Below are positions 1 to 64,000 of a stretch of 64,000 nt of DNA, in pieces. Location: NCBI GenBank assembly GCA_011390155.1, contig JAABSW010000010.1, forward strand, positions 1 through 64,000, read 5' to 3'. Each line of letters begins with the position of its first letter. The stretch's first letter is position 1. The notes beneath the pieces were generated by a model. The model saw only the letters and a program-made list of their open reading frames with translations. It ran no database searches and was not told the DNA's origin. Both the position numbers and the translations under genes were made by a program. The stretch comes from Clostridiaceae bacterium (GTDB taxonomy: Bacteria > Bacillota > Clostridia > Peptostreptococcales > Tindalliaceae).

Positions 1-321
1 AAAATTACTCATGATATTTGTCAATGTAAAAAGTGTGGAAAATGTTCTGTTCAAGGTCTACTTGAATTACAGGAAAAATATGGGGTTGAAACACAAGTTG
101 TGACGGGAGGTACGTTGGCAAGGTTGAGAATCAAGGAAAAAAAACCCAAAATGATTATTGCCATAGCCTGCGAAAGAGATCTAGTGAGTGGATTGATGGA
201 TGTAAGAAATGTTCCCGTCTATGCCATCATTAATGATCGTCCTGAAGGTCCTTGTCAGAATACAAGTGTTGACATTGAGGTTGTTAAAAACACACTTAAT
301 CGATTTCTAAGGTGTGATTAA
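1..321 (+). CDS. DUF116 family protein, C-terminal part (5' end outside window)
   Basis: The open frame runs in from the left edge, so the start is missing. The first visible residues contain a cysteine cluster, CQCKKCGKC, followed by a conserved tail with ACERDL and NDRPEGPCQNT. This pattern is typical of DUF116 proteins, which in Clostridia usually lie just upstream of rsmB. The cysteines suggest metal or iron-sulfur binding, but the biochemical role is unknown. About 106 residues are visible and the frame ends with TAA. A gap of 200 bases separates it from rsmB. Assignment rests on motif and neighbourhood. Confidence 0.7.
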   Translation, partial: KITHDICQCKKCGKCSVQGLLELQEKYGVETQVVTGGTLARLRIKEKKPKMIIAIACERDLVSGLMDVRNVPVYAIINDRPEGPCQNTSVDIEVVKNTLNRFLRCD

Positions 322-459
322 CAAGATATATCCGTTGAGTCCAGAATTTATTGTATTGATACCGGCTATCTTGTTTTCGATTAGCCATGGCAACAGCAGT
401 GGCTGAACTTCTGATTTAAATTTTATTTAGAAGCAGTAGAAATACTTAGACAAAAGATG

Positions 460-482
460 AAAAGTGTTATAACGACTTTTTT
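460..482 (+). terminator. Weak AT-rich hairpin with T run, possible terminator
   Basis: AAAAGT-GTT pairs with AAC-ACTTTT, with one bulged G, and the T run extends to six. It lies between the DUF116 gene and rsmB. The stem is poor in G/C, so termination would be weak. The rest of the 322-521 gap shows no clear promoter; a TAGACA/TATAAC pair exists but its 15-base spacing is poor. Confidence 0.25.
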
Positions 483-521
483 GTGTATAAGTTTGATCTG
501 CTGTAGAGGAGCGATAATAAA

Positions 522-1883
522 GTGATTAAACCCCGTCAAGCGGCTGCAATTTCCATTGAAAATATCATAACTAAAAAGTCTTTCTCGAATTTAGAGTCAG
601 CGTCGTGGTTGAGTAATAATAATTGGACACCAGAAGATCAACGCTTGTACCTTAGGATAGTCTATGGAACGTTAGAGAATCTTATATTGATTGATAAAAT
701 CATTGAAACGATGTCAAACAGAAAAATTAGTAAAATTGATCCTCTCGCCAAAGGAATAATCCGAATTTCAGTATATCAGCTGATCTTTTCGGATCGAATT
801 CCGCATTATGCTGTTATAAATGAAGCAGTAGAAATAACTAAACAACACAAACCAAAAACCGCAGGATTTGTAAATGCTGTGTTAAGAAATCTTCTAAGAG
901 AGCTTAAAAAAAATAGCAGCAAAGAAGCATTTTTAGAAGGTTTTATCAATGACAGTAGCTCACTTCGTTATTCTCACCCTAACTGGATTATTAATAAACT
1001 TCAAAATGACTATTCAAAAAAGCAGGTTGTTGACATTCTTAGGTATCATCAAGAACCACCACCACTAACGATTCGTTTAAATACACTGAAGGGTGATATT
1101 GAATCGCTTAGCACTCAGTTAAAGGCAGAAGGAATTGTTATAAAGAATATTCCATGGATGCAAGAATCGTTTGTAGTAGAAAAAACTGATAAACTTGTTA
1201 CCTCAACAAAATCATATAAAAACGGATTGTTTCATATTCAAAGCATCGTATCAATGTTAGCTGTCCATTTTTTGGATCCCAAACCTAATGAACTTATTGT
1301 TGATGTTGCCGCAGCTCCAGGCGGAAAAACAACTCACATTTGTCAGCGAATGAATAATCAGGGAAAAATAGTTGCCAGAGATATATCATCAGCTAGAATT
1401 AAACAAATAAAGCAACATGCTGATAGACTCTGTTGTCATATTATTGATACACAACTAAAAAATGGTGCTGAGCATGATGAGTATATGGATAAAACTGCAG
1501 ACCGTGTTCTGGTGGACGCTCCATGCTCAAGTCTCGGTATGATTAGAAAGAAACCGGAACTGAAACTCATTCATCAACCAAGTGATTTTATATCATTGCC
1601 AACACTACAGGAAAGAATACTTGAAAACGCTTCTTACATGGTGAAGCCTGGTGGTATACTTGTGTATTCAACATGCACATATTTTTCCGATGAAAACGCA
1701 TCTGTCGTTACATCATTTTTAAGAAAGCATCCTGAATTTGGACTGATACAATTAAACGCAAATTGGATTCAAAGTGAACTCAGCGCCGCTATGATTAATG
1801 ACGGAATGATTCAGTTAGGGCCACATATTCATCCACTGCTTGACGGATTCTTTGTTGCAAAGTTTATTCGTAAAAAAGATTGA
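522..1883 (+). CDS. rsmB: 16S rRNA m5C967 methyltransferase RsmB (Sun/Fmu)
   Basis: RsmB uses S-adenosylmethionine to methylate C967 of 16S rRNA. The 453-residue length is normal. The N-terminal half is the NusB-like RNA-binding domain and the C-terminal half is the Rossmann methyltransferase. The SAM loop reads DVAAAPGGKTTH. The two cysteines of m5C methyltransferases are in VDAPCSSLG (about residue 334) and YSTCTY (about residue 384). The start is GTG with AGAGGAG nearby upstream. The stop overlaps the first bases of the rlmN ribosome binding region, so the two are probably co-transcribed. Family assignment is firm. Confidence 0.95.
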   Translation: MIKPRQAAAISIENIITKKSFSNLESASWLSNNNWTPEDQRLYLRIVYGTLENLILIDKIIETMSNRKISKIDPLAKGIIRISVYQLIFSDRIPHYAVINEAVEITKQHKPKTAGFVNAVLRNLLRELKKNSSKEAFLEGFINDSSSLRYSHPNWIINKLQNDYSKKQVVDILRYHQEPPPLTIRLNTLKGDIESLSTQLKAEGIVIKNIPWMQESFVVEKTDKLVTSTKSYKNGLFHIQSIVSMLAVHFLDPKPNELIVDVAAAPGGKTTHICQRMNNQGKIVARDISSARIKQIKQHADRLCCHIIDTQLKNGAEHDEYMDKTADRVLVDAPCSSLGMIRKKPELKLIHQPSDFISLPTLQERILENASYMVKPGGILVYSTCTYFSDENASVVTSFLRKHPEFGLIQLNANWIQSELSAAMINDGMIQLGPHIHPLLDGFFVAKFIRKKD

Positions 1884-1897
1884 TTGGAGTGTGCGAT

Positions 1898-2929
1898 GTG
1901 AAAAAAGATTTGCTAGACCTTACCTTGGATGAAATTGCACTTGAAATACAAACTTATGGGTGGCCAAAATTTCGAAGTACGCAAATATTTAGATGGTTGC
2001 ATATGGGAATAAAGGATTTTATGGATATGACAAATCTGTCCAAGAGTGATCGAGAAGTGTTAGAAAATAAATATAGTATTACAGACTTAAAATTAATAAG
2101 AAGACAGGATTCTAGGAAGGATGAAACCGTTAAATTTCTTTTTCAACTACCCGATGGTGAAATGGTTGAAAGTGTTTTAATGAAATATAAACACGGAAAC
2201 AGTGCATGCCTATCAACACAAGTTGGATGTGCAATGGCTTGTTCCTTCTGTGCTTCAGGGCAGGAAGGCTTAGTTCGCAATTTAACTACAGGTGAAATGG
2301 TTGATCAAATACTTGCAATGAGTAGTTTACAGTCTGAACGGATTAGTCACGTAGTTTTAATGGGGAGCGGCGAACCTTTACAGAATCTAGGTAACGTAGT
2401 AAAATTAATGAAAATTATTAATGAAAATGAAGGGCTTAATATAAGCTTAAGACATGTTACGTTGTCTACCTGTGGGTTAATACCTGAAATTCTAAAATTG
2501 GCAACTTATAAACTGCCTATCAACCTTGCGATATCTCTACATGCATCAAATGATGATATTCGTCGCAGAATAATGCCCGTTTCCAGAGGTTATTCCATCA
2601 AAGAACTCATCAGTGCATGTGACGAATACTCACGCATAACCGGCAGAAGGGTTACTTATGAGTATGCATTGATTAAAGGTGTAAATGATTCTATTATTGA
2701 CATGCAGCATTTAGCCAAGCTGCTTAAAGGAAAACTATGCCATGTTAATTTAATTCCAATTAACCCAGTTGAGGGATCAAACTATCAATCTACCAACATA
2801 TCTCACTTAAATGAGCTGACTCGAGTATTACTGAAAAATGGAATTGTTTCAACAGTCAGAAGAGAGCTTGGAAGTGACATTGATGCTGCATGCGGTCAAT
2901 TGAAGAGAAGAACTTTGAATGAAAAATGA
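1898..2929 (+). CDS. rlmN: Dual-specificity 23S rRNA/tRNA m2A methyltransferase RlmN
   Basis: RlmN is a radical-SAM enzyme that makes 2-methyladenosine at A2503 of 23S rRNA and A37 of some tRNAs. The radical-SAM cluster motif CAMACSFC (CxxxCxxC) is present. The C-terminal region carries RRELGSDIDAACGQL, whose cysteine forms the methyl-carrying thioether in the family. I chose GTG 1898 because GGAG lies eight bases upstream and the protein then begins MKKDLLDLTLDEI, as in homologues; an in-frame TTG at 1880 lacks a binding site. The predicted length is 343 residues. Confidence 0.95.
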   Translation: MKKDLLDLTLDEIALEIQTYGWPKFRSTQIFRWLHMGIKDFMDMTNLSKSDREVLENKYSITDLKLIRRQDSRKDETVKFLFQLPDGEMVESVLMKYKHGNSACLSTQVGCAMACSFCASGQEGLVRNLTTGEMVDQILAMSSLQSERISHVVLMGSGEPLQNLGNVVKLMKIINENEGLNISLRHVTLSTCGLIPEILKLATYKLPINLAISLHASNDDIRRRIMPVSRGYSIKELISACDEYSRITGRRVTYEYALIKGVNDSIIDMQHLAKLLKGKLCHVNLIPINPVEGSNYQSTNISHLNELTRVLLKNGIVSTVRRELGSDIDAACGQLKRRTLNEK

Positions 2930-2976
2930 ATTCTGTTTATTAGGCCACATTTTCAGCACATTTTAGGAGGTTTATG

Positions 2977-3726
2977 ATGAAAACGGGTGTCTGCACCGAT
3001 GCCGGAAGAATCCGGGATATTAACCAAGATGATTACGCAATCCATGAAGATGGTTGTTGTTTGTACATTGTTGCTGACGGAATGGGAGGCCATCAATGTG
3101 GAGAAATTGCAAGTCGAATGGCTGTAGAGGTGATTAGTGAACATGTGAAAAAATTCATGTCGCCTGATCTGGAGATTTCATCGGCTAAAGGAATTTTATT
3201 TGAAGCTTTTAACAGAGCAAATAAAAGAATTTTGGAATATACTCATTTAGAACCTGCTTGTGTTGGAATGGGAACAACATTGACAATGCTATGTCATTGT
3301 GCGATGCATTCAATTATTGGGCATATTGGTGACAGTCGAGCCTATATACTCCATGATAATTCCTTAATTCAGGTATCGAATGATCATTCATTGGTAGAAG
3401 AGTTAAAGAAAAGTGGCGAAATATCCGAAAGTGAAGCACAAAAACATCCTCAAAGACACATTATTACCAGAGCTTTGGGAATGGGGGATCAAGTAAAAGC
3501 AGATCTTTTTCAGGTGGAATTGCATGAAAATGACAAAGTATTATTGTGTACTGATGGATTAACAAATCTTGTTAACGACGAGGAGATACTTAGTACACTG
3601 TTAAACATAGATCCAGAACCGGTGTTAGCTCAAAGACTGGTTCAACTAGCCATTGAACGTGGTGGTCACGATAATATTACAGTGCTTCTTGTGAATATCC
3701 AAGGCGCATCGAAGGAAAGCAGGTGA
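2977..3726 (+). CDS. stp: PP2C-family serine/threonine phosphatase Stp (PrpC)
   Basis: This metal-dependent phosphatase reverses PrkC phosphorylation. The PP2C signatures are in order: VADGMGGHQCGEIAS, GHIGDSRAY, CTDGLTNLV and GGHDNIT, with the acidic metal ligands intact. Length is 249 residues. AGGAGG lies six bases before ATG 2977, which I prefer over the ATG immediately upstream at 2974. Its end lies four bases before prkC, and the prkC ribosome binding site overlaps the stp stop region, so the phosphatase and kinase should be made together. This phosphatase-kinase pairing is standard in Gram-positive bacteria. Confidence 0.95.
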   Translation: MKTGVCTDAGRIRDINQDDYAIHEDGCCLYIVADGMGGHQCGEIASRMAVEVISEHVKKFMSPDLEISSAKGILFEAFNRANKRILEYTHLEPACVGMGTTLTMLCHCAMHSIIGHIGDSRAYILHDNSLIQVSNDHSLVEELKKSGEISESEAQKHPQRHIITRALGMGDQVKADLFQVELHENDKVLLCTDGLTNLVNDEEILSTLLNIDPEPVLAQRLVQLAIERGGHDNITVLLVNIQGASKESR

Positions 3727-3730
3727 TCCC

Positions 3731-5704
3731 TTGATAGGAAAAATACTGGGGAATAGATATGAAATAATTGAAAAAATTGGTGGCGGAGGAATGGCAGTAG
3801 TTTATAAAGCAAAATGCCACTTATTGAATCGTTATGTAGCTATAAAAATTCTTAGGAATGAATACACTCAAGACAAAGACCTTGTCAATAAATTCAAACG
3901 AGAATCACAGGCCGTTGCCAGTTTATCACACCCCAACATTGTTAATGTATATGATGTAGGAGAAGTGGATGATCTTTATTATATTGTCATGGAAATGGTG
4001 AGTGGAAAAACATTAAAAAAGGTGATTCAGGAAAAAGGGCCATTACACAAGGAAGAAATCATTTATTATTCAAAACAGATTGCAAGAGCTCTCAAACATG
4101 CACATGATAACTTTGTTATTCATAGAGATATAAAACCGCAAAATATTCTTATAACGGAGGACCATCGGGCGAAGGTAACTGATTTTGGCATTGCATTGTC
4201 ATCAACCACTTCAACACTAACAAATACCGGAAGTTTAATTGGATCAGTTCATTATTTTTCTCCAGAACAAGCCCGGGGTGGTTATACTGATGCCAAAACC
4301 GATCTATACTCATTGGGAATAGTGATGTATGAAATGGCAACTGGTAAACTGCCTTTTGAAGGAGAAAGTCCAATAACAATTGCACTGAAACACCTCCAAC
4401 AGGATATGGAGCTGCCATCCGAGGTGAATCCATCGATTTCTGAGGGTTTGGAACAAATAATTCTTAAACTCACTCAAAAAGAACAGATTTCCAGATTTCA
4501 GTCTGCGGACGTATTGATTGATGCATTGAATCAGCTGGAAACCGATCCTTATTATGTGTTGAATGAAAGCGATGATGAAATGGATGAAAATCCAACTCAA
4601 ATTAATACGCAGACAAAAGGAGATGCTATCAGAAAAATGGCAGGGACAAAAAGTAAACGCAGGAAAAAACCAAATAAATCCAGATTTATACTTGTTGCTG
4701 GAATATTAACGGCTCTGGTTGCAGCATTACTGTTCACCTTTGGATTATTTTATGTAAGCAACTTATTTGGCGGGAGTACTGACGATAATCTGACTGTACC
4801 GGAGCTTGAAGGTAAAACATTAGATGAAGCCATCGACGAACTGTCAGAGTTGAATTTACAACATAGAATCGAATATCGTTTTGACAATAAAGTGGAAACT
4901 GACCGAGTCATTTCACAAAATCCAGAAGCAGGGATGACTGTTCGCCCAGGGTTTCCAATAGAATTGATCATTAGCACTTTGGATGAATCATCTGTAGTAC
5001 CTGATGTTACCTATCTAAGCTATGATGAAGCCAGATTTCAAATTGAAGATGCAGGATTTATACTCTTAGATCCGGATTATGTCTTCAGCGATTTACCGGA
5101 AGGAACTGTTATCAAACAGGATCCAAGGGCTGGATCTTCTCTGCCTGAAGGTGAAAGTGTGCATTTGATAGTCAGTGAAGGTCCAGAAGTGGTGATGGTT
5201 ACTATGCCAAATGTTATTGGTGTAGAGATAAACAGCGCACGAGGGACTCTGGAAGGTTTGAATTTAATGGTTAGTGAAGTGAGAGAAGAGTTCAGCAATG
5301 AATATGTTGAAAATTATATTATAAACCAAAGTGTTCCTGCTGGCAGAGAAGTTGCTGAAAATACTTCAATCGTTTTGACCATAAGTAAAGGTGTCGAGGA
5401 CATTCAGGTTGAGGCTCCAATTATTGAAACCGAAGAGCCATCAACCGAGGAACCGGAAGAAATCCTTGAACCAGGTCAAACGACAACAAAAACATTGAGA
5501 ATTGGTCCCCTGGGTACTGATGGAATTGTTGAAGTACAGTTATTTAGACTGGATGAAGGGCAAAAGACACTATTGTTTAGTAAAACGCATAATATTGATG
5601 AAGAAGGTAATGAGTTGCAGGTCACTGTTGCAGGATCAGGCACACAACGTTATGAAATCGTAATAAATGGTGAACCGAAACACACAGCCGAAGTTAATTT
5701 TTAG
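3731..5704 (+). CDS. prkC: PASTA-domain Ser/Thr protein kinase PrkC
   Basis: This is a membrane kinase that senses cell-wall fragments. The cytoplasmic Hanks kinase domain spans residues 10-270, with the glycine loop GGGGMA, Lys39, HRDIKPQN (131-138) and DFG (151-153). A basic juxtamembrane stretch leads to one membrane helix at about 319-341. Three PASTA repeats follow outside the cell (about 354-418, 420-487 and 490-557), then an acidic linker and a C-terminal beta-rich tail of about 90 residues. The start is TTG, with AGGTGA of the stp stop region as binding site. Lipid II/muropeptide binding is family knowledge. Confidence 0.95.
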   Translation: MIGKILGNRYEIIEKIGGGGMAVVYKAKCHLLNRYVAIKILRNEYTQDKDLVNKFKRESQAVASLSHPNIVNVYDVGEVDDLYYIVMEMVSGKTLKKVIQEKGPLHKEEIIYYSKQIARALKHAHDNFVIHRDIKPQNILITEDHRAKVTDFGIALSSTTSTLTNTGSLIGSVHYFSPEQARGGYTDAKTDLYSLGIVMYEMATGKLPFEGESPITIALKHLQQDMELPSEVNPSISEGLEQIILKLTQKEQISRFQSADVLIDALNQLETDPYYVLNESDDEMDENPTQINTQTKGDAIRKMAGTKSKRRKKPNKSRFILVAGILTALVAALLFTFGLFYVSNLFGGSTDDNLTVPELEGKTLDEAIDELSELNLQHRIEYRFDNKVETDRVISQNPEAGMTVRPGFPIELIISTLDESSVVPDVTYLSYDEARFQIEDAGFILLDPDYVFSDLPEGTVIKQDPRAGSSLPEGESVHLIVSEGPEVVMVTMPNVIGVEINSARGTLEGLNLMVSEVREEFSNEYVENYIINQSVPAGREVAENTSIVLTISKGVEDIQVEAPIIETEEPSTEEPEEILEPGQTTTKTLRIGPLGTDGIVEVQLFRLDEGQKTLLFSKTHNIDEEGNELQVTVAGSGTQRYEIVINGEPKHTAEVNF

Positions 5705-5712
5705 GGGGAACT

Positions 5713-6591
5713 ATGGAAAAAGGTCGAATTATTAAAGCCATTAGTGGTTTCTTCTATGTGCAGTCTGGAGAAAAAATATTTAGCTGTAAAGGTCGGGGAA
5801 TATTAAAGATGAATGACCAAACACCACTTGTGGGAGATCTGGTATTCTTTAGTATTAGCAATGAAGAAAGACAAGAAGGGATGTTGGAGAAACTCATTTC
5901 CAGAAGCAGCGAGTTAGTGAGGCCACCTGTGGCTAATGTAGATCAATTATTGATTGTTTTTTCCTATAAGCAGCCAACCCCAAATTATGTATTGTTGGAT
6001 AGAATTTTGGTAACAGCGGAAAGTCAACAACTTCAATCAATTATTTGTTTTAATAAGATGGATCTTCTGACTAATGAAATTGACAGCTCTCTAATGGAAT
6101 CATATAGGGAAATGGGCTATCTTGTAGTTAAAACAAGCACTATCACGGGCGAAGGTTTAGATAGCCTTAAAAGGGCCTTAAAAGGCCGTACAACTGCTTT
6201 GGCGGGATCGTCCGGTGTAGGGAAGTCCACACTTATTAACAGTATGTTCCCTCAATTTTCTTTGGAAACTGGTGCCATAAGCAAAAAAATTCAAAGGGGT
6301 AAACACACTACTAGGCATTCAGAACTACATCGAATTGATAGCGAAACGTGGCTTATGGATACTCCTGGATTCAGTACGTTAACAATAACAGGTTTGGATG
6401 ACTCCGAACTGCGGGATTATTTTAAAGATTTCGCCACGGCACAGTTATCGTGCCGTTTTAAAACGTGTCTTCATTTGGAAGAGCCGAATTGTGCTGTTAA
6501 AAAAGCTGTTCAAGACGGATATATTCACTTGAATAGGTATCAAAACTATGTCAAATTACTGGAAGAAATAAGAAAAAACAGGAGGTACTAA
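5713..6591 (+). CDS. rsgA: Ribosome small-subunit-dependent GTPase RsgA
   Basis: RsgA is a circularly permuted GTPase that checks late 30S maturation. An N-terminal OB-fold is followed by the G4 motif NKMD (114-117), which precedes the P-loop GSSGVGKST (165-173), as expected for the permuted order. G3 reads DTPG. The C-terminal zinc-binding region carries C-x4-C-x7-C (CRFKTCLHLEEPNC). Length is 292 residues. GGGGGAA precedes the ATG. It follows prkC closely and ends two bases before rpe. This cluster (stp-prkC-rsgA-rpe-thiN) is conserved in Bacillota. Confidence 0.95.
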   Translation: MEKGRIIKAISGFFYVQSGEKIFSCKGRGILKMNDQTPLVGDLVFFSISNEERQEGMLEKLISRSSELVRPPVANVDQLLIVFSYKQPTPNYVLLDRILVTAESQQLQSIICFNKMDLLTNEIDSSLMESYREMGYLVVKTSTITGEGLDSLKRALKGRTTALAGSSGVGKSTLINSMFPQFSLETGAISKKIQRGKHTTRHSELHRIDSETWLMDTPGFSTLTITGLDDSELRDYFKDFATAQLSCRFKTCLHLEEPNCAVKKAVQDGYIHLNRYQNYVKLLEEIRKNRRY

Positions 6592-6592
6592 T

Positions 6593-7249
6593 ATGCTAAA
6601 AATTGCACCATCTATTTTGTCAGCTGATTTTTCAAACTTGGGTCAAGATGTGGAAAAAGTTGAAAATGCAGGCTGTGATTATTTACACATTGATGTGATG
6701 GATGGTAGATTTGTGCCGAATATATCGATTGGACCAGTTGTTGTTAAATCTTTGAGAGAAAAAAGCAAATTAACCTTTGATGTTCATTTGATGATTATTG
6801 AGCCTGAGAAGTACATCAACCAGTTTGTTGAAGCAGGTGCAGACCTAATAACAGTGCAAGTTGAGACATGCCCTCATCTGGACAGAACGATACATCAAAT
6901 AAAAGAAGCTGGCGCAATGGCTTGTGTGGCTCTCAACCCTTCAACACCTTTATCTGCGCTTGACTATGTGTTGACGGAATTGGACATGGTATTGATTATG
7001 ACTGTTAATCCCGGTTTTGGAGGACAGGCGTTTATACCAGCAATGATTCCTAAAGTTAAAGACCTTTCTGAAAGAATCCAAAGAGTGAAATCAAAGACAC
7101 TGATCCAGGTTGACGGGGGCATAAACACATCAAACATCGGAATGGTAGCGAAAGCAGGGGCACAGGTTTTTGTTGCGGGTTCAGCGATCTTTAATCATGA
7201 AAATCCAGTTATTGCAATAAAGGAACTTAAAGATGCGGCTGTTTTATGA
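6593..7249 (+). CDS. rpe: Ribulose-phosphate 3-epimerase
   Basis: Rpe interconverts ribulose 5-phosphate and xylulose 5-phosphate in the pentose phosphate pathway. It is a TIM-barrel protein of 218 residues. It starts LKIAPSILSADFSNLG, with the metal-binding HIDVMDGRFVPN, then MTVNPGFGGQ and VDGGIN near the phosphate site. AGGAGG lies just upstream of ATG. It is translationally close to rsgA and overlaps nothing downstream once the thiN start is set at 7281. Confidence 0.96.
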   Translation: MLKIAPSILSADFSNLGQDVEKVENAGCDYLHIDVMDGRFVPNISIGPVVVKSLREKSKLTFDVHLMIIEPEKYINQFVEAGADLITVQVETCPHLDRTIHQIKEAGAMACVALNPSTPLSALDYVLTELDMVLIMTVNPGFGGQAFIPAMIPKVKDLSERIQRVKSKTLIQVDGGINTSNIGMVAKAGAQVFVAGSAIFNHENPVIAIKELKDAAVL

Positions 7250-7280
7250 ACGAAGGGAGTTGAAAAACGGAGGTGGTAGT

Positions 7281-7913
7281 TTGGATGCATTGCTGATAAC
7301 CAATGGAGTTATTGAATCAACTGACTATCTTAGTGAACTGGTTGACAAAAATAAAATTGTTATTTGTGCAGATGGAGCTGTGCGATACCTTCGATCCATT
7401 AAACGACTTCCGTCATGTGTTATTGGTGATTTAGACTCAATCGATCAGGATGATTTGGACTGGATTAATAATAATGAGGTACCAATTGTATTATTCGATA
7501 CCAGAAAGGATTATACCGATACAGAATTGGCTGTTAGGTATGCGTTAGAAAAAGGTTCAACAACGATAACATTAACTGGAGCGATAGGAGGTCGATTAGA
7601 CCACAGCTTGGGAAATCTTTATCTTTTGGTGTTAATAAGTCAACACAATTGTGCGGGTGTTATTATTGAAAAGGAGTATGAAATCCGTCTTATTACCAAA
7701 AGAGAATCACTTAATTGGGGCATCGGTGAAACAGTCTCTTTTGTACCTGTTTCTGAAACTGTTGAAGAAGTCACGGTTAATGGATTCGAATATCCGTTAG
7801 AAAAAGAAAACTTATACCTGGGTCATACACGTAGTATCAGTAATATTGTCTCAGATGAAAATCAAATGGTTGAAGTGGGGGGAGGAATGCTGTTGGCCAT
7901 TAGAAACAAATAA
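7281..7913 (+). CDS. thiN: Thiamine diphosphokinase
   Basis: This enzyme transfers pyrophosphate from ATP to thiamine, forming thiamine diphosphate. ICADGAVRYL, CVIGDLDSI and FDTRKDYTDTELAVRYA match the catalytic domain, and TGAIGGRLDHSLGNL is the family signature. The C-terminal part is the beta-rich thiamine-binding domain. An upstream ATG at 7233 overlaps rpe. I chose TTG 7281 because GGAGGTGG lies directly before it and the resulting 210 residues fit the family. No thiamine biosynthesis genes are nearby. The gene ends at a strong bidirectional terminator. Confidence 0.92.
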   Translation: MDALLITNGVIESTDYLSELVDKNKIVICADGAVRYLRSIKRLPSCVIGDLDSIDQDDLDWINNNEVPIVLFDTRKDYTDTELAVRYALEKGSTTITLTGAIGGRLDHSLGNLYLLVLISQHNCAGVIIEKEYEIRLITKRESLNWGIGETVSFVPVSETVEEVTVNGFEYPLEKENLYLGHTRSISNIVSDENQMVEVGGGMLLAIRNK

Positions 7914-7914
7914 A

Positions 7915-7942
7915 AAAAGCCTCTCATGTTCAAGAGGCTTTT
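7915..7942. terminator. Bidirectional intrinsic terminator between thiN and rpmB
   Basis: AAAAGCCTCT pairs perfectly with AGAGGCTTTT across an eight-base loop. The left flank is A-rich and the right flank is T-rich, so the structure can end the rightward thiN transcript and the leftward rpmB transcript. The T tract is better in the leftward direction. Confidence 0.85.
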
Positions 7943-7956
7943 ATTATCAGAAAAGA

Positions 7957-8148
7957 CTATAAAGCTCGCTCCACTTTTCCTGATCGGAGGCATCTGGTAC
8001 AAACGTTGATTCTTTGGGGTGACCCATCAATCACAGCTTTCACTCTCCTGAGGTTTGGTAGCCATGTTCTTTTGTTGTGACGGTTGGAGTGACTCACTTG
8101 ATTGCCAAATACTTTACCTTTATTGCATACGTAGCATGTTCTTGCCAT
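7957..8148 (-). CDS. rpmB: 50S ribosomal protein bL28
   Basis: A 63-residue bL28, beginning MARTCYVCNKGKVFGNQVSH. It carries two cysteine pairs, CYVC near the N terminus and CTRC near the C terminus, so it is the zinc-binding (C+) form. The basic middle RRVKAVIDGSPQRINV is typical. AGGAGGTG precedes the ATG on the minus strand. It is a lone leftward gene with its own promoter and a shared terminator. A leftward rpmB next to a rightward Asp23/fakA pair is a common Bacillota arrangement. Confidence 0.96.
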   Translation of the reverse strand: MARTCYVCNKGKVFGNQVSHSNRHNKRTWLPNLRRVKAVIDGSPQRINVCTRCLRSGKVERAL

Positions 8149-8193
8149 GTTGAAACACCTCCTTTAAGCAATATCAACCTTTAAAACACTAGT

Positions 8194-8222
8194 ATATTAT
8201 CACATAAACGTCTGCTTTGCAA
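8194..8222 (-). promoter_or_regulatory. Sigma-A-type promoter of rpmB
   Basis: Read on the minus strand, TTGCAA is followed after 17 bases by TAATAT. The predicted start lies about 40 bases before the rpmB ATG. It is back to back with the promoter for the RNA element and Asp23 operon. Confidence 0.6.
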
Positions 8223-8271
8223 TATGGTAAATAAATCCTTTTATTTGAAAGTCAACAAATGGCATCAGCTG

Positions 8272-8280
8272 TGATATAAT
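8272..8280 (+). promoter_or_regulatory. Extended -10 promoter for the RNA leader and asp23-fakA
   Basis: TGA-TATAAT is a consensus extended -10 element. No good -35 box lies at 16-18 bases, which such promoters can tolerate. Predicted transcription starts near 8287, about 20 bases before the closing helix of the structured RNA element. Confidence 0.6.
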
Positions 8281-8305
8281 GAAACCGGAATTGTTAAAAT
8301 ATCAA

Positions 8306-8500
8306 GGTTTAATTTATCCGATGACTAACGTCGCTATGACTCCTATTTTTGCAAGAAGGAGATAAGTGGTGCTGCGTCCCTGGATGAACAAGGTAAGTAT
8401 CTGCCACCAAATGTTACATTTGGGACATCTACTTATGAATAGCGCATTCTAACCTTCTGGTGGAGTTGAAAGTCTGCCAGAGGATAAGAATCCTGTTTTT
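8306..8500 (+). ncRNA. Structured RNA element, copy A (unassigned class)
   Basis: This fills most of the gap between rpmB and the Asp23 gene. It shares seven ordered blocks with copy B near 22.6 kb, including CCGATGACTA (8318-8327), AGAAGGAGATAAG (8354-8366), AAGTATCTGCCACC (8395-8408), CATTCTAACCTT (8445-8456) and AAGTCTGCCAGA (8470-8481). TTATCC (8314-8319) can pair with GGATAA (8482-8487), and GGTTT with GAATCC outside it, closing a domain of about 190 bases. CGCTAT can pair with ATAGCG inside it. A small AGGAT/ATCCT hairpin followed by five T overlaps the closing strand. There is no open reading frame. It could be a cis-regulatory leader, a stand-alone RNA or a dispersed repeat. I do not recognise the class. 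Confidence 0.65.
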
Positions 8501-8533
8501 ATGAAAGAATTAAATTTGTAAGGAGGTACAAGA

Positions 8534-8890
8534 ATGCCTGGCAAACTGACCAATCAGTATGGTACGACCATCATTGACGATCATGTTCTTGCTTCCATTG
8601 CCGGCTTATCTGCCATGGAATGCTATGGGGTAGTTGGAATGGTGACCAGATCATCTGCTGGTGGATTGGTGGAGCTTCTTCGAAGGGAACAATCCAGTAA
8701 AGGTGTTAAGGTTCAGACAAATGATAACGTAATTTCTATTGACCTTTATGTGATAGTAGAGTTTGGAACTAGAATTTCAGTAGTGGCGAATAATATTGTT
8801 GAAAAAGTTAAGTATAGCATTGAAAACCTGACTGGCATGACGGTAAACAAAGTTAATGTCAATGTTCAGGGCGTGCGCGTACAAAAGTAA
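8534..8890 (+). CDS. Asp23/Gls24 family protein (YloU-like)
   Basis: A 118-residue Asp23/Gls24 (DUF322) protein. GTTIIDDHVLASIAGLSAME and CYGVVGM are typical of the family. The second half, with VNVNVQGVRV, completes the small alpha/beta fold. Members are linked to envelope stress and to fatty-acid metabolism. In Bacillota this gene is regularly followed by the DAK2-type kinase, as here, with an 18-base gap. AGGAGG lies upstream of the ATG. The transcript begins with the structured RNA element. The exact biochemical role is not established. Confidence 0.9.
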   Translation: MPGKLTNQYGTTIIDDHVLASIAGLSAMECYGVVGMVTRSSAGGLVELLRREQSSKGVKVQTNDNVISIDLYVIVEFGTRISVVANNIVEKVKYSIENLTGMTVNKVNVNVQGVRVQK

Positions 8891-8908
8891 CTGGAGGAGG
8901 TAGCCCCT

Positions 8909-10531
8909 TTGAATAAAGAGAACATCGATGGTGTCATGCTGAAAAGAATGCTTGCGGCTGCCGCACAAAGTCTCAAGGACCAGCAGGAAATTATCAATGC
9001 CCTTAATGTTTTTCCTGTACCAGATGGTGATACTGGAACCAATATGTCTTTAACCATGGAAGCCGCGGTTCGTGAGGCCAGCAAGGTTGATGATGATTTG
9101 GATAAAATCCTTGAGATGGCTGCTAATGGCTCACTGATGGGAGCTCGAGGCAATTCTGGTGTAATATTATCACAGCTATTCAGAGGATTTGCAAAAGGGA
9201 TCACAGGAAAAAAAGAATTAACAACAAAAGAGTTGGCTTTAGCTATGAAAGCGGCATCAGACACTGCTTATAAAGCAGTTATGAAGCCCACAGAAGGGAC
9301 AATTTTAACAGTGGCCAGAGAAAGTGCAGAAAAAGCAATGGTGCTGGCCGAAACAATTTCCGACCACGATCACTTCTTGCATCAGGTAATTGCTGAAGCA
9401 AGTTTATCCCTTGAAAGAACCCCTGATCTTTTAAAAGTATTGAAAGATGCAGGTGTTGTTGATTCTGGTGGTAAGGGACTCGTGTCCATTCTTCAAGGTG
9501 CCTATAATGGATTAACTGGAAAAACCATTGTGTCAGAAGAAATTTATAAACCCCCGTCTGTGGCGATAGATTTAGCCAGTGATGAATCTTTGGAATTTGG
9601 TTATTGTACAGAATTTATCATCCACGGGCCTGAAAACATGCTCGATGAGTATAAAAAAAATATCCAAGATTTTGGTGATTCAATGCTGGTTGTCGGTAAT
9701 GAGCAGGTGATAAAAGTGCATATTCATACTAATCATCCTGGCGAAGTTATGGAAAAAGCATTAAATATTGGCCATCTTAGCGATATTAAAATCGACAATA
9801 TGAGGCTTCAACATAGGCACGAAGTATTTGAAGAGAATCAGATTCATACGGCGAATGATGATGAGGATCAGAAAAAAGAATATGGAATGATTGCGGTAGC
9901 CATGGGAGAGGGCATATCTAAAATTTTCCAGGATTTCACGGTGGATGTAGTGATCCAGGGTGGACAGACTATGAATCCCAGTACAGAAGATTTTATGAAT
10001 GCCATTAATCGAATTAATGCAAAACATATTTTTATAATGCCTAACAACAGTAACATCATCATGGCGGCGAACCAAGCCAAGAATTTAAGTAAAAAAGATA
10101 TCATTGTCATACCATCAAAAACTGTGCCTCAAGGTATTTCATCAGTACTAGCTTTTAATCCTGATTCGGACGTTCTAGATAATCTGGAATCCATGACTGA
10201 GGCTATCGGTATTGTTCGCACAGGACAAATAACCTATGCTGTTCGTGACACAGAAATAAATGGTCATACAATTAGCAAAGGTTCAATTATTGGACTGGCA
10301 GATAAAGAAATTCTAGCCTCAGGTGAAAAAACTGCTGATGTGACATTAGATCTGATTGAATCTATGGTTATTGATGAGGATGAAATTCTCACGATATATT
10401 ATGGAGATGAAATTAACGAAATAGAGGCCAATCGACTGGAGGAAACAGTAGCAGGATTATATCCTGATTTGGAAGTCGAAGTTTACTACGGTGGACAACC
10501 TCTTTACTATTATATTATTTCACTCGAGTAA
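8909..10531 (+). CDS. fakA: Fatty acid kinase FakA-type protein (DAK2/DegV fusion, YloV)
   Basis: FakA phosphorylates fatty acids carried by FakB, feeding exogenous fatty acids to phospholipid synthesis through PlsX/PlsY. The N-terminal DAK2 nucleotide-binding domain (about 1-200) carries FPVPDGDTGTNMSLTM with the magnesium-binding aspartates, and LMGARGNSGVILSQ. The middle and C-terminal parts match the YloV/DAK1-like region, including IIVIPSKTVPQGISS. Length is 540 residues. The start is TTG with GGAGGAGG eight bases upstream. No fakB (DegV family) gene is visible in this window. Confidence 0.9.
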   Translation: MNKENIDGVMLKRMLAAAAQSLKDQQEIINALNVFPVPDGDTGTNMSLTMEAAVREASKVDDDLDKILEMAANGSLMGARGNSGVILSQLFRGFAKGITGKKELTTKELALAMKAASDTAYKAVMKPTEGTILTVARESAEKAMVLAETISDHDHFLHQVIAEASLSLERTPDLLKVLKDAGVVDSGGKGLVSILQGAYNGLTGKTIVSEEIYKPPSVAIDLASDESLEFGYCTEFIIHGPENMLDEYKKNIQDFGDSMLVVGNEQVIKVHIHTNHPGEVMEKALNIGHLSDIKIDNMRLQHRHEVFEENQIHTANDDEDQKKEYGMIAVAMGEGISKIFQDFTVDVVIQGGQTMNPSTEDFMNAINRINAKHIFIMPNNSNIIMAANQAKNLSKKDIIVIPSKTVPQGISSVLAFNPDSDVLDNLESMTEAIGIVRTGQITYAVRDTEINGHTISKGSIIGLADKEILASGEKTADVTLDLIESMVIDEDEILTIYYGDEINEIEANRLEETVAGLYPDLEVEVYYGGQPLYYYIISLE

Positions 10532-10547
10532 ATGAGGTGGTAGGTAT

Positions 10548-11105
10548 ATGAGGGTTATTGGTGGAAAAGCAAAAGGACATCGTTTGCTATCACCTTTGGG
10601 AGTGGAGGTAAGACCTACAACAGATCGCGTCAAAGAGGCAGTCTTCAACTCGATTCAACAATTTATCGCGGATGCAAATGTTTTGGATTTATTTGCTGGG
10701 GCAGGCACCCTGGGAATTGAGGCGTTGTCCAGGTATGCGAAACAAGCTTACTTTGTGGATAGTTCATCAAAACAAGTTAATTTAATTAAAAAAAACCTGA
10801 TGAAGACAAAGTCACTGGAGGAAGCTGTATTAATATGTTCGGATATATATTCTGCCATAGACACGTTTTCACAACAAGACATAGCGTTTGACTTGATTTT
10901 TATGGACCCGCCATATAATCAGGGATTTGTACAAAAAACCCTGGAAAAAATAGGACATACAAAAATACTTGCCACTGAAGGTATCATAATTGTCGAACAT
11001 AACCTCAAAGAAATACCACCTTTGGAAGTTGGATGCCTTCAACGCACATCGACAAAAAAATATGGTTCCACAGGAGTCACTTACTTCAAGCGAAGGGAGG
11101 AGTAG
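10548..11105 (+). CDS. rsmD: 16S rRNA m2G966 methyltransferase RsmD
   Basis: RsmD methylates G966 of 16S rRNA with SAM. The N terminus MRVIGGKAKGHRL and VRPTTDRVKEAVFN are diagnostic. The SAM-binding loop is DLFAGAGTLGIEAL and the catalytic N6/N2 methyltransferase motif is MDPPYN. Length is 185 residues. GAGGTGG precedes ATG. It is three bases from coaD, the classic rsmD-coaD pair. Confidence 0.95.
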   Translation: MRVIGGKAKGHRLLSPLGVEVRPTTDRVKEAVFNSIQQFIADANVLDLFAGAGTLGIEALSRYAKQAYFVDSSSKQVNLIKKNLMKTKSLEEAVLICSDIYSAIDTFSQQDIAFDLIFMDPPYNQGFVQKTLEKIGHTKILATEGIIIVEHNLKEIPPLEVGCLQRTSTKKYGSTGVTYFKRREE

Positions 11106-11108
11106 CGG

Positions 11109-11588
11109 ATGATCAAAGCTCTTTACCCAGGTAGTTTTGATCCAATTACCAACGGACATATTGATATTATTCAGAGAGCATCAACGCTGTGTGACGAAGT
11201 GCTGGTAACCGTTTTACCAAATATCTCAAAATCACCTTTATTTTCTCTTGAAGAACGGGTCGAGATGATTAGTACTGTGACAAAAAATATTGAAAATGTT
11301 TCTGTTACAACATATTCTGGGCTACTTGTCAATTTTGCAAACGAACAAAATGCACACGTAATTATTAAAGGGTTACGTGCTGTTTCTGACTTTGAGTATG
11401 AATTTCAGATGGCACTGATGAATAGAAAGCTAAACACCAATGTTGAAACCATTTTTTTAATGACGCAAAGCAAAAATTCATTTCTCAGTTCAAGCCTTGT
11501 GAAGGAAGTTGCACGACTGAATGGGTGCATAACTGGACTGGTTCCCGGTCCGGTTGAAGAAGCTTTGATTAAAAAATTTCATAAATAA
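11109..11588 (+). CDS. coaD: Phosphopantetheine adenylyltransferase
   Basis: CoaD adenylates 4'-phosphopantetheine to dephospho-CoA, the penultimate step of coenzyme A synthesis. The nucleotidyltransferase motif is in [36 protein letters not shown] and [13 protein letters not shown] are conserved family stretches. Length is 159 residues, normal. GGGAGG lies at the end of rsmD, so the two are probably translated as a pair. Confidence 0.96.
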
Positions 11589-11610
11589 ATTATGACAGGG
11601 AGGGAAATAC

Positions 11611-12072
11611 ATGGATGTGCTGCAGTTGCTGGAAGAATTGGAAGACATAATTGAAAGCGGCTCTACGATTCCTTTTGTCAGTAAAGTGATGGTAGATCAG
11701 GGCGAATTACTGGAAATTATTAAAGAAATCAGGATACATTTACCTGATGAAATGAAACAGGCATTATGGATCAAGGAAGAGAGACAACGCATATTATCAG
11801 AAGCTCAGCAGGAAGGTGAGCAAATCATTCAAGAAGCTAAGAAACATGCGGATGAATTGGTTGATGAGGATGAAATTGTTCAATTGGCTCGACAAAAAGC
11901 TGAAGAAATCATTTTGCAGGCGCAACAGGGAGCGAGGGACATGCGTATCAGTGCCAGAGAATATACTGATGAACTTCTTGAACAAACAGGTGGAACACTA
12001 AAAGAAATGCTGAGTACCATAGAAGAAAACAGGAAAGAACTTAAACAAATGAATCGGGGCAACCAACAGTAA
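11611..12072 (+). CDS. Coiled-coil protein of unknown function, ATP-synthase b-subunit-like
   Basis: A 153-residue, highly charged helical protein. Residues about 45-140 are rich in Glu, Gln, Lys and Ala with heptad-like spacing, resembling the stalk of ATP synthase subunit b or DivIVA-type coiled coils. No membrane helix is visible. Short proteins like this sit after coaD in many Clostridia, but no function is assigned. AGGGAGG precedes the ATG. It faces the leftward tmcAL gene with a gap of about 30 bases and no clear terminator. Confidence 0.75.
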   Translation: MDVLQLLEELEDIIESGSTIPFVSKVMVDQGELLEIIKEIRIHLPDEMKQALWIKEERQRILSEAQQEGEQIIQEAKKHADELVDEDEIVQLARQKAEEIILQAQQGARDMRISAREYTDELLEQTGGTLKEMLSTIEENRKELKQMNRGNQQ

Positions 12073-12103
12073 CACAAGAATAAATAAATGCAAATGAACC
12101 TGG

Positions 12104-13363
12104 CTACTTTTGACTTATATAGAGTGGGCTCATTATTAAGTCGGGGTCAGAATTATTGAATCGATTATTTTGCAGCACACTACCAAACAGTCTGCCTGCT
12201 CGGTAGTCTAGTGCCAACAATTCACTTATCATTGGGTTTTCGGGATTGTAACCAGCGGGTTTATTTATCAAAGGAATTGAAGATGTTTTTTTACACAATC
12301 GGATGATCTCCCGGCCACGATCATTAAATGCCAGTATGCGGGCATAGGGAGGTTTTTGTTCAGTGTACCACTGCTGAGCAAATGGATTTTTGATGCCAAG
12401 TAGTAAATGGGTTAGCATTCGTTGAATTCTTGAATAAGGAATGCGTTTGTTCTTAACGCATAAAATAAATTCTTCGATGGATGAGGTTGTGGTTCTACAG
12501 GACAACATTCTGTTCTCAATTCCCTCCGTCACATGAGGCAGTTCAAGAAAATCATTTTTAGAAGAACGCTTCAACAAACTTATAATTGTCTGTTCAAAAT
12601 CCGACATAAAAACAGGACCTCTTCCTTGGTTAAATCCACTCATTAGAATGTCCAAAGCGGTGTCGGGCATCTTCTTTCTGATTGGGTCTAATTTGCCGGT
12701 AATCATTATTTGATTACGAATACCAGAGGCACTACTAATCCTATGGCTGATATCGATATCATGATAACCAGCTCCGATTCTTTTTATAGTGTGAACACGG
12801 ATGGAACTGTTTATTATTTTTAAGTGTTTTAAATATGTTGTGCCAAGTATATTATTTGGCATATTAAATACATTCTTATAATCGATCTCCGGTTCAGTTG
12901 ACTTGGCAAATAAAGCGGCCCTTACTGCGGATTCTTGTGCTGCGGGATACGATAGACCTCTCTTAAGGTTTATCTCTAACTGGGCTTGATAATAATCCGA
13001 TGGATTGGCCAGCACATCACTAATTTGATCAATTCCATTGAGAGAACCAGATTCGGATCCAAAGCAAAGATCTGTTACGCAGCCTAGTTGGTGTAGTAAC
13101 AATATACTTCCTCGAGCAAAGAAATCTGCACTTGAACAAGCATAAATTGTGGGAAGTTCCAGCACAAGGTCAACACCACATGAGACTGCCATGGAAGCAC
13201 GAGTCCATTTATCTGTAATTCCCGGTTCTCCTCGCTGTGTGAAATGGCCGCTCATAATAGCCACCGTATGGGTGGCACCGCTGATGCTTTTAGATTCATG
13301 TAAATGATGATAGTGACCATTATGGAAGGGGTTGTATTCAGTAATTAAACCTAAGATATTCAT
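12104..13363 (-). CDS. tmcAL: tRNA(Met) cytidine acetate ligase TmcAL (YlbM)
   Basis: TmcAL activates acetate with ATP and acetylates C34 of elongator tRNA(Met). The N terminus MNILGLITEYNPFHNGH contains the HxGH-type nucleotidyltransferase motif. MSGHFTQRGEP, LVLELP and CFGSESG follow in family order. RIGAGYHDIDI and SASGIRNQI lie near the middle. Length is 419 residues. It is leftward, convergent with the coiled-coil gene and divergent from ackA. Its use of acetate and its position next to acetate kinase are suggestive, though this order also occurs in other Clostridia. Confidence 0.93.
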   Translation of the reverse strand: MNILGLITEYNPFHNGHYHHLHESKSISGATHTVAIMSGHFTQRGEPGITDKWTRASMAVSCGVDLVLELPTIYACSSADFFARGSILLLHQLGCVTDLCFGSESGSLNGIDQISDVLANPSDYYQAQLEINLKRGLSYPAAQESAVRAALFAKSTEPEIDYKNVFNMPNNILGTTYLKHLKIINSSIRVHTIKRIGAGYHDIDISHRISSASGIRNQIMITGKLDPIRKKMPDTALDILMSGFNQGRGPVFMSDFEQTIISLLKRSSKNDFLELPHVTEGIENRMLSCRTTTSSIEEFILCVKNKRIPYSRIQRMLTHLLLGIKNPFAQQWYTEQKPPYARILAFNDRGREIIRLCKKTSSIPLINKPAGYNPENPMISELLALDYRAGRLFGSVLQNNRFNNSDPDLIMSPLYISQK

Positions 13364-13450
13364 TACAATGCACCTACTTTTTTCTGGTATCGATTAATTG
13401 ATGTTAAGATAGCAAAAAAGACAAAAATTATACGATATATGCAACAACAC

Positions 13451-13479
13451 TTGAAAAATTGTTAAAAGTTTATTATGAT
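13451..13479 (+). promoter_or_regulatory. Sigma-A-type promoter of ackA
   Basis: TTGAAA and TATGAT are separated by exactly 17 bases. Predicted start is near 13486, giving a leader of about 54 bases with AGGAGGG just upstream of the ATG. No clear CodY or CcpA site was found here. Confidence 0.7.
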
Positions 13480-13539
13480 TGTCATGTTAGCATGCAAGTG
13501 AAAATAAATCAATCCTATACAAATTACAGGAGGGTTAAA

Positions 13540-14736
13540 ATGAAAGTACTTGTTTTGAATTGCGGCAGCTCATCTCTCAAGTATCAGATTATTAACATGG
13601 AAAATGAAACGTTATTGGCTAAGGGTATCGCGGAAAGAATTGGAATTGAAGGCTCTTTTGTAAAACACGAGCCGGTTGGACAGGAAAAACATGTCATTAA
13701 CACTGCTTTGGACAATCACAAAGATGCAATCAAGGTGGTTTTGGATGCCTTAGTTGATGATAACCATGGAGTGCTAAAGACGTTGGATGATATTAATGCT
13801 GTCGGGCATAGAGTTGTTCATGCTGGCGAGAAATTTTCCGGTTCAGTCATGATTACCCAAGACGTTATTGATGCACTTGAAGAATGCTCTGACCTTGCTC
13901 CATTACATAATCCACCAAATTTGATGGGTATATATGCATGTCAGGAAATATTGCCTGATGTTCCAATGGTAGGTGTCTTTGACACGGCATTTCATCAAAC
14001 AATGCCAAAATCTTCATACTTATACGCACTGCCTTATGAATTATATGAAAACTATAGAATAAGACGGTATGGGTTCCACGGAACATCTCATAAATATGTT
14101 GCACTAAAGACAGCTGAATTGTTAGGCAAACCTATTGAAGAGTTAAAAATCATTACTTGCCACCTGGGCAATGGAGCCAGTATGGCTGCGGTGATGTTTG
14201 GCGAGTCTGTAGATACGACAATGGGCTTTACTCCGTTAGAAGGCCTGGTAATGGGTACTCGTTGCGGAGATATTGATCCGGCAATTATTTCCTTTGTAAT
14301 GGAGAAAGAAAAAATTGATATTAATGAAATGAATAACATAATGAATAAAAAGTCAGGCGTGTTGGGTATATCTGGAGTCAGTAGTGATTTTAGAGATATT
14401 GAAGTAGCGGCTGAAGCAGGAAACGAAAGAGCCAAAGTAGCACTGGAAGTATTTTATAAAAGAGTAACCAAATACATCGGCGCTTATGCTGCTGAAATGG
14501 GTGGACTGGATGCAATCGTATTTACAGCAGGCCTTGGCGAAAATTCTGATTTAGCTCGGACTGAAATCTGCAAAACCTTGTCCTTTATGGGTGCAACGAT
14601 GGATGAAAAGAAGAACACGGGATTAAGAGGTAAAGAATCTATTATTAGTACTGATGATTCAACCGTTAAAATAGTCTTAATGCCCACGAATGAAGAATTA
14701 ATGATAGCCAGAGAAACCAAATCGCTGATATCATAA
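13540..14736 (+). CDS. ackA: Acetate kinase
   Basis: AckA converts acetyl phosphate and ADP to acetate and ATP, the main substrate-level ATP step of fermentation. The start [16 protein letters not shown] is the first signature; [12 protein letters not shown] and [10 protein letters not shown] are others. The catalytic region includes HRVVHAGE and [10 protein letters not shown]. Length is 398 residues with ATG 13540 and AGGAGGG upstream; an in-frame ATG 81 bases earlier would add a non-family extension. The usual partner pta is not adjacent, so acetyl phosphate must come from elsewhere in the genome. Confidence 0.97.
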
Positions 14737-14756
14737 TCTTATGGATAAAGTTTAGC

Positions 14757-14785
14757 TTGACAAATCTTCTTCGGAAACATATAAT
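14757..14785 (+). promoter_or_regulatory. Consensus sigma-A promoter for yceD-rpmF
   Basis: TTGACA, 17 bases, TATAAT: a perfect consensus. Predicted start is near 14792, only about 23 bases before the yceD ATG. It should be one of the strongest promoters in the window, fitting expression of ribosomal protein bL32. Confidence 0.85.
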
Positions 14786-14814
14786 TTTTTCTATTGGAAA
14801 TAGAGGTGGTAGGC

Positions 14815-15348
14815 ATGAAACTTGACTTAACGACTCTCCTTAAAAATGAGACTGATATGATAGATGTTTCATTTGAATTTGAAGAGGCAGAAATTGATTA
14901 TTACGGAGAAATCATTAAATTCAAAGAGCCAGTGAAAGTGTTAGGATTTGCTAAGCGAATCAGTGATCAGTTTTTTTTGGAAGTTGAAATTAAAGTCAGC
15001 ATTACCACCCATTGTGCAAGATGTTTACAAGAAGTATCGAAGTCGCTGTCGATTAAAACGTTTGATGAACTATTGCCAGTATCCAAAGAAAAAGACATCG
15101 AACAGGACGAGAATGTTGTCTTTTATGACAGTCATCACATTGATTTACTGGAGTACTCTCGAGAACAGCTGTTGATCAATTTGCCTTATAAAACTGTTTG
15201 TCATGAGGATTGCGCTGGTATATGTACTCATTGTGGCGGCAATCGTAACGTTGAATCTTGTTCATGTGATATAACGGTTGCTGGAGAAGACGAATTGGAT
15301 CCAAGGCTGGCTCAACTACGTGATTGGTTTCAGAAAGCAAAGGAATAA
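14815..15348 (+). CDS. yceD: YceD family protein (DUF177)
   Basis: A 177-residue DUF177 protein. This family lies directly upstream of rpmF in most bacteria and has been connected with 23S rRNA accumulation in plants and bacteria. CARCLQE near residue 67 and a C-terminal cysteine cluster (CHEDCAGICTHCGG and CSC) are the Gram-positive version, possibly binding metal. ATG 14815 has GAGGTGG upstream; an upstream in-frame TTG at 14794 would put the binding site inside the gene. Confidence 0.92.
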   Translation: MKLDLTTLLKNETDMIDVSFEFEEAEIDYYGEIIKFKEPVKVLGFAKRISDQFFLEVEIKVSITTHCARCLQEVSKSLSIKTFDELLPVSKEKDIEQDENVVFYDSHHIDLLEYSREQLLINLPYKTVCHEDCAGICTHCGGNRNVESCSCDITVAGEDELDPRLAQLRDWFQKAKE

Positions 15349-15360
15349 GGAGGTGTCGTC

Positions 15361-15540
15361 ATGCCAGTACCAAAGCGTAAAACAGGTAAATCTGATCGGG
15401 ATATGAGAAGAGCAGCAAACTCAAAATATACCGCTCCATCCACCTCAGAGTGCCCACAGTGTCATGAACCTAAAGTTTCTCACAGAGTTTGTACAAACTG
15501 TGGATACTACAAAGGAAAAGAAGTTATCGACGTTAAGTAA
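15361..15540 (+). CDS. rpmF: 50S ribosomal protein bL32
   Basis: A short 59-residue gene starting [18 protein letters not shown]. It has four cysteines in the zinc-ribbon pattern CPQC and CTNC, followed by [12 protein letters not shown], matching bL32. AAGGAGGTG lies in the gap after yceD and overlaps the yceD stop region. The gene ends at a strong intrinsic terminator, so yceD-rpmF is a two-gene operon. Confidence 0.97.
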
Positions 15541-15547
15541 AAGGATA

Positions 15548-15578
15548 AACAGCATTGCCAATGGCATGCTGTTTTTTT
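15548..15578 (+). terminator. Intrinsic terminator after rpmF
   Basis: AACAGCA and TGCC pair with GGCA and TGCTGTT, with one bulged T and a three-base loop, followed by a run of eight T including the last stem bases. It isolates yceD-rpmF from the fapR promoter. Confidence 0.88.
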
Positions 15579-15620
15579 CTGCACGAGTACGTTGCAAAAC
15601 CAGTGAGTACAAAGCACGCC

Positions 15621-15649
15621 TTGTTTATGAAAGAGTTCTTTAGTATACT
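15621..15649 (+). promoter_or_regulatory. Sigma-A-type promoter of fapR
   Basis: TTGTTT and TATACT are 17 bases apart. The predicted start near 15656 falls inside the FapR operator, which fits direct repression by FapR. Confidence 0.7.
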
Positions 15650-15653
15650 GAAA

Positions 15654-15670
15654 TTAGCATCAGGTACTAA
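15654..15670 (+). promoter_or_regulatory. FapR operator (17-bp inverted repeat)
   Basis: TTAGCATCAGGTACTAA: the right half GGTACTAA is ideal and the left half TTAGCATC matches its complement at six of eight positions around a central A. The known FapR box is a TTAGTACC/GGTACTAA-type repeat. It covers the predicted transcription start of fapR. In Bacillus, malonyl-CoA releases FapR from such sites; autoregulation here is inferred. Confidence 0.75.
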
Positions 15671-15691
15671 TAGTAAACAGGGGTGATGACA

Positions 15692-16279
15692 ATGAAGCCA
15701 GTTCAAAAACTAAATAGGTTGTCTAAAAGAGATCGACAAAAGGAATTGAGAAATGTTATGAATAAGGATCCTTTCTTGACTGATGAGGATCTGGCTGTTC
15801 GTTTTAATGTTAGCATTCAAACCATAAGACTTGATAGATTGGAGTTGGGAATTCCTGAGTTAAGACAAAGAATGAGGGTTGCTGCGTCAGAAAACTATGA
15901 AAAGGTAAGGAGCATGTCTGGTGCAGAAATTATTGGCGAACTAATCGATTTGGAATTGGGTAAAAATGGAATCTCTATTGTTGAAACATCACAGGAAATG
16001 GCTTTTAAAAAAACAAAAATGGTTATGGGACATCATATATATTCCCAGGCTGAAACCCTTGCCATGGCAGTGATTGACGCGAATGTTGCCTTAACAGGAG
16101 TTTCAAATATTAAGTATCTTCATCCAGTTGAAGCTGGCGACAAATTAGTTGCTAAGGCTGAAGTTGTTCGAGTAAGAGGCAATAAGCATTTTGTCCATGT
16201 TAAGATTCAAACAAAACAAAATCAAGTTTTTAGAGGAAAATTCATTCTTGTTACGCTGGACAGAGAAAAGGAGGATTAG
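15692..16279 (+). CDS. fapR: Fatty acid and phospholipid biosynthesis repressor FapR
   Basis: FapR represses lipid synthesis genes until malonyl-CoA binds. The N-terminal helix-turn-helix includes [20 protein letters not shown], followed by [10 protein letters not shown]. The C-terminal half is a hot-dog fold ligand domain with [18 protein letters not shown]. Length is 195 residues from ATG 15692, which has AGGGGTGA well placed upstream; GTG 15683 and ATG 15686 overlap that binding site. Two bases separate it from plsX, the classic FapR target. Confidence 0.93.
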
Positions 16280-16280
16280 C

Positions 16281-17294
16281 ATGAAAGTTGTGATTGATGC
16301 AATGGGTGGTGATTACGGACCAGAGGTGACGGTTAAAGGGGCTCTGGATGCTGTTAATAGCTTAGACATTGAAATTGTATTGACAGGTGTTGAAACCATA
16401 ATAAATGAACAATTAAATAAATATAATAAAGTGAAAGGTATAGAAGTAGTTCATTGTTCAGAAGTCATAGAAAACAATGATAAGCCATCAGTCGCTTTAC
16501 GAAAGAAAAAAGATTCATCCATGTCAGTCGCTTTCCGCATGGTAAAGGAAGGTGAAGCAGATGCTGTGATTTCAGCGGGTAATACAGGCGCCCTACTTGC
16601 CGGTGGACTTTTTATTATCGGAAGAATTAAAGGGATTAGCCGGCCTGCATTGGCAGTTCCATTTCCAACACCTAGAGGCGTTTCGCTATTGATTGACGCC
16701 GGGGCCAACGCAGACTGTAAGCCTCAGCATTTGCTTGACTTTGCTCGAATGGGTAAAAGCTACATGCAGACAATGCAAAACATTGAAGAACCTATAATAT
16801 GTTTGGTTAACGTGGGGATAGAAGAAGAAAAAGGAAACGAACTCAGCAAAGAATCATACACATTGTTGAAAAACGCAAACATTGGTTTTTCAGGTAATAT
16901 TGAAGCTCGGGATATTCCAGAAGGGGTAGCAGATGTTGTTGTATGTGATGGATTTACTGGAAATATTATTCTTAAACTTTATGAAGGTGTCGCGCAGACC
17001 TTTAGCAGTGCCTTAAAGAAAGAATTAATGCGTACAGCAACCAGTAAGTTTGGAGCACTTTTAGTTAAACCAGGGCTCAAATCATTTAAAAAGCAATTTG
17101 ATTATGCAGAACATGGTGGAGTACCATTTTTAGGTGTTAATGGTTTGGTAATCAAAGCTCATGGCAGTTCGAATGCAGTAGCTATTTCAAATGCTGTTAA
17201 ACAAGCTAAACGATGTCACGATAATCAGTTGGTCGACCATATCATAAAGAACCTGACATTCGTTGAAAACCCTCATGGGGAGGTATCTCTATGA
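16281..17294 (+). CDS. plsX: Phosphate acyltransferase PlsX
   Basis: PlsX makes acyl-phosphate from acyl-ACP, the first step of phosphatidic acid synthesis in Gram-positive bacteria. MKVVIDAMGGDYGPEVTVKG is the family start, and AVISAGNTGALLAGG, GANADCKPQHL and VCDGFTGNI follow. Length is 337 residues from ATG 16281, with AAGGAGG upstream. Its last codons overlap the rnc start by four bases (ATGA). fabD, fabG, acpP and fabF, which often lie between plsX and rnc, are absent here. Confidence 0.96.
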   Translation: MKVVIDAMGGDYGPEVTVKGALDAVNSLDIEIVLTGVETIINEQLNKYNKVKGIEVVHCSEVIENNDKPSVALRKKKDSSMSVAFRMVKEGEADAVISAGNTGALLAGGLFIIGRIKGISRPALAVPFPTPRGVSLLIDAGANADCKPQHLLDFARMGKSYMQTMQNIEEPIICLVNVGIEEEKGNELSKESYTLLKNANIGFSGNIEARDIPEGVADVVVCDGFTGNIILKLYEGVAQTFSSALKKELMRTATSKFGALLVKPGLKSFKKQFDYAEHGGVPFLGVNGLVIKAHGSSNAVAISNAVKQAKRCHDNQLVDHIIKNLTFVENPHGEVSL

Positions 17295-18004
17295 GAGCGA
17301 TAGATAAATGGGATAAGCAGTGCCTGGTTTTCCAAGATTTGGTAGGTTATCGTTTTAAGAATCAAGAAACTTTGCTTGAAGCCATGACCCATAGTTCCTT
17401 TGCGAATGAATGGCGTCATAAAAAGTTGCTTGACAATGAACGATTAGAGTTTTTGGGAGACTCAGTGTTAAGTTTAATCGTAAGCCATTATATCTTTGAC
17501 AAATTCAACCAGCTACCTGAGGGTGAACTTACAAAAGTAAGAGCAAATGTTGTATGCGAATCATCATTGGCATTAAAAGCCAGACGAATTCATATTGGAA
17601 AATATTTGTTATTAGGACGTGGAGAAGAAGCCAGTGGTGGAAGAGACCGTGATTCAATACTGGCAGATTGTCTTGAATCTCTTATAGCGGCGATCTACTT
17701 GGATGGAGGATATGATAAAGCCAAAGATTTTGTCATTGATAATTTTATGGATTTAATTGACCTTGCAGTAAATGGAGAATTAATGTCAGACTATAAAACT
17801 AAACTGCAGGAAATTTTACAAAGTAATACACAGGATAAAATTGAATATGTTGTGGTACGCGAAGAAGGTCCTGATCACAACAAAAAATTCTTTGTAGAAG
17901 TTGGTATCGGAGAAAAAGTGATTGGTTTTGGAGATGGGAAGAATAAAAAAGAGGCTGAGCAGAATGCTGCAAAGTTTGCAATAACAAACATGTCTAACAA
18001 ATAA
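17291..18004 (+). CDS. rnc: Ribonuclease III
   Basis: RNase III cuts double-stranded RNA in rRNA precursors and mRNAs. The catalytic signature ERLEFLGDSVLSLIVS lies near residue 55, and a second acidic site is in DSILADCLESLIAAIYLDGG. The C-terminal dsRNA-binding domain ends with GDGKNKKEAEQNAAKFAI. Length is 237 residues. It overlaps plsX by four bases and is followed by smc after 37 bases, the usual rnc-smc-ftsY order. Confidence 0.96.
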   Translation: MRAIDKWDKQCLVFQDLVGYRFKNQETLLEAMTHSSFANEWRHKKLLDNERLEFLGDSVLSLIVSHYIFDKFNQLPEGELTKVRANVVCESSLALKARRIHIGKYLLLGRGEEASGGRDRDSILADCLESLIAAIYLDGGYDKAKDFVIDNFMDLIDLAVNGELMSDYKTKLQEILQSNTQDKIEYVVVREEGPDHNKKFFVEVGIGEKVIGFGDGKNKKEAEQNAAKFAITNMSNK

Positions 18005-18041
18005 TCCATTAGTAGTAAATTAGATTGCAGGGGGGAACATA

Positions 18042-21000
18042 GTGCATTTATCAAAACTGGAAATTAAAGGATTTAAATCATTTGCACAACGTTCTGAACT
18101 GAATTTTGACAAAGGTATCACAGCTGTGGTAGGTCCAAATGGATGTGGCAAGAGTAATATTGCTGATGCCATTCGATGGGTTCTCGGAGAACAGAGCGCT
18201 CGAAGTTTGCGCGGTCATAAAATGGAAGACATCATATTTTCTGGCACAGATAGAAAAAAACCACAAGGATTGGCTGAGGTCACCATCGTATTTGACAATA
18301 AATCAGGTGAGTTGCCGGTACCTTATCAGGAAGTTGCCATAACGCGTAGAGTGTTTAGGTCTGGTGAAAGCGAATATTTATTAAACAACATTAGATGCAG
18401 ATTAAAAGATGTTAAGGAACTGCTGATGGATACGGGTATTGGTAAAGAAGGTTATTCTATTATAGGCCAGGGTAGAATTGACGAATTACTGAGCCAAAAA
18501 GGCGAAGAAAGAAGACTTTTATTTGATGAAGCGGCCGGAATAGTAAAGTTTCGCACCAGAAAAGAAGAAGCAGAGAAAAAAATGATAAAAACAGAAGAAA
18601 ATCTTTATCGGCTTAATGATATTATTTTAGAATTAAAGGGACAGATCGCCCCTCTTCGTATCCAAGCAGAAAAAGCAGAAAAATATCTGAATCTGAGAGA
18701 GAAAGTAACCTTTCTAGAGTTAGATGGCTTAATAAAGGATTATGATAAGTTTACTAATCAACTATCTGTTTTGGAGGATGAGCAAAAAAAGCATCGTGAG
18801 ATAATAGAGATGATTCGAACAGAATTAAATGAGTTGGAAGATGAGAAACAAAATAATGAAACAGATATTGAAAAGCTTAAAGCTGAACAGGATGAGTTGC
18901 AAACTAAGATTCAGGGGATAGAAAAATCTCAGGAAGAATATAAAACAACCTACTTATTAAACTGTCAGAAATTAGAACATTTTAATGAACAAAAAGAACG
19001 CTTACTACTAAATCATCAGGAAGCAGATAATCAACAAAAAAAAGAATCCATAAAACTTGATGAACTATCCAAGAAACATGAGAATCAAAAAGCACAGTTA
19101 GATGAGATGAATAACAGTTTACAGCAATTGAATAACAACATTTATACAACAACACTGCGGCTGGAAGAAAGGCAACAAAAGTTAGAAAATAATAAGGCAG
19201 GTATTGTTGAAACGTTAAATGAAATTTCAGGGCTTAAAGCCAAGCGTGAAAGAATTTGGGCTATGAGTGAATCAGCGGAAGACAGAAACAGTCAATTAAA
19301 TAATGAAATTAGACGACTCAATGAGGAACTCTCTCAAGTCTCTAAGCAGTATGATTCAGGAATGAAAGACTCAAAGAGGATTGAATCCCTTATAAAAGCC
19401 TTGATAGTTGATGTTGAATTAAATGAAGATAGTATTTCTGACATTAAGAATCGTATGAATGCGGTAGAAATGGAATTATACCAAATAAGTAAACATTATG
19501 ACCAGGTTGTTCATCGAAAAAACATGTTGGTCAATATGGAAAAATCCTTTGAAGGATTTCAAAGAGGTGTTAAAAATGTTTTGCGAGCGGTTTCACAGGA
19601 CAATCAATTATCTTCGGGTTTTCATGGCGTGGTAGCAGATTTGATACGTGTTCCAAATGGTTATGAAATCGCAATAGAAACTGCTCTAGGATCGGCGTTA
19701 CAACACTTGGTCACTGATGATGATCAACAGGCAAAAAGAATAATCGAATATCTTAAAAATCGGCATTTGGGACGAGTGACGATTCTACCTCTTACAATCA
19801 TAAAAGGCAGAATGCTAAGGCACAATGAGTTGAAAATTCTGCAAAAATATCCTACAGCATCCTGTGCCATTGATTTAATTAGCTTTCCCAGTCCATATCA
19901 AAGTATATTTGAAAGTCTTTTGGGCCGGGTGGTTATTGCAGATGATTTGGAAACAGCTATCAACATTGCGCGCGACTTTAAACATCAGATTAAAATCACA
20001 ACGGTGGAAGGGGAGCTGCTTCAGCCTGGGGGATCGATGACAGGTGGCACTTCAACAAAACAACCGGAAGGGCTGTTGGTTCGGAAACGCGAAATTGAAG
20101 AATTGGGTAAAGAAATTCATGATTTGGCAGCAAAAAAGAAAGCAGTTGAGACTATAAAATTGGACTTGGAAAACAAATTAAAAGAAATCAATCAAATGGT
20201 GCAGGAGAAAAAGAAATCATTGCTAAGCTATCAGGAGCAGAATGTGCGATTGGAAAGTGGATGCTTAAATTTAAAAAATCAGATATCAGAAAAAGAGTAT
20301 CGTTATCAGTTGCTACAGGATGAAAAAAATCAATTGAGCGAGCATCTAAAGCAATTATCTGATGATATTAGAAATCTTGAAAAAAACCTATCAGAAAAAG
20401 AAGAAGCTTTAATAAACGTGCAGCGAAATTTGGATATTGAGTTAAGTGAACAGCAAATCATCAAAAACGAAATTTCTGCACTAACAAAAAGAGTAAACAC
20501 TCAGCAAATTGAAATTGCAGAGATGACAGAAAAAGAAAAAGCAATTTTGAGTGAAATAGCATTGGTAGAACAACTCCATGACAGTGTGGTTGATAGAATT
20601 AGAATAATCGGCGAAGAAACCCGAGTCGTTCTTTCTAAACAAGAGCAAGTCTTAAAATGCATTGAGGAGGATAAAGAGAAAGAAAAAGCCATTGGGTTGG
20701 AATTAAACTATACAACAAAAAAACAGGACGAAATTAAACATTTAATTCAAACATGCCAACAAAAAATGAAAAACCTACTATCAGAGCATGACAAGGTTGC
20801 TAAAAAGAACGAAGAAATCAAAGAAACCATGCATCAATTTGAGATTAAAATCTCGAAGATTGAATGGCAGATGCAACAATTATTGGACAAATTAAGCGAA
20901 CAACATTCATTTAATGTCACCCAGGCCCGTATTTGGCTTAAGAATAATCACATGAGTGATTTGAAAATATCTGATTTAAACAGATTAAGAAATGAAATGG

Positions 21001-21626
21001 ATGAACTGGGTGATGTGCATATTGGTGCATTGGAAGAGTATAAGCGGGTACAGGAACGCTATGATTTTTTGTTACAACAGCAAAAAGATTTACTTGATTC
21101 AAAAGAGTCCTTAATGAATATTATAAACGACCTTGAAGACCATATGAAAAGTCAGTTTGAAGAGCAGTTTAATAAAATTCAAGACAAATTTAACGAGGTG
21201 TTTCAAAAATTGTTTCATGGAGGATCAACCCAATTAATTTTACAAAACCCCAATGATCTTTTAACTACAGGGATTGACATTGTAGCTCAGCCTCCAGGAA
21301 AAAAATCGCAACATTTATCATTGTTATCAGGAGGAGAAAAAGCTTTGACAGCTATTTCTTTATTATTTGGTATATTATTGGTTAAGCCTTCTCCCTTTTG
21401 TGTACTCGATGAAATAGAAGCTGCTTTGGATGACGCCAACGTCAGCAGGTTTGCAGACTATCTGATCAGTTTATCAGAAGGGATTCAATTTATCGTTGTC
21501 ACACACAAGAAACAGACCATGGAAAGAGCAGATACACTGTATGGCATTACAATGCAAGAGAAAGGCATTTCAAAATTACTGACGTTAAAACTACAGGAGA
21601 TTGATGAAAATATGATCGCTGGATAA
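18042..21626 (+). CDS. smc: Chromosome segregation protein SMC
   Basis: The 1194-residue SMC ATPase acts with ScpA and ScpB to compact and separate chromosomes. Walker A is VGPNGCGKSN near the start. Two long coiled coils (about 165-500 and 670-1020) flank the hinge at about 515-660, with FHGVVADLI and a glycine-rich GGSMTGG end. The C terminus holds the ABC signature LSGGEKALTAISLLF and Walker B CVLDEIEAALDD. The start is GTG after GGGGGGAA. scpA and scpB are not in the window. Length and motifs are complete, with no sign of damage. Confidence 0.97.
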   Translation: MHLSKLEIKGFKSFAQRSELNFDKGITAVVGPNGCGKSNIADAIRWVLGEQSARSLRGHKMEDIIFSGTDRKKPQGLAEVTIVFDNKSGELPVPYQEVAITRRVFRSGESEYLLNNIRCRLKDVKELLMDTGIGKEGYSIIGQGRIDELLSQKGEERRLLFDEAAGIVKFRTRKEEAEKKMIKTEENLYRLNDIILELKGQIAPLRIQAEKAEKYLNLREKVTFLELDGLIKDYDKFTNQLSVLEDEQKKHREIIEMIRTELNELEDEKQNNETDIEKLKAEQDELQTKIQGIEKSQEEYKTTYLLNCQKLEHFNEQKERLLLNHQEADNQQKKESIKLDELSKKHENQKAQLDEMNNSLQQLNNNIYTTTLRLEERQQKLENNKAGIVETLNEISGLKAKRERIWAMSESAEDRNSQLNNEIRRLNEELSQVSKQYDSGMKDSKRIESLIKALIVDVELNEDSISDIKNRMNAVEMELYQISKHYDQVVHRKNMLVNMEKSFEGFQRGVKNVLRAVSQDNQLSSGFHGVVADLIRVPNGYEIAIETALGSALQHLVTDDDQQAKRIIEYLKNRHLGRVTILPLTIIKGRMLRHNELKILQKYPTASCAIDLISFPSPYQSIFESLLGRVVIADDLETAINIARDFKHQIKITTVEGELLQPGGSMTGGTSTKQPEGLLVRKREIEELGKEIHDLAAKKKAVETIKLDLENKLKEINQMVQEKKKSLLSYQEQNVRLESGCLNLKNQISEKEYRYQLLQDEKNQLSEHLKQLSDDIRNLEKNLSEKEEALINVQRNLDIELSEQQIIKNEISALTKRVNTQQIEIAEMTEKEKAILSEIALVEQLHDSVVDRIRIIGEETRVVLSKQEQVLKCIEEDKEKEKAIGLELNYTTKKQDEIKHLIQTCQQKMKNLLSEHDKVAKKNEEIKETMHQFEIKISKIEWQMQQLLDKLSEQHSFNVTQARIWLKNNHMSDLKISDLNRLRNEMDELGDVHIGALEEYKRVQERYDFLLQQQKDLLDSKESLMNIINDLEDHMKSQFEEQFNKIQDKFNEVFQKLFHGGSTQLILQNPNDLLTTGIDIVAQPPGKKSQHLSLLSGGEKALTAISLLFGILLVKPSPFCVLDEIEAALDDANVSRFADYLISLSEGIQFIVVTHKKQTMERADTLYGITMQEKGISKLLTLKLQEIDENMIAG

Positions 21627-21651
21627 AATATTTGAAGTAGGAGGAATACCG

Positions 21652-22584
21652 ATGGCGATAAATGAACAACCCACAAGTTTTTTTCACAAACTGAAGCAAG
21701 GATTGAGTAAAACAACAAAAGGATTTTCAGATCGAATTGATTCATTGGTTAATGGGTACGATATTCTTGATGATGATTTTTATGCTGAACTTGAAGAAAT
21801 TCTTATAACGGCAGATGTTGGCTTTGAAATGACAATGGAGTTAATTGACTCATTAAAAACGAAAGTTCGGGAGCGTAAAACTGATGATCCTTACATTGTT
21901 AAAACACTACTAAAAGAGTTGATTGTGGATGCTTTAAGTATAGGTGAAGTAAAGATGAACATTGATAAGGCTCCTTCTATCATACTGGTTGTGGGTGTGA
22001 ATGGTGTTGGTAAAACAACCACGATTGGTAAGTTGGCCAATCATTTTAATGAAAGCGGTAAAAAAATATTATTGGCCGCGGGTGATACATTTCGGGCAGG
22101 AGCGATAGATCAGCTTGAAATATGGGGAAGTAGAAGCAATGTGCCAGTTATACGACATCAGGAAGGGGCAGATCCAGCTGCAGTTATTTTTGACGCTATA
22201 CATGCAGCAAAAGCTAGAAAGACAGATATACTGATATGTGATACTGCGGGGCGACTACACAACAAGAAAAACTTAATGAATGAACTTGGCAAAATATTCA
22301 AGGTAGTTGATCGTGAATATCCGGAAGCGAGTAAAGAAATACTGTTGGTGTTAGATGCAACAACTGGCCAAAATGCATTACAACAAGCTAAAGTGTTTGG
22401 AGAAGTAGCTGGGATCACAGGTATTGTGTTAACTAAATTGGATGGCACTGCCAAGGGTGGAATTATTTTGGCCATTGTTAAGGGTATGGGAATACCCGTC
22501 AAAATGATAGGTGTAGGTGAGCAGATGGACGATCTGCAGCCCTTTAACGCAATAGAATTCACTGCCGCTCTACTGGGCGATTAA
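21652..22584 (+). CDS. ftsY: Signal recognition particle receptor FtsY
   Basis: FtsY is the membrane-associated SRP receptor GTPase that partners Ffh. The 310-residue protein has a short N region without the long acidic domain, then the N domain and the G domain. G1 is VGVNGVGKTTTIGKLA, G3 DTAGRLHNKKNLM and G4 TKLDGTAKGG. AGGAGG lies upstream of ATG. It is followed not by ylxM directly but by 323 bases carrying structured element B and a new promoter. Confidence 0.96.
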   Translation: MAINEQPTSFFHKLKQGLSKTTKGFSDRIDSLVNGYDILDDDFYAELEEILITADVGFEMTMELIDSLKTKVRERKTDDPYIVKTLLKELIVDALSIGEVKMNIDKAPSIILVVGVNGVGKTTTIGKLANHFNESGKKILLAAGDTFRAGAIDQLEIWGSRSNVPVIRHQEGADPAAVIFDAIHAAKARKTDILICDTAGRLHNKKNLMNELGKIFKVVDREYPEASKEILLVLDATTGQNALQQAKVFGEVAGITGIVLTKLDGTAKGGIILAIVKGMGIPVKMIGVGEQMDDLQPFNAIEFTAALLGD

Positions 22585-22593
22585 TGTAGCTAT

Positions 22594-22775
22594 GATTTAG
22601 CCGATGACTACCACCGCTTATCTCCCTCTTTTGAAAGAAGGAGATAAGCCATGCTGCATCCCAGTTCAAGATGAACAAACGAAGTATCTGCCACCTACGT
22701 ATAGATAACACAGAAAACACATTCTAACCTTGTGATGGTGTTAGAAGTCCGCCAGAAGTTTAGAATCCATTCTAT
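22594..22775 (+). ncRNA. Structured RNA element, copy B (unassigned class)
   Basis: This begins ten bases after ftsY and is homologous to copy A near 8.3 kb. Matching blocks occur in the same order: CCGATGACTA (22601-22610), AGAAGGAGATAAG (22636-22648), TGCTGCATCCC, AAGTATCTGCCACC (22682-22695), CATTCTAACCTT (22720-22731), AAGTCCGCCAGA (22745-22756) and GAATCC (22763-22768). A perfect nine-base stem pairs CTTATCTCC with GGAGATAAG. TTCTAAC pairs with GTTAGAA around an 11-base loop; copy A has a weaker form at the same place. A clear ylxM promoter lies downstream, so this copy is outside the leader made from that promoter. It could be an ftsY 3' RNA, an independent RNA or a repeat. Confidence 0.65.
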
Positions 22776-22833
22776 TTCTGCACTAATTGAAAAACAGTGG
22801 ACAAAGTGATTAAAGAATGTAAAGGAATTTTGC

Positions 22834-22862
22834 TTGACATCTCTTGAAATATCGATTAGAAT
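22834..22862 (+). promoter_or_regulatory. Sigma-A promoter of ylxM-ffh
   Basis: TTGACA and TAGAAT are 17 bases apart, near consensus. The predicted start is at about 22869, leaving a short leader before ylxM. Its position after element B separates that element from the ylxM-ffh message. Confidence 0.78.
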
Positions 22863-22907
22863 ACCTATGTACCCGTAAAGCAAATAACCTTTACATTGGT
22901 GATGAGC

Positions 22908-23285
22908 ATGATGGATAAAAATACTAATTATATACTTTTGTTTGACTGTTACCAGGCTCTTTTAACAGATAAACAACGGGAAATGATGGACCTTTATTAT
23001 AACCAGGACTTCACACTGGTTGAAATTGCCGAGGAAATGAACATATCCAGGCAGGGTGTCTATGACCATCTAAAAAGAACGGAGCATTTGCTACAACAAT
23101 ATGAAGATAAAATGGGTTTATTAGCATCATTTCAAAGGCAAAATAAAGTAATTCAAAGGATGAAAAAAAATATATCCAGTATCGAATCTCAATTAGTTGG
23201 GAATCAGAATGCAGAAGATTTGCTAAGGCAACTTAAGCAACTAAAGGATTCATTGGAGCAACTATATCTAATTAGCACCTCTTAA
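22908..23285 (+). CDS. ylxM: Putative SRP-associated DNA-binding protein YlxM (UPF0122)
   Basis: A 125-residue sigma-70 region-4-like helix-turn-helix protein. The sequence LLTDKQREMMDLYYNQDFTL and EIAEEMNISRQGVYDHLKRT are diagnostic. In Bacillota ylxM almost always precedes ffh, and in Streptococcus the protein binds SRP components. The remaining 60 residues are a helical coiled-coil tail. I placed the start at ATG 22908 after GGTGATG; ATG 22911 is equally possible. Five bases separate its stop from ffh's first possible start. Confidence 0.9.
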   Translation: MMDKNTNYILLFDCYQALLTDKQREMMDLYYNQDFTLVEIAEEMNISRQGVYDHLKRTEHLLQQYEDKMGLLASFQRQNKVIQRMKKNISSIESQLVGNQNAEDLLRQLKQLKDSLEQLYLISTS

Positions 23286-23298
23286 GGGGATGGGTACA

Positions 23299-24645
23299 AT
23301 GATCTTTGAAGGACTTTCCGAAAAACTACAGAACACATTACAAAAGTTAAAAGGAAAAGGTAAATTAACAGAAAATGATGTTAAGGAAGCAATGAGAGAA
23401 GTTAAGCTCGCCTTGCTGGAAGCTGATGTCAATTTCAAAGTAGTTAAAGACTTTATAAAACGGGTGACTGACAGAGCCATTGGTTCAGAAGTAATGGAAT
23501 CACTAACACCAGGCCAGCACGTTATAAAGATTGTTAATGAAGAATTAACAGCTCTGATGGGTAGTGGTCAGAGTAAGTTGACTTTTTCTTCAAAACCGCC
23601 AACTGTCTACATGATGGTGGGTTTACAGGGGTCTGGGAAAACAACAACTTGCGGAAAATTGGCAAAACTATTGAAAAAACAACAGAAAAATCCATTGTTG
23701 GTAGCATGTGATGTCTATAGACCTGCAGCAATTCAACAGCTAAAAACAGTAGGAAGTAAAATTGATACACCTGTTTTTTCAATGGGTGATGCAGTTAGTC
23801 CAGTGAATATAGCTAAAGCTGGAATTGAGCAAGCCTTGAGACAAGGGCTCGATACTGTGATAATTGATACCGCCGGACGGTTACACATTGATGATACACT
23901 TATGAATGAGCTTTTGGATGTTAAATCTGCAGTTAAGCCACAGGAAATATTGTTGGTGGTTGATGCCATGACAGGTCAGGATGCTGTCAATGTAGCGGAA
24001 CAGTTTCATGAAAAAATTGGGATAGATGGTGTCATTCTAACAAAACTTGATGGTGATACAAGAGGTGGAGCAGCTTTATCTGTTAGGGCGGTAACACAGA
24101 AGCCTATTAAATTTGTTGGCTTAGGTGAAAAAGTTGATGAATTTGAACCTTTTTATCCCGATAGAATGGCATCCCGTATTCTTGGCATGGGAGATATGCT
24201 GAGTTTGATAGAGAAAGCCCAGTCAAACATAGACATGAGTAAAGCCCAGGAACTGGAAAAGCGAATGCGCACTCAGCAGTTTACCTTTGATGATTTTCTG
24301 GACCAGCTTCAGCAAATGAAAAACATGGGATCAATGAATCAAATACTTCAAATGATACCAGGCATGGGAGGAAAACAGCTTAAGAATATTGATGTGGATG
24401 ACCGTGAACTTGTATACATTGAAGCAATCATTCAGTCCATGACAAAGGCTGAAAGAAATAATCCAGGCATTATCAACGGGAGCAGAAGAAAACGCATTGC
24501 AATTGGTAGTGGTACAAGTATCCAACAGGTCAACAAATTATTAAAACAGTTTGAACAAACACGCAAAATGATGAAACAGTTTATGGACATGGAGAAAGGC
24601 ATGAAAAAAGGAAATAAATTTAAACTGCCATTTCCCGGAATGTAA
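23299..24645 (+). CDS. ffh: Signal recognition particle protein Ffh
   Basis: Ffh is the SRP54 homologue that binds 4.5S RNA and signal peptides. The N terminus MIFEGLSEKLQNTLQKLKGK is typical. G1 is GLQGSGKTTTCGKLA, followed by DVYRPAAIQQL, DTAGRLHIDD and TKLDGDTRGG. The C-terminal M domain is methionine-rich, with MNQILQMIPGMG and an RNA-binding SGTSIQQVNKLLKQFEQT stretch. Length is 448 residues from ATG 23299, which has AGGGGATG upstream; ATG 23290 overlaps that site. Confidence 0.96.
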   Translation: MIFEGLSEKLQNTLQKLKGKGKLTENDVKEAMREVKLALLEADVNFKVVKDFIKRVTDRAIGSEVMESLTPGQHVIKIVNEELTALMGSGQSKLTFSSKPPTVYMMVGLQGSGKTTTCGKLAKLLKKQQKNPLLVACDVYRPAAIQQLKTVGSKIDTPVFSMGDAVSPVNIAKAGIEQALRQGLDTVIIDTAGRLHIDDTLMNELLDVKSAVKPQEILLVVDAMTGQDAVNVAEQFHEKIGIDGVILTKLDGDTRGGAALSVRAVTQKPIKFVGLGEKVDEFEPFYPDRMASRILGMGDMLSLIEKAQSNIDMSKAQELEKRMRTQQFTFDDFLDQLQQMKNMGSMNQILQMIPGMGGKQLKNIDVDDRELVYIEAIIQSMTKAERNNPGIINGSRRKRIAIGSGTSIQQVNKLLKQFEQTRKMMKQFMDMEKGMKKGNKFKLPFPGM

Positions 24646-24693
24646 GTTAATAACAGCAGTTATGGTACTAAGCATGTGAAGGAGGTGAAAAGT

Positions 24694-24939
24694 ATGGCGG
24701 TAAAAATCAGACTTAAAAGAATGGGTGCAAAGAAACGTCCTTTCTACCGAATTGTTGTTGCAGATAGTCGCGCTCCTCGGGACGGACGATTTATTGAAGA
24801 AATTGGCTTTTATAATCCTGTTTCAGAACCCAAGGAAGTTAAAATTGATCAGGAGAAAGCACAAAAATGGTTATCAAACGGTGCTAAACCAACAGAAACT
24901 GTACGAATTTTATTGAAAAACAATGGAATCGTGGAGTAA
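24694..24939 (+). CDS. rpsP: 30S ribosomal protein bS16
   Basis: An 81-residue bS16 beginning [20 protein letters not shown], with [28 protein letters not shown] lies just before ATG 24694; an in-frame GTG 18 bases upstream is not used, since it precedes the binding site. It heads the conserved rpsP-khpA-rimM-trmD-rplS group and is probably transcribed from the ylxM promoter. Confidence 0.97.
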
Positions 24940-24971
24940 ACTGTACCTGGTGAATAAGGGAGGAACGAAAC

Positions 24972-25199
24972 ATGGGCTATTTGGTGGAGTTAATTGCGAA
25001 AGCCCTGGTAGACAATCCGGATCAGGTTCATGTCAATGAGGTGGAAGGAAGTTCGACCATCACGATTGAATTGCACGTGGCGCCTGAAGATATGGGTAAG
25101 GTCATTGGAAAACAAGGCCGTATTGCCAAAGCGATTCGCACCGTAGTAAAAGCAGCGGCAACAAAAGAAAGTAAAAAAGTAATTGTAGAAATTGTGTAG
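24972..25199 (+). CDS. khpA: KH-domain RNA-binding protein KhpA (YlqC)
   Basis: A 75-residue single-KH-domain RNA-binding protein. The GxxG loop is in [15 protein letters not shown]. In Streptococcus and other Gram-positives KhpA partners KhpB (Jag/EloR) and affects cell elongation and small RNA binding. GGGAGGAA precedes ATG. Its place between rpsP and rimM is highly conserved in Bacillota. Confidence 0.94.
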
Positions 25200-25255
25200 T
25201 TGGTTGTTATGACTGCATTGATTCTCACCGCAAACGGACCGGTGGAGGTTGAAAG

Positions 25256-25759
25256 ATGAAATATTTAAAAGTTGGCGTTATAACAACAACGCATGGTCTT
25301 CGTGGCGGAATAAAAGTACTTCCTATGACAGATCGCCTGGACAGGTTTAAAAACCTGGAATGGGTCTATATTGAAGGTCATGATAATAAATGGTTTATTA
25401 AAGATGTTAAAATAAGACCTAAAGATGTGATTGTTGTATTGGAAGGACTGGACACCATTGAAAAAGTTGAACCTTTTAAGGGAAAATATCTCTTAACAGA
25501 TGAAGATCAACGCCAAGAACTTGAAGATGACCGGTATTATGTTGCAGATCTGATAGGTCTTCAGGTACATCTTATGAATGGTGAATTCATTGGAACATTG
25601 ACACAGGTTATACCAACGGGAGCACATGATATTTATGTTGTTAAATCCATTAATGGAGAAAAAGAATGGATGATTCCGGCTGTAAAAGCATTTATTAAAG
25701 AGATATTAATGGAGGAAGGTAAAGTTTTCATCGAACCAATTGAAGGGTTATTGACATGA
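25256..25759 (+). CDS. rimM: Ribosome maturation factor RimM
   Basis: RimM helps form the 30S head by binding protein uS19. The N-terminal RimM domain begins with KVGVITTTHGLRGGIKVLP. The C-terminal PRC-barrel part contains DLIGLQV and ends with FIEPIEGLL. Length is 167 residues. It overlaps trmD by four bases (ATGA), the usual coupling. GGTGGAGG precedes the start. Confidence 0.96.
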   Translation: MKYLKVGVITTTHGLRGGIKVLPMTDRLDRFKNLEWVYIEGHDNKWFIKDVKIRPKDVIVVLEGLDTIEKVEPFKGKYLLTDEDQRQELEDDRYYVADLIGLQVHLMNGEFIGTLTQVIPTGAHDIYVVKSINGEKEWMIPAVKAFIKEILMEEGKVFIEPIEGLLT

Positions 25760-26499
25760 ACATTGAGGTGTTAACTCTTTTTCCAGAAACGATGGATCAA
25801 ATATTTAGTTTTAGTATTGTGAAAAGAGCACGAGAGAAAGGATTGTTAAATATACACTGTCATCAAATAAGAGATTTTGCAGATAACAAACATGGCAGTG
25901 TTGATGATTATCCTTATGGTGGAGGTTGTGGGATGGTGATGACACCTCAACCAATCTTTGATGCTCATGAGTTTGTTTTACAAAATAACGAACACATAAA
26001 AAGTGATGTTCGTACCATTTACTGCACACCTAAAGGGCAGGTCTTTAGCCAGGAACTAGCAATAGAACTAGCAAAAGAAGAATCCTTAATATTTTTGTGC
26101 GGGCATTATGAAGGTGTGGATCAGCGCGTGATAGACGAATTGGTGACAGATGAGATCTCCATTGGTGATTATGTTTTGACAGGTGGTGAACTACCGACAG
26201 CAGTCATGGTAGACGCTATCAGCAGAATGATACCAGGAGTACTCAGAGAAGACATCAGTTTTCAGGAAGAATCTTTGTTTGACGGACTGCTTGAGTACCC
26301 CCACTATACGAGACCTGCTGACTTTAGAGGTTTAAAAGTACCAGAGGTTCTTTTGTCGGGTCACCATAAAAAAATTCAAGAGTGGCGCCACCTTAAAGCA
26401 ATTCGAGAAACATATTTGAAGCGACCAGATATAATTAAACCTGATCGACTTACAGATAAAGATGTAGAATTAATCAATCGGTTTAAAATGAAAGAATGA
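25756..26499 (+). CDS. trmD: tRNA (guanine-N1-)-methyltransferase TrmD
   Basis: TrmD methylates G37 of tRNAs to prevent +1 frameshifting. It starts MNIEVLTLFPETM, then carries the SPOUT-fold SAM knot CGHYEGVDQRVID, EISIGDYVLTGGELP and MIPGVL. Length is 247 residues. It overlaps rimM, and its stop is followed at once by a separate promoter for rplS. Confidence 0.97.
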   Translation: MNIEVLTLFPETMDQIFSFSIVKRAREKGLLNIHCHQIRDFADNKHGSVDDYPYGGGCGMVMTPQPIFDAHEFVLQNNEHIKSDVRTIYCTPKGQVFSQELAIELAKEESLIFLCGHYEGVDQRVIDELVTDEISIGDYVLTGGELPTAVMVDAISRMIPGVLREDISFQEESLFDGLLEYPHYTRPADFRGLKVPEVLLSGHHKKIQEWRHLKAIRETYLKRPDIIKPDRLTDKDVELINRFKMKE

Positions 26500-26503
26500 T
26501 GGA

Positions 26504-26532
26504 TTGTACCTTGTATAATGGCATGGTATAAT
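26504..26532 (+). promoter_or_regulatory. Extended -10 promoter of rplS
   Basis: TTGTAC, 17 bases, then TGG-TATAAT. The extended -10 supports it. Another TATAAT lies 13 bases upstream (26514-26519), so start heterogeneity is possible. Predicted transcription starts near 26539, immediately before the L19 leader. Confidence 0.65.
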
Positions 26533-26540
26533 GACTCGAA

Positions 26541-26603
26541 ATGACGAACGTTCCTCTGTGAAGAAGTTTGCATATGAACGTTATTGAGGAAGGAGGGACA
26601 AAC
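26541..26603 (+). promoter_or_regulatory. L19 leader RNA (rplS autoregulatory leader)
   Basis: The leader has TTCCTC (26551-26556) complementary to GAGGAA (26586-26591), the latter overlapping the ribosome binding region GAGGAAGGAGG. AACGTT occurs on both sides, at 26547 and 26577. This arrangement resembles the L19 leader of Bacillota, where ribosomal protein bL19 is thought to bind and reduce its own translation. The assignment rests on position and pairing. Confidence 0.65.
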
Positions 26604-26948
26604 ATGGACTTAATTCGTACTTTAGAGCAAGAAAACATGAATAAGGACCAAGTTGCATTTAACACAGGTGATACTGTTAAAGTGCATGTAAAGGTTAAAG
26701 AGGGTACACGTGAACGTATTCAGGTATTCGAAGGTATTGTCATCAAAAGACAAGGCGGCGGAATTCGTGAAACTTTCACTGTGAGAAGAATCGCTTCAGG
26801 TGTTGGTGTGGAAAGAACATTTCCTGTACATTCACCCAAAATTGATAAAATTCAAGTTGTTAAACGTGGTAAAGTCAGAAGAGCGAAACTTCACTACATT
26901 CGTGATCGAATAGGCAAAGCAGCCTTTAAAATTAAAGAAAAACGGTAA
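26604..26948 (+). CDS. rplS: 50S ribosomal protein bL19
   Basis: A 114-residue bL19. [33 protein letters not shown] and [13 protein letters not shown] are conserved. ATG 26604 has AGGAGGG just upstream; an in-frame ATG 36 bases earlier lies within the leader hairpin. It is separately promoted from trmD and followed by a strong hairpin. Confidence 0.97.
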
Positions 26949-26950
26949 CA

Positions 26951-26976
26951 GAAAGGGACTCATTGTAGTCCCTTTC
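26951..26976 (+). terminator. Strong hairpin after rplS, probable partial terminator
   Basis: GAAAGGGACT pairs perfectly with AGTCCCTTTC around a six-base loop. Only a mixed CATTAT tail follows, so termination may be incomplete and allow read-through into rbgA. It may also protect the rplS message from 3' decay. Confidence 0.6.
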
Positions 26977-26998
26977 ATTATAGGGGTGAAAGAAGCAC

Positions 26999-27841
26999 AT
27001 GATGATAAATTGGTATCCTGGTCATATGAAAAAGACTGAAGCACTATTGAAAGAACAACTTAAGTTAATTGACGTTGTCTTAGAATTGGTTGATGCGAGA
27101 ATACCAAAAAGTAGCAGAAACCCAAAATTTTTAGACCTTTTTAAGGATAAAAAGAGAGTGATTGTACTTAACAAGGCAGATTTAGCAGATGAAAAAGTGA
27201 CGATTGAATGGAAAACATATTTTGAAAACCAGGGAATGCAAGTGATTGTTACAAATGCGATTACAGGCGGTACAGCCAGGTATATTCAGGAAGCAGTAAC
27301 CCATGCATTTCAGGAAAAAAGCCAACAACTGATAAACAGAGGAAGAAAATCCAGACCTGCACGTGTGATGGTTGTTGGAATTCCAAATGTTGGAAAATCA
27401 ACAATCATTAACCAATTAGCTGGAAAAGGCAGTGCAAAAACAGGCGATAAACCTGGTGTTACCAGAGGAAAACAATGGATCAAGGTTCATGCGCAAATTG
27501 AACTCTTAGACACACCTGGTATATTGTGGCCTAAATTTGAAGACGAGATCACGGGAATTCACCTGGCACAAACTGGAGCAATCAGAGATGAGATCATTGA
27601 CCAGGAAGAATTGGCTCATGAATTGGTTGGAGAATTGCTGATGTTGTATCCAGAACAGCTTAATAAGCGGTATGGTGGAGATGTAACGATGGACCCTCTG
27701 GATTATATGAAATGGATTGCAAAATCAAGAGGATGTATTTTAAAAGGCGGCGAGGTAGATCTATTGAGAGTAGCCACCATTCTCCTGGATGAATTTCGAG
27801 GAGGCAAGATTGGCAGAATTTCACTTGAAAGCCCAGAATAA
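26999..27841 (+). CDS. rbgA: Ribosome biogenesis GTPase RbgA (YlqF)
   Basis: RbgA is a circularly permuted GTPase required for late 50S assembly. The G4 motif NKAD comes before the P-loop GIPNVGKSTIIN, and G3 is DTPGI. The start NWYPGHMKKTEALLKEQ is diagnostic. Length is 280 residues, with a C-terminal ANTAR-like RNA-binding region. ATG 26999 or the adjacent ATG 27002 could be the start. The GGGGTGAA site lies upstream. Confidence 0.95.
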   Translation: MMINWYPGHMKKTEALLKEQLKLIDVVLELVDARIPKSSRNPKFLDLFKDKKRVIVLNKADLADEKVTIEWKTYFENQGMQVIVTNAITGGTARYIQEAVTHAFQEKSQQLINRGRKSRPARVMVVGIPNVGKSTIINQLAGKGSAKTGDKPGVTRGKQWIKVHAQIELLDTPGILWPKFEDEITGIHLAQTGAIRDEIIDQEELAHELVGELLMLYPEQLNKRYGGDVTMDPLDYMKWIAKSRGCILKGGEVDLLRVATILLDEFRGGKIGRISLESPE

Positions 27842-27852
27842 GAGGTGAAAAA

Positions 27853-28476
27853 ATGAATGCATTTATATATGAAAAGACTTTGTGGGACAAAGGGATAAAA
27901 CATATTGCATGCTGCGATGAAGTTGGACGCGGTTGTCTATTTGGACCAGTTGTTGCAGCAGCAGTCATATTAAAACCATATCAGTATATTGATGGTGTAA
28001 AAGATTCAAAAAAGCTATCTGAAAAGAAAAGAAGAATGTTTTATCATGAAATAACTGAAAAAGCAGAAGCGATTGGTGTTGGAATTATTTCTGTTGGAAC
28101 AATTGAAGAAATTAACATTAAAAATGCGTCAAAATTAGCAATGAAGATGGCAGTGGAAAAGTTAACAACCAATAGAGGAATTAAGCTTACACCTGAGGCA
28201 ATGCTAATTGATGCTGAAACCATTGACTTGCCATACAACCAAGAAGCTGTAATACATGGGGAAGATCATGTGCATGGTATTGCAGCAGCTTCTATCATTG
28301 CAAAGGTAACGAGAGACCATATGTGCCTTGATTGGCATCTGAAATATCCTGAATATGGGTTGGATCAAAACAAAGGGTATGGAACAAAAGCACACAGAGA
28401 AGCAATTCTGGTCCATGGACCATCACCCATGCATAGAATGAGTTTTTTAAAAAAGATTTTGGAGCATAAAAGATGA
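27853..28476 (+). CDS. rnhB: Ribonuclease HII
   Basis: RNase HII removes ribonucleotides from DNA and RNA-DNA hybrids. CDEVGRGCLFGPVVAAAV supplies the first two acidic ligands, and IDAETIDLP and HGIAAASIIAKVTRD the others. DSKKLSEKKR is conserved. Length is 207 residues. GAGGTGAA precedes ATG. It overlaps yraN by four bases. Confidence 0.95.
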   Translation: MNAFIYEKTLWDKGIKHIACCDEVGRGCLFGPVVAAAVILKPYQYIDGVKDSKKLSEKKRRMFYHEITEKAEAIGVGIISVGTIEEINIKNASKLAMKMAVEKLTTNRGIKLTPEAMLIDAETIDLPYNQEAVIHGEDHVHGIAAASIIAKVTRDHMCLDWHLKYPEYGLDQNKGYGTKAHREAILVHGPSPMHRMSFLKKILEHKR

Positions 28477-28835
28477 CTAATAAAAACCAAATAACCGGAA
28501 AACACGGAGAAGAAATTGCGGAAACTCATTTAATTGATAATGGATATGAGATCATCACAAAAAACTACCGATGCCGTTTCGGAGAAATAGATATAATAGC
28601 GGCCAGGAACAGCACATTGATTTTTGTGGAAGTTAAAACAAGATCTCATCAACGCTATGGTTTGCCCAGAGAATCGGTGACGTACGCAAAACAGAGAGTG
28701 ATTATTAAAACAGCGCAACAATATATTCAACGATATAAAATAAAGGATAAACTCTTTCGTTTTGATGTGATAGAAATATACTATGACAGACAACCTACAC
28801 AAGTAGTACATATAGACAATGCATTTAGCCTTTAA
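28473..28835 (+). CDS. yraN: YraN family putative endonuclease (UPF0102)
   Basis: A 120-residue protein of the YraN/UPF0102 family with a PD-(D/E)xK nuclease-like core: FGEIDIIAARN and FVEVKTRSHQRYG contain the acidic and lysine residues. Its substrate is unknown. It is often found next to rnhB, as here, with ATGA overlap. Family assignment is firm, the function is not. Confidence 0.92.
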   Translation: MTNKNQITGKHGEEIAETHLIDNGYEIITKNYRCRFGEIDIIAARNSTLIFVEVKTRSHQRYGLPRESVTYAKQRVIIKTAQQYIQRYKIKDKLFRFDVIEIYYDRQPTQVVHIDNAFSL

Positions 28836-28870
28836 TAAAGAAATGACATCATAGGAAGGAAGGTTATTGA

Positions 28871-30406
28871 ATGCTTGCTAAAACAACAACAGCCAGCCTA
28901 CTGGGGCTGCAGGTGCTTAAAATAGATGTGGAAGTTGATACATCCAACGGTCTTCCATCTGTTAATATAGTTGGATTACCAGATGCTTCGATTAAAGAAT
29001 CAAAAGACAGGGTAAGAGCAGCCATTGAAAACAGCGGTTTTGAATATCCAATGCAGAGAGTGACCATAAACCTGGCACCAGCTGATTCAAGAAAAGAAGG
29101 AACTCATTTTGATCTTCCCATCGCGCTGGCCATTTTAATGTCTACAAATCAAATTAGTAAAGAATCATTATTAGATACAGTTATTATCGGAGAACTTTCA
29201 CTGGATGGATCTATTCTAAAAGTTAACGGTGTTTTACCAATGATAATGGAACTAAAAAGAATGGGTTTTAAAAAAGTTATTGTTCCAGTAGAAAATCGAT
29301 ATGAATTAAGTATGTTAAAAGGTTTAACCTGTTTTTTTGCCGATAACCTGAAATCATTAGTTAAGCAGATTCAGGCTAAAATAGAATTTGAAGAGATAGA
29401 TTCCTTTTCTCTTATAGATACTACACCATCTGAAATAACTGAAAATATCGATGACTTAAGTGGTCAGGAAAATGTGAAAAGAGCGTTGGAGATAGCTGCG
29501 GCAGGAGGACACAATCTTATAATGATAGGCCCTCCGGGTTCCGGGAAAACAATGGCTGCCAGGAGAATACCTTCGATTTTACCTGAAATGAGTTTTGAAG
29601 AAGCAATGGAAGTAGCTTCTATTTATAGTGCAGCTGGTCTACTAAAGCCAACTAAATCATTTTTCCAACAAAGACCTTTTAGAGCGCCTCACCACACAAC
29701 CTCTGCAGTGGCACTCACCGGAGGCGGAAGAATTCCACGCCCAGGCGAGATCTCATTAAGTCATCGCGGTGTTTTGTTCCTTGATGAATTACCGGAATTC
29801 GATAAAAAGTCATTGGAAATTTTGCGACAACCGCTGGAAGATGGTGAAGTGACCATATCCAGATCAGCAGGATCATTTTCATTTCCCAGCGAATTTATGC
29901 TTGTGGCAGCATTGAATCCATGTCCCTGTGGATATCATGGATTCGAGGATAGTGGACATACGTGCCAGTGCGCTCCCTACCAGGTTCAACGCTACGCTAA
30001 CCGCATATCAGGACCACTACTTGACAGAATGGATTTGTATGTGGAATGCAGACGCGTAGAATATGAAGACCTAACTACAAAACGTAAGAGTGATAACACT
30101 GAGCAGATAAAAGCAAAAATAGCTGAGGCAAGAAAGATACAGCACAATCGATATAATGGGACTTCAATCAAGACAAATGCAGAAATCAAACCAGCCAGTA
30201 TTCAAAAATACTGTTTGTTAGATAATGAAGCAGAAATCATAATGAAAGAAGCTTTCATAAAGATGAAACTAAGCGCAAGAGGATATCATCGAATATTAAA
30301 AGTAGCCAGAACCATCGCAGATCTGGATTTAAGCGAAATGATTGAAACACAACATTTGGCAGAAGCATTGCAGTTTAGAACGCTTCATCATTTTAAAAGG
30401 AGCTGA
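28871..30406 (+). CDS. comM: YifB/ComM family Mg chelatase-like AAA ATPase
   Basis: This 511-residue AAA+ ATPase is homologous to ComM, a branch-migration helicase in natural transformation. The N-terminal Lon-substrate-like domain contains VNIVGLPDASIKESKDRVR. Walker A is GPPGSGKTMAARR and Walker B is FLDELPEF. A cysteine cluster, PCPCGYHG, lies before the C-terminal domain. GGAAGG precedes ATG. It is followed five bases later by dprA, another transformation gene; the pair is common in Clostridia, even in strains not known to be competent. Confidence 0.92.
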   Translation: MLAKTTTASLLGLQVLKIDVEVDTSNGLPSVNIVGLPDASIKESKDRVRAAIENSGFEYPMQRVTINLAPADSRKEGTHFDLPIALAILMSTNQISKESLLDTVIIGELSLDGSILKVNGVLPMIMELKRMGFKKVIVPVENRYELSMLKGLTCFFADNLKSLVKQIQAKIEFEEIDSFSLIDTTPSEITENIDDLSGQENVKRALEIAAAGGHNLIMIGPPGSGKTMAARRIPSILPEMSFEEAMEVASIYSAAGLLKPTKSFFQQRPFRAPHHTTSAVALTGGGRIPRPGEISLSHRGVLFLDELPEFDKKSLEILRQPLEDGEVTISRSAGSFSFPSEFMLVAALNPCPCGYHGFEDSGHTCQCAPYQVQRYANRISGPLLDRMDLYVECRRVEYEDLTTKRKSDNTEQIKAKIAEARKIQHNRYNGTSIKTNAEIKPASIQKYCLLDNEAEIIMKEAFIKMKLSARGYHRILKVARTIADLDLSEMIETQHLAEALQFRTLHHFKRS

Positions 30407-30411
30407 CACAG

Positions 30412-31503
30412 ATGGAAGAAAGAGACTACTTGATAGCCCTTAGCGTAGCTGGCTTACATTATTCAAAGTTGCTATCTGATTTAAAGGATTTTTTTGGTTC
30501 TTTTGAAAATGTATTTAGTGCTTCAGAAGAACTTTTGGAGAAAGTAATTGGTAATGGCCCTTACCGCAATAAGATTATTAAAGAAGCGATTAATGATACA
30601 GAAGAACTTCAAAGAAGAATAGAAGAAATTAATGAACAATATACAATCATAACGTTGCTGGATGATCATTATCCAGAAAATCTACAGGAAATATATGATC
30701 CACCATGGGTATTGTATACAAAAGGAAAACCCTTAAACTCTCATCCGATGATTGGAATGGTTGGAGCCAGAAAAGCATCAACATATGGGAAATGGGCGGC
30801 TGATTATTTTGCCAGGGAATTGGCTAAACGCGAAGTGGGTATTGTTAGTGGCTTGGCCTATGGTATTGACGCTTCTGGTCACCAAGGTTGCCTTGACGCT
30901 GGGGGTTATAGTATTGGTGTTTTAGGTTGTGGAATCGATAAAACATATCCTTCTTCTAATCGGAAACTATACCAGGAACTGGAAAGAAAGGGAACCATCA
31001 TAAGCGAGTATGCACCTGGGGTTGAACCTCAAAAGCATTTTTTTCCTGCAAGGAATAGGATCATCAGCGGTTTGTCAGCCGGTGTATTCGTAATAGAAGC
31101 TCGAGAACGGAGTGGGGCACTTATAACAGCTGAATTTGCTATGGAACAAGGCAGAGAAGTTTACGCTTTACCTGGCAACATAAACAGTCAGCTAAGTATT
31201 GGAACAAATAAATTGTTAAGGGATGGCGCCCGACTGGTCCTTGAGATAGATGATGTAATTGGGCCAATTGAGTCTATATTACCAGTTAAAAATTACAATA
31301 GTGAAGCGTATGAAGTTAACATAGCATTGAGCAGTAATGAAAAATCTGTCATGAACCTTGTAGCGGAAGAACCTATGCCAATAGAGACGCTTTTACATAG
31401 ATCTGATCTTACTATTTCTGAACTAAATGGAATACTTACCATCCTGGAATTAAAAGGCTTGGTGCAACAACTGCCAGGTAAAAGATTTACAGCGTATAGA
31501 TAA
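30412..31503 (+). CDS. dprA: DNA-processing protein DprA
   Basis: DprA loads RecA on single-stranded DNA taken up during transformation. The Rossmann core contains GMVGARKASTYGKW, GLAYGIDASGHQGCLDAGG, LGCGIDKTYPSSN and SALITAEFA-like residues (SGALITAEFAMEQGREV). A C-terminal winged-helix (DML1) region follows, with LLHRSDLTISELNGILTILE. Length is 363 residues. GGAGC precedes ATG. Its 3' end contains the topA promoter. Confidence 0.95.
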   Translation: MEERDYLIALSVAGLHYSKLLSDLKDFFGSFENVFSASEELLEKVIGNGPYRNKIIKEAINDTEELQRRIEEINEQYTIITLLDDHYPENLQEIYDPPWVLYTKGKPLNSHPMIGMVGARKASTYGKWAADYFARELAKREVGIVSGLAYGIDASGHQGCLDAGGYSIGVLGCGIDKTYPSSNRKLYQELERKGTIISEYAPGVEPQKHFFPARNRIISGLSAGVFVIEARERSGALITAEFAMEQGREVYALPGNINSQLSIGTNKLLRDGARLVLEIDDVIGPIESILPVKNYNSEAYEVNIALSSNEKSVMNLVAEEPMPIETLLHRSDLTISELNGILTILELKGLVQQLPGKRFTAYR

Positions 31504-31514
31504 ACTGATATAAT
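31486..31514 (+). promoter_or_regulatory. Extended -10 sigma-A promoter of topA
   Basis: TTTACA, 17 bases, TATAAT with a TGA extension. The -35 box lies in the last codons of dprA. Predicted start near 31521, about 30 bases before the topA ATG. Confidence 0.75.
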
Positions 31515-31551
31515 CGTGCGTGAGTTTTTAAAATGCAAAAGAGGTGTTACC

Positions 31552-33630
31552 ATGTCAAAGTCATTGGTCATTGTCGAGTCTCCGGCAAAAGCAAAGACCA
31601 TCAAAAAATTTCTCGGAAGCCATTACACTGTGAAGGCAACAGTGGGTCATATTATTGACTTGCCTAAAAGCAAACTGGGCGTCGATGTTGATCAAGATTT
31701 CGAGCCGCAATACATCACCATAAGAGGAAAAGGACCTATCCTGACTGAAATTAAGAAAGAAGCCAAGAAAGCTAAAAGAGTTTTACTGGCGACTGACCTT
31801 GATCGCGAAGGAGAAGCAATTTCTTGGCATTTATCCAATGCATTAAATTTAAATGAAGATGAACCGTGCAGAATTGTTTTTAACGAAATAACTAAAAATG
31901 CAATTAAAGCTGCTGTTAAAAATCCTCGTATAATTGATAAGAAATTGGTGGATGCGCAACAAGCAAGGCGGGTATTGGACCGACTTGTTGGATATAACCT
32001 GAGCCCTCTGTTGTGGAAAAAACTAAGAAAAGGGCTGAGTGCAGGAAGAGTACAGTCAGTTGCAACAAAAATGATAAAAGATCGAGAAGAAGAAATTAAC
32101 CTTTTTGTTCCTCAGGAGTATTGGAACTTGGAACTGGAACTTGAAAATAGTAAAAAAGATCAGGTAACAGTGCAGTTTTATAAAGATGAAACAGGTGCAA
32201 AGGAATTACCTGATGAAAAATCTGTGCAAAGAGTTTTACAGAAAATAGATGGATTGGATCTGACAGTTGTACAGATCAAAGAAACTGAAAAAAGAAGAAA
32301 TCCATTTGACCCATTCACTACGAGCACATTGCAGCAGGAAGCATCAAATAAACTTGGATTTGCAACACGTAAAACAATGATGATAGCACAACAACTGTAT
32401 GAAGGAATTGACATAGGGAAAGAAGGAACAATCGGTTTAATAACATATCTTCGAACAGATTCAATACGGATCTCAGATGATGCCAATAAATCTGTGCGGG
32501 GGTTTATCGTAGACAAGTATGGGAAAGAATACCTGGGACCTGACAAGTCAAATGCAAAAAAGAAGCAAAACAAATCTGTTCAGGATGCACACGAAGCTAT
32601 TCGACCGACAGATATAGACAGAACCCCTGACGCGATGAAAGCCTTTTTAAGTAATGATCAATATAAGTTATATAAACTAATCTGGGAGAGATTTGTTGCC
32701 AGTAGAATGAAACCAGCTCTTTATAAAAACATCAGTGTCATTATGGATGCTGAAAAGATTCAATTTAAAGCCAATGGATCTAGATTATTATTTGATGGCT
32801 TTCTAAAAGTATATAGCTTTGCCTCCATTGCAAAAGATCAACTTTTGCCTACAGTTACAGAGGGTGAATTGTACAAGCAGTTAAAGTCAAACTCATCTCA
32901 GCATTTCACACAACCACCTGCGCGCTATACAGAGGCAAGTTTGGTAAAGGCGATGGAAGAACTGGGCATTGGAAGACCTAGTACTTATTCGCCGACAATA
33001 AGTACAATCCTGGCAAGAGGATATGTGGAAAAAGAAGCTAAAACCCTGAAACCAACGGAACTGGGAATTCTGGTAACACGCTTGCTGGAAGATTATTTTG
33101 AAAAAATTATTGATGTGAATTTCACTGCAAAAATGGAAAAACAGTTAGATGAAATTGAAGATGGTGAAGAGGATTGGAAGCATTTAATCAGGGAATTTTA
33201 CGGACCCTTTAACGAATTACTTCAACACGCTGATGAGCATGTTGAAGAAGTGGATTTTGTTGAAGAAAGTGATGAAGTTTGCGAGAAATGTGGAGCATCC
33301 ATGCTTATAAAATATGGTCGATATGGAAAATTTCTTGCTTGTTCAAATTACCCTGAGTGCGAAAACACCAAGCCTTTTGTGAAAAAAATTGGTGTGCATT
33401 GTCCCCTTTGTGAAGATGGTGAAGTTGTTGAGAGAAAGTCTAAAAAAGGCAGAATATTTTATGGATGCAATAAATTTCCGGATTGTCGCTTTGTCTCATG
33501 GAATAAGCCTGTTAATGAAAAATGTCCAAAATGCGATTCTTTGTTAGTCATCAAGAAAACAAAGAAAGAAACTAAATTAGTATGCCCTAACAAAGAATGC
33601 TCATTTGAAAAAAAAATGGATGAAACCTAG
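31552..33630 (+). CDS. topA: DNA topoisomerase I
   Basis: TopA relaxes negative supercoils through a 5' phosphotyrosine link. The TOPRIM domain begins LVIVESPAKAKTIKKFLG with the acidic triad in ATDLDREGEAISWHL. The active tyrosine is in ITYLRTDSIRIS. Three zinc-ribbon segments end the protein (CEKCG...CSNYPEC, CPLC...CNKFPDC, CPKC...CPNKEC). Length is 692 residues from ATG 31552, with GAGGTG upstream. It precedes codY; trmFO, xerC/codV, hslV and hslU, present between these in Bacillus, are absent. Confidence 0.97.
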   Translation: MSKSLVIVESPAKAKTIKKFLGSHYTVKATVGHIIDLPKSKLGVDVDQDFEPQYITIRGKGPILTEIKKEAKKAKRVLLATDLDREGEAISWHLSNALNLNEDEPCRIVFNEITKNAIKAAVKNPRIIDKKLVDAQQARRVLDRLVGYNLSPLLWKKLRKGLSAGRVQSVATKMIKDREEEINLFVPQEYWNLELELENSKKDQVTVQFYKDETGAKELPDEKSVQRVLQKIDGLDLTVVQIKETEKRRNPFDPFTTSTLQQEASNKLGFATRKTMMIAQQLYEGIDIGKEGTIGLITYLRTDSIRISDDANKSVRGFIVDKYGKEYLGPDKSNAKKKQNKSVQDAHEAIRPTDIDRTPDAMKAFLSNDQYKLYKLIWERFVASRMKPALYKNISVIMDAEKIQFKANGSRLLFDGFLKVYSFASIAKDQLLPTVTEGELYKQLKSNSSQHFTQPPARYTEASLVKAMEELGIGRPSTYSPTISTILARGYVEKEAKTLKPTELGILVTRLLEDYFEKIIDVNFTAKMEKQLDEIEDGEEDWKHLIREFYGPFNELLQHADEHVEEVDFVEESDEVCEKCGASMLIKYGRYGKFLACSNYPECENTKPFVKKIGVHCPLCEDGEVVERKSKKGRIFYGCNKFPDCRFVSWNKPVNEKCPKCDSLLVIKKTKKETKLVCPNKECSFEKKMDET

Positions 33631-33644
33631 CTGTAAAAAACAAA

Positions 33645-33673
33645 TTGAATTTTTTGAATAATTGTGATAGGAT
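33645..33673 (+). promoter_or_regulatory. Promoter of codY with overlapping possible CodY box
   Basis: TTGAAT, 17 bases, TAGGAT with a TGA extension gives a sigma-A promoter starting near 33680. The segment 33648-33662 (AATTTTTTGAATAAT) matches the CodY box consensus AATTTTCWGAAAATT at 12 of 15 positions and overlaps the -35 and spacer, so autoregulation is plausible. AT-rich background makes the box uncertain. Confidence 0.55.
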
Positions 33674-33692
33674 TTGATTATGCAAAAATCAT

Positions 33693-33717
33693 GCTATGTG
33701 AAATGAAATCATATAGC
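33693..33717 (+). promoter_or_regulatory. Hairpin in the codY 5' leader
   Basis: GCTATGTGA pairs with TCATATAGC through nine pairs including one G-T, around a seven-base loop. It lies between the predicted transcription start and the AGGAGG of codY. It has no T tail, so a role in mRNA stability or translation is more likely than termination. Confidence 0.45.
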
Positions 33718-33743
33718 GATGACAAAAAAAAGGAGGTTCTGTG

Positions 33744-34523
33744 ATGTCTGCTTCATTACTAGAAAAAACAAGAAGAATTAACTCAATTCTTCAAAAGTCT
33801 GCAGAAAATACTGTATCATTTAACGAATTATGCCGTACATTAAGTGACATTCTTGATGCAAATGTGTATGTAGCAAGCTCAAAAGGAAAAGTTTTAGGTG
33901 TAAGTTTAACAGATACTTCAGATTGTCCCATTATTTTGGATGAACAAACAGGGGAAAAACGATTTCCTGATGAGTACAATGAACAGTTACTTCAAGTGAC
34001 TGAAACACAGTCAAATATTACCCAGGACGCGTTACTGAAATTGTTTAAATATGATGTGCAAAGTTATAACAAGCTGGTGACAGTAGTGCCTATACTTGGT
34101 AGTGCTCAGCGACTAGGAACAATGGTGCTGGCGCGACATGACCAAATGTTTTCTGATGATGACTTGATCATGGCTGAATATAGCGCTACTGTGGTTGGGC
34201 TTGAAATACTAAGAGCTAAGTCAGATGAAATTGAAGAAGAAGCCCGCAAGAAAGCAGTGGTTAAGATGGCGATTGACACCTTATCATATTCCGAGTTGGA
34301 AGCAGTGGAACATATTTTCAACGAGTTAAACGGAACCGAAGGACTGCTCGTTGCGAGTAAAATAGCTGATCGTGTAGGTATAACCAGATCAGTAATCGTA
34401 AACGCTTTAAGAAAATTCGAAAGTGCCGGGGTTATCGAGTCCAGATCGTTGGGCATGAAAGGGACTCATATTAGAATTCTGAACACAAGGTTATTGGAAG
34501 AACTTAGAAAACTAAAGCGCTAA
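33744..34523 (+). CDS. codY: GTP-sensing global transcriptional regulator CodY
   Basis: CodY responds to branched-chain amino acids and GTP, repressing amino acid, motility and other genes when nutrients are rich. The N-terminal GAF domain (about 1-155) is followed by a winged helix with [35 protein letters not shown]. Length is 259 residues. I chose ATG 33744, seven bases after AGGAGG, over GTG 33741. It has its own promoter and terminator. Its position directly before the motility operon fits its known control of flagellar genes, though no strong CodY box was found at flgB. Confidence 0.96.
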
Positions 34524-34546
34524 ATAGAATTAAATAAAAGATTTTA

Positions 34547-34577
34547 AAAGAAGTCGTTAGCTAATGACTTCTTTTTT
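34547..34577 (+). terminator. Intrinsic terminator after codY
   Basis: AAAGAAGTCGTTAG pairs with CTAATGACTTCTTT (one G-T), followed by T residues up to 34577. It cleanly separates codY from the flagellar operon. Confidence 0.88.
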
Positions 34578-34657
34578 CCATATTTGTATATTTTGTGGCA
34601 AATAGTGAAAAGTTTATTACTGATAATGCTGTGGTCCCATAAATATTGAGCAAACTG

Positions 34658-34685
34658 TTTGCATATACACAACTTATGGTATAAT
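34658..34685 (+). promoter_or_regulatory. Sigma-A-type promoter of the fla/che operon
   Basis: TTTGCA, 16 bases, TATAAT preceded by TGG (extended -10). Predicted start is near 34692, about 64 bases before flgB. No sigma-D consensus was found, so the early operon seems to be read by the housekeeping sigma factor. Confidence 0.7.
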
Positions 34686-34715
34686 GTTGGGTGAAGATGC
34701 GTTGTAAAGCACATG

Positions 34716-34735
34716 ATATGCAATTGCATATTTTT
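34716..34735 (+). promoter_or_regulatory. Perfect palindrome with T run in the flgB leader
   Basis: ATATGCAATTGCATAT is a perfect 16-base palindrome, followed by TTTTT, and lies just before the flgB binding site. It may be a protein-binding operator or, as RNA, a weak attenuator hairpin. No known motility regulator site was recognised. Confidence 0.5.
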
Positions 34736-34755
34736 AAATGGAGGTGTTTCTTTCT

Positions 34756-35163
34756 ATGATAAATTTATACCAAAACATTGACCTAATGAATAGAGCCATG
34801 GACGCATCATGGAAAAGGAATGAAGTGATTGCCAACAACATTGCTAATGTTAACACACCAGGGTTTAAAAAAAGTTCAGTTGAATTCGAAAGCATATTGC
34901 AGGATGTGTTAAATAGGAATTCTATAAGGGGAATGCAAACTCATGAGAAACACATACCAATTGGACATGAAAACATAAGCAGTGTAAATTACGAAGTACA
35001 AGAACATTCTACCTACAGCACAAGGAGAGATGGCAACAACGTTGACATAGATGTTGAAATGGCAGAAAGATCGAAGAATGAGCTTTTATACCAAACGCTC
35101 AGTGCCCGTGTCAATAGTAGTTTCGAAAGAATGCGAACGGTCATTACTGAAGGGAGTAGATAA
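34756..35163 (+). CDS. flgB: Flagellar basal-body rod protein FlgB
   Basis: FlgB is the proximal rod protein. The 135-residue sequence has the axial-family N-terminal motif IANNIANVNTPGFKKSSVEF. The C-terminal helix ends NSSFERMRTVITEGSR. ATG 34756 has GGAGGTG upstream; an in-frame ATG 18 bases earlier overlaps the binding site. It is the first gene of a continuous operon reaching the end of the window, with only small gaps between genes. Confidence 0.96.
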   Translation: MINLYQNIDLMNRAMDASWKRNEVIANNIANVNTPGFKKSSVEFESILQDVLNRNSIRGMQTHEKHIPIGHENISSVNYEVQEHSTYSTRRDGNNVDIDVEMAERSKNELLYQTLSARVNSSFERMRTVITEGSR

Positions 35164-35165
35164 AG

Positions 35166-35609
35166 ATGGGTTTGTTTAACTCCATGAATATTAGTGCTTC
35201 AGGACTTACAGCTGAACGTATGCGGATGGATGTGATCTCTAAAAACATTGCAAACGCCAATACAACAAGAACGGCTAATGGTACACCATATAGAAGACAA
35301 GTGGTGACGTTTAAGGAAAAGAATACTCATCTTCCATTTTCTCATTTTTTAAGTGAAGCGACTCGACAAAAAATTGGGCTTGGAGGCGTTGAAGTCACCG
35401 GAATCCAACAGGACGCTTCACCTTTTAAATTAGTTTATGATCCTGGTCATCCAGATGCTAATGAGGAAGGCTATGTACAAATGCCTAATGTCGATATTAT
35501 GACAGAGATGGCCAACTTAATTACAGCCTCCAGGGCCTATGAAGCGAATGTAACTGCCATGAATACGACACGAAACATGGCATTAAGAGCCTTGGACATT
35601 GGAAGATAA
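35166..35609 (+). CDS. flgC: Flagellar basal-body rod protein FlgC
   Basis: FlgC is a rod subunit. The N terminus MGLFNSMNISASGLTAERMR with NIANANTTRT and the C-terminal MTEMANLITASRAYEANVTA are diagnostic axial-protein motifs. Length is 147 residues. It begins two bases after flgB and is followed by fliE, the standard order. Confidence 0.97.
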   Translation: MGLFNSMNISASGLTAERMRMDVISKNIANANTTRTANGTPYRRQVVTFKEKNTHLPFSHFLSEATRQKIGLGGVEVTGIQQDASPFKLVYDPGHPDANEEGYVQMPNVDIMTEMANLITASRAYEANVTAMNTTRNMALRALDIGR

Positions 35610-35620
35610 GGAGGTAACTA

Positions 35621-35917
35621 ATGAACCCTGTTTCAATTGGAACTAAAGGTGTTGTACCGGACCTGGGTCTATTTAATAAAAGTAGCACAACAGATGCAAC
35701 AGATTTTATGTCGGTTCTGGCTGATGCTATTAATCAAACCAATGAATATCAATTAATATCGAATCAAAACGTAGAAAGACTCGTGACTGGAGAAGTCGAA
35801 AACTTGCATGATGTAATAATAGCTGGACAAAAAGCAGATATTTCACTGCGACTATTAACAGGAGTACGTGGAAAATTACTTGATGCTTATCAGGAAATAA
35901 TGAGAATGCAAATATAA
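35621..35917 (+). CDS. fliE: Flagellar hook-basal body complex protein FliE
   Basis: FliE joins the MS ring to the rod. The 98-residue protein contains LHDVIIAGQKADISLRLLTG and ends with VRGKLLDAYQEIMRMQI, both typical. AGGAGG precedes ATG. It is secreted without a cleaved signal peptide. Confidence 0.95.
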   Translation: MNPVSIGTKGVVPDLGLFNKSSTTDATDFMSVLADAINQTNEYQLISNQNVERLVTGEVENLHDVIIAGQKADISLRLLTGVRGKLLDAYQEIMRMQI

Positions 35918-35949
35918 CAGATTATTGGACAGTGGGGTGAAACTAGCTC

Positions 35950-37473
35950 ATGGCAGAGGGTCTGGAAAGAATAAGAACACAGTTGAATGATTTTTTACAA
36001 AAATACAGCAAAAAACAGAAAATCACCATGGCTGTAGCACTGGCATTGGTTCTATTGGTTGCAACAGGCATGATTTTCTATTTTACAAGAACTGAATATG
36101 TTGTTCTTTATGATAACCTTGATCCTCAACAATCTGGTGAAGTGTTGAATACCTTACAAAACAATGGTATTAACGCCCGGCTTGGCATAACCAGCCGGGT
36201 TATTGAAGTGCCCAAAAACGATGAAAAAAGAGCACAGGTATTTGTAGCGACCGAAGGTTTACCAACTTCAAGGTTCTCTTTCGAAGACGCTTTGTCGGGT
36301 AACTCATTTATGATGACTTCTGAGGAACGGCAAAGGCGTATCCAATTGGCACAGCAGAATTTTTTAGCTGCAACCATTGAAGAAATTGCTGGGGTAAGAA
36401 AAGCTGTCGTTAATGTGTCTGTACCTGAGAGTTCTGGATTTGTACTGGGGGATGAGTCATCCTTTGCGAAAGCATCGGTGTTTCTTGACCTCCAAACAGA
36501 ATTAGATGAAGCCAGCATAAATGGAATTGCAGTATTAGTGGCAAATGCGGTAGATGGGTTAGATCCCAATAATGTAACAATCCATGGCTCCGACGGTAGA
36601 ATACTAAGCCAGCGTCAAGGTAACCAGGAAGTCTTTGAAATGGGAACACAAATAGAGATGCAAAGATCAGTACAAGTTGACTTGGAACAGAGCATAACTG
36701 ATTTTTTATCTACTGTGTATGGTTACGGTAACGTTGTGGTGATGGCAAATGTAAAGTTGGATTTTAACAGTGAAGTGACAGAAATTCAACAGTTTTCACC
36801 GCCAATTGAGGACGAAACAGAAGGTATTGTGAGAAGTTTACAGGAACTGCAAAGATCATCAGTCTCAGAGGGAATGGGAGATGTTCCAGGAACAGATCCT
36901 AATGTTGATGACATTGCTCAGTACGTTGAAACAGAAGGTTCTGCCTCTACATATGAAGAAGCCAGTAGAACAATAAATTACGAAATAAATGAGCTGAGAC
37001 AAAAAATTACAAAAGCGCAGGGACAGGTTCAAGATATTACAGTTGCAGTATATGTTAACAGCGATGCTTTGCCGGATGGTGATCTTTCGGATGATGAAAA
37101 AGAGGAGTTAAACAATCTGATTTCTGCTGCTGCTGGGCTTGATACCCGAGTCGTTGAGGTTGGAGTTCAACAGTTTGATGTGCCTGTTGTACCAGATTTT
37201 TCAGCAGAAACAACACCCGGAATACCTTACTGGCTCATCGCTTTGATGGCTGCAGGTGTACTTGGCATAAGTATCCTGTTGTATAGACGATTCAACAGAA
37301 AAGAGCCAGCTACAGAAGACGCTGATCTGGAATCAATGATAAGGGGTCAATTTGATGATGAACTTGATTTGGAAATGTCGGGATCACAGGTAAAACAACA
37401 AATTGAAAAACTGGTTGATAAAAATCCAGAAGCAATATCTCATTTACTTAGAAATTGGATCAGTGAGGATTAG
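35950..37473 (+). CDS. fliF: Flagellar MS-ring protein FliF
   Basis: FliF forms the MS ring, around which the motor assembles. Membrane helices lie at about residues 25-45 and 420-440. Between them is the large periplasmic-equivalent ring-building region, with RIQLAQQNFLAATIEEIAGV and VNVSVPESSGF. The cytoplasmic C terminus, with PEAISHLLRNWISED, is the FliG-binding segment. Length is 507 residues. It ends eleven bases before fliG. Confidence 0.96.
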   Translation: MAEGLERIRTQLNDFLQKYSKKQKITMAVALALVLLVATGMIFYFTRTEYVVLYDNLDPQQSGEVLNTLQNNGINARLGITSRVIEVPKNDEKRAQVFVATEGLPTSRFSFEDALSGNSFMMTSEERQRRIQLAQQNFLAATIEEIAGVRKAVVNVSVPESSGFVLGDESSFAKASVFLDLQTELDEASINGIAVLVANAVDGLDPNNVTIHGSDGRILSQRQGNQEVFEMGTQIEMQRSVQVDLEQSITDFLSTVYGYGNVVVMANVKLDFNSEVTEIQQFSPPIEDETEGIVRSLQELQRSSVSEGMGDVPGTDPNVDDIAQYVETEGSASTYEEASRTINYEINELRQKITKAQGQVQDITVAVYVNSDALPDGDLSDDEKEELNNLISAAAGLDTRVVEVGVQQFDVPVVPDFSAETTPGIPYWLIALMAAGVLGISILLYRRFNRKEPATEDADLESMIRGQFDDELDLEMSGSQVKQQIEKLVDKNPEAISHLLRNWISED

Positions 37474-37483
37474 AGGTGACAGA

Positions 37484-38503
37484 ATGTCAAAAAGAGGCGT
37501 AAAAGGACAATTATCTGGCAAAGAAAAAGCGGCTATTTTGCTTATCAGCTTGGGACCAGAATACTCGTCACAGATTTTTAAAAACCTACATGATGAAGAA
37601 ATTGAAGAATTGACACTTGAAATTGCTAACATGAAAAAGGTTGCACCTGGTGAAAAAGAAAGAATATTAGATGAATTTTATCAGATTTGTGTAGCCCAGG
37701 AATACATATCTGAAGGAGGCATTAATTATGCCAAGGACGTGCTGGAAAAAGCCTTGGGATCTCAAAAAGCAATGGATATCATCAATAAACTGACTGCATC
37801 ATTACAGGTAAAACCATTTGATTTCGCACGAAAAGCAGATCCAAGTCACTTATTTAACTTTATACAAAATGAACACCCCCAAACAATTGCACTAATACTG
37901 GCATATTTATCCTCCGAACAGTCATCCCAGGTTTTGTCAGCCCTGCCTCAGGAAAAACAGGCAGAAGTGGCACAGCGTATAGCAACAATGGACAGAACTT
38001 CTCCTGAGATCATTAAGGAAGTAGAGATGGTATTGGAAAAGAACTTATCTTCCCTTGTAAGCCAGGATTATACAAGTGCCGGTGGCATACAGACTATCGT
38101 TGATATTTTAAATGCAGTAGACAGAGGAACTGAAAAGAACATTATGGATACGCTGGACATTCAAGACGCTGAATTAGCTGAGCAAATACGTAAGAAAATG
38201 TTTGTATTTGAAGACATCATTAACTTGGACAGCACATCCATACAACGATTCATCAGAGAAATTGATAACAATGACATGGCCATTGCATTAAAAGGAGCAA
38301 CTGAAGAATTAGCAAATGTTTTCTTCAGCAACATGTCTAAACGAATGGCGGAAATGATAAAAGAAGACATGGAATTTATGGGACCAATAAGATTGCGGGA
38401 TGTTGAAGAAGCACAACAGAAGATTGTGAATGTCATTCGTAAGCTGGAAGATTCTGGTGATATCATAATAGCTCGCGGTGGAGGAGACGATATCATTGTA
38501 TAA
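37484..38503 (+). CDS. fliG: Flagellar motor switch protein FliG
   Basis: FliG couples the stator to the rotor. The 339-residue protein has N, middle and C domains; the middle contains FNFIQNEHPQTIALILAYL, with the EHPQ motif, and the C domain FEDIINLDSTSIQRFIREI carries the torque helix region. I chose ATG 37484, after GAGGTGAC; an earlier in-frame start lies within fliF. The gene overlaps the fliH start by eight bases. Confidence 0.97.
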   Translation: MSKRGVKGQLSGKEKAAILLISLGPEYSSQIFKNLHDEEIEELTLEIANMKKVAPGEKERILDEFYQICVAQEYISEGGINYAKDVLEKALGSQKAMDIINKLTASLQVKPFDFARKADPSHLFNFIQNEHPQTIALILAYLSSEQSSQVLSALPQEKQAEVAQRIATMDRTSPEIIKEVEMVLEKNLSSLVSQDYTSAGGIQTIVDILNAVDRGTEKNIMDTLDIQDAELAEQIRKKMFVFEDIINLDSTSIQRFIREIDNNDMAIALKGATEELANVFFSNMSKRMAEMIKEDMEFMGPIRLRDVEEAQQKIVNVIRKLEDSGDIIIARGGGDDIIV

Positions 38504-39278
38504 AATATATAAATCTGATCAACTCAGAATTGGTGAGTCAGTTGAGATTAAATCCAGGTCCAGAAAAAACAAAATTTTCGTAAATCCATCTACGGATGAA
38601 ATGGAAGATGATGTTTATGCGGATGATAATGCTATTGAAATGCACAGACATGAATTGTTGCAGCAGGCTGAACTTGATGCCAGAGAAATCATCGCATCTG
38701 CTGAAAAAGAATCAGCAGAAGTGCTCGAAAAAAGCTATTTGGAAAGCAAGAAATTAATGGAACAATCCAAAGAGGAAGGTTATGCGGAAGGATTTGAAAA
38801 AGGTATAAATGAAGGAAGAGAACAAGGATATCAGGATATGACTGACCTGATTGATGAAGCTAAACAACTTAAACAACAGGCCTACGATGAAAGAAACCAA
38901 CTATCAATACAATTGGAAAAAGATATCGTTCAGTTAGTCATACAAACAGCTCGAAGAATCCTACAATCTGAATTGCAGGACAACCAGGAGTTGCTGTTTC
39001 AATTAATTGATGAAGGATTGAAAAAGTGTAATTATACTGAAAACCTGGTGATTCACGTTAGTGAAATGGATTATGATATGGTGTATGCATATCAAAACAG
39101 AATTTACCTGATGACGGATGGTATTTATGACATTGAAATCAAAAGCGATCCATCCATGAGTCCTGGCAGTGTAATCATAGAAACTGCATCAGGGCAAGTG
39201 GATGCAGGAATAGAAACGCAGTTAAAGCAGATAGAGACTGCATTTAAAGAATTGTTACAGAGTGGGGAATCATTATGA
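38496..39278 (+). CDS. fliH: Flagellar assembly protein FliH
   Basis: FliH binds FliI and regulates the export ATPase. The N-terminal half is a long charged helix with AEGFEKGINEGREQGYQD, a GxxxG-like repeated pattern typical of FliH. The C-terminal half is the FliH/V-ATPase E-like domain. I favour TTG 38496, with GAGGAG nine bases upstream and the product starting YKIYKSDQ; GTG 38478 would add six residues. Length is 260 residues. It overlaps fliI by four bases. Confidence 0.88.
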   Translation: MYKIYKSDQLRIGESVEIKSRSRKNKIFVNPSTDEMEDDVYADDNAIEMHRHELLQQAELDAREIIASAEKESAEVLEKSYLESKKLMEQSKEEGYAEGFEKGINEGREQGYQDMTDLIDEAKQLKQQAYDERNQLSIQLEKDIVQLVIQTARRILQSELQDNQELLFQLIDEGLKKCNYTENLVIHVSEMDYDMVYAYQNRIYLMTDGIYDIEIKSDPSMSPGSVIIETASGQVDAGIETQLKQIETAFKELLQSGESL

Positions 39279-40591
39279 GGTCTATTGAGCTAAACAAATA
39301 TGTTCATTCCTTACAGGAAGCGGACTGGATAAAATACTTTGGACGTGTTTCTCAAGTGATAGGACTAACCATTGAATCGGTTGGTCCATCTGTTAAAATT
39401 GGAGAAATATGCAAAATATATACATTTAAGGATTCACAACCATTAATGGCAGAAGTTGTGGGATTCAAAGAAAAAAAAGTGTTATTAATGCCACTGGGTG
39501 ATATGGAAGGCATCGGGCCAGGGAGTAAGGTCGAAGCAACAGGAACCAGTCTAAAAGTAAAAGTTGGAAATCAGTTGCTTGGCAGAGTGTTGGATGGACT
39601 TGGGAACCCTCTTGATGGAAAACCTCCTTTACAGTCTGGCGTCACTTATCAGGTTATGGGTCAGCCCATTAATCCAATGCAAAGAAGCAGAATTATTAAT
39701 CCATTACCACTTGGGGTTAGAGCGATAGACGGATTATTGACTTGTGGTAATGGACAACGGATAGGAATATTTGCAGGAAGTGGTGTTGGTAAAAGTACTT
39801 TGTTAGGCATGATCGCACGAAACACAAAGGCAGATGTGAATGTAATCGCACTCATCGGAGAGAGAGGACGAGAAGTAAGAGAGTTCATTGACAATGATTT
39901 ACAGGAAGATGGATTGAAAAGATCAGTCGTGATTGTGGCTACATCAGATCAACCACCTTTAATTCGAATGAAAGGGGCTCTTTTGGCCAGTGCGGTGGCT
40001 GAGTATTTCAGAGACCAAGGATTAAATGTCATGCTGATGATGGATTCAATCACCAGATTTTCCATGGCGCAACGTGAAATTGGACTTGCCATAGGTGAAC
40101 CTCCTGTAACAAAAGGATACACACCGTCTGTATTTGCCGTGCTTCCTAAATTACTAGAACGATCTGGCACATCTGATAAGGGTGCAATAACTGGATTGTA
40201 TACAGTATTGGTAGATGGGGATGATATGAATGAACCGATTGCTGATGCTGTTCGTGGAATTCTTGATGGGCACATCGTATTATCAAGAAAAATGGCCAAT
40301 CGAACACATTATCCTGCAATTGATGTGCTTGCAAGTTTGAGCAGAGTAATGCCTAACATAACGTCAAAAGAACACGTTAAATTGTCAAATGAAATAAAAG
40401 AAATAATGTCAACTTATCGTGAAGCTGAAGATTTGATAAGCATTGGAGCTTATGCAAGAGGATCTAACAGGAAAATTGACTATGCAATCGATAAGATTGA
40501 AGAGATTAATCATTTTCTTCAACAAGACGTTCATGAACCAAGTGACTATGAAAAAACGCTTAATGAAATGGAACAGCTTGTGAATAGATAG
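39275..40591 (+). CDS. fliI: Flagellum-specific ATP synthase FliI
   Basis: FliI is the hexameric ATPase of the flagellar type III export system, related to the F1 beta subunit. Walker A is GSGVGKSTLLGM, with LIGERGREVREFI after it and VIVATSDQPPLIRMKGA. MDSITRFSMAQREIGLAIGE is the Walker B/catalytic region. Length is 438 residues. The four-base overlap with fliH implies coupled translation. Confidence 0.97.
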   Translation: MRSIELNKYVHSLQEADWIKYFGRVSQVIGLTIESVGPSVKIGEICKIYTFKDSQPLMAEVVGFKEKKVLLMPLGDMEGIGPGSKVEATGTSLKVKVGNQLLGRVLDGLGNPLDGKPPLQSGVTYQVMGQPINPMQRSRIINPLPLGVRAIDGLLTCGNGQRIGIFAGSGVGKSTLLGMIARNTKADVNVIALIGERGREVREFIDNDLQEDGLKRSVVIVATSDQPPLIRMKGALLASAVAEYFRDQGLNVMLMMDSITRFSMAQREIGLAIGEPPVTKGYTPSVFAVLPKLLERSGTSDKGAITGLYTVLVDGDDMNEPIADAVRGILDGHIVLSRKMANRTHYPAIDVLASLSRVMPNITSKEHVKLSNEIKEIMSTYREAEDLISIGAYARGSNRKIDYAIDKIEEINHFLQQDVHEPSDYEKTLNEMEQLVNR

Positions 40592-40604
40592 AGGGGATGT
40601 TTGT

Positions 40605-41048
40605 ATGCCTAAAGGGTTCGAATTTCGTTTTGAAAATTTGCTTTCATTTAAGGTGAAAAAAGAGGATGAAGCAAAAATGCAACTTAGTGAAGCAGTACAA
40701 GCAATGGAAAAAGAAAAGAATAAACTGGATAATCTGGAAAACCAATATGAACATGCTCTCCAAAGATGGAATGATTCAACAAAACAACAATTTCGCGTAT
40801 CAGAAATCCAACTAACATCAAACCACATTCAATGGTTGGCAGATATAATTGAATCGCAACAAAATATACTGCAAAATGCTGAAGAAAACATGGAGAAATG
40901 CCGATTAATACTGGTAGAGGCTAAAAAAGAAACTCGTAAATTTGAAAAGATCAAAGAAAAAGATTTTGAAGTGTTCCAGCAGAATGAGCAAAAAATGGAA
41001 ATTGCGTCCATAGATCAGTTCGTTTCTCACCGTAATGCGCAGCGGTAA
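40605..41048 (+). CDS. fliJ: Flagellar export chaperone FliJ
   Basis: FliJ is the central stalk-like protein of the export ATPase. The 147-residue sequence is one long helical hairpin rich in Glu, Lys and Gln, starting with FEFRFENLLSFKVKKEDEAK, similar to the FliJ N terminus. It follows fliI. Sequence conservation in this family is low; position is the strongest evidence. GAGGGGATG precedes ATG. Confidence 0.9.
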   Translation: MPKGFEFRFENLLSFKVKKEDEAKMQLSEAVQAMEKEKNKLDNLENQYEHALQRWNDSTKQQFRVSEIQLTSNHIQWLADIIESQQNILQNAEENMEKCRLILVEAKKETRKFEKIKEKDFEVFQQNEQKMEIASIDQFVSHRNAQR

Positions 41049-41069
41049 GGATGCAGCGAGGAGGCAGCA

Positions 41070-42311
41070 ATGTCTGAAGCCATTAATGATAAAGAGGAAA
41101 AATCAGGGTCACTGAAAACGATTATTATAGTTGTGGTTATTATCCTTCTAGTACCGATTTTAACGGTAAGCATATTATATATCACCAGTGAAAACTTCAA
41201 ACAATCTACAAATAATGTGTTGTCAGCCTTGCCCGGTCCTGCTGGAAATTATTTCAGGTCATTTCCGTCACCGGAGGACCAGGATCTTTTAAAACAGCAA
41301 ATAGCGAAACATTACATAACCATGGACGTTGACCGAATTGTTGATAAGCTTTTGGTAATAAAAGCTGAAGATGAAGAACTCTACAGTGACTTACTCTTTA
41401 CGATGAACAGGGAAAACCCCCGGAAAATGTCAGATGTTACTGAAAAACTTCAACTGGCCCTAATCAACGATGACACAATGCTTAGAATACTGGATGAAGT
41501 GGAGCAGGAACAACTTGACCGGTCATCCGAAATTTCATCATACTTGAATTCATTAAATAAGCCAGCTGGTATCAATGAACTAAAAAGAATGATTGAACGT
41601 GGTGAAATTAAAGATGAAGAATTAGGTGCTTTATTTCAACAGTTAACTGTGGATACAGGTGCTTTTTATTTAAGATATTTAGATGATTCTCTTGTACAAC
41701 AAATCAGAAATCGCATACCTGGAAGTGTAATTGAGACACTGGACAAAGAAATTACAAGACAGTTAAATCATGACAGAGATTTAATACTTCGGGCTCAACT
41801 GTACGAAAGAAGAAGAACAGAAGAGTTGGTTCCATTATTGACAACAGAAGACGTACATCCCTTGGTTGACTTAGCGTTTATCTATCATCAGATGAGTTTG
41901 GATAAAGCAGGAAAAGTTCTTGCCAGGTCAGAATCCCAAGAGTTTATACAGGGTTTGACATCTGAAATGATGATGGTGGAATCATTGCTAGAGACAAGAG
42001 AAGATAAAACAACACATGTGGCAGAAGCCTTAAGCTTATACCAGGAGTATAATCAAAAAGTCCAGGAATTGGCAGGTGTATACCAGCGAATGGAATTGGG
42101 TGAATTAGCCCCTCTTGTTGAAAGAATGATTGTCAGCAACACCATTGTCACACAACATGTTTTTTCGCCTGAAGAACAAATTTTCATTACTGAAGAACAG
42201 TTGGTAGTTGACACCCTGAATCAAATGAAACCGGCTTTAATCTCCGAACTATTGGGACAGCTAAGCACCCCGCGCGCAGCTTTGTTATCACAAAAATTAT
42301 ATGGGGAGTAA
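41070..42311 (+). CDS. MotE/MgtE-N-like membrane-anchored protein of flagellar operon
   Basis: A 413-residue protein at the position of Bacillus ylxF, between fliJ and fliK. One membrane helix lies at about 16-38, after a short acidic cytoplasmic tail. The remainder is helical. The last 80 residues (YQRMELGELAPLVERM, then LNQMKPALISELLGQLSTPRAALLSQKL) match the MotE/MgtE N-domain pattern, and a similar stretch occurs at about 73-130. It is roughly double the length of usual YlxF proteins, so the helical repeat unit seems duplicated. Role unknown; perhaps a chaperone or motor accessory. Confidence 0.7.
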   Translation: MSEAINDKEEKSGSLKTIIIVVVIILLVPILTVSILYITSENFKQSTNNVLSALPGPAGNYFRSFPSPEDQDLLKQQIAKHYITMDVDRIVDKLLVIKAEDEELYSDLLFTMNRENPRKMSDVTEKLQLALINDDTMLRILDEVEQEQLDRSSEISSYLNSLNKPAGINELKRMIERGEIKDEELGALFQQLTVDTGAFYLRYLDDSLVQQIRNRIPGSVIETLDKEITRQLNHDRDLILRAQLYERRRTEELVPLLTTEDVHPLVDLAFIYHQMSLDKAGKVLARSESQEFIQGLTSEMMMVESLLETREDKTTHVAEALSLYQEYNQKVQELAGVYQRMELGELAPLVERMIVSNTIVTQHVFSPEEQIFITEEQLVVDTLNQMKPALISELLGQLSTPRAALLSQKLYGE

Positions 42312-42340
42312 TAATAACACATGTGAAAGGAGGTGAATAT

Positions 42341-43774
42341 ATGATTGAAGTGGCGTATTTGGATTCAACATCAAGCAACCAGCAACCAGTAAAAGAAATG
42401 CGCAGTTTTCAAGATCCAACGGCATTTGCGGAAAAACTGAAAGAAGCCAGTCACAAAACAAACAACAGACGACAAACTACGGGTAAAAGGACTGAAGAAC
42501 TGGAAAAAGGTGAAAATCGGAAAGTTTGGGCACAAGAAAGATCCCGGGCGGATCAAACTAATCAAAGGGAAAAAGCCACAAGTGATAGCAAAGAATCGAT
42601 TGAGGATCCGGATCAAACTGACCAGGATGAGGCCGTAAAGTCAGGACATAGTATGTTGATGTGGTTACTTGATATGCCAGAGGAATTAAATGATTTATCT
42701 GGTTTATCATTGGAAAAAGATGTGGTGATTTCAGAAGACACTGTAAAAGACATTTTACTGTGGATGCAGTCAATGACAGAGCTCAAGAACCTACCAGAAG
42801 AACTGAAAGAACTAGCAGAAAGATTAACGGCATTGTTAAAGAGTCAAAACGGGTTGGTTATGCCTAGTTTAACAACTGAAGAGAAGGGTGATGTTGAAGC
42901 TTTTTTAGCAAAGGTGGAAAGCATGACAAAAAGTTTGATGGAAACATTTTCAACAGTCATAACAAAGAGCAATAGTGAACACCAGGAAGTTGTTATGCAG
43001 TCAAGGGTAGCGGCTGAAGTGATTTCCGAAAATGCACCTGCAGACACCACAAGAGTTAGGGAAACACCAGTTAAAACAGATGTTGAAGTTATCAAAGAGA
43101 GCACGCTGGATGATAATCAAATAACAAAGGATATGTTGGCTCATTCTTTAGACAATCAATCATCAGAAAATCAATCAAAAGAGAAAGAGTTTGCTTCTCA
43201 AGTGAAACCAGAACAAATTATTACACAGGAACAATCCAAAGAAGGAGTCATACCATTTAGTTTAGCTCAAATCGAATCTATGTTACAACAAAACACGATG
43301 ATTAAAGAAGTGAATCAGCAACAAACACAGATTCAACAGAATGTATTACAACAAATCGTTGATAAAATCCAGGTAACTCACGGAACAAATCAAAGTTTTG
43401 TTTCCTTACAACTTGCACCTGAACACCTTGGTAAACTGACAATACAATTAACTTCGGATTTACAGCAAGGCATGACAGCAAAAATTTACGCAGAAACACC
43501 TCAAGCCAAGGAAATGATAGAATCAAACTTTGGACAGTTGAAAGATGCATTGTCAGGTAAAGGAGTAAACCTTACAGCTTTGGAGGTCTTTGTTGGTCAA
43601 GACCCTGAATCATCAGAAAAACAGCGAGAGTTTCAGTATCAACAAGCCAGAGCACAACGCAGAAGAGGTTCAAAAATTGCCAGTGTAAACGCAGGGCAAA
43701 CAGCGTTGATCAACGAATTATCGACAGTTGATAATCCGTACGTGCAATCTGAAGGGTTCGATCAAGTAGGCTAA
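42341..43774 (+). CDS. fliK: Flagellar hook-length control protein FliK
   Basis: FliK is secreted during hook growth and triggers the export switch. The 477-residue sequence has a variable, Gln/Glu/Ser/Lys-rich N-terminal ruler of about 330 residues and a C-terminal Flg_hook domain with [18 protein letters not shown] and [19 protein letters not shown] 42341 has AGGAGGTGAA upstream; an in-frame ATG 18 bases earlier overlaps it. N-terminal divergence is normal. Confidence 0.9.
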
Positions 43775-43800
43775 TCACGTTGCAGGAAAGGAGGAATAGT

Positions 43801-44220
43801 ATGACAGACGGCGTATCCCAAGTTGATTGGAAAACCAGATTATATGAAGAAAATCAAAACAACGGTGCCAATAATGCCATGGATAAAGACGCATTTTTAA
43901 AACTATTGGTTACTCAACTGAAAAGTCAGGATCCTCTCAGCCCAATGGAAGATAAGGAATTTATTGCGCAAATGGCGCAGTTTAGCTCATTGGAACAAAT
44001 GCAGAATCTGAATGACACTTTTGAAGGAAGTCATCAGGAGTTGATGGATCACATGGTTCACATGAACAATAACCTGGTGAAAAGTCAAACTACCATCGCT
44101 ACTCAACTAACGAAATTAACAGGTGTATTGGAAGCCTATCTTAACATCAATACAACACCCGTTGATAACGGTAATGGTGATGAGCCAGAATCATTAGAAA
44201 ATAGTGATGACACTGTTTAA
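43801..44220 (+). CDS. flgD: Flagellar hook assembly scaffold FlgD (short form)
   Basis: FlgD is the hook cap. The conserved N-terminal core [20 protein letters not shown] and [18 protein letters not shown] is present. Length is only 139 residues: the FlgD Tudor/Ig-like C-terminal domains of enterobacteria are absent, as in Bacillus and many Clostridia. ATG 43801 follows AAAGGAGG. It is placed before the hook gene. Confidence 0.94.
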
Positions 44221-44258
44221 TCATTTTTCAGATGTTTTAATGCAAGGAGGCAAATAGC

Positions 44259-44648
44259 ATGGCAACATATCAAATGAAGGTCAATCCTGCCATACGACCA
44301 GTCCAACCGGAAAAGCAGTCAAAAAGGATTCAATCTAATCCAGATAATACGGGTTCCTTTGGTCAGATTCTTAATGAACAACTGCAACAGAAATCAGGTG
44401 TCGTTTTTTCACGGCACGCGACAGAAAGATTGGCACAGAGAAACATTCGATTGACATCACAGGAAGTATCCCGTATTAACGCAGGTTTGGACAAAGCGGC
44501 ACAAAAAGGCATCAAAGAAACCCTGATTATGATGGACAATCGAGCCTTTATCGCAAGTGTTAACAACAAAACCATCATTACAGCAGCGGTGGACGAACAG
44601 TTAAAAGAAAATGTTTTTACCAACATTGACGGTGCAGTTATCGTCTAA
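44259..44648 (+). CDS. Flagellar operon protein (TIGR02530 family)
   Basis: A 129-residue protein characteristic of Gram-positive flagellar operons between flgD and flgE. The central VVFSRHATERLAQRNIRLTS and the C-terminal DNRAFIASVNNKTIITAAVD identify the TIGR02530 group. No biochemical role is known; a hook assembly function is inferred from position. AGGAGG precedes the ATG. The gap of 81 bases to flgE contains no promoter I could support. Confidence 0.9.
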   Translation: MATYQMKVNPAIRPVQPEKQSKRIQSNPDNTGSFGQILNEQLQQKSGVVFSRHATERLAQRNIRLTSQEVSRINAGLDKAAQKGIKETLIMMDNRAFIASVNNKTIITAAVDEQLKENVFTNIDGAVIV

Positions 44649-44729
44649 AAATTAAGCCGGACCACTATGTGGAGGCTTATCACTTCTGACTGACAGATGA
44701 AGTGAACAAAACACAGGAGGTCATATAAT

Positions 44730-46127
44730 ATGATGAGATCAATGTTTTCCGCTGTGTCGGGCCTGAGAGCCCATCAGCTTCGCATGGATGCCATTGGCAA
44801 TAACATTGCGAACGTAAACACAGTGGGATATAAAGCAAGTCGGGTAACCTTTCAGGAAGTGTTTAACCAAACACTTCGTGGTGCCGGTTCTCCCCAGGAC
44901 GGTTTGGGCGGCACAAATCCACAACAAATTGGTTTGGGCATGAACGTTTCTTCCATGGACACCTTTCATATCCGTGGAGCCGTTGAAAGAACAGATTACA
45001 ACACAGACATGATGATCAATGGGGACGGATTCTTTATCGTTTCCGACGATCCAAATGGACTCAACAGAAGTTATACCCGTGCAGGCAGCTTTTCCTTGGA
45101 CGAGCAGGGAAATCTGGTGACCCCGGACGGTTATCGGGTGATGGGGTATATGGCGGATGATAATGGTATTTTAGAGTCCAACCTAAGTGGTTTGGTGATT
45201 TCCAAGGCACAGACATTTGATGCGAAAGCGACAGATCAGGTGGGGTTTGAAGGGAATTTGAATAGTGAAGCATTGAGCATAGATACTGATACTGATATAA
45301 CCGGAGTCATTAATACTGCTGCAGCGACTGATCCAAGCAATGGTGTCTATAATCTAGATGGAGGAGTCCTAAGCGTTGTACCAGGACGAGAGGAATACAT
45401 TGCCAGAGAAACAACCTTTGAAGTATATGACCAACTTGGAGGAATTCATCGTATTAAACAAGTATTTGTGAAAAATGATGTAACTGCAGCTAACATAAGT
45501 AACTACTCGGTAGAGACTTTTTATTTGAATGACGATGGATCTGTTACACGCGCAACTGGTACTGCAGGTGACCCCTTTGTTGGAGCACCTCCAACGGTAT
45601 CATTTGATGATACTGGTAGGTGGTCTACAGGTGGGCCTCTGGCGTTGACAATAGGTGAAACCTTAACCAATGGAGCAGGTCCCTTGGATATTAATATTGA
45701 TTTTTCGAAACTAACCATGTTCGCAAACGATTCCACTGCTTCAGCACCAAACATCGATGGTTTTAAACAGGGTAGCTTGATTGACTTCTCTGTTGCAGCC
45801 ACTGGTGAAATCACAGGATTCTTTGATAACGGTGAGAACAGAATTGTAGGCAGGGTGGCGCTGGCAAACTTCAAAAATGCTGCAGGACTTGAAAAAACGG
45901 GCGGCAACCTGTACCGGGTAACCAATAACTCCGGTCAAGCTATGGTAGGAGCTCCCGGAGCCGGCGGGTTTGGAAACCTGAACCCTGGTTCTCTGGAAAT
46001 GTCAAACACTGATTTATCCAGAGAATTTACAAACATGATAACAACACAAAGAGGGTTCCAGGCGAATTCCCGTATCATCACCACCAGTGATGAGATGCTT
46101 CAGGAAGTAGTCAATTTGAAACGATAA
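44730..46127 (+). CDS. flgE: Flagellar hook protein FlgE
   Basis: FlgE polymerises into the hook. The N terminus RSMFSAVSGLRAHQLRMDAI, with NIANVNTVGYKASRVTF, and the C-terminal LSREFTNMITTQRGFQANSR, TTSDEMLQEVVNLKR are typical. The middle region (about 175-330) is the variable hook surface. Length is 465 residues. The ends of the gene look richer in G+C than their neighbours. A GC-rich hairpin follows it. Confidence 0.96.
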   Translation: MMRSMFSAVSGLRAHQLRMDAIGNNIANVNTVGYKASRVTFQEVFNQTLRGAGSPQDGLGGTNPQQIGLGMNVSSMDTFHIRGAVERTDYNTDMMINGDGFFIVSDDPNGLNRSYTRAGSFSLDEQGNLVTPDGYRVMGYMADDNGILESNLSGLVISKAQTFDAKATDQVGFEGNLNSEALSIDTDTDITGVINTAAATDPSNGVYNLDGGVLSVVPGREEYIARETTFEVYDQLGGIHRIKQVFVKNDVTAANISNYSVETFYLNDDGSVTRATGTAGDPFVGAPPTVSFDDTGRWSTGGPLALTIGETLTNGAGPLDINIDFSKLTMFANDSTASAPNIDGFKQGSLIDFSVAATGEITGFFDNGENRIVGRVALANFKNAAGLEKTGGNLYRVTNNSGQAMVGAPGAGGFGNLNPGSLEMSNTDLSREFTNMITTQRGFQANSRIITTSDEMLQEVVNLKR

Positions 46128-46165
46128 TGAAGAATATCATCTGAGGTGAACCAGAATAACTTAAT

Positions 46166-46193
46166 CCCCGGGAACCATTGATGGCTCCCGGGG
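46166..46193 (+). terminator. Very GC-rich hairpin between flgE and flbD
   Basis: CCCCGGGA pairs perfectly with TCCCGGGG, with an additional CCA/TGG inner pairing and a four-base loop. Only CATTTAT follows, with no T run, so it may act as a partial terminator or an mRNA end-protector rather than a complete stop. Confidence 0.6.
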
Positions 46194-46213
46194 CATTTAT
46201 AAGGATGGTAGCT

Positions 46214-46411
46214 ATGATTCAACTAACACGTTTAAATAAAAGCGAAATTATGATAAACTCAGATTTGATTCAGTATGTTGAAGAAACACCTGATACGGTG
46301 ATTACCCTGACAAATGGACAAAAGATTGTCGTCGTTGAACCTGCATCAGAGATCGTTAACAAAGTGGTTGAGTTTAAGAAACGTATTTTCATTCAAGAAT
46401 ACATAAAATAA
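46214..46411 (+). CDS. flbD: Flagellar FlbD family protein (SwrD-like)
   Basis: A 65-residue protein of the FlbD/YlzI group, starting MIQLTRLNKSEIMINSDLIQ, with VEETPDTVITLTNGQKIVV. In Bacillus subtilis the homologue SwrD increases flagellar motor power. I used ATG 46214, after AAGGATGG; an in-frame ATG 36 bases earlier lies in the GC-rich hairpin. The order flgE-flbD-motA is common in Clostridia. Confidence 0.92.
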   Translation: MIQLTRLNKSEIMINSDLIQYVEETPDTVITLTNGQKIVVVEPASEIVNKVVEFKKRIFIQEYIK

Positions 46412-46435
46412 TGGCATGAGAAAAGGGGTGCAATT

Positions 46436-47224
46436 TTGGACTTAGCAACGATTGTCGGGATCATAGTGGGGTTAACATTTATTATAATTGGTATCATGCA
46501 AGACGGAGACATTATAACCTTCGTAAACTTTGCATCGATTATGATTGTTATCGGCGGTACAATTGCAGCCACTTTTGTTGCTTATCCCCTTTACACTGTC
46601 ATTGATTCACTAAAAGTTGTCAGAAAAGCTTTTTCGGCTCAAAAAAATGAAGCAGGAATCATTATTTCAAAAATAATTAATTTGGCAAATACCGCTCGGA
46701 AAGAAGGACTATTGGCACTTGAAGAAGCTTCAGAAGACATTGATGATCCTTTTTTACAAAAAGGTGTTATGCTGGTCGTTGATGGAACAGATCCTGAACT
46801 TGTGAGAAATTTGCTTGAAACAGAACTTTCATTTATTGAAGAAAGGCACAAGCAAGGACAAGGAATATTTGAAGTCATGGGAACGTATGCCCCAGCTTTT
46901 GGTATGATTGGTACACTCATCGGGTTGATCAATATGCTGCGAAAACTGGATGACCCATCAACCATCGGACCAAGTATGGCAGTAGCTTTAATTACAACAT
47001 TCTATGGATCGTTACTGGCGAATTTGATTTTTTTACCCATTGCCAACAAACTAAAATTCCGAAGCCGAGAAGAAGTACTTATGAAGGAAATAATGCTGGA
47101 AGGCATGTTATCCATACAGGCTGGCGAAAACCCGCGTATTATTGAAGAAAAATTGAAAGCATTCTTACCACCCAAAGTTAGAGCGGAAATTTCAGAACAG
47201 AAGCAGAAAGGTGAGGAGGAGTAA
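46436..47224 (+). CDS. motA: Flagellar motor stator protein MotA
   Basis: MotA forms the stator ion channel with MotB. Four membrane helices are visible, at about residues 2-20, 30-52, 148-168 and 180-205. The cytoplasmic loop between helices 2 and 3 contains conserved charged residues; GTYAPAFGMIGTLIGLINML is the family signature. Length is 262 residues. The start is TTG after AAAGGGGTG. It overlaps motB by one base. Proton or sodium use cannot be decided from what I can see. Confidence 0.94.
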   Translation: MDLATIVGIIVGLTFIIIGIMQDGDIITFVNFASIMIVIGGTIAATFVAYPLYTVIDSLKVVRKAFSAQKNEAGIIISKIINLANTARKEGLLALEEASEDIDDPFLQKGVMLVVDGTDPELVRNLLETELSFIEERHKQGQGIFEVMGTYAPAFGMIGTLIGLINMLRKLDDPSTIGPSMAVALITTFYGSLLANLIFLPIANKLKFRSREEVLMKEIMLEGMLSIQAGENPRIIEEKLKAFLPPKVRAEISEQKQKGEEE

Positions 47225-47970
47225 TGCCTAGAAGGAAACCGGCGGAAGAAGGTAAAAAAGGAGCGCCGGAGTGGATGACCACTTATGGCGATATGGTAAC
47301 ATTACTCCTCTGTTTCTTTGTGCTTCTATTTGCATTCTCAGAAATTGATGTGCAAAAATTAGATGCTTTTGTTCAATCTTTTCAGGGAGCAGTAGGTGTA
47401 CTGGAATCTGGCAGAACAATAGAACCAAGTGAACTGCTGTCAGAAGCTGAAATTGATGATCTAACCCTGCAAGAATTACAGGAACTTGAAGATTTTAGAA
47501 AACTCCAGGAGAGAATGGAAGAATTTCTGGAAGAACGAGACATGGCTTCTGATGTATTGGTATCATTGGAAACAAGAGGACTAATATTACGTTTTCAGGA
47601 TAATGTGTTGTTTGATTCAGGAAGAGCAGAAATCAAACCGGATTCACTTGAGATTCTTCAATTTGTTGGAATTGTTCTTCAGGAACCTGATTTCGCAGAA
47701 AAATTTGTGCGGATTGAAGGGCATACTGACACTGATCCATTGAGACCGGGGGCTCCTTATGAAACAAACTGGGAGTTGTCTGTTACAAGGGCTGCAAATG
47801 TAGTAAGATATATGATAGAAGAATTAGGTGTTGAGGCCATGCGATTTTCTGCGTCGGGGTATGGTGAGTACCATCCAGTTGCCCCAAATGATACACTTGA
47901 TAATAAGGCTAAGAACCGCAGAGTTGATATTGTGATCCTTCGATCAGAATTCACTGCCACAAGCCAATAA
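47224..47970 (+). CDS. motB: Flagellar motor protein MotB
   Basis: MotB anchors the stator to peptidoglycan. A basic N terminus leads to PEWMTTYGDMVTLLLCFFVL, in which the conserved Asp (TYGD) binds the driving ion. The C-terminal OmpA-like domain has RIEGHTDTDPL and ASGYGEYHPVAPN. Length is 248 residues. It is encoded with motA inside the operon, as in many Clostridia. Confidence 0.95.
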   Translation: MPRRKPAEEGKKGAPEWMTTYGDMVTLLLCFFVLLFAFSEIDVQKLDAFVQSFQGAVGVLESGRTIEPSELLSEAEIDDLTLQELQELEDFRKLQERMEEFLEERDMASDVLVSLETRGLILRFQDNVLFDSGRAEIKPDSLEILQFVGIVLQEPDFAEKFVRIEGHTDTDPLRPGAPYETNWELSVTRAANVVRYMIEELGVEAMRFSASGYGEYHPVAPNDTLDNKAKNRRVDIVILRSEFTATSQ

Positions 47971-47992
47971 CTGATTGCCTGGAGGGATGCAC

Positions 47993-48409
47993 ATGAATTT
48001 AAAGAAAATTATTATCATCTCATTAATTGCGTTTTTGGTAACCGCCATATTGGTGGGAGGACTATTATATTTATTTGTATTCAGAGCACCTTCTGACGAC
48101 GAAGTCGAGTTGGAGACATACGAATACCAGTTGGGAGAATTCTCCACTAACCTGGGTTCTCAGCGCAGTTTTTTTAAAGGGGAAATTGTTGTTGAAACAA
48201 CCGATGAAGAACTATTGGAAGTCATGACAAAAAGGAATGTTATGCTGCGAGATCGTGTAATCAAAACACTCATTGGCAAGGGAGCCGAAGATGTGCTCAA
48301 CCCTGAAGGCCAGCAACAATTAAGACAGGAACTGATACAGGTGGTCTCTGAGGTGGTTAAATCAGATCAAATCACCAATGTATATTTTGTGGATTATATC
48401 GTGCAGTAG
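47993..48409 (+). CDS. fliL: Flagellar basal body-associated protein FliL
   Basis: FliL is a single-pass membrane protein that supports the stator. The membrane helix is at about residues 5-27, after KK; the rest is the stomatin-like extracellular domain. Length is 138 residues. I used ATG 47993 with GGAGGGAT upstream. It is followed by fliM, the usual order. Confidence 0.92.
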   Translation: MNLKKIIIISLIAFLVTAILVGGLLYLFVFRAPSDDEVELETYEYQLGEFSTNLGSQRSFFKGEIVVETTDEELLEVMTKRNVMLRDRVIKTLIGKGAEDVLNPEGQQQLRQELIQVVSEVVKSDQITNVYFVDYIVQ

Positions 48410-48421
48410 GAGGTGACCGCC

Positions 48422-49417
48422 TTGGCAGATGTTTTGTCGCAAAATGAGATTGATGCTTTATTGGCACAACTTAGCAGTGGCGAAGTTGATGCAGAAGAAA
48501 TGAAAGATGTTAAACAGGAAAAGAAAATCAAAGTTTACGATTTTAAAAGTCCTAAAAAGCTTGCAAAAGACCAACTAAGAACCCTGCAGATAATACATGA
48601 AAATTTTGCCAGGGCTTTAAACACATTTCTCTCAGGCTATTTACGAACATATATTCATGCAGAAGTTAAAAATGTAGAAGAATTATCATATTATGAGTTC
48701 AGTAACTCAGTGGTAAATCCTGCTGTACTATCAATCGTAAATTTTCAACCACTTTCAGGACAGATTATTGTTGATCTGTCTCCAGCAATTGCATTTAACA
48801 TTATCGACAGAATTCTTGGTGGAAGTGGAAAACCTTTTAATGAGTCGAGAACATTTACTGAAATAGAATTGACATTGATTAAAAAGTTAAAACGTCAAGT
48901 AATTGCTCTAATGGAGCAACCTTGGGAAAATGTGATTGAGCTGGAGCCAAAACTGGACAAAATAGAAACAAATTCCCAGTTTGCTCAAATTGTATCACCA
49001 AATGAAACAATCGCTTTGGTCACATTAAGTTTAAGAATTGGAGAAGTTGAAGGATTATTAAATATTTGCCTTCCACATCTTGTAATTGAACCGATTATTG
49101 ACAAACTGAGTACAAAGTTTTGGTTTGCCAGCATAAGCAAAGCTGTTACAGAAGATGACAGGGAAAAACTGCAAAGAAGAATAGAAAAAACACAAGTGGA
49201 AATGATGGCTGAATTATCTCACACTTATATAACAGTCAGGGATTTCTTGGACATGCAAGTAGGTGACGTGATTCGACTCGATAACCCAACTGATGGAGAA
49301 GTAACATTGTATGTTGGAGACAAAATGAAATATATCGGAATTCCTGGAACCAGTAACAATAAATTGGCTGTCAAGGTTATTAGTAAGCAGGAGAAAGGAG
49401 ATGAAAATGATGAGTGA
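48422..49417 (+). CDS. fliM: Flagellar motor switch protein FliM
   Basis: FliM receives CheY-P and, with FliG and FliN/FliY, forms the switch. The N terminus LSQNEIDALLAQL is the CheY-P binding element. The CheC-like middle domain follows and the C-terminal SpoA domain ends LAVKVISKQ. Length is 331 residues. TTG 48422, seven bases after AGGAGGTG, is preferred over an in-frame GTG 48413. It overlaps fliY by 11 bases. Confidence 0.94.
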   Translation: MADVLSQNEIDALLAQLSSGEVDAEEMKDVKQEKKIKVYDFKSPKKLAKDQLRTLQIIHENFARALNTFLSGYLRTYIHAEVKNVEELSYYEFSNSVVNPAVLSIVNFQPLSGQIIVDLSPAIAFNIIDRILGGSGKPFNESRTFTEIELTLIKKLKRQVIALMEQPWENVIELEPKLDKIETNSQFAQIVSPNETIALVTLSLRIGEVEGLLNICLPHLVIEPIIDKLSTKFWFASISKAVTEDDREKLQRRIEKTQVEMMAELSHTYITVRDFLDMQVGDVIRLDNPTDGEVTLYVGDKMKYIGIPGTSNNKLAVKVISKQEKGDENDE

Positions 49418-50603
49418 TATGTTATCCCAAGAGGAGATAGATGCCTTACTAAGCGGCGGCGAACCAACAAAAGAAGAAGAACCGCCATCTCCGCAGTCTG
49501 CCTCTCCTAAGGCTGAATTCAGTGAGCAGGCAAAAGATACCATCGGTGAAATTGGAAATATAAGCATGGGTACAGCCGCAACAACATTATCTACATTATT
49601 AAACCATAAGGTAGTGATTACGACTCCAAAAGTTGCATTAATGAGCATAAAACAGCTTTCTGAAGACTATCCATTGCCCTTTGTTGCCGTTGAAGTGAGA
49701 TACAAAGAAGGAATCAAGGGCACGAATTTAATGGTTCTGAAAGAGTCGGATGTAAAAATAATCACTAATTTAATGATGGGTCAGCCCCCTGAAGCAACAG
49801 ATGAACCGATCACAGACCTTCATTTAAGTGCCATTGCAGAAGCTATGAACCAAATGGTTGGGTCATCATCTACGTCTCTATCAGAAATGTTTATGAAAAA
49901 AATTGATATAAGTCCACCAAAAGCCTTCCAGTTGGATTTGCAAACCCCTGATTTAAATCAAATGGTATCAGATTTAGATGAAACATTTGTACGGATAGCC
50001 TTTAAAATGGAAGTTGGAGACTTAATTGACAGTGAGATTATGCAATTAATCCCCATTGATTTTGCCAATGAAATGGTACAAATTTTGATGCCTGAGAGTG
50101 CTGATAATGTTATTGAACAAGTTCCTGAGGTTGAAATGGATTCACCAAAATCGGTGGAAATGGAAAAGCAAACCAGCAATGCTGTTGATGATGACTTTAT
50201 GATGGATTTTGAAGATGAACCAGCACCATCCCAGCCTGAATCACCTAAAGCTGTGCCCCCACAAAGAGCAAGACCTCAGCAAAATGTAAATGTACAGCCT
50301 GCACAGTTTCAATCATTTGAAGAAAGTAGTCCTCACTACAGTGTGCCGGAGAATATTTCACTAATTCAGGATGTGCCACTTAAAGTCACCGTTGAGTTGG
50401 GAAGAACTGTCAAGAGAGTGAGTGAAGTGCTGGAATTTGGCCCTGGCACAATCGTCGAACTGGATCGAATTGTGGGAGAACCTTTAGATATATTGGTCAA
50501 TGGACAATACGTTGCAAAAGGTGAAGTTGTTGTTATTGATGAGAATTATGGCATTCGAGTTACAGACATCGTTAATCCCAATAAAAGATTCTCAAAAATA
50601 TGA
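49407..50603 (+). CDS. fliY: Flagellar motor switch phosphatase FliY (FliN-like)
   Basis: FliY is the Gram-positive FliN homologue fused to a CheC-like CheY-P phosphatase. The N terminus LSQEEIDALLSGG resembles FliM's. The phosphatase domain retains both E-x-x-N sites, in GEIGNISMGTAATTL and AEAMNQMVGSSSTSL. A Pro/Gln-rich linker (about 270-310) joins the C-terminal SpoA/FliN domain, with VPLKVTVELGRT and ILVNGQYVAKGEVV. Length is 398 residues; ATG 49407 or 49410 follows AAGGAG. Confidence 0.94.
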   Translation: MMSDMLSQEEIDALLSGGEPTKEEEPPSPQSASPKAEFSEQAKDTIGEIGNISMGTAATTLSTLLNHKVVITTPKVALMSIKQLSEDYPLPFVAVEVRYKEGIKGTNLMVLKESDVKIITNLMMGQPPEATDEPITDLHLSAIAEAMNQMVGSSSTSLSEMFMKKIDISPPKAFQLDLQTPDLNQMVSDLDETFVRIAFKMEVGDLIDSEIMQLIPIDFANEMVQILMPESADNVIEQVPEVEMDSPKSVEMEKQTSNAVDDDFMMDFEDEPAPSQPESPKAVPPQRARPQQNVNVQPAQFQSFEESSPHYSVPENISLIQDVPLKVTVELGRTVKRVSEVLEFGPGTIVELDRIVGEPLDILVNGQYVAKGEVVVIDENYGIRVTDIVNPNKRFSKI

Positions 50604-50606
50604 TGC

Positions 50607-50635
50607 TTTATGTTTGATGAGAGATTGTGTATAAT
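50607..50635 (+). promoter_or_regulatory. Possible internal promoter upstream of cheY
   Basis: TTTATG, 17 bases, TATAAT in the 114-base gap after fliY, the widest gap in this part of the operon. The -35 match is weak and the -10 is perfect. It could boost cheY and the export genes. Confidence 0.5.
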
Positions 50636-50648
50636 GAAAACCGTAGAA

Positions 50649-50690
50649 CCCGACAAAATCGACAACCAAGTGAGAGGTTGATTGACTCGG
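50649..50690 (+). promoter_or_regulatory. Imperfect hairpin in the cheY leader
   Basis: CAACC and GGTTG form the apical five-base stem around an eight-base loop. AAT/ATT and CCGA/TCGG can extend it. It has no T run. It may be a regulatory leader of cheY or an mRNA stabiliser; no riboswitch class was recognised. Confidence 0.35.
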
Positions 50691-50717
50691 CCGATCAAGA
50701 ATAGAGGAGGAAATTGA

Positions 50718-51080
50718 ATGGCAAATGGTATTCTTATCGTAGATGATGCAGCTTTTATGCGGATGATGATTAAAGATGTTTTAACAAAAAATGGATTGGA
50801 AGTCATTGGAGAGGCAGAAAATGGTGCTGTTGCTGTGGAAAAATTTAAAGAACTAACACCAACATTAACCATTATGGATATTACAATGCCAGAATTAGAT
50901 GGTATTGAGGCTGTTAAAGCCATTAAACAGATCGATCCCAATGCCAAGATCATTATGTGTTCAGCCATGGGACAACAAAGTATGGTTATTGAAGCAATAC
51001 AGGCTGGTGCGAAAGATTTTATTGTTAAACCGTTCCAGGCTGAGAGAGTTATTGAAGCGGTTAAAAAAGTAATCGGATAA
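50718..51080 (+). CDS. cheY: Chemotaxis response regulator CheY
   Basis: A 120-residue single-domain receiver. The acidic pair is in ILIVDDAAFMRMMIKD, phospho-acceptor Asp54 in TIMDITMPELDG, the Ser in MCSAMGQQ and the Lys in DFIVKPFQAERV. AGGAGG lies before ATG. It follows the phosphatase FliY and precedes the export gate genes, the standard Gram-positive order. In Bacillus, CheY-P promotes smooth swimming. Confidence 0.97.
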   Translation: MANGILIVDDAAFMRMMIKDVLTKNGLEVIGEAENGAVAVEKFKELTPTLTIMDITMPELDGIEAVKAIKQIDPNAKIIMCSAMGQQSMVIEAIQAGAKDFIVKPFQAERVIEAVKKVIG

Positions 51081-51096
51081 TTAAAGGATGTTGCAA

Positions 51097-51489
51097 ATGG
51101 ACAACAATGCTGTCACTTCATTATTTATGTTTTTTGTAACAACTACGTTGATTATCATTGCTGCCTATTATACAACAAAATTTATCGGGCAAAAGGCAGC
51201 TGGTTTTTCTAAAAGAAAGCACATAAGTTTATTGGAAAAAAATAATCTTCCGGGCAATTTATCCATAGAAGTTGTGAAAGTTGCTGATCAAGTGTATTTA
51301 TTGGCATGTCGTGGTAAAGATGTCACGCTTTTGGATCGATATTCGATGGATCAGTGGTTAGAAATGAAATCAGCGGATAAGATCATGGAGTTTAATGAGC
51401 CTTCTAAAAACAATTTTAACCCATATAAAGACAGAATTGATAGTTTTAGAAAACGTTTTGTAATGGATCCTTATGAAAAAAATGAGTAA
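51097..51489 (+). CDS. fliO: Flagellar biosynthetic protein FliO/FliZ
   Basis: FliO assists assembly of the FliP export gate. The 130-residue protein has one membrane helix near residues 5-27 and a short cytoplasmic region with NLSIEVVKVADQVYLLACRG, a FliO-type core. ATG 51097 follows AAAGG; ATG 51088 is too close to the site. Weak conservation is normal; placement directly before fliP supports it. Confidence 0.88.
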   Translation: MDNNAVTSLFMFFVTTTLIIIAAYYTTKFIGQKAAGFSKRKHISLLEKNNLPGNLSIEVVKVADQVYLLACRGKDVTLLDRYSMDQWLEMKSADKIMEFNEPSKNNFNPYKDRIDSFRKRFVMDPYEKNE

Positions 51490-51495
51490 AGAAGG

Positions 51496-52305
51496 GTGAT
51501 TAAGATTAATAAGATCTTACATCAAATAATTGATCACCCTGACAATTGGAAAAAAAATGTTTTGGTGATCGCAATAACGGTATTTTTTCTTATCCTATTC
51601 CAATCAATAACGGTATCCGCTGCACCGTTGCCAATACCAAGTTTTGATATTAATGTTGGTGAAGCAGAAAATCCCGAACAAGTTGCCACAAGTTTGCAAA
51701 TATTATTTTTGTTAACTGTTTTATCTCTTGCACCAGCTATATTGATTATGCTGACCAGCTTTACCCGTATTGTAATTGTTTTGGGATTTATAAGACGTGC
51801 CATTGCTACCCAAACAACTCCGCCTAACCAGGTAATTATTGGTTTGGCATTGTTTCTTACACTTTTCACTATGAGAACGGTCATTACTGATATAAACCAA
51901 AATGCGCTTCAGCCATATTTAAACCAGGAAATTAATCAGATACAGGCCTTTGATAATGCTATGAATCCTGTCAGGGAGTTTATGTTCAGACAAACACGCG
52001 AAAAAGACCTCGCTATGTTTTCTGAGATTGCAGAAGAAGGACCATACGAAGAACTTGCTGATATTTCCAACACAGTCTTAATACCATCATTTATTATTAG
52101 TGAAATGAAAACAGCCTTTCAGATAGGATTTGTACTTTTTTTGCCATTTATTGTACTGGACATGGTAATCGCCAGTACCCTGTTATCGATGGGGATGATG
52201 ATGTTACCACCAGCAATGATATCGCTGCCTTTTAAAATTCTCCTTTTTATAATGGTAGATGGTTGGAATATTATTATTCGCTCACTTGTTACCAGCTTTA
52301 GATAA
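51496..52305 (+). CDS. fliP: Flagellar export gate protein FliP
   Basis: FliP is a core export gate component with FliQ and FliR. It has an N-terminal signal-like hydrophobic segment (about 22-42), then LLTVLSLAPAILIMLTSFTR and SFIISEMKTAFQIGF and VASTLLSMGMMMLPP-like sequence, the family hallmarks. Length is 269 residues. The start is GTG 51496, directly after AAGAAGG, so its position is less certain. Confidence 0.94.
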   Translation: MIKINKILHQIIDHPDNWKKNVLVIAITVFFLILFQSITVSAAPLPIPSFDINVGEAENPEQVATSLQILFLLTVLSLAPAILIMLTSFTRIVIVLGFIRRAIATQTTPPNQVIIGLALFLTLFTMRTVITDINQNALQPYLNQEINQIQAFDNAMNPVREFMFRQTREKDLAMFSEIAEEGPYEELADISNTVLIPSFIISEMKTAFQIGFVLFLPFIVLDMVIASTLLSMGMMMLPPAMISLPFKILLFIMVDGWNIIIRSLVTSFR

Positions 52306-52317
52306 GGAGAGAATGCC

Positions 52318-52587
52318 ATGGATGAAATGCAGATCATAGAACTGGGACAACAAGCGATGTTAACAATACTAATTATGTCTGCGCCTATGCTCGGCTTTGG
52401 TCTGATCGTTGGCTTGAGCGTCAGTATATTTCAAACAATTACTTCCATTCAGGAACAAACACTTACTTTTGTCCCAAAAATCGTTGCTGTATTTGCTTCT
52501 GTAATTATTTTTGGCCCTTGGTTACTTTCTGTAATCATAAATTATACGAATGAACTTTTCAACAATCTATCAAGGTTTATTCAATAA
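52318..52587 (+). CDS. fliQ: Flagellar export gate protein FliQ
   Basis: An 89-residue protein with two membrane helices, at about 15-37 and 50-75. LSVSIFQTITSIQEQTLTFV and PKIVAVF are the family signature. AAGGAG lies before ATG. It follows fliP by 12 bases and precedes fliR. Confidence 0.96.
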   Translation: MDEMQIIELGQQAMLTILIMSAPMLGFGLIVGLSVSIFQTITSIQEQTLTFVPKIVAVFASVIIFGPWLLSVIINYTNELFNNLSRFIQ

Positions 52588-52602
52588 AGAGTGGTGCAGT
52601 CA

Positions 52603-53391
52603 ATGGAACAAACGATGATTGAACTTCTGTTACAAAGAGTTGATTTATTTTTACTTATTTTTATGCGCGTTACTGGTATTTTTTTAATTGCACCAATATA
52701 CAGTAATGAGAATGCACCAATTCCAACACGCATTGGCTTGGTTGCCATGATTAGCTTTTTACTATTACCTATTGTAAATTCTGCTGCGATTATATCTGCA
52801 GAACAATGGAGTACTTTTACTTACTATGCTGCACAGGAATTATTGATTGGTTTATCCATCGGTTTTGTTGGAGCTATATACTTTTCAGTGACCACTCTAG
52901 CAGGCACATTATTAGACAGACAAACAGGGTTAGCGTTAGCTAATGCAATCGATCCACTTACTGACACAGAAGTACCAATGTTGGGTAACTTTTATAATAT
53001 ATTGTTTCTATTTTTATTTTTGGGCATTAATGGGCATCATATTTTTATAAAAGCGCTAGCAGATAGTTATGAAATACTGCCGATAGGCTATACGATTTCC
53101 ATTACTGATGATTTGCTTAGATTGATGATCGTCTATTTCAGGGATATTATGATTTTGGCGTTTATACTAAGTACACCAGTAGTGGTGACATCATTTTTGG
53201 CCAATGTTGTTTTAGGCATTTTTGCAAAAACAATGCCCCAAATAAATGTATTTGTGGTAGGAATGCCCCTTAGAATTGTTGTGGGAATGTTAACAATTTG
53301 GATAACCATGCAAGCACTTCTTCCTTTCTCTGAAGGTTTTTTTGACAGAGTTTTTCTGGGAATTTATCAAATGATCCGCATGCTATCGTAA
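52603..53391 (+). CDS. fliR: Flagellar export gate protein FliR
   Basis: FliR completes the FliPQR gate. The 262-residue protein is very hydrophobic, with about six membrane helices. FLLIFMRVTGIFLIAPIY near the N terminus and GTLLDRQTGLALANAIDP and GIFAKTMPQINVFVVGMPL are typical. I used ATG 52603 after GAGTGGTG. Ten bases separate it from flhB. Confidence 0.95.
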   Translation: MEQTMIELLLQRVDLFLLIFMRVTGIFLIAPIYSNENAPIPTRIGLVAMISFLLLPIVNSAAIISAEQWSTFTYYAAQELLIGLSIGFVGAIYFSVTTLAGTLLDRQTGLALANAIDPLTDTEVPMLGNFYNILFLFLFLGINGHHIFIKALADSYEILPIGYTISITDDLLRLMIVYFRDIMILAFILSTPVVVTSFLANVVLGIFAKTMPQINVFVVGMPLRIVVGMLTIWITMQALLPFSEGFFDRVFLGIYQMIRMLS

Positions 53392-53401
53392 GGATGATGA
53401 T

Positions 53402-54508
53402 ATGGAATGGTTGATTGATCTTCAATTGTTTGCTGAAGACGAAAAAACTGAAAAAGCCACTCCCCGAAAACGAAAAAAAGCCAGGGAAGAAGGACAGGTG
53501 CTGCAGAGCCGAGAAATCAACACATCGCTGACACTGCTCGCTGCATTTGTCCTGCTTTTTTTGCTTTCCGGATACATAGGTTCTTCAATTCGAATTGCAA
53601 GTTTTCAAATATTTGAAGAATACCTGCTAAATGAAAATTTGTACAACATCACAAACATTCAGATACTAAGCATGAATATTATTTTTCGTATACTGATTAC
53701 TTTTTTACCAATGGCATTAACTGTACTGATTATAGGGGTCATTGCTAGTTACCTACAGGTAGGATTTATGATAACAGCAAAACCCATTCAACCTAAGTTA
53801 AGCAAATTAGACCCTGTGAAAGGTTTGAAAAAACTGTTCTCATTGGAAAAGGTGATTGAGCTCTTTAAATCACTAACAAAAATATTCATTATTGGATATG
53901 TCGTATACAGATATGTTGTAGGCCAATTGGAAACAATCTTTAGCATGATGGCGATGGAAATTGATCAAATCATCATCATTACATCCAGAATAACATTGAA
54001 CATTGGTTTGAGAGCCGGTTTAGTGCTGGTGTTCTTAGCTGTAATCGATTATTTCTATCAGCGTTATGAATACGAAAAAAAGCTTAAAATGAGTAAACAG
54101 GAAGTCAAAGATGAACACAAGCAAATTGAAGGTGATCCTAAAATCAAGTCAAAAATACGTCAGAAACAAATGCAGATATCAATGAGACGAATGATGCAGG
54201 AAATACCAAAAGCAGACGTGATTATTACGAATCCGACCCATTATGCTGTTGCGATACAATACTCCCCAGAAATGAATTCTGCGCCCTTAGTGATTGCAAA
54301 AGGTCAGAACTTAGTTGCACAAAACATTAAGAAGCAAGCAGTAATACATGAAATTCCCATGGTTGAAAACAGATTCCTGGCTAGAACTTTATATGAAACA
54401 GTAGAGATTGGTCAGGTAATACCACCGGACCTTTATGAAGCCGTTGCAGAAGTGCTCGCCTATGTATATCAAATGAATCAAATGAAAGTGAAGGAGGCTC
54501 GTTTATGA
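53402..54508 (+). CDS. flhB: Flagellar export switch protein FlhB
   Basis: FlhB controls substrate class switching. The N terminus DEKTEKATPRKRKKAREEGQ is characteristic. Four membrane helices follow (about 30-50, 90-115, 140-160 and 190-212). The autocleavage motif NPTH is in ITNPTHYAVAIQY near residue 265. Length is 368 residues. It overlaps flhA by four bases. Confidence 0.96.
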   Translation: MEWLIDLQLFAEDEKTEKATPRKRKKAREEGQVLQSREINTSLTLLAAFVLLFLLSGYIGSSIRIASFQIFEEYLLNENLYNITNIQILSMNIIFRILITFLPMALTVLIIGVIASYLQVGFMITAKPIQPKLSKLDPVKGLKKLFSLEKVIELFKSLTKIFIIGYVVYRYVVGQLETIFSMMAMEIDQIIIITSRITLNIGLRAGLVLVFLAVIDYFYQRYEYEKKLKMSKQEVKDEHKQIEGDPKIKSKIRQKQMQISMRRMMQEIPKADVIITNPTHYAVAIQYSPEMNSAPLVIAKGQNLVAQNIKKQAVIHEIPMVENRFLARTLYETVEIGQVIPPDLYEAVAEVLAYVYQMNQMKVKEARL

Positions 54509-56535
54509 AACAAGGGGATTTTATTGTCGTTCTAGCGGTTATAGCCATCGTTGTTATTATCGTAATACCTATTCCCCTTGGACTGCTTGATGTTTTATTA
54601 AGTTTTAACATCGCCCTGGCATTGTTAATTCTTGTACTGTCAATGTATATAAGAGAGGCTCTTGAATTTTCGGTATTTCCATCGATCCTACTGATCACCA
54701 CTTTGTTTCGGCTTTCATTAAACATTACTACGACGAGGTATATACTCTCCCAGGGCGATGCAGGAAGTGTCATTGAAACATTTGGGAACTTTGTCATGCA
54801 AGGGAATGCTATTGTTGGCTTTATTGTCTTTGTTATCATCGTTCTTGTTCAGTTTTTGGTCATCACAAAAGGAGCTGAACGGGTCGCTGAAGTTGCAGCC
54901 AGGTTCACACTGGACGCAATGCCCGGTAAACAGATGGCAATTGATGCAGACCTTAATACTGGGCTCATCGATGATTTGGAAGCTCGGGAAAGAAGAAAAA
55001 AAATTCAACAGGAAGCAGATTTTTATGGAGCCATGGACGGGGCCAGCAAGTTTGTGAAAAACGATGCCATCGCAGGTATTTTGATTACACTTATTAATAT
55101 TATGGCGGGAATGGTGATCGGTGTTGCCATTGGGGGTCTTGGTTTTGCCGAGGCTATTCAAAGATACACCTTATTAACAGTGGGAGACGGTCTCGTATCA
55201 CAGATACCGGCCCTTATGATATCGACAGCGACAGGTATAACTGTTACCCGTGCAGCATCTGAAGGAAATTTGGGCGGGGATGTACTTAAACAATTATTTC
55301 GACAACCGACAGTTATGCTCATATTATCTGGAGTACTGTTTTTCTTTTCAATCACGCCCTTACCTACGTTCCCATTTATGCTGTTATCCATTGCCTTTCT
55401 TCTAATGGGGTTATCTTTGAGAAGAGAACTGGCACAAGCAGACATTGTTGAAGAACCTGACTTAGTAAAGGAAGAAATGGAAGAAAAAAGAAAACCGGAA
55501 AATGTGATGCCATTACTTAACGTGGATCCCATAGAATTAGAATTTGGCTATGGCATTTTACCTTTGGCAGATGCAAGCCAAGGGGGAGATCTTTTTGACA
55601 GACTTGTAATGATCAGAAGACAATGTGCGTTGGAAATGGGAATCATTGTTCCAATGATAAGACTCAGGGATAATATCCAGCTGGAACCAAATCAGTATAT
55701 TATTAAAATAAGAGGCATTGAAATTGCTTCAGGCGAAATAATGTTTGATCATTACATGGCCATGAACCCAGGCACAGCAGATGGCGAACTGGAAGGAATT
55801 GATACGGTGGAACCTGCTTTTGGTTTACCTGCCAAATGGATTAGTGAACAAGAGAGAGAAAAAGCAGAAATGGCTGGCTATACTGTGGTCGACCCACCTT
55901 CAATTATTGCCACACATCTGACGGAAATCATTAAGAAACACTCACACGAACTTCTGGGCAGACAAGACGTTAAAAAATTAGTTGATAATATAAAAGAGGA
56001 AAACAGTGCTCTGGTTGACGAATTAATTCCAAATCAAATGTCCTTGGGAGAAGTACAAAAAGTACTCGTTAATTTACTAAAAGAAGGCATTTCAATCAGA
56101 GATATGGTCACTATCCTCGAGACACTTGCTGACTATTCGCCTATTACAAGGGATACTGACATGTTGACAGAATATGTTCGACAGGCCTTGAGCAGAGCAA
56201 TAACAAGACAGTTTATAACATCACAGCCCTTCAGGGTTGTTGTATTGGATAAATCTTTGGAGCAAACCATAATGTCATCCTTAAAACAGACAGAAAGTGG
56301 AACCTATGTAAATCTCGATCCTGATATTATGCAAAAACTTCTCAATAGCTTGTCAAAACAAGTGCAAAAATTAATATCCCTTGGTGAACAACCAGTTGTA
56401 TTGACAGCACCTGTTGTAAGAATATACTTTAAAAGAATATCTGAACAAATTTCATCGGACTTGATCATATTATCTTACAATGAAATTGATCCTTCTGTTG
56501 AAATAGAATCCATAGGGGTGGTGAGCGCAGCGTGA
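54505..56535 (+). CDS. flhA: Flagellar export protein FlhA
   Basis: FlhA is the large export gate component whose cytoplasmic ring docks chaperone-substrate complexes. About eight membrane helices occupy residues 1-310, with FRLSLNITTTRYILSQGDAG, and the FHIPEP-like RFTLDAMPGKQMAIDADLNT segment. The cytoplasmic domain (about 340-676) includes DPIELEFGYGILPL. Length is 676 residues. It overlaps both flhB and flhF by four bases. Confidence 0.97.
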   Translation: MKQGDFIVVLAVIAIVVIIVIPIPLGLLDVLLSFNIALALLILVLSMYIREALEFSVFPSILLITTLFRLSLNITTTRYILSQGDAGSVIETFGNFVMQGNAIVGFIVFVIIVLVQFLVITKGAERVAEVAARFTLDAMPGKQMAIDADLNTGLIDDLEARERRKKIQQEADFYGAMDGASKFVKNDAIAGILITLINIMAGMVIGVAIGGLGFAEAIQRYTLLTVGDGLVSQIPALMISTATGITVTRAASEGNLGGDVLKQLFRQPTVMLILSGVLFFFSITPLPTFPFMLLSIAFLLMGLSLRRELAQADIVEEPDLVKEEMEEKRKPENVMPLLNVDPIELEFGYGILPLADASQGGDLFDRLVMIRRQCALEMGIIVPMIRLRDNIQLEPNQYIIKIRGIEIASGEIMFDHYMAMNPGTADGELEGIDTVEPAFGLPAKWISEQEREKAEMAGYTVVDPPSIIATHLTEIIKKHSHELLGRQDVKKLVDNIKEENSALVDELIPNQMSLGEVQKVLVNLLKEGISIRDMVTILETLADYSPITRDTDMLTEYVRQALSRAITRQFITSQPFRVVVLDKSLEQTIMSSLKQTESGTYVNLDPDIMQKLLNSLSKQVQKLISLGEQPVVLTAPVVRIYFKRISEQISSDLIILSYNEIDPSVEIESIGVVSAA

Positions 56536-57656
56536 AAATAAAACGTATTCAGGCGCGGAATAATCAAGAAGCTTTGATGAAAGTGAAGATGGAACTAGGT
56601 CCTGATGCCGTGATCATTCATCAACGTAAGATTAAACCTAAGGGTATTCTGGGATTTTTCAAAAAACCCATCATAGAAGTCGTTGCTGCCAGAGAAGATA
56701 TAACTAACACAGTATCTTCTAAGCAAAACATTTCCTCTGTGGGACCAGGTTTAGAGATGGATAATCAACCCAAATTATCATACCAGACCCTGGAAAATGA
56801 ATTGCAAAGCATTAAATCTCTCTTGAACAAATTAGCCAATCAACATGCTGTAACTGAAAACACAGACCAAGTGCAAATTCAACAATCACTGCTAAATACA
56901 ATATTAAGAGAAAATGATATGGACCCTAATGTCATTGAAGTGCTTGTTAATGAGTGTCAAATTAACACGGCAGAGTTAAACGATAATAATTTGGATGAAA
57001 ATAAGGCAAGAGAGCTTATTCGATCATGTATTAAGAAACGAATTAATATTCAACCATATGATCCTCATCAAAAAGTATTGGTGTTTGTTGGACCGACAGG
57101 TGTAGGTAAAACAACTACAATTGCAAAACTGGCAGCAAGGGCAACGCTAAATGAAGGGAAAAAAGTTGGTTTAATCAGTGCAGACACCTATCGGATTGCA
57201 GCTGTTGAGCAATTAAGGACTTACAGCGATATTTTGAATATTCCGCTGCATGTCATATATCAACCTGAGGAGATATCAGATGCAATAAAACAACTGCAAC
57301 ATCTGGACTTGATTATGGTCGACACAGCAGGAAGAAGTCATAGAGATGAAAATCAAATTATTGAACTTAAACGTCTGCTTGATCAAATAAATGGAAAAGA
57401 GATATACTTACTCTTGAGTTGCACCACACGACAACAAGATATTCGTGATATACTTGATAAGTACAGTTTTTTGGAAGATTATAAAGTCATTATTACAAAA
57501 GTTGATGAAGCTACAGCCTTTGGAACACTTATTAATGTGCCTGTCATGACAGAAAAAGCAATTTCTTTTATGACAACTGGTCAAAGTGTACCCGATGATA
57601 TTGAAGTTGTGACCATTGATAAAATAATGAATTTGATGATTAAGGAGACTGTATGA
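56532..57656 (+). CDS. flhF: Flagellar biosynthesis GTPase FlhF
   Basis: FlhF is an SRP-like GTPase that sets where flagella are built. The 374-residue protein has a basic, variable N domain, then the NG domains with GPTGVGKTTTIAKLAA, SADTYRIAAVEQLRTY and DTAGRSHRDENQ. The start is GTG, overlapping flhA by four bases, and it overlaps flhG by four. FlhF and FlhG act as a pair. Confidence 0.95.
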   Translation: MKIKRIQARNNQEALMKVKMELGPDAVIIHQRKIKPKGILGFFKKPIIEVVAAREDITNTVSSKQNISSVGPGLEMDNQPKLSYQTLENELQSIKSLLNKLANQHAVTENTDQVQIQQSLLNTILRENDMDPNVIEVLVNECQINTAELNDNNLDENKARELIRSCIKKRINIQPYDPHQKVLVFVGPTGVGKTTTIAKLAARATLNEGKKVGLISADTYRIAAVEQLRTYSDILNIPLHVIYQPEEISDAIKQLQHLDLIMVDTAGRSHRDENQIIELKRLLDQINGKEIYLLLSCTTRQQDIRDILDKYSFLEDYKVIITKVDEATAFGTLINVPVMTEKAISFMTTGQSVPDDIEVVTIDKIMNLMIKETV

Positions 57657-58558
57657 TGATGGATCAGGCAGGGAAGCTGAGAGAAATGATCCAAACCAGA
57701 ATTGACAACAGTAGTCTTTCGAAAGAAAATGAAAACCCAGATAGTCATAAGAAAACTCGTTTTATATGCGTAACAAGTGGAAAAGGCGGCGTGGGTAAAA
57801 CGAATTTTTCCATCAATTTAGGGATTGCATTATCTCGATTGGGACAAAGGACTGTTGTTATTGATGCTGATTTGGGACTTGCAAATATTGATGTTGTTGC
57901 AGGAACAATACCAAAATATACGCTAAACAATCTTCTTTATTCAGACATGAACCTTGAAGATATATTAGGTAATGGTCCGGACGGATTAAAAATTATATCC
58001 GGAGCTTCCGGAATGTTTAACTTACTTGATTTGCCATACGAAAAAGTACAATTGTTAATACATCATTTCCATGAGTTATATGAAATGTTTGACATAGCAA
58101 TCATTGACACAGGAGCAGGATTATCAAAAAATATTCTGGCATTTGCAGGCGCAAGTGATGATATTATTATCATTACAACGCCGGAGCCAACGTCATTAAC
58201 TGATGCCTATGCAATGGTAAAAGCCATTACAAGGGAAAATAAATTATCAAAAATAAGCGTTGTAATCAATCAAGCTGAAAGTTCAAAAGAAGGTCATCAG
58301 TACTTTGAAAAAATTAATAATGCCAGTTCAAAATTTTTAAACTATGAGTTGGAAAAACTGGGTGTCATCATGGATGATGTTTCTGTTCCCAAAGCTGTTA
58401 AACAGCAGCAGCCATTACTGATCAAGTTTCCCTTCAGTACAGCTGCTAAAAACATTGAATTAATTGCGTTAAAGCTAATTAATACCGATCAGACTGTTGA
58501 TGTACCAACCAATGAATACGATGGTTTCATGAATAGATTAATCAGTCTTTTTCGTTAA
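57653..58558 (+). CDS. flhG: Flagellum number/placement ATPase FlhG (YlxH)
   Basis: FlhG is a MinD-type ATPase that stimulates FlhF and limits flagellar number. The deviant Walker A is SGKGGVGKTNFSINLG; the switch regions are DADLGLANIDVVAG and DTGAGLSKN. The N-terminal DQAGKLREMI helix is the FlhF-activating segment in the family. Length is 301 residues. Three ATGs start the frame, so the start may be 57653, 57656 or 57659. Confidence 0.94.
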   Translation: MMMDQAGKLREMIQTRIDNSSLSKENENPDSHKKTRFICVTSGKGGVGKTNFSINLGIALSRLGQRTVVIDADLGLANIDVVAGTIPKYTLNNLLYSDMNLEDILGNGPDGLKIISGASGMFNLLDLPYEKVQLLIHHFHELYEMFDIAIIDTGAGLSKNILAFAGASDDIIIITTPEPTSLTDAYAMVKAITRENKLSKISVVINQAESSKEGHQYFEKINNASSKFLNYELEKLGVIMDDVSVPKAVKQQQPLLIKFPFSTAAKNIELIALKLINTDQTVDVPTNEYDGFMNRLISLFR

Positions 58559-58570
58559 GGAGGTGGTTGT

Positions 58571-59212
58571 ATGGATTTATTGCTTAAAACAGGAGATAAA
58601 GTTGACATCCAAATCCATAATCCCAATAATCCTGAAGGTGTTAAAACCCTCTATTCTCAGGTTATGAATGTTGACAGTGAGTTTTACTACATTACCGGTC
58701 CTGTTATAAAAGGAATTGAATATCCTGTAAAAATTGGACAAAAAGCAGATCTTACCTATTATAGGGATGCAGGTGTTTTCAGCTTTTCGATTGCTTTTTT
58801 AAAAAAAATTAAAGATGGCAACTTGGAACTTTATCAAATAGCCCGTATTTCTGAACCGCGCAAAACACAGAGACGTGAGTATTATCGTTTAAAATATATG
58901 GTCAATGGCAGCTTGAAAAGTTTAGAAAATGAAACCAGCTGTGAAATCCTGGTATTGGATATCAGTGGTGGAGGCATTCGGGCAACATCCCCAAAATCTT
59001 TCTATGTGGGTGAAAAGATTGAATGCACATTGAATTTGGAGGATGAAAGAATTACTGTTGCTGCTACTGTTGTAAGAACAATTAGAGTGAATGATGAGCA
59101 AAAATATGAATTGGGCATTAAATTTGAAGATGTCAGTGAACAGAATCAAAACAAAATCATCGCATTTATTTTCCAGAAGCAGGGCGAACTACGTAAAAAA
59201 GGATTGATTTAA
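58571..59212 (+). CDS. PilZ-domain flagellar brake protein YcgR-like
   Basis: A 213-residue protein with an N-terminal YcgR-N/PilZN domain and a C-terminal PilZ domain. The c-di-GMP motif is present as RKTQRREYYRLKYMV followed by DISGGGIRATS (RxxxR and D/NxSxxG). In other bacteria YcgR/YpfA slows motility when c-di-GMP is high. AAGGAGGTGG precedes ATG. It abuts cheB, the order seen in Bacillus and Clostridia. Confidence 0.92.
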   Translation: MDLLLKTGDKVDIQIHNPNNPEGVKTLYSQVMNVDSEFYYITGPVIKGIEYPVKIGQKADLTYYRDAGVFSFSIAFLKKIKDGNLELYQIARISEPRKTQRREYYRLKYMVNGSLKSLENETSCEILVLDISGGGIRATSPKSFYVGEKIECTLNLEDERITVAATVVRTIRVNDEQKYELGIKFEDVSEQNQNKIIAFIFQKQGELRKKGLI

Positions 59213-60328
59213 ATGAAACTGCATAGCAAACCTATTCGTGTGTTGATCGTTGATGACTCAGCGTTCATGAGAAAAATTATTAATGACCTGCTTGATTCGG
59301 AACCAACTATTACTGTTATTGGACATGCCCGTAATGGTGAACAAGCATTACAACTGATTAAAAGTTCGAAGCCTGATATTATTACGCTAGACGTTGAAAT
59401 GCCAGTTCTAGATGGTTTGCAGACACTTGAAGTGATTATGAAGGATAACCCATTACCGGTCATTATGCTCAGTAGTCTTACAGAAGAGGGCAGTTCGCAA
59501 ACCATTAGAGCATTGGAATTGGGAGCGGTTGATTTTATTCAAAAGCCGACATTATCGTTCATGATAACATCAAGTCAATTCAAGGAGGATTTAGTTTCAA
59601 AAATTAAAGATTCAGTGAACTATAATGTTAATGCAGAAGACGCTGTGATCGATGAACTGGAAAATCGTCTGCGATTAAAAAACAAAACTGAAACTCCCCA
59701 ACTTGAAACAAAAATTGTGTGTTCTGATAAAACAGGTATAAAACGTTATGGGAAAAAACTGGTGGCAATTGCTGTTTCTACTGGAGGTCCGAAAGCGCTT
59801 CAATCTGTCATCCCCCAATTACCTGGAAAGTTACCTGCACCTGTATTAGTGGTACAACATATGCCTGCTGGATTTACAAAATCACTTGCAGATAGACTTG
59901 ACCAGCTATCGGAAATTAACGTCAAAGAAGCTGAAGATGGAGAGTTTATCAAAGATGGTTATGTGTATATCGCACCTGGAAATTATCATATGAGAGTGCG
60001 TTTAAATGGAGAAAATCCTTGTATTTCCTTAAGCCAGGATGCACCGGTCGGTGGTCACCGTCCAGCAGCAGATATCTTGTTTGAGTCCATAGGAACTTAT
60101 CCTGTTGATGAAACAGTATGTGTTGTCATGACAGGAATGGGATCTGACGGTACTAAAGGTATTGATAGTCTTCATCAATCAAACAGGATTTATGTGATCG
60201 CCCAGAATGAAGAAAGTTGTGTAGTGTATGGTATGCCAAAAAGTGTAAGTGCCGCTGGCCTGGTTGATCAAATTGCACCATTGGGCCATATTGCAAATAT
60301 TATCACGAACAGATTAGGAGGCAGATAA
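59213..60328 (+). CDS. cheB: Chemotaxis protein-glutamate methylesterase CheB
   Basis: CheB removes methyl groups from chemoreceptors and deamidates their glutamines. The receiver (about 8-125) has VLIVDDSAFMRKIIN and phospho-acceptor Asp60. The C-terminal catalytic domain contains IAVSTGGPKALQSV (Ser), VVQHMPAGF (His) and VVMTGMGSDGTKG (Asp), giving the catalytic triad. Length is 371 residues. It starts at the base after the PilZ gene. No cheR is visible, so its partner methyltransferase lies elsewhere. Confidence 0.96.
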   Translation: MKLHSKPIRVLIVDDSAFMRKIINDLLDSEPTITVIGHARNGEQALQLIKSSKPDIITLDVEMPVLDGLQTLEVIMKDNPLPVIMLSSLTEEGSSQTIRALELGAVDFIQKPTLSFMITSSQFKEDLVSKIKDSVNYNVNAEDAVIDELENRLRLKNKTETPQLETKIVCSDKTGIKRYGKKLVAIAVSTGGPKALQSVIPQLPGKLPAPVLVVQHMPAGFTKSLADRLDQLSEINVKEAEDGEFIKDGYVYIAPGNYHMRVRLNGENPCISLSQDAPVGGHRPAADILFESIGTYPVDETVCVVMTGMGSDGTKGIDSLHQSNRIYVIAQNEESCVVYGMPKSVSAAGLVDQIAPLGHIANIITNRLGGR

Positions 60329-60329
60329 A

Positions 60330-62387
60330 ATGGACGTCAATCAATACATGGATATGTTCATTGATGAATCAAAAGAACATTTGCAACATATGAACGATAT
60401 TTTACTTGTTTTAGAAAAAAACCCTGAAGATGAAAAAGAGTTAAATGAACTTTTCAGAATTGCCCATACGATAAAAGGTATGTCTGGAACCATGGGTTTT
60501 AATCATGTGTTGAACCTAACTCACCAAATGGAAAATGTAATGGATTTGGTGAGAAATCACAAACTTAAAGTGACCGGTGATGTTGTAGACTTACTTTTCG
60601 ACTGTTTAGATCAATTGGAACAATATATCATTAAAATTGAAAATGATCAAAGTGAAGGAGAAAATGTCTCTAACGATCTTATTCAAGAGTTACAGTTATT
60701 AACAAAAAATAAGGCATCAACAGATGATATTGGCGTGGCTGAAGAGAAGAAAATAGATGTTGGGTTGATTATTTCCCAAGATATAACAAACTCAAAAAGC
60801 ATAGAAGTCGATGAATTTGTTGCTGGAATGATTAAAAAGGCAATTGATAAAGAATACAACATATACAATTTAAAAATAATTTTAAATGCTAAATGCATGT
60901 TAAAATCTGCCAGAGCTTATATTATTTTCAGCACATTGGAAAAAATGGCAGAGATAATTCATGCAAACCCAAGCATAGAAGACATTGAAGATGAAAAATT
61001 CGATGATTCCTTTGAATTGATCGTTATTACAAAAAAGAACAAAGAAGACATCATGACTGAAATGAATACTATTTCAGAGATTGATGATATAATTTATACA
61101 GAAATGACAGATGAAAACATTGTTTTTCAACAGGATGATCAGGAAAATGCGACTGATGAGATTAAAATTACAGATGGCAATGAGAATGTTTTGGAAAAAG
61201 TTAAAAGTGATGAAGATTCGCCCAAAAGATCCAAAACAGGAAAAACGGTTCGAGTGGACATTGATCGACTGGATAATCTAATGAACCTTGTAAGTGAATT
61301 GATTATTATTAAAACTAGATTGGAAGATGCTCATCAAATGACGCAACAAAAATCTATCAGTGATACGACTGAACAATTGGAACGTATAACAACCAGCTTG
61401 CATGATGCTGTCATGAAAGTACGTATGGTTCCCATTGAAAGGGTTTTCAACCGATTTCCTCGTATGGTAAGAGATCTCTCAAAAGATTTGGGAAAAGATA
61501 TACATCTTCAGATGAGTGGTGAAGACACAGAGGTTGATAGAACTGTTATTGATGAGATTGGGGATCCACTAATTCACCTTATTAGAAATGCCATTGATCA
61601 TGGCATTGAAGACCGTGAAACAAGAATAAGAAACCATAAGGATCAGGAAGGAACTCTGAACCTTATCGCCTATCCAGATGGCAATAGTGTTGTTATTGAA
61701 GTGCAAGACGATGGGAAGGGCATTGACATTGAAAAAGTGAAAATAAAAGCATTAGACAAAGGCCTTTTATCAGAAGCTCAAAGTCAATTGATAGAGGATA
61801 AAGAAGTCATACAATTCTTGTTTCACCCTGGGTTTAGCACAGCCGATAAAGTATCAGACCTGTCAGGCAGGGGTGTTGGACTGGATGTCGTTAAAACAAA
61901 AATTGAGACGCTGGGTGGTATTGTAGAAGTTGAATCACAACCTATGAAAGGAACTCGGTTTATCATTAGATTACCGCTAACATTGGCCATTATTCAAGCT
62001 CTCCTCGTGCATGTGGGTGATGAAAAATATGCCATACCATTAAACAATATCAGGGAGATCACAACAATACAAGAAGAAAACATTAGAAAAGTACAAGGTA
62101 AGGAAGTAGTCCTCTTCAGACAAACAACACTCCCAATCTTACGGTTGGCAGATTTGTTATCCGTCGAAGGCCTGCATGAGAGAGAATCTGACGAAGAATT
62201 CACTGTTGTGATTATTAATCATGGCGATAAAACCTTTGGTTTGGTGGTTGATGCGCTGATAGGACAACAGGAAGTGGTTATAAAATCTCTTGGACGATAC
62301 TTAGCAACGATAAAAGGAATTGCTGGAGCTACAATACTCGGTAATGGAACAGTCGCTTTAATTGTTGATACAAATTCATTCCTGTAA
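60330..62387 (+). CDS. cheA: Chemotaxis sensor histidine kinase CheA
   Basis: CheA autophosphorylates and passes phosphate to CheY and CheB. The HPt domain carries His46 in ELFRIAHTIKGMSGTMGF. P2 follows (about 150-260). The dimerisation domain includes RVDIDRLDNLMNLVSELI. The ATPase domain has HLIRNAIDHGIE, DDGKGID, LFHPGFSTADKVSDLSGRGV and the C-terminal CheW-like domain. Length is 685 residues. GGAGGCAG precedes ATG. It is immediately followed by cheW. Confidence 0.97.
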   Translation: MDVNQYMDMFIDESKEHLQHMNDILLVLEKNPEDEKELNELFRIAHTIKGMSGTMGFNHVLNLTHQMENVMDLVRNHKLKVTGDVVDLLFDCLDQLEQYIIKIENDQSEGENVSNDLIQELQLLTKNKASTDDIGVAEEKKIDVGLIISQDITNSKSIEVDEFVAGMIKKAIDKEYNIYNLKIILNAKCMLKSARAYIIFSTLEKMAEIIHANPSIEDIEDEKFDDSFELIVITKKNKEDIMTEMNTISEIDDIIYTEMTDENIVFQQDDQENATDEIKITDGNENVLEKVKSDEDSPKRSKTGKTVRVDIDRLDNLMNLVSELIIIKTRLEDAHQMTQQKSISDTTEQLERITTSLHDAVMKVRMVPIERVFNRFPRMVRDLSKDLGKDIHLQMSGEDTEVDRTVIDEIGDPLIHLIRNAIDHGIEDRETRIRNHKDQEGTLNLIAYPDGNSVVIEVQDDGKGIDIEKVKIKALDKGLLSEAQSQLIEDKEVIQFLFHPGFSTADKVSDLSGRGVGLDVVKTKIETLGGIVEVESQPMKGTRFIIRLPLTLAIIQALLVHVGDEKYAIPLNNIREITTIQEENIRKVQGKEVVLFRQTTLPILRLADLLSVEGLHERESDEEFTVVIINHGDKTFGLVVDALIGQQEVVIKSLGRYLATIKGIAGATILGNGTVALIVDTNSFL

Positions 62388-62399
62388 GGAGGTTGAATA

Positions 62400-62885
62400 A
62401 TGAGTCAATTGGATCAAAAACAAAATTCAACGATAGATCAATATGTTATTTTCAGGCTGCAGGAAGAGTCCTATGGCGTTTCTATTCATTATGTAGAAAT
62501 CATCGAAAAAGTGTCTGTTATTACAAGAGTGCCAAATGCAGCGCCATATATAATGGGTGTTATCAATTTGCGGGGAGAAATCGTTCCTGTGGTTAATTTG
62601 CGACAAATGTTTGACCTTGAAGAAGCTTCCATCACGGATGAATCTAGAATCATTATACTCTCTGTTGATGATATCATTATAGGTCTTATGACTGACAGTT
62701 CTTCAGAAGTGTTAACAATCCCGCAGCAAGATATAGAAAATTCATCTGGAGTACTTAGTGATGTAGAAATATCAGCCATTAAGGGTATAGGAAAAGTGGG
62801 AGAACGAATGATTATGATGTTGGACATTCATAAAATATTAGGATTCAAAAACCAGGAATCAACAGAAAGGAGCTTTGAGCATTGA
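62400..62885 (+). CDS. cheW: Chemotaxis adaptor protein CheW
   Basis: CheW joins CheA to chemoreceptors. The 161-residue CheW fold is preserved, with YVIFRLQEESYGVSIHYVEI, NAAPYIMGVINLRGEIVPVV and LRQMFDL. AAGGAGG lies before ATG. It overlaps the cheC start by four bases. A short out-of-frame reading frame at 62393 is spurious. Confidence 0.96.
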   Translation: MSQLDQKQNSTIDQYVIFRLQEESYGVSIHYVEIIEKVSVITRVPNAAPYIMGVINLRGEIVPVVNLRQMFDLEEASITDESRIIILSVDDIIIGLMTDSSSEVLTIPQQDIENSSGVLSDVEISAIKGIGKVGERMIMMLDIHKILGFKNQESTERSFEH

Positions 62886-63514
62886 CACGTTCTATAGATG
62901 ATTTAAATAGTCTTCATTTAGATGTGCTTCGGGAAATAGGTAATATTGGTGCAGGAAACGCTGCAACATCTCTCTCAGTTATGATACAGAAAAAAGTAGA
63001 CATGAAAGTGCCTGAAGTTAAAATAATGGACATTGGTGAAGTACCAGGGATTCTGGGTGGGGAAGAAAACCTGGTTTCGGGTATTTACTTTGGCATGGGA
63101 GGTGCAGTGAATGGAAACATCATGGTACTGATGGATATTCATTCTGCAAAAATGCTCACCAGTATGCTTATGGGTAAATCACCGGATACAATTAAATTCG
63201 ATGAAGAAGTTCCCCTTGATGATATGGATCGGTCCGCATTGCAGGAAATCGGCAATATTTTATCCGCTTCGTACATAACATCTTTAGCTTCATTAACGAA
63301 CTTGAGAATTGATTTATCACCACCTTCTCTATGTGTTGATATGGCTGGAGCAATATTAAGTGTACCTGCAATACAGTTTGGAGAAATAAGTGATCATGTG
63401 TTAATGATTGAAAACAGACTGTTTGACGGAAATAATGAAGTGACAGCTAATTTTTTTCTGATACCTGATGAAAACTCTTTTGATACATTACTTGAAGCTT
63501 TGGGAGTGAGTTAG
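62882..63514 (+). CDS. cheC: CheY-P phosphatase CheC
   Basis: CheC dephosphorylates CheY-P and binds CheD. Both catalytic E-x-x-N sites are present, in REIGNIGAGNAATSLSVMI and QEIGNILSASYITSLASL. Length is 210 residues. The start is TTG within the cheW end, with AAGGAG upstream. With FliY it provides two phosphatases for CheY-P, the Gram-positive system. Confidence 0.94.
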   Translation: MTRSIDDLNSLHLDVLREIGNIGAGNAATSLSVMIQKKVDMKVPEVKIMDIGEVPGILGGEENLVSGIYFGMGGAVNGNIMVLMDIHSAKMLTSMLMGKSPDTIKFDEEVPLDDMDRSALQEIGNILSASYITSLASLTNLRIDLSPPSLCVDMAGAILSVPAIQFGEISDHVLMIENRLFDGNNEVTANFFLIPDENSFDTLLEALGVS

Positions 63515-63517
63515 TAC

Positions 63518-64000
63518 ATGGCAGAATTGATAAAAGTCGGCATGGCCGATCTAAAAATTACCAAATCACCATCAGTATTAACCACTTTGGGATTAGGATC
63601 ATGTGTTGGAATAGCTTTGTATGATTTGGATATTAAATTGGCAGGGTTAGCACATATCATGCTTCCGGACAGCACTCAAATCAAGAATAATGCTAACAAA
63701 GCTAAATTTGCTGACACAGCCCTGGAAATACTGCTTCAAGAGCTTAAAAAAGCAGGCGCTCAGAAGTCGAACATTGTTGCTAAAATAGCCGGTGGCGCTC
63801 AAATGTTTTCCATGGATAGCCAATCAGATATAATGAAAATTGGTACCAGAAACGTTCTTGCTACAAAAAAACTACTTGAACAATATAAAATACCATTAAA
63901 AGCGGAAGATACTGGAGGAAATTATGGCAGAACGATTGAGATATATCCTGACTCGGGTAAACTGCTTGTAAAAGCCATAGGTAAAGGCGTCAGAGAGTTA
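63518..64000 (+). CDS. cheD: Chemoreceptor glutamine deamidase CheD (3' end outside window)
   Basis: CheD deamidates receptor glutamines and is regulated by CheC. The catalytic Cys29 and His46 are in LGSCVGIALYD and LAGLAHIMLP. GGAQMFSMDS and VLATKKLLEQY are family features; TGGNYGRTIEIY lies near the C terminus. About 161 residues are visible without a stop; the family is about 160-165, so only a few residues are missing. It starts three bases after cheC. Confidence 0.93.
   Translation, partial: MAELIKVGMADLKITKSPSVLTTLGLGSCVGIALYDLDIKLAGLAHIMLPDSTQIKNNANKAKFADTALEILLQELKKAGAQKSNIVAKIAGGAQMFSMDSQSDIMKIGTRNVLATKKLLEQYKIPLKAEDTGGNYGRTIEIYPDSGKLLVKAIGKGVREL

Follow-up and report, generated by a model that had tools for sequence, protein, structure and literature searches.

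The stretch upstream of asp23-fakA raises the question of whether a structured block in a 5' untranslated region is a regulatory RNA of the host or something that arrived there. In the window, i.e., the whole stretch of 64,000 nucleotides that was analysed, a structured 185-nt insert (copy A) lies between the promoter and the ribosome-binding site of asp23-fakA, and is therefore probably transcribed. The first-pass annotation had taken it, together with a homologous block (copy B), for a conserved RNA fold, with copy A as an element of the asp23-fakA leader. The family to which both blocks belong is a mobile repeat of many Clostridia, and not an asp23-fakA leader RNA.

Copies A and B, their relatives and the empty sites

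By Pfam, the genes downstream of copy A encode Asp23 and FakA, and the last gene upstream of it, among the genes scanned, encodes thiamin pyrophosphokinase. Copy B is flanked by FtsY-type and YlxM/Ffh-type genes, where the names FtsY and Ffh are our reading of SRP54-type Pfam matches. As had been annotated, the two blocks (8313–8502 and 22596–22775) are homologous, with conserved segments in the same order and diverged spacers in the alignment and by blast (72% identity across B, E 2.8e-17). Neither contains an ORF of 80 aa or more, and the extended -10 promoter expected upstream of copy A was found (Table 1). A promoter scan gave three promoter-like sites in the stretch covered, against 1.5 expected. 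The TGTGATATAAT of the promoter is also present at the empty site of the sister species G001 (L063), and thus the promoter belongs to asp23-fakA. No known RNA signature had been recognised in the blocks, and this was borne out by an Rfam scan, in which no family reached the gathering score in the window or in six loci carrying relatives. The 11 hits obtained up to E 5 in the six loci were all below gathering, and 9 of them lay outside the element.

Table 1. Positions of copies A and B and of the neighbouring signals in the window
Feature	Position	Strand	Remark
Extended -10 promoter, asp23-fakA	8252..8280	+	TCAACA-17-TATAAT with TG; predates insertion
Target pentamer TTTAT, left edge of copy A	8313..8317	+	G001 empty site reads TTGAT/GAAAG (slash, junction); TTTAT is the family preference
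Copy A	8318..8502	+	Full-length form with hairpin 2
Hairpin 1, copy A	8329..8373	+
Hairpin 2, copy A	8394..8435	+	Optional module, missing from compact copies
Guide-like GGATAA position, copy A	8437..8442	+	Reads GAATAG in decayed copy A
Hairpin 3, copy A	8446..8491	+
Right terminal pentamer TTTAT, copy A	8498..8502	+
AAGGAGG, asp23 ribosome-binding site	8520..8526	+	Downstream of copy A; read from the sequence
Left-edge pentamer TTTAG, copy B	22596..22600	+
Copy B	22601..22775	+	Between ftsY and ylxM; older, more decayed

Three pairings proposed from copy A did not hold for the family. The closing helix of TTATCC (8314) with GGATAA (8482), the inner helix of CGCTAT (8332) with ATAGCG (8439), and the contact of CCACC (8404) with GGTGG (8459) are each fully paired in copy A, but in none of the 25 other aligned copies. 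For the CCACC/GGTGG contact, 15 of the 25 copies have no letters at these positions, and the remaining copies retain 3–4 of the 5 pairs. Within the family, TTATCC does pair with a GGATAA, but this 3' partner lies between hairpins 1 and 3, outside hairpin 3.

The view of two related loci also gave way to that of a multi-copy family with about 40 dispersed copies in this genome. A blast search with copy A gave 45 matches in the 2.72 Mb and 125 contigs of the assembly, and a covariance model trained on 17 compact copies gave 42, of which a few are one place matched on both strands. The copies occupy unrelated loci on both strands. The seven best other copies are 84–86% identical to copy A, with one exception at 79%. 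That the spacers of copies A and B have diverged reflects the age of both as copies of a mobile repeat. The first-pass annotation had named a hit to a mobile repeat or to an Rfam family as evidence against its RNA reading; in substance, a mobile repeat is what was found, though the family is absent from Rfam.

Among relatives, blast detected the family in 14 of 60 genomes, this genome included; in two of these (G011 and G047) the listed matches span only hairpin 2. With the covariance model, matches were obtained in at least 40 of 297 genomes of the order and at least 33 of 391 genomes of the class, this genome being included in both counts, which are lower bounds because stricter filters were used. 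A deeper search of three genomes gave 108 (G007), 70 (G235) and 32 matches. A pattern scan of named genomes yielded 94 stretches of DNA with the element, and the carriers among 80 of these are Tindallia MAGs, Clostridiales 38_11, Eubacteriales C8, Tissierellia CSBr16_49, Soudan_22, Clostridium bovifaecis and a few others. A full-length Tindallia-type copy was also seen on a contig labelled as PVC group bacterium (L089), which is probably mis-binned or transferred. A search of phage and plasmid collections with one compact copy gave no match. In open-access literature searched by title and abstract, no description of the family was found; of four 12–15 base stretches of the element, one occurs in an insect paper, which we took as chance.

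In none of the eight other genomes read (L063–L070) does the asp23 leader contain the element, so that it is not conserved there as a leader RNA would be, and when 26 loci around asp23 and ylxM homologues in 11 genomes were searched with two profiles of the element (E cut-off 1), only the two loci of this genome matched. Likewise, copy B is missing from the ftsY-ylxM gap of the eight other genomes in which an FtsY-type gene stands before ylxM in the stretch read (L077–L083 and L086); L084 and L085, in which other genes precede ylxM, fall outside this count. For 13 sites of this genome, the flanks were joined and searched in four relatives. Seven of them (A, L002, L004, L006, L008, L019 and L025) gave G001 alignments that run across the junction, in some cases with small indels close by. 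Site L005 was empty in G002 and carried an apparent decayed copy in G001, L003 and L016 matched on one side only, and L007, L015 and L018 gave no match in the four relatives. The element is mostly intergenic: complete insertions fell inside an ORF of the rejoined flanks in 8 of 76 cases, as compared with 301 of 380 control points. A leader RNA, a riboswitch and a 6S-like RNA were rejected on the ground of the empty orthologous sites and the multi-copy spread.

Fold, ends and target of the element

The unit consists, in order, of CCGATGACTA, hairpin 1, GTCCCT, GGATAAC, hairpin 3 and the terminal CTGTT[T/G]AT. It measures 128 nt in the compact form and about 183 nt with an extra hairpin. Compact copies were 128–129 nt in 56 of 66 distinct copies selected by a regular expression, which itself fixed a length range. 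The third hairpin (hp2) is often present in Tindalliaceae copies, between CCCTGG and GGATAAC. Hairpins of this type (AAGTAGAT...ATTTnGTGG...TACTTA) were also seen alone or arrayed away from the full element (L041 (G011), L040, L053 (G047)), and hp2 may have been a REP-like repeat in its own right before the Tindalliaceae form acquired it. Reduced variants exist without hairpin 1 (L022) or without hairpin 3 (L011). Further hairpins are inserted into hairpin 3 in L109 and L113.

Copy A folded as RNA beats 199 of 200 shuffles (z -3.2), and a consensus-like copy reaches z -5.8. DNA folding of a compact copy gave the same two domains with z -9.9. An alignment of 17 diverse copies showed two-sided changes for 16 of 31 pairs, and 89.5% of the cells were paired. 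The covariation score was reached by none of 500 shuffles, which ignore the relatedness of the copies, and dropped from 0.318 to 0.122 or less when the partners were slid by 1–3 columns. The fold of the family is real and conserved. The annotated conserved RNA fold thus stood as regards secondary structure, homologues outside this genome and covariation, and fell as regards an element of the asp23-fakA leader or a host RNA kept for its fold. Within subfamilies (four sets), stems were only slightly less variable than unpaired positions, with change rates of 0.028–0.056 and 0.043–0.065, respectively. Changes on a single side of a stem were G.T in 37, A.C in 63 and other in 79 cases, showing no excess of G.U over A.C. 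Given these near-equal rates and the lack of a G.U excess, we see no indication that individual copies are under selection as RNA. A.C changes were in excess (p 0.012).

The ends could be mapped exactly. The left flank was TTTAT at 82 of 141 distinct left ends, with T as the last base in 98%, and the element begins with CC. Of 110 right ends, 47 terminated with TTTAT and 46 with TTGAT, and no conservation was detected beyond the terminus in any of this set. The left and right pentamers differed in 70 of 105 complete copies. Moreover, the 47 copies ending with TTGAT had TTGAT on the left in one case and TTTAT in 23. This mismatch, together with the TTGAT pattern, indicates that the right pentamer belongs to the element and the left one is the target, which is not duplicated. 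Terminal inverted repeats were not found; compared as such, the two ends match at 3 of 10 bases in one subfamily and at 2 of 10 in another.

Copies were also found inside or against each other. In L115, a complete copy lies in the hairpin-1 loop of another one; host letters flank it on either side, nothing is duplicated, and the end of the locus falls inside the host copy. Whole elements stand head to tail in L039 (G013) and L043 (G007), where each starts at the right terminal pentamer of the preceding copy. Element starts are repeated 33–37 nt apart in 10 of the 94 stretches. Here roughly the initial 35 nt of the element, interrupted at the hairpin-1 loop, are repeated directly in front of another copy. 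Besides L115, these are L099, L112, L120, L156, L175 and L177, in which the distal half of the host copy is missing where it is expected, and L090, L147 and L152, in which the arrangement is cut by the end of the locus.

Guide-like pairing and the source of the enzyme

Just 5' of hairpin 3, ATAACG pairs with the terminal bases of the element around one bulged base, and pairs 5 and 6 covary around it. Pair 5 was C-G in 13, G-C in 11, T-A in 7 and other in 1 of 32 copies. For 21 distinct combinations, 107 of 126 cells were paired against 88.7 in shuffled sets, a level equalled in one of 10,000 shuffles, where related copies inflate the result. On the other side, the left target TTAT can pair with the same ATAA, 3' of hairpin 1, closing the hairpin-1 domain with 2–4 of 4 pairs in the 32 copies. 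The partner, GGATAA, lies on the far side of hairpin 1, and not 5' of the hairpin foot. Guides reading ATTA or ATTG allow at most 3 of 4 left-target pairs while the target stays TTTAT.

In IS200/IS605 elements, the target beside the left end is contacted by a guide located immediately 5' of the hairpin foot, and at the right end a corresponding guide contacts the final tetranucleotide (PMC6006769). Group A IStrons insert after TTGAT, ATTAT or TTTAT (PMC4227781). This end anatomy is the ground for reading the family as a non-autonomous mobile element of the single-strand-DNA type, and we consider it probable that copies A and B are old copies of such a small element with IS200/IS605-type ends, moved as single-strand DNA in trans. 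The top strand would fold as single-stranded DNA, and a Y1/HUH-type transposase supplied in trans would bind the hairpins. Cleavage at the right end would be positioned by the sequence immediately 5' of the last hairpin, which would pair with the terminal pentamer and may in addition recognise the target pentamer on the left. Once excised, the strand would be joined 3' of a new TTTAT without duplication of the target. More tentatively, one guide (GGATAAC) could serve both ends by pairing alternately with the left target TTAT and its own 3' terminus GTT[T/G]AT, which would make the family an undescribed, Clostridia-wide class of miniature single-strand elements. The exact ends, the target rule and the covarying guide make this single-guide idea directly testable. 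If it is true, the element would be a minimal 128-nt transposon, in which one switch sets the choice of end and target, and which has spread to about 100 copies in a genome without an encoded enzyme.

No autonomous copy or parent element was found among the 94 stretches and the other loci examined. Of the 5' ends that had no near 3' end, L172 alone had one further on, and it was rejected as an autonomous copy, because ordinary genes lie there between separate copies. This genome has one Y1 gene, of IS605 type, and its 3.4-kb locus has no element match. G007, with its 108 element matches, has two weak Y1 matches in loci devoid of the element, and G241 has one partial match. No Y1 gene was found in G001 (75% complete) or in G002. 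A Y1 match was present in 45 of 60 relatives, carriers or not. None of the fetched Y1 loci (L061, L182–L210 and L298–L318) contained an element match, and Y1 or RAYT genes flanked by the element, considered as candidate partners, did not occur in the Y1 loci scanned. As for the replication strand, no bias was detected in two near-complete genomes among the matches listed (G007, 51 of the 94 listed out of 108; G235, 15 of the 34 listed out of 70), and strict fork-coupled insertion is therefore not supported there. In the draft loci, 83 of 131 copies were on the G-rich strand (p 0.003).

Competing explanations and known systems

The most serious competitor is a mobile element moved by unrelated machinery, such as a different site-specific recombinase or strand exchange that recognises the fold, its likeness to IS200/IS605 being convergent. 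Carriers without a Y1 partner, the balanced strands in G007 and G235, and insertion into the element's own hairpin loop and at its own right ends would all suit this explanation. Nevertheless, we judge it rather unlikely, since the left-only T-rich pentamer, the lack of duplication and the guide-like pairing of the right terminus match IS200/IS605, and the target is common to the element and group A IStrons. An improbable alternative is a mobile RNA, in which the folded transcript finds TTTAT through the internal ATAA and is inserted by reverse transcription. The strong RNA fold of the consensus-like copy and the pairing of the left flank with an internal stretch, like exon-guide pairs, speak for it, whereas G.U does not exceed A.C among the stem changes (37 vs 63), Rfam gave no match at gathering score, and the element is far smaller than group I or II introns.

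That the host has domesticated copy A as a regulatory RNA or a protein-binding site kept in the asp23-fakA leader is very improbable. Its place between promoter and ribosome-binding site, and hence its probable transcription, fits such a role, but the site is empty in the eight other genomes read, the guide consensus is lost in copy A, copy A differs by about 15% from most of its best matches, and the decay of the copies in general gives little evidence that their fold is under selection. Scarcely any weight is left for a miniature inverted-repeat element of the classical type, moved by a DDE transposase and making a 5-bp target duplication. TTTAT does stand on both sides in 31 of 105 copies; in 70 of the 105, however, the pentamers differ, TTGAT at the right follows the subfamily and not the site, and the ends are not inverted repeats. 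We rejected this candidate, as there is neither target duplication nor terminal inverted repeat and the TTGAT subfamily contradicts it.

The preferred reading, a non-autonomous element with IS200/IS605-type ends, changes the meaning of the locus. What was taken for a leader RNA now marks a large family of mobile repeats in Clostridia, with members lying between promoters and the genes of core operons. It also calls for caution, because conserved, covarying blocks of 'structured RNA' can be mobile DNA hairpins. Standalone HEARO/IscB omega RNAs are dispersed structured units tied to IS200/IS605-like mobility, as the element probably is here; the element differs from them in having no Rfam match at gathering score, and no nuclease link was shown for it.

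The ends of IS608, ISDra2 and group A IStrons (PMC6006769, PMC4227781) share with the element a T-rich tetra- or pentamer on the left only and no target duplication, subterminal hairpins at both ends without terminal inverted repeats, and a guide-like stretch 5' of the right hairpin that pairs with the final bases. Non-autonomous IS200/IS605 derivatives such as PATEs also belong to these closest systems. Unlike IS200/IS605, the element has no tnpA or tnpB in the unit and no parent element was found for it; the whole unit is the fold (two or three hairpins), and the left pairing uses the other side of hairpin 1. It also lacks the strand bias of IS608-like elements in the two near-complete genomes.

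The BOX repeats of Streptococcus (boxA-boxB-boxC; PMC3049150) resemble the element in being modular, structured and interspersed, with an optional middle module. They belong to another host group and have another module plan, and the element stands apart in that its target and ends are mapped to the base. We know of no sequence common to BOX and the element.

REP/REPIN sequences with RAYT (TnpA-REP) transposases are likewise many intergenic, non-coding palindromic copies forming single-strand hairpins (PMC6006769). The element is not an inverted pair of short REPs and has no constant GTAG tag, and its ends and target are defined; moreover, no fetched Y1 locus carries a copy. In L208 and L209, RAYT-like Y1 genes are flanked by short repeats of their own, of the GGGGTCAGGC or GGGGACGG type.
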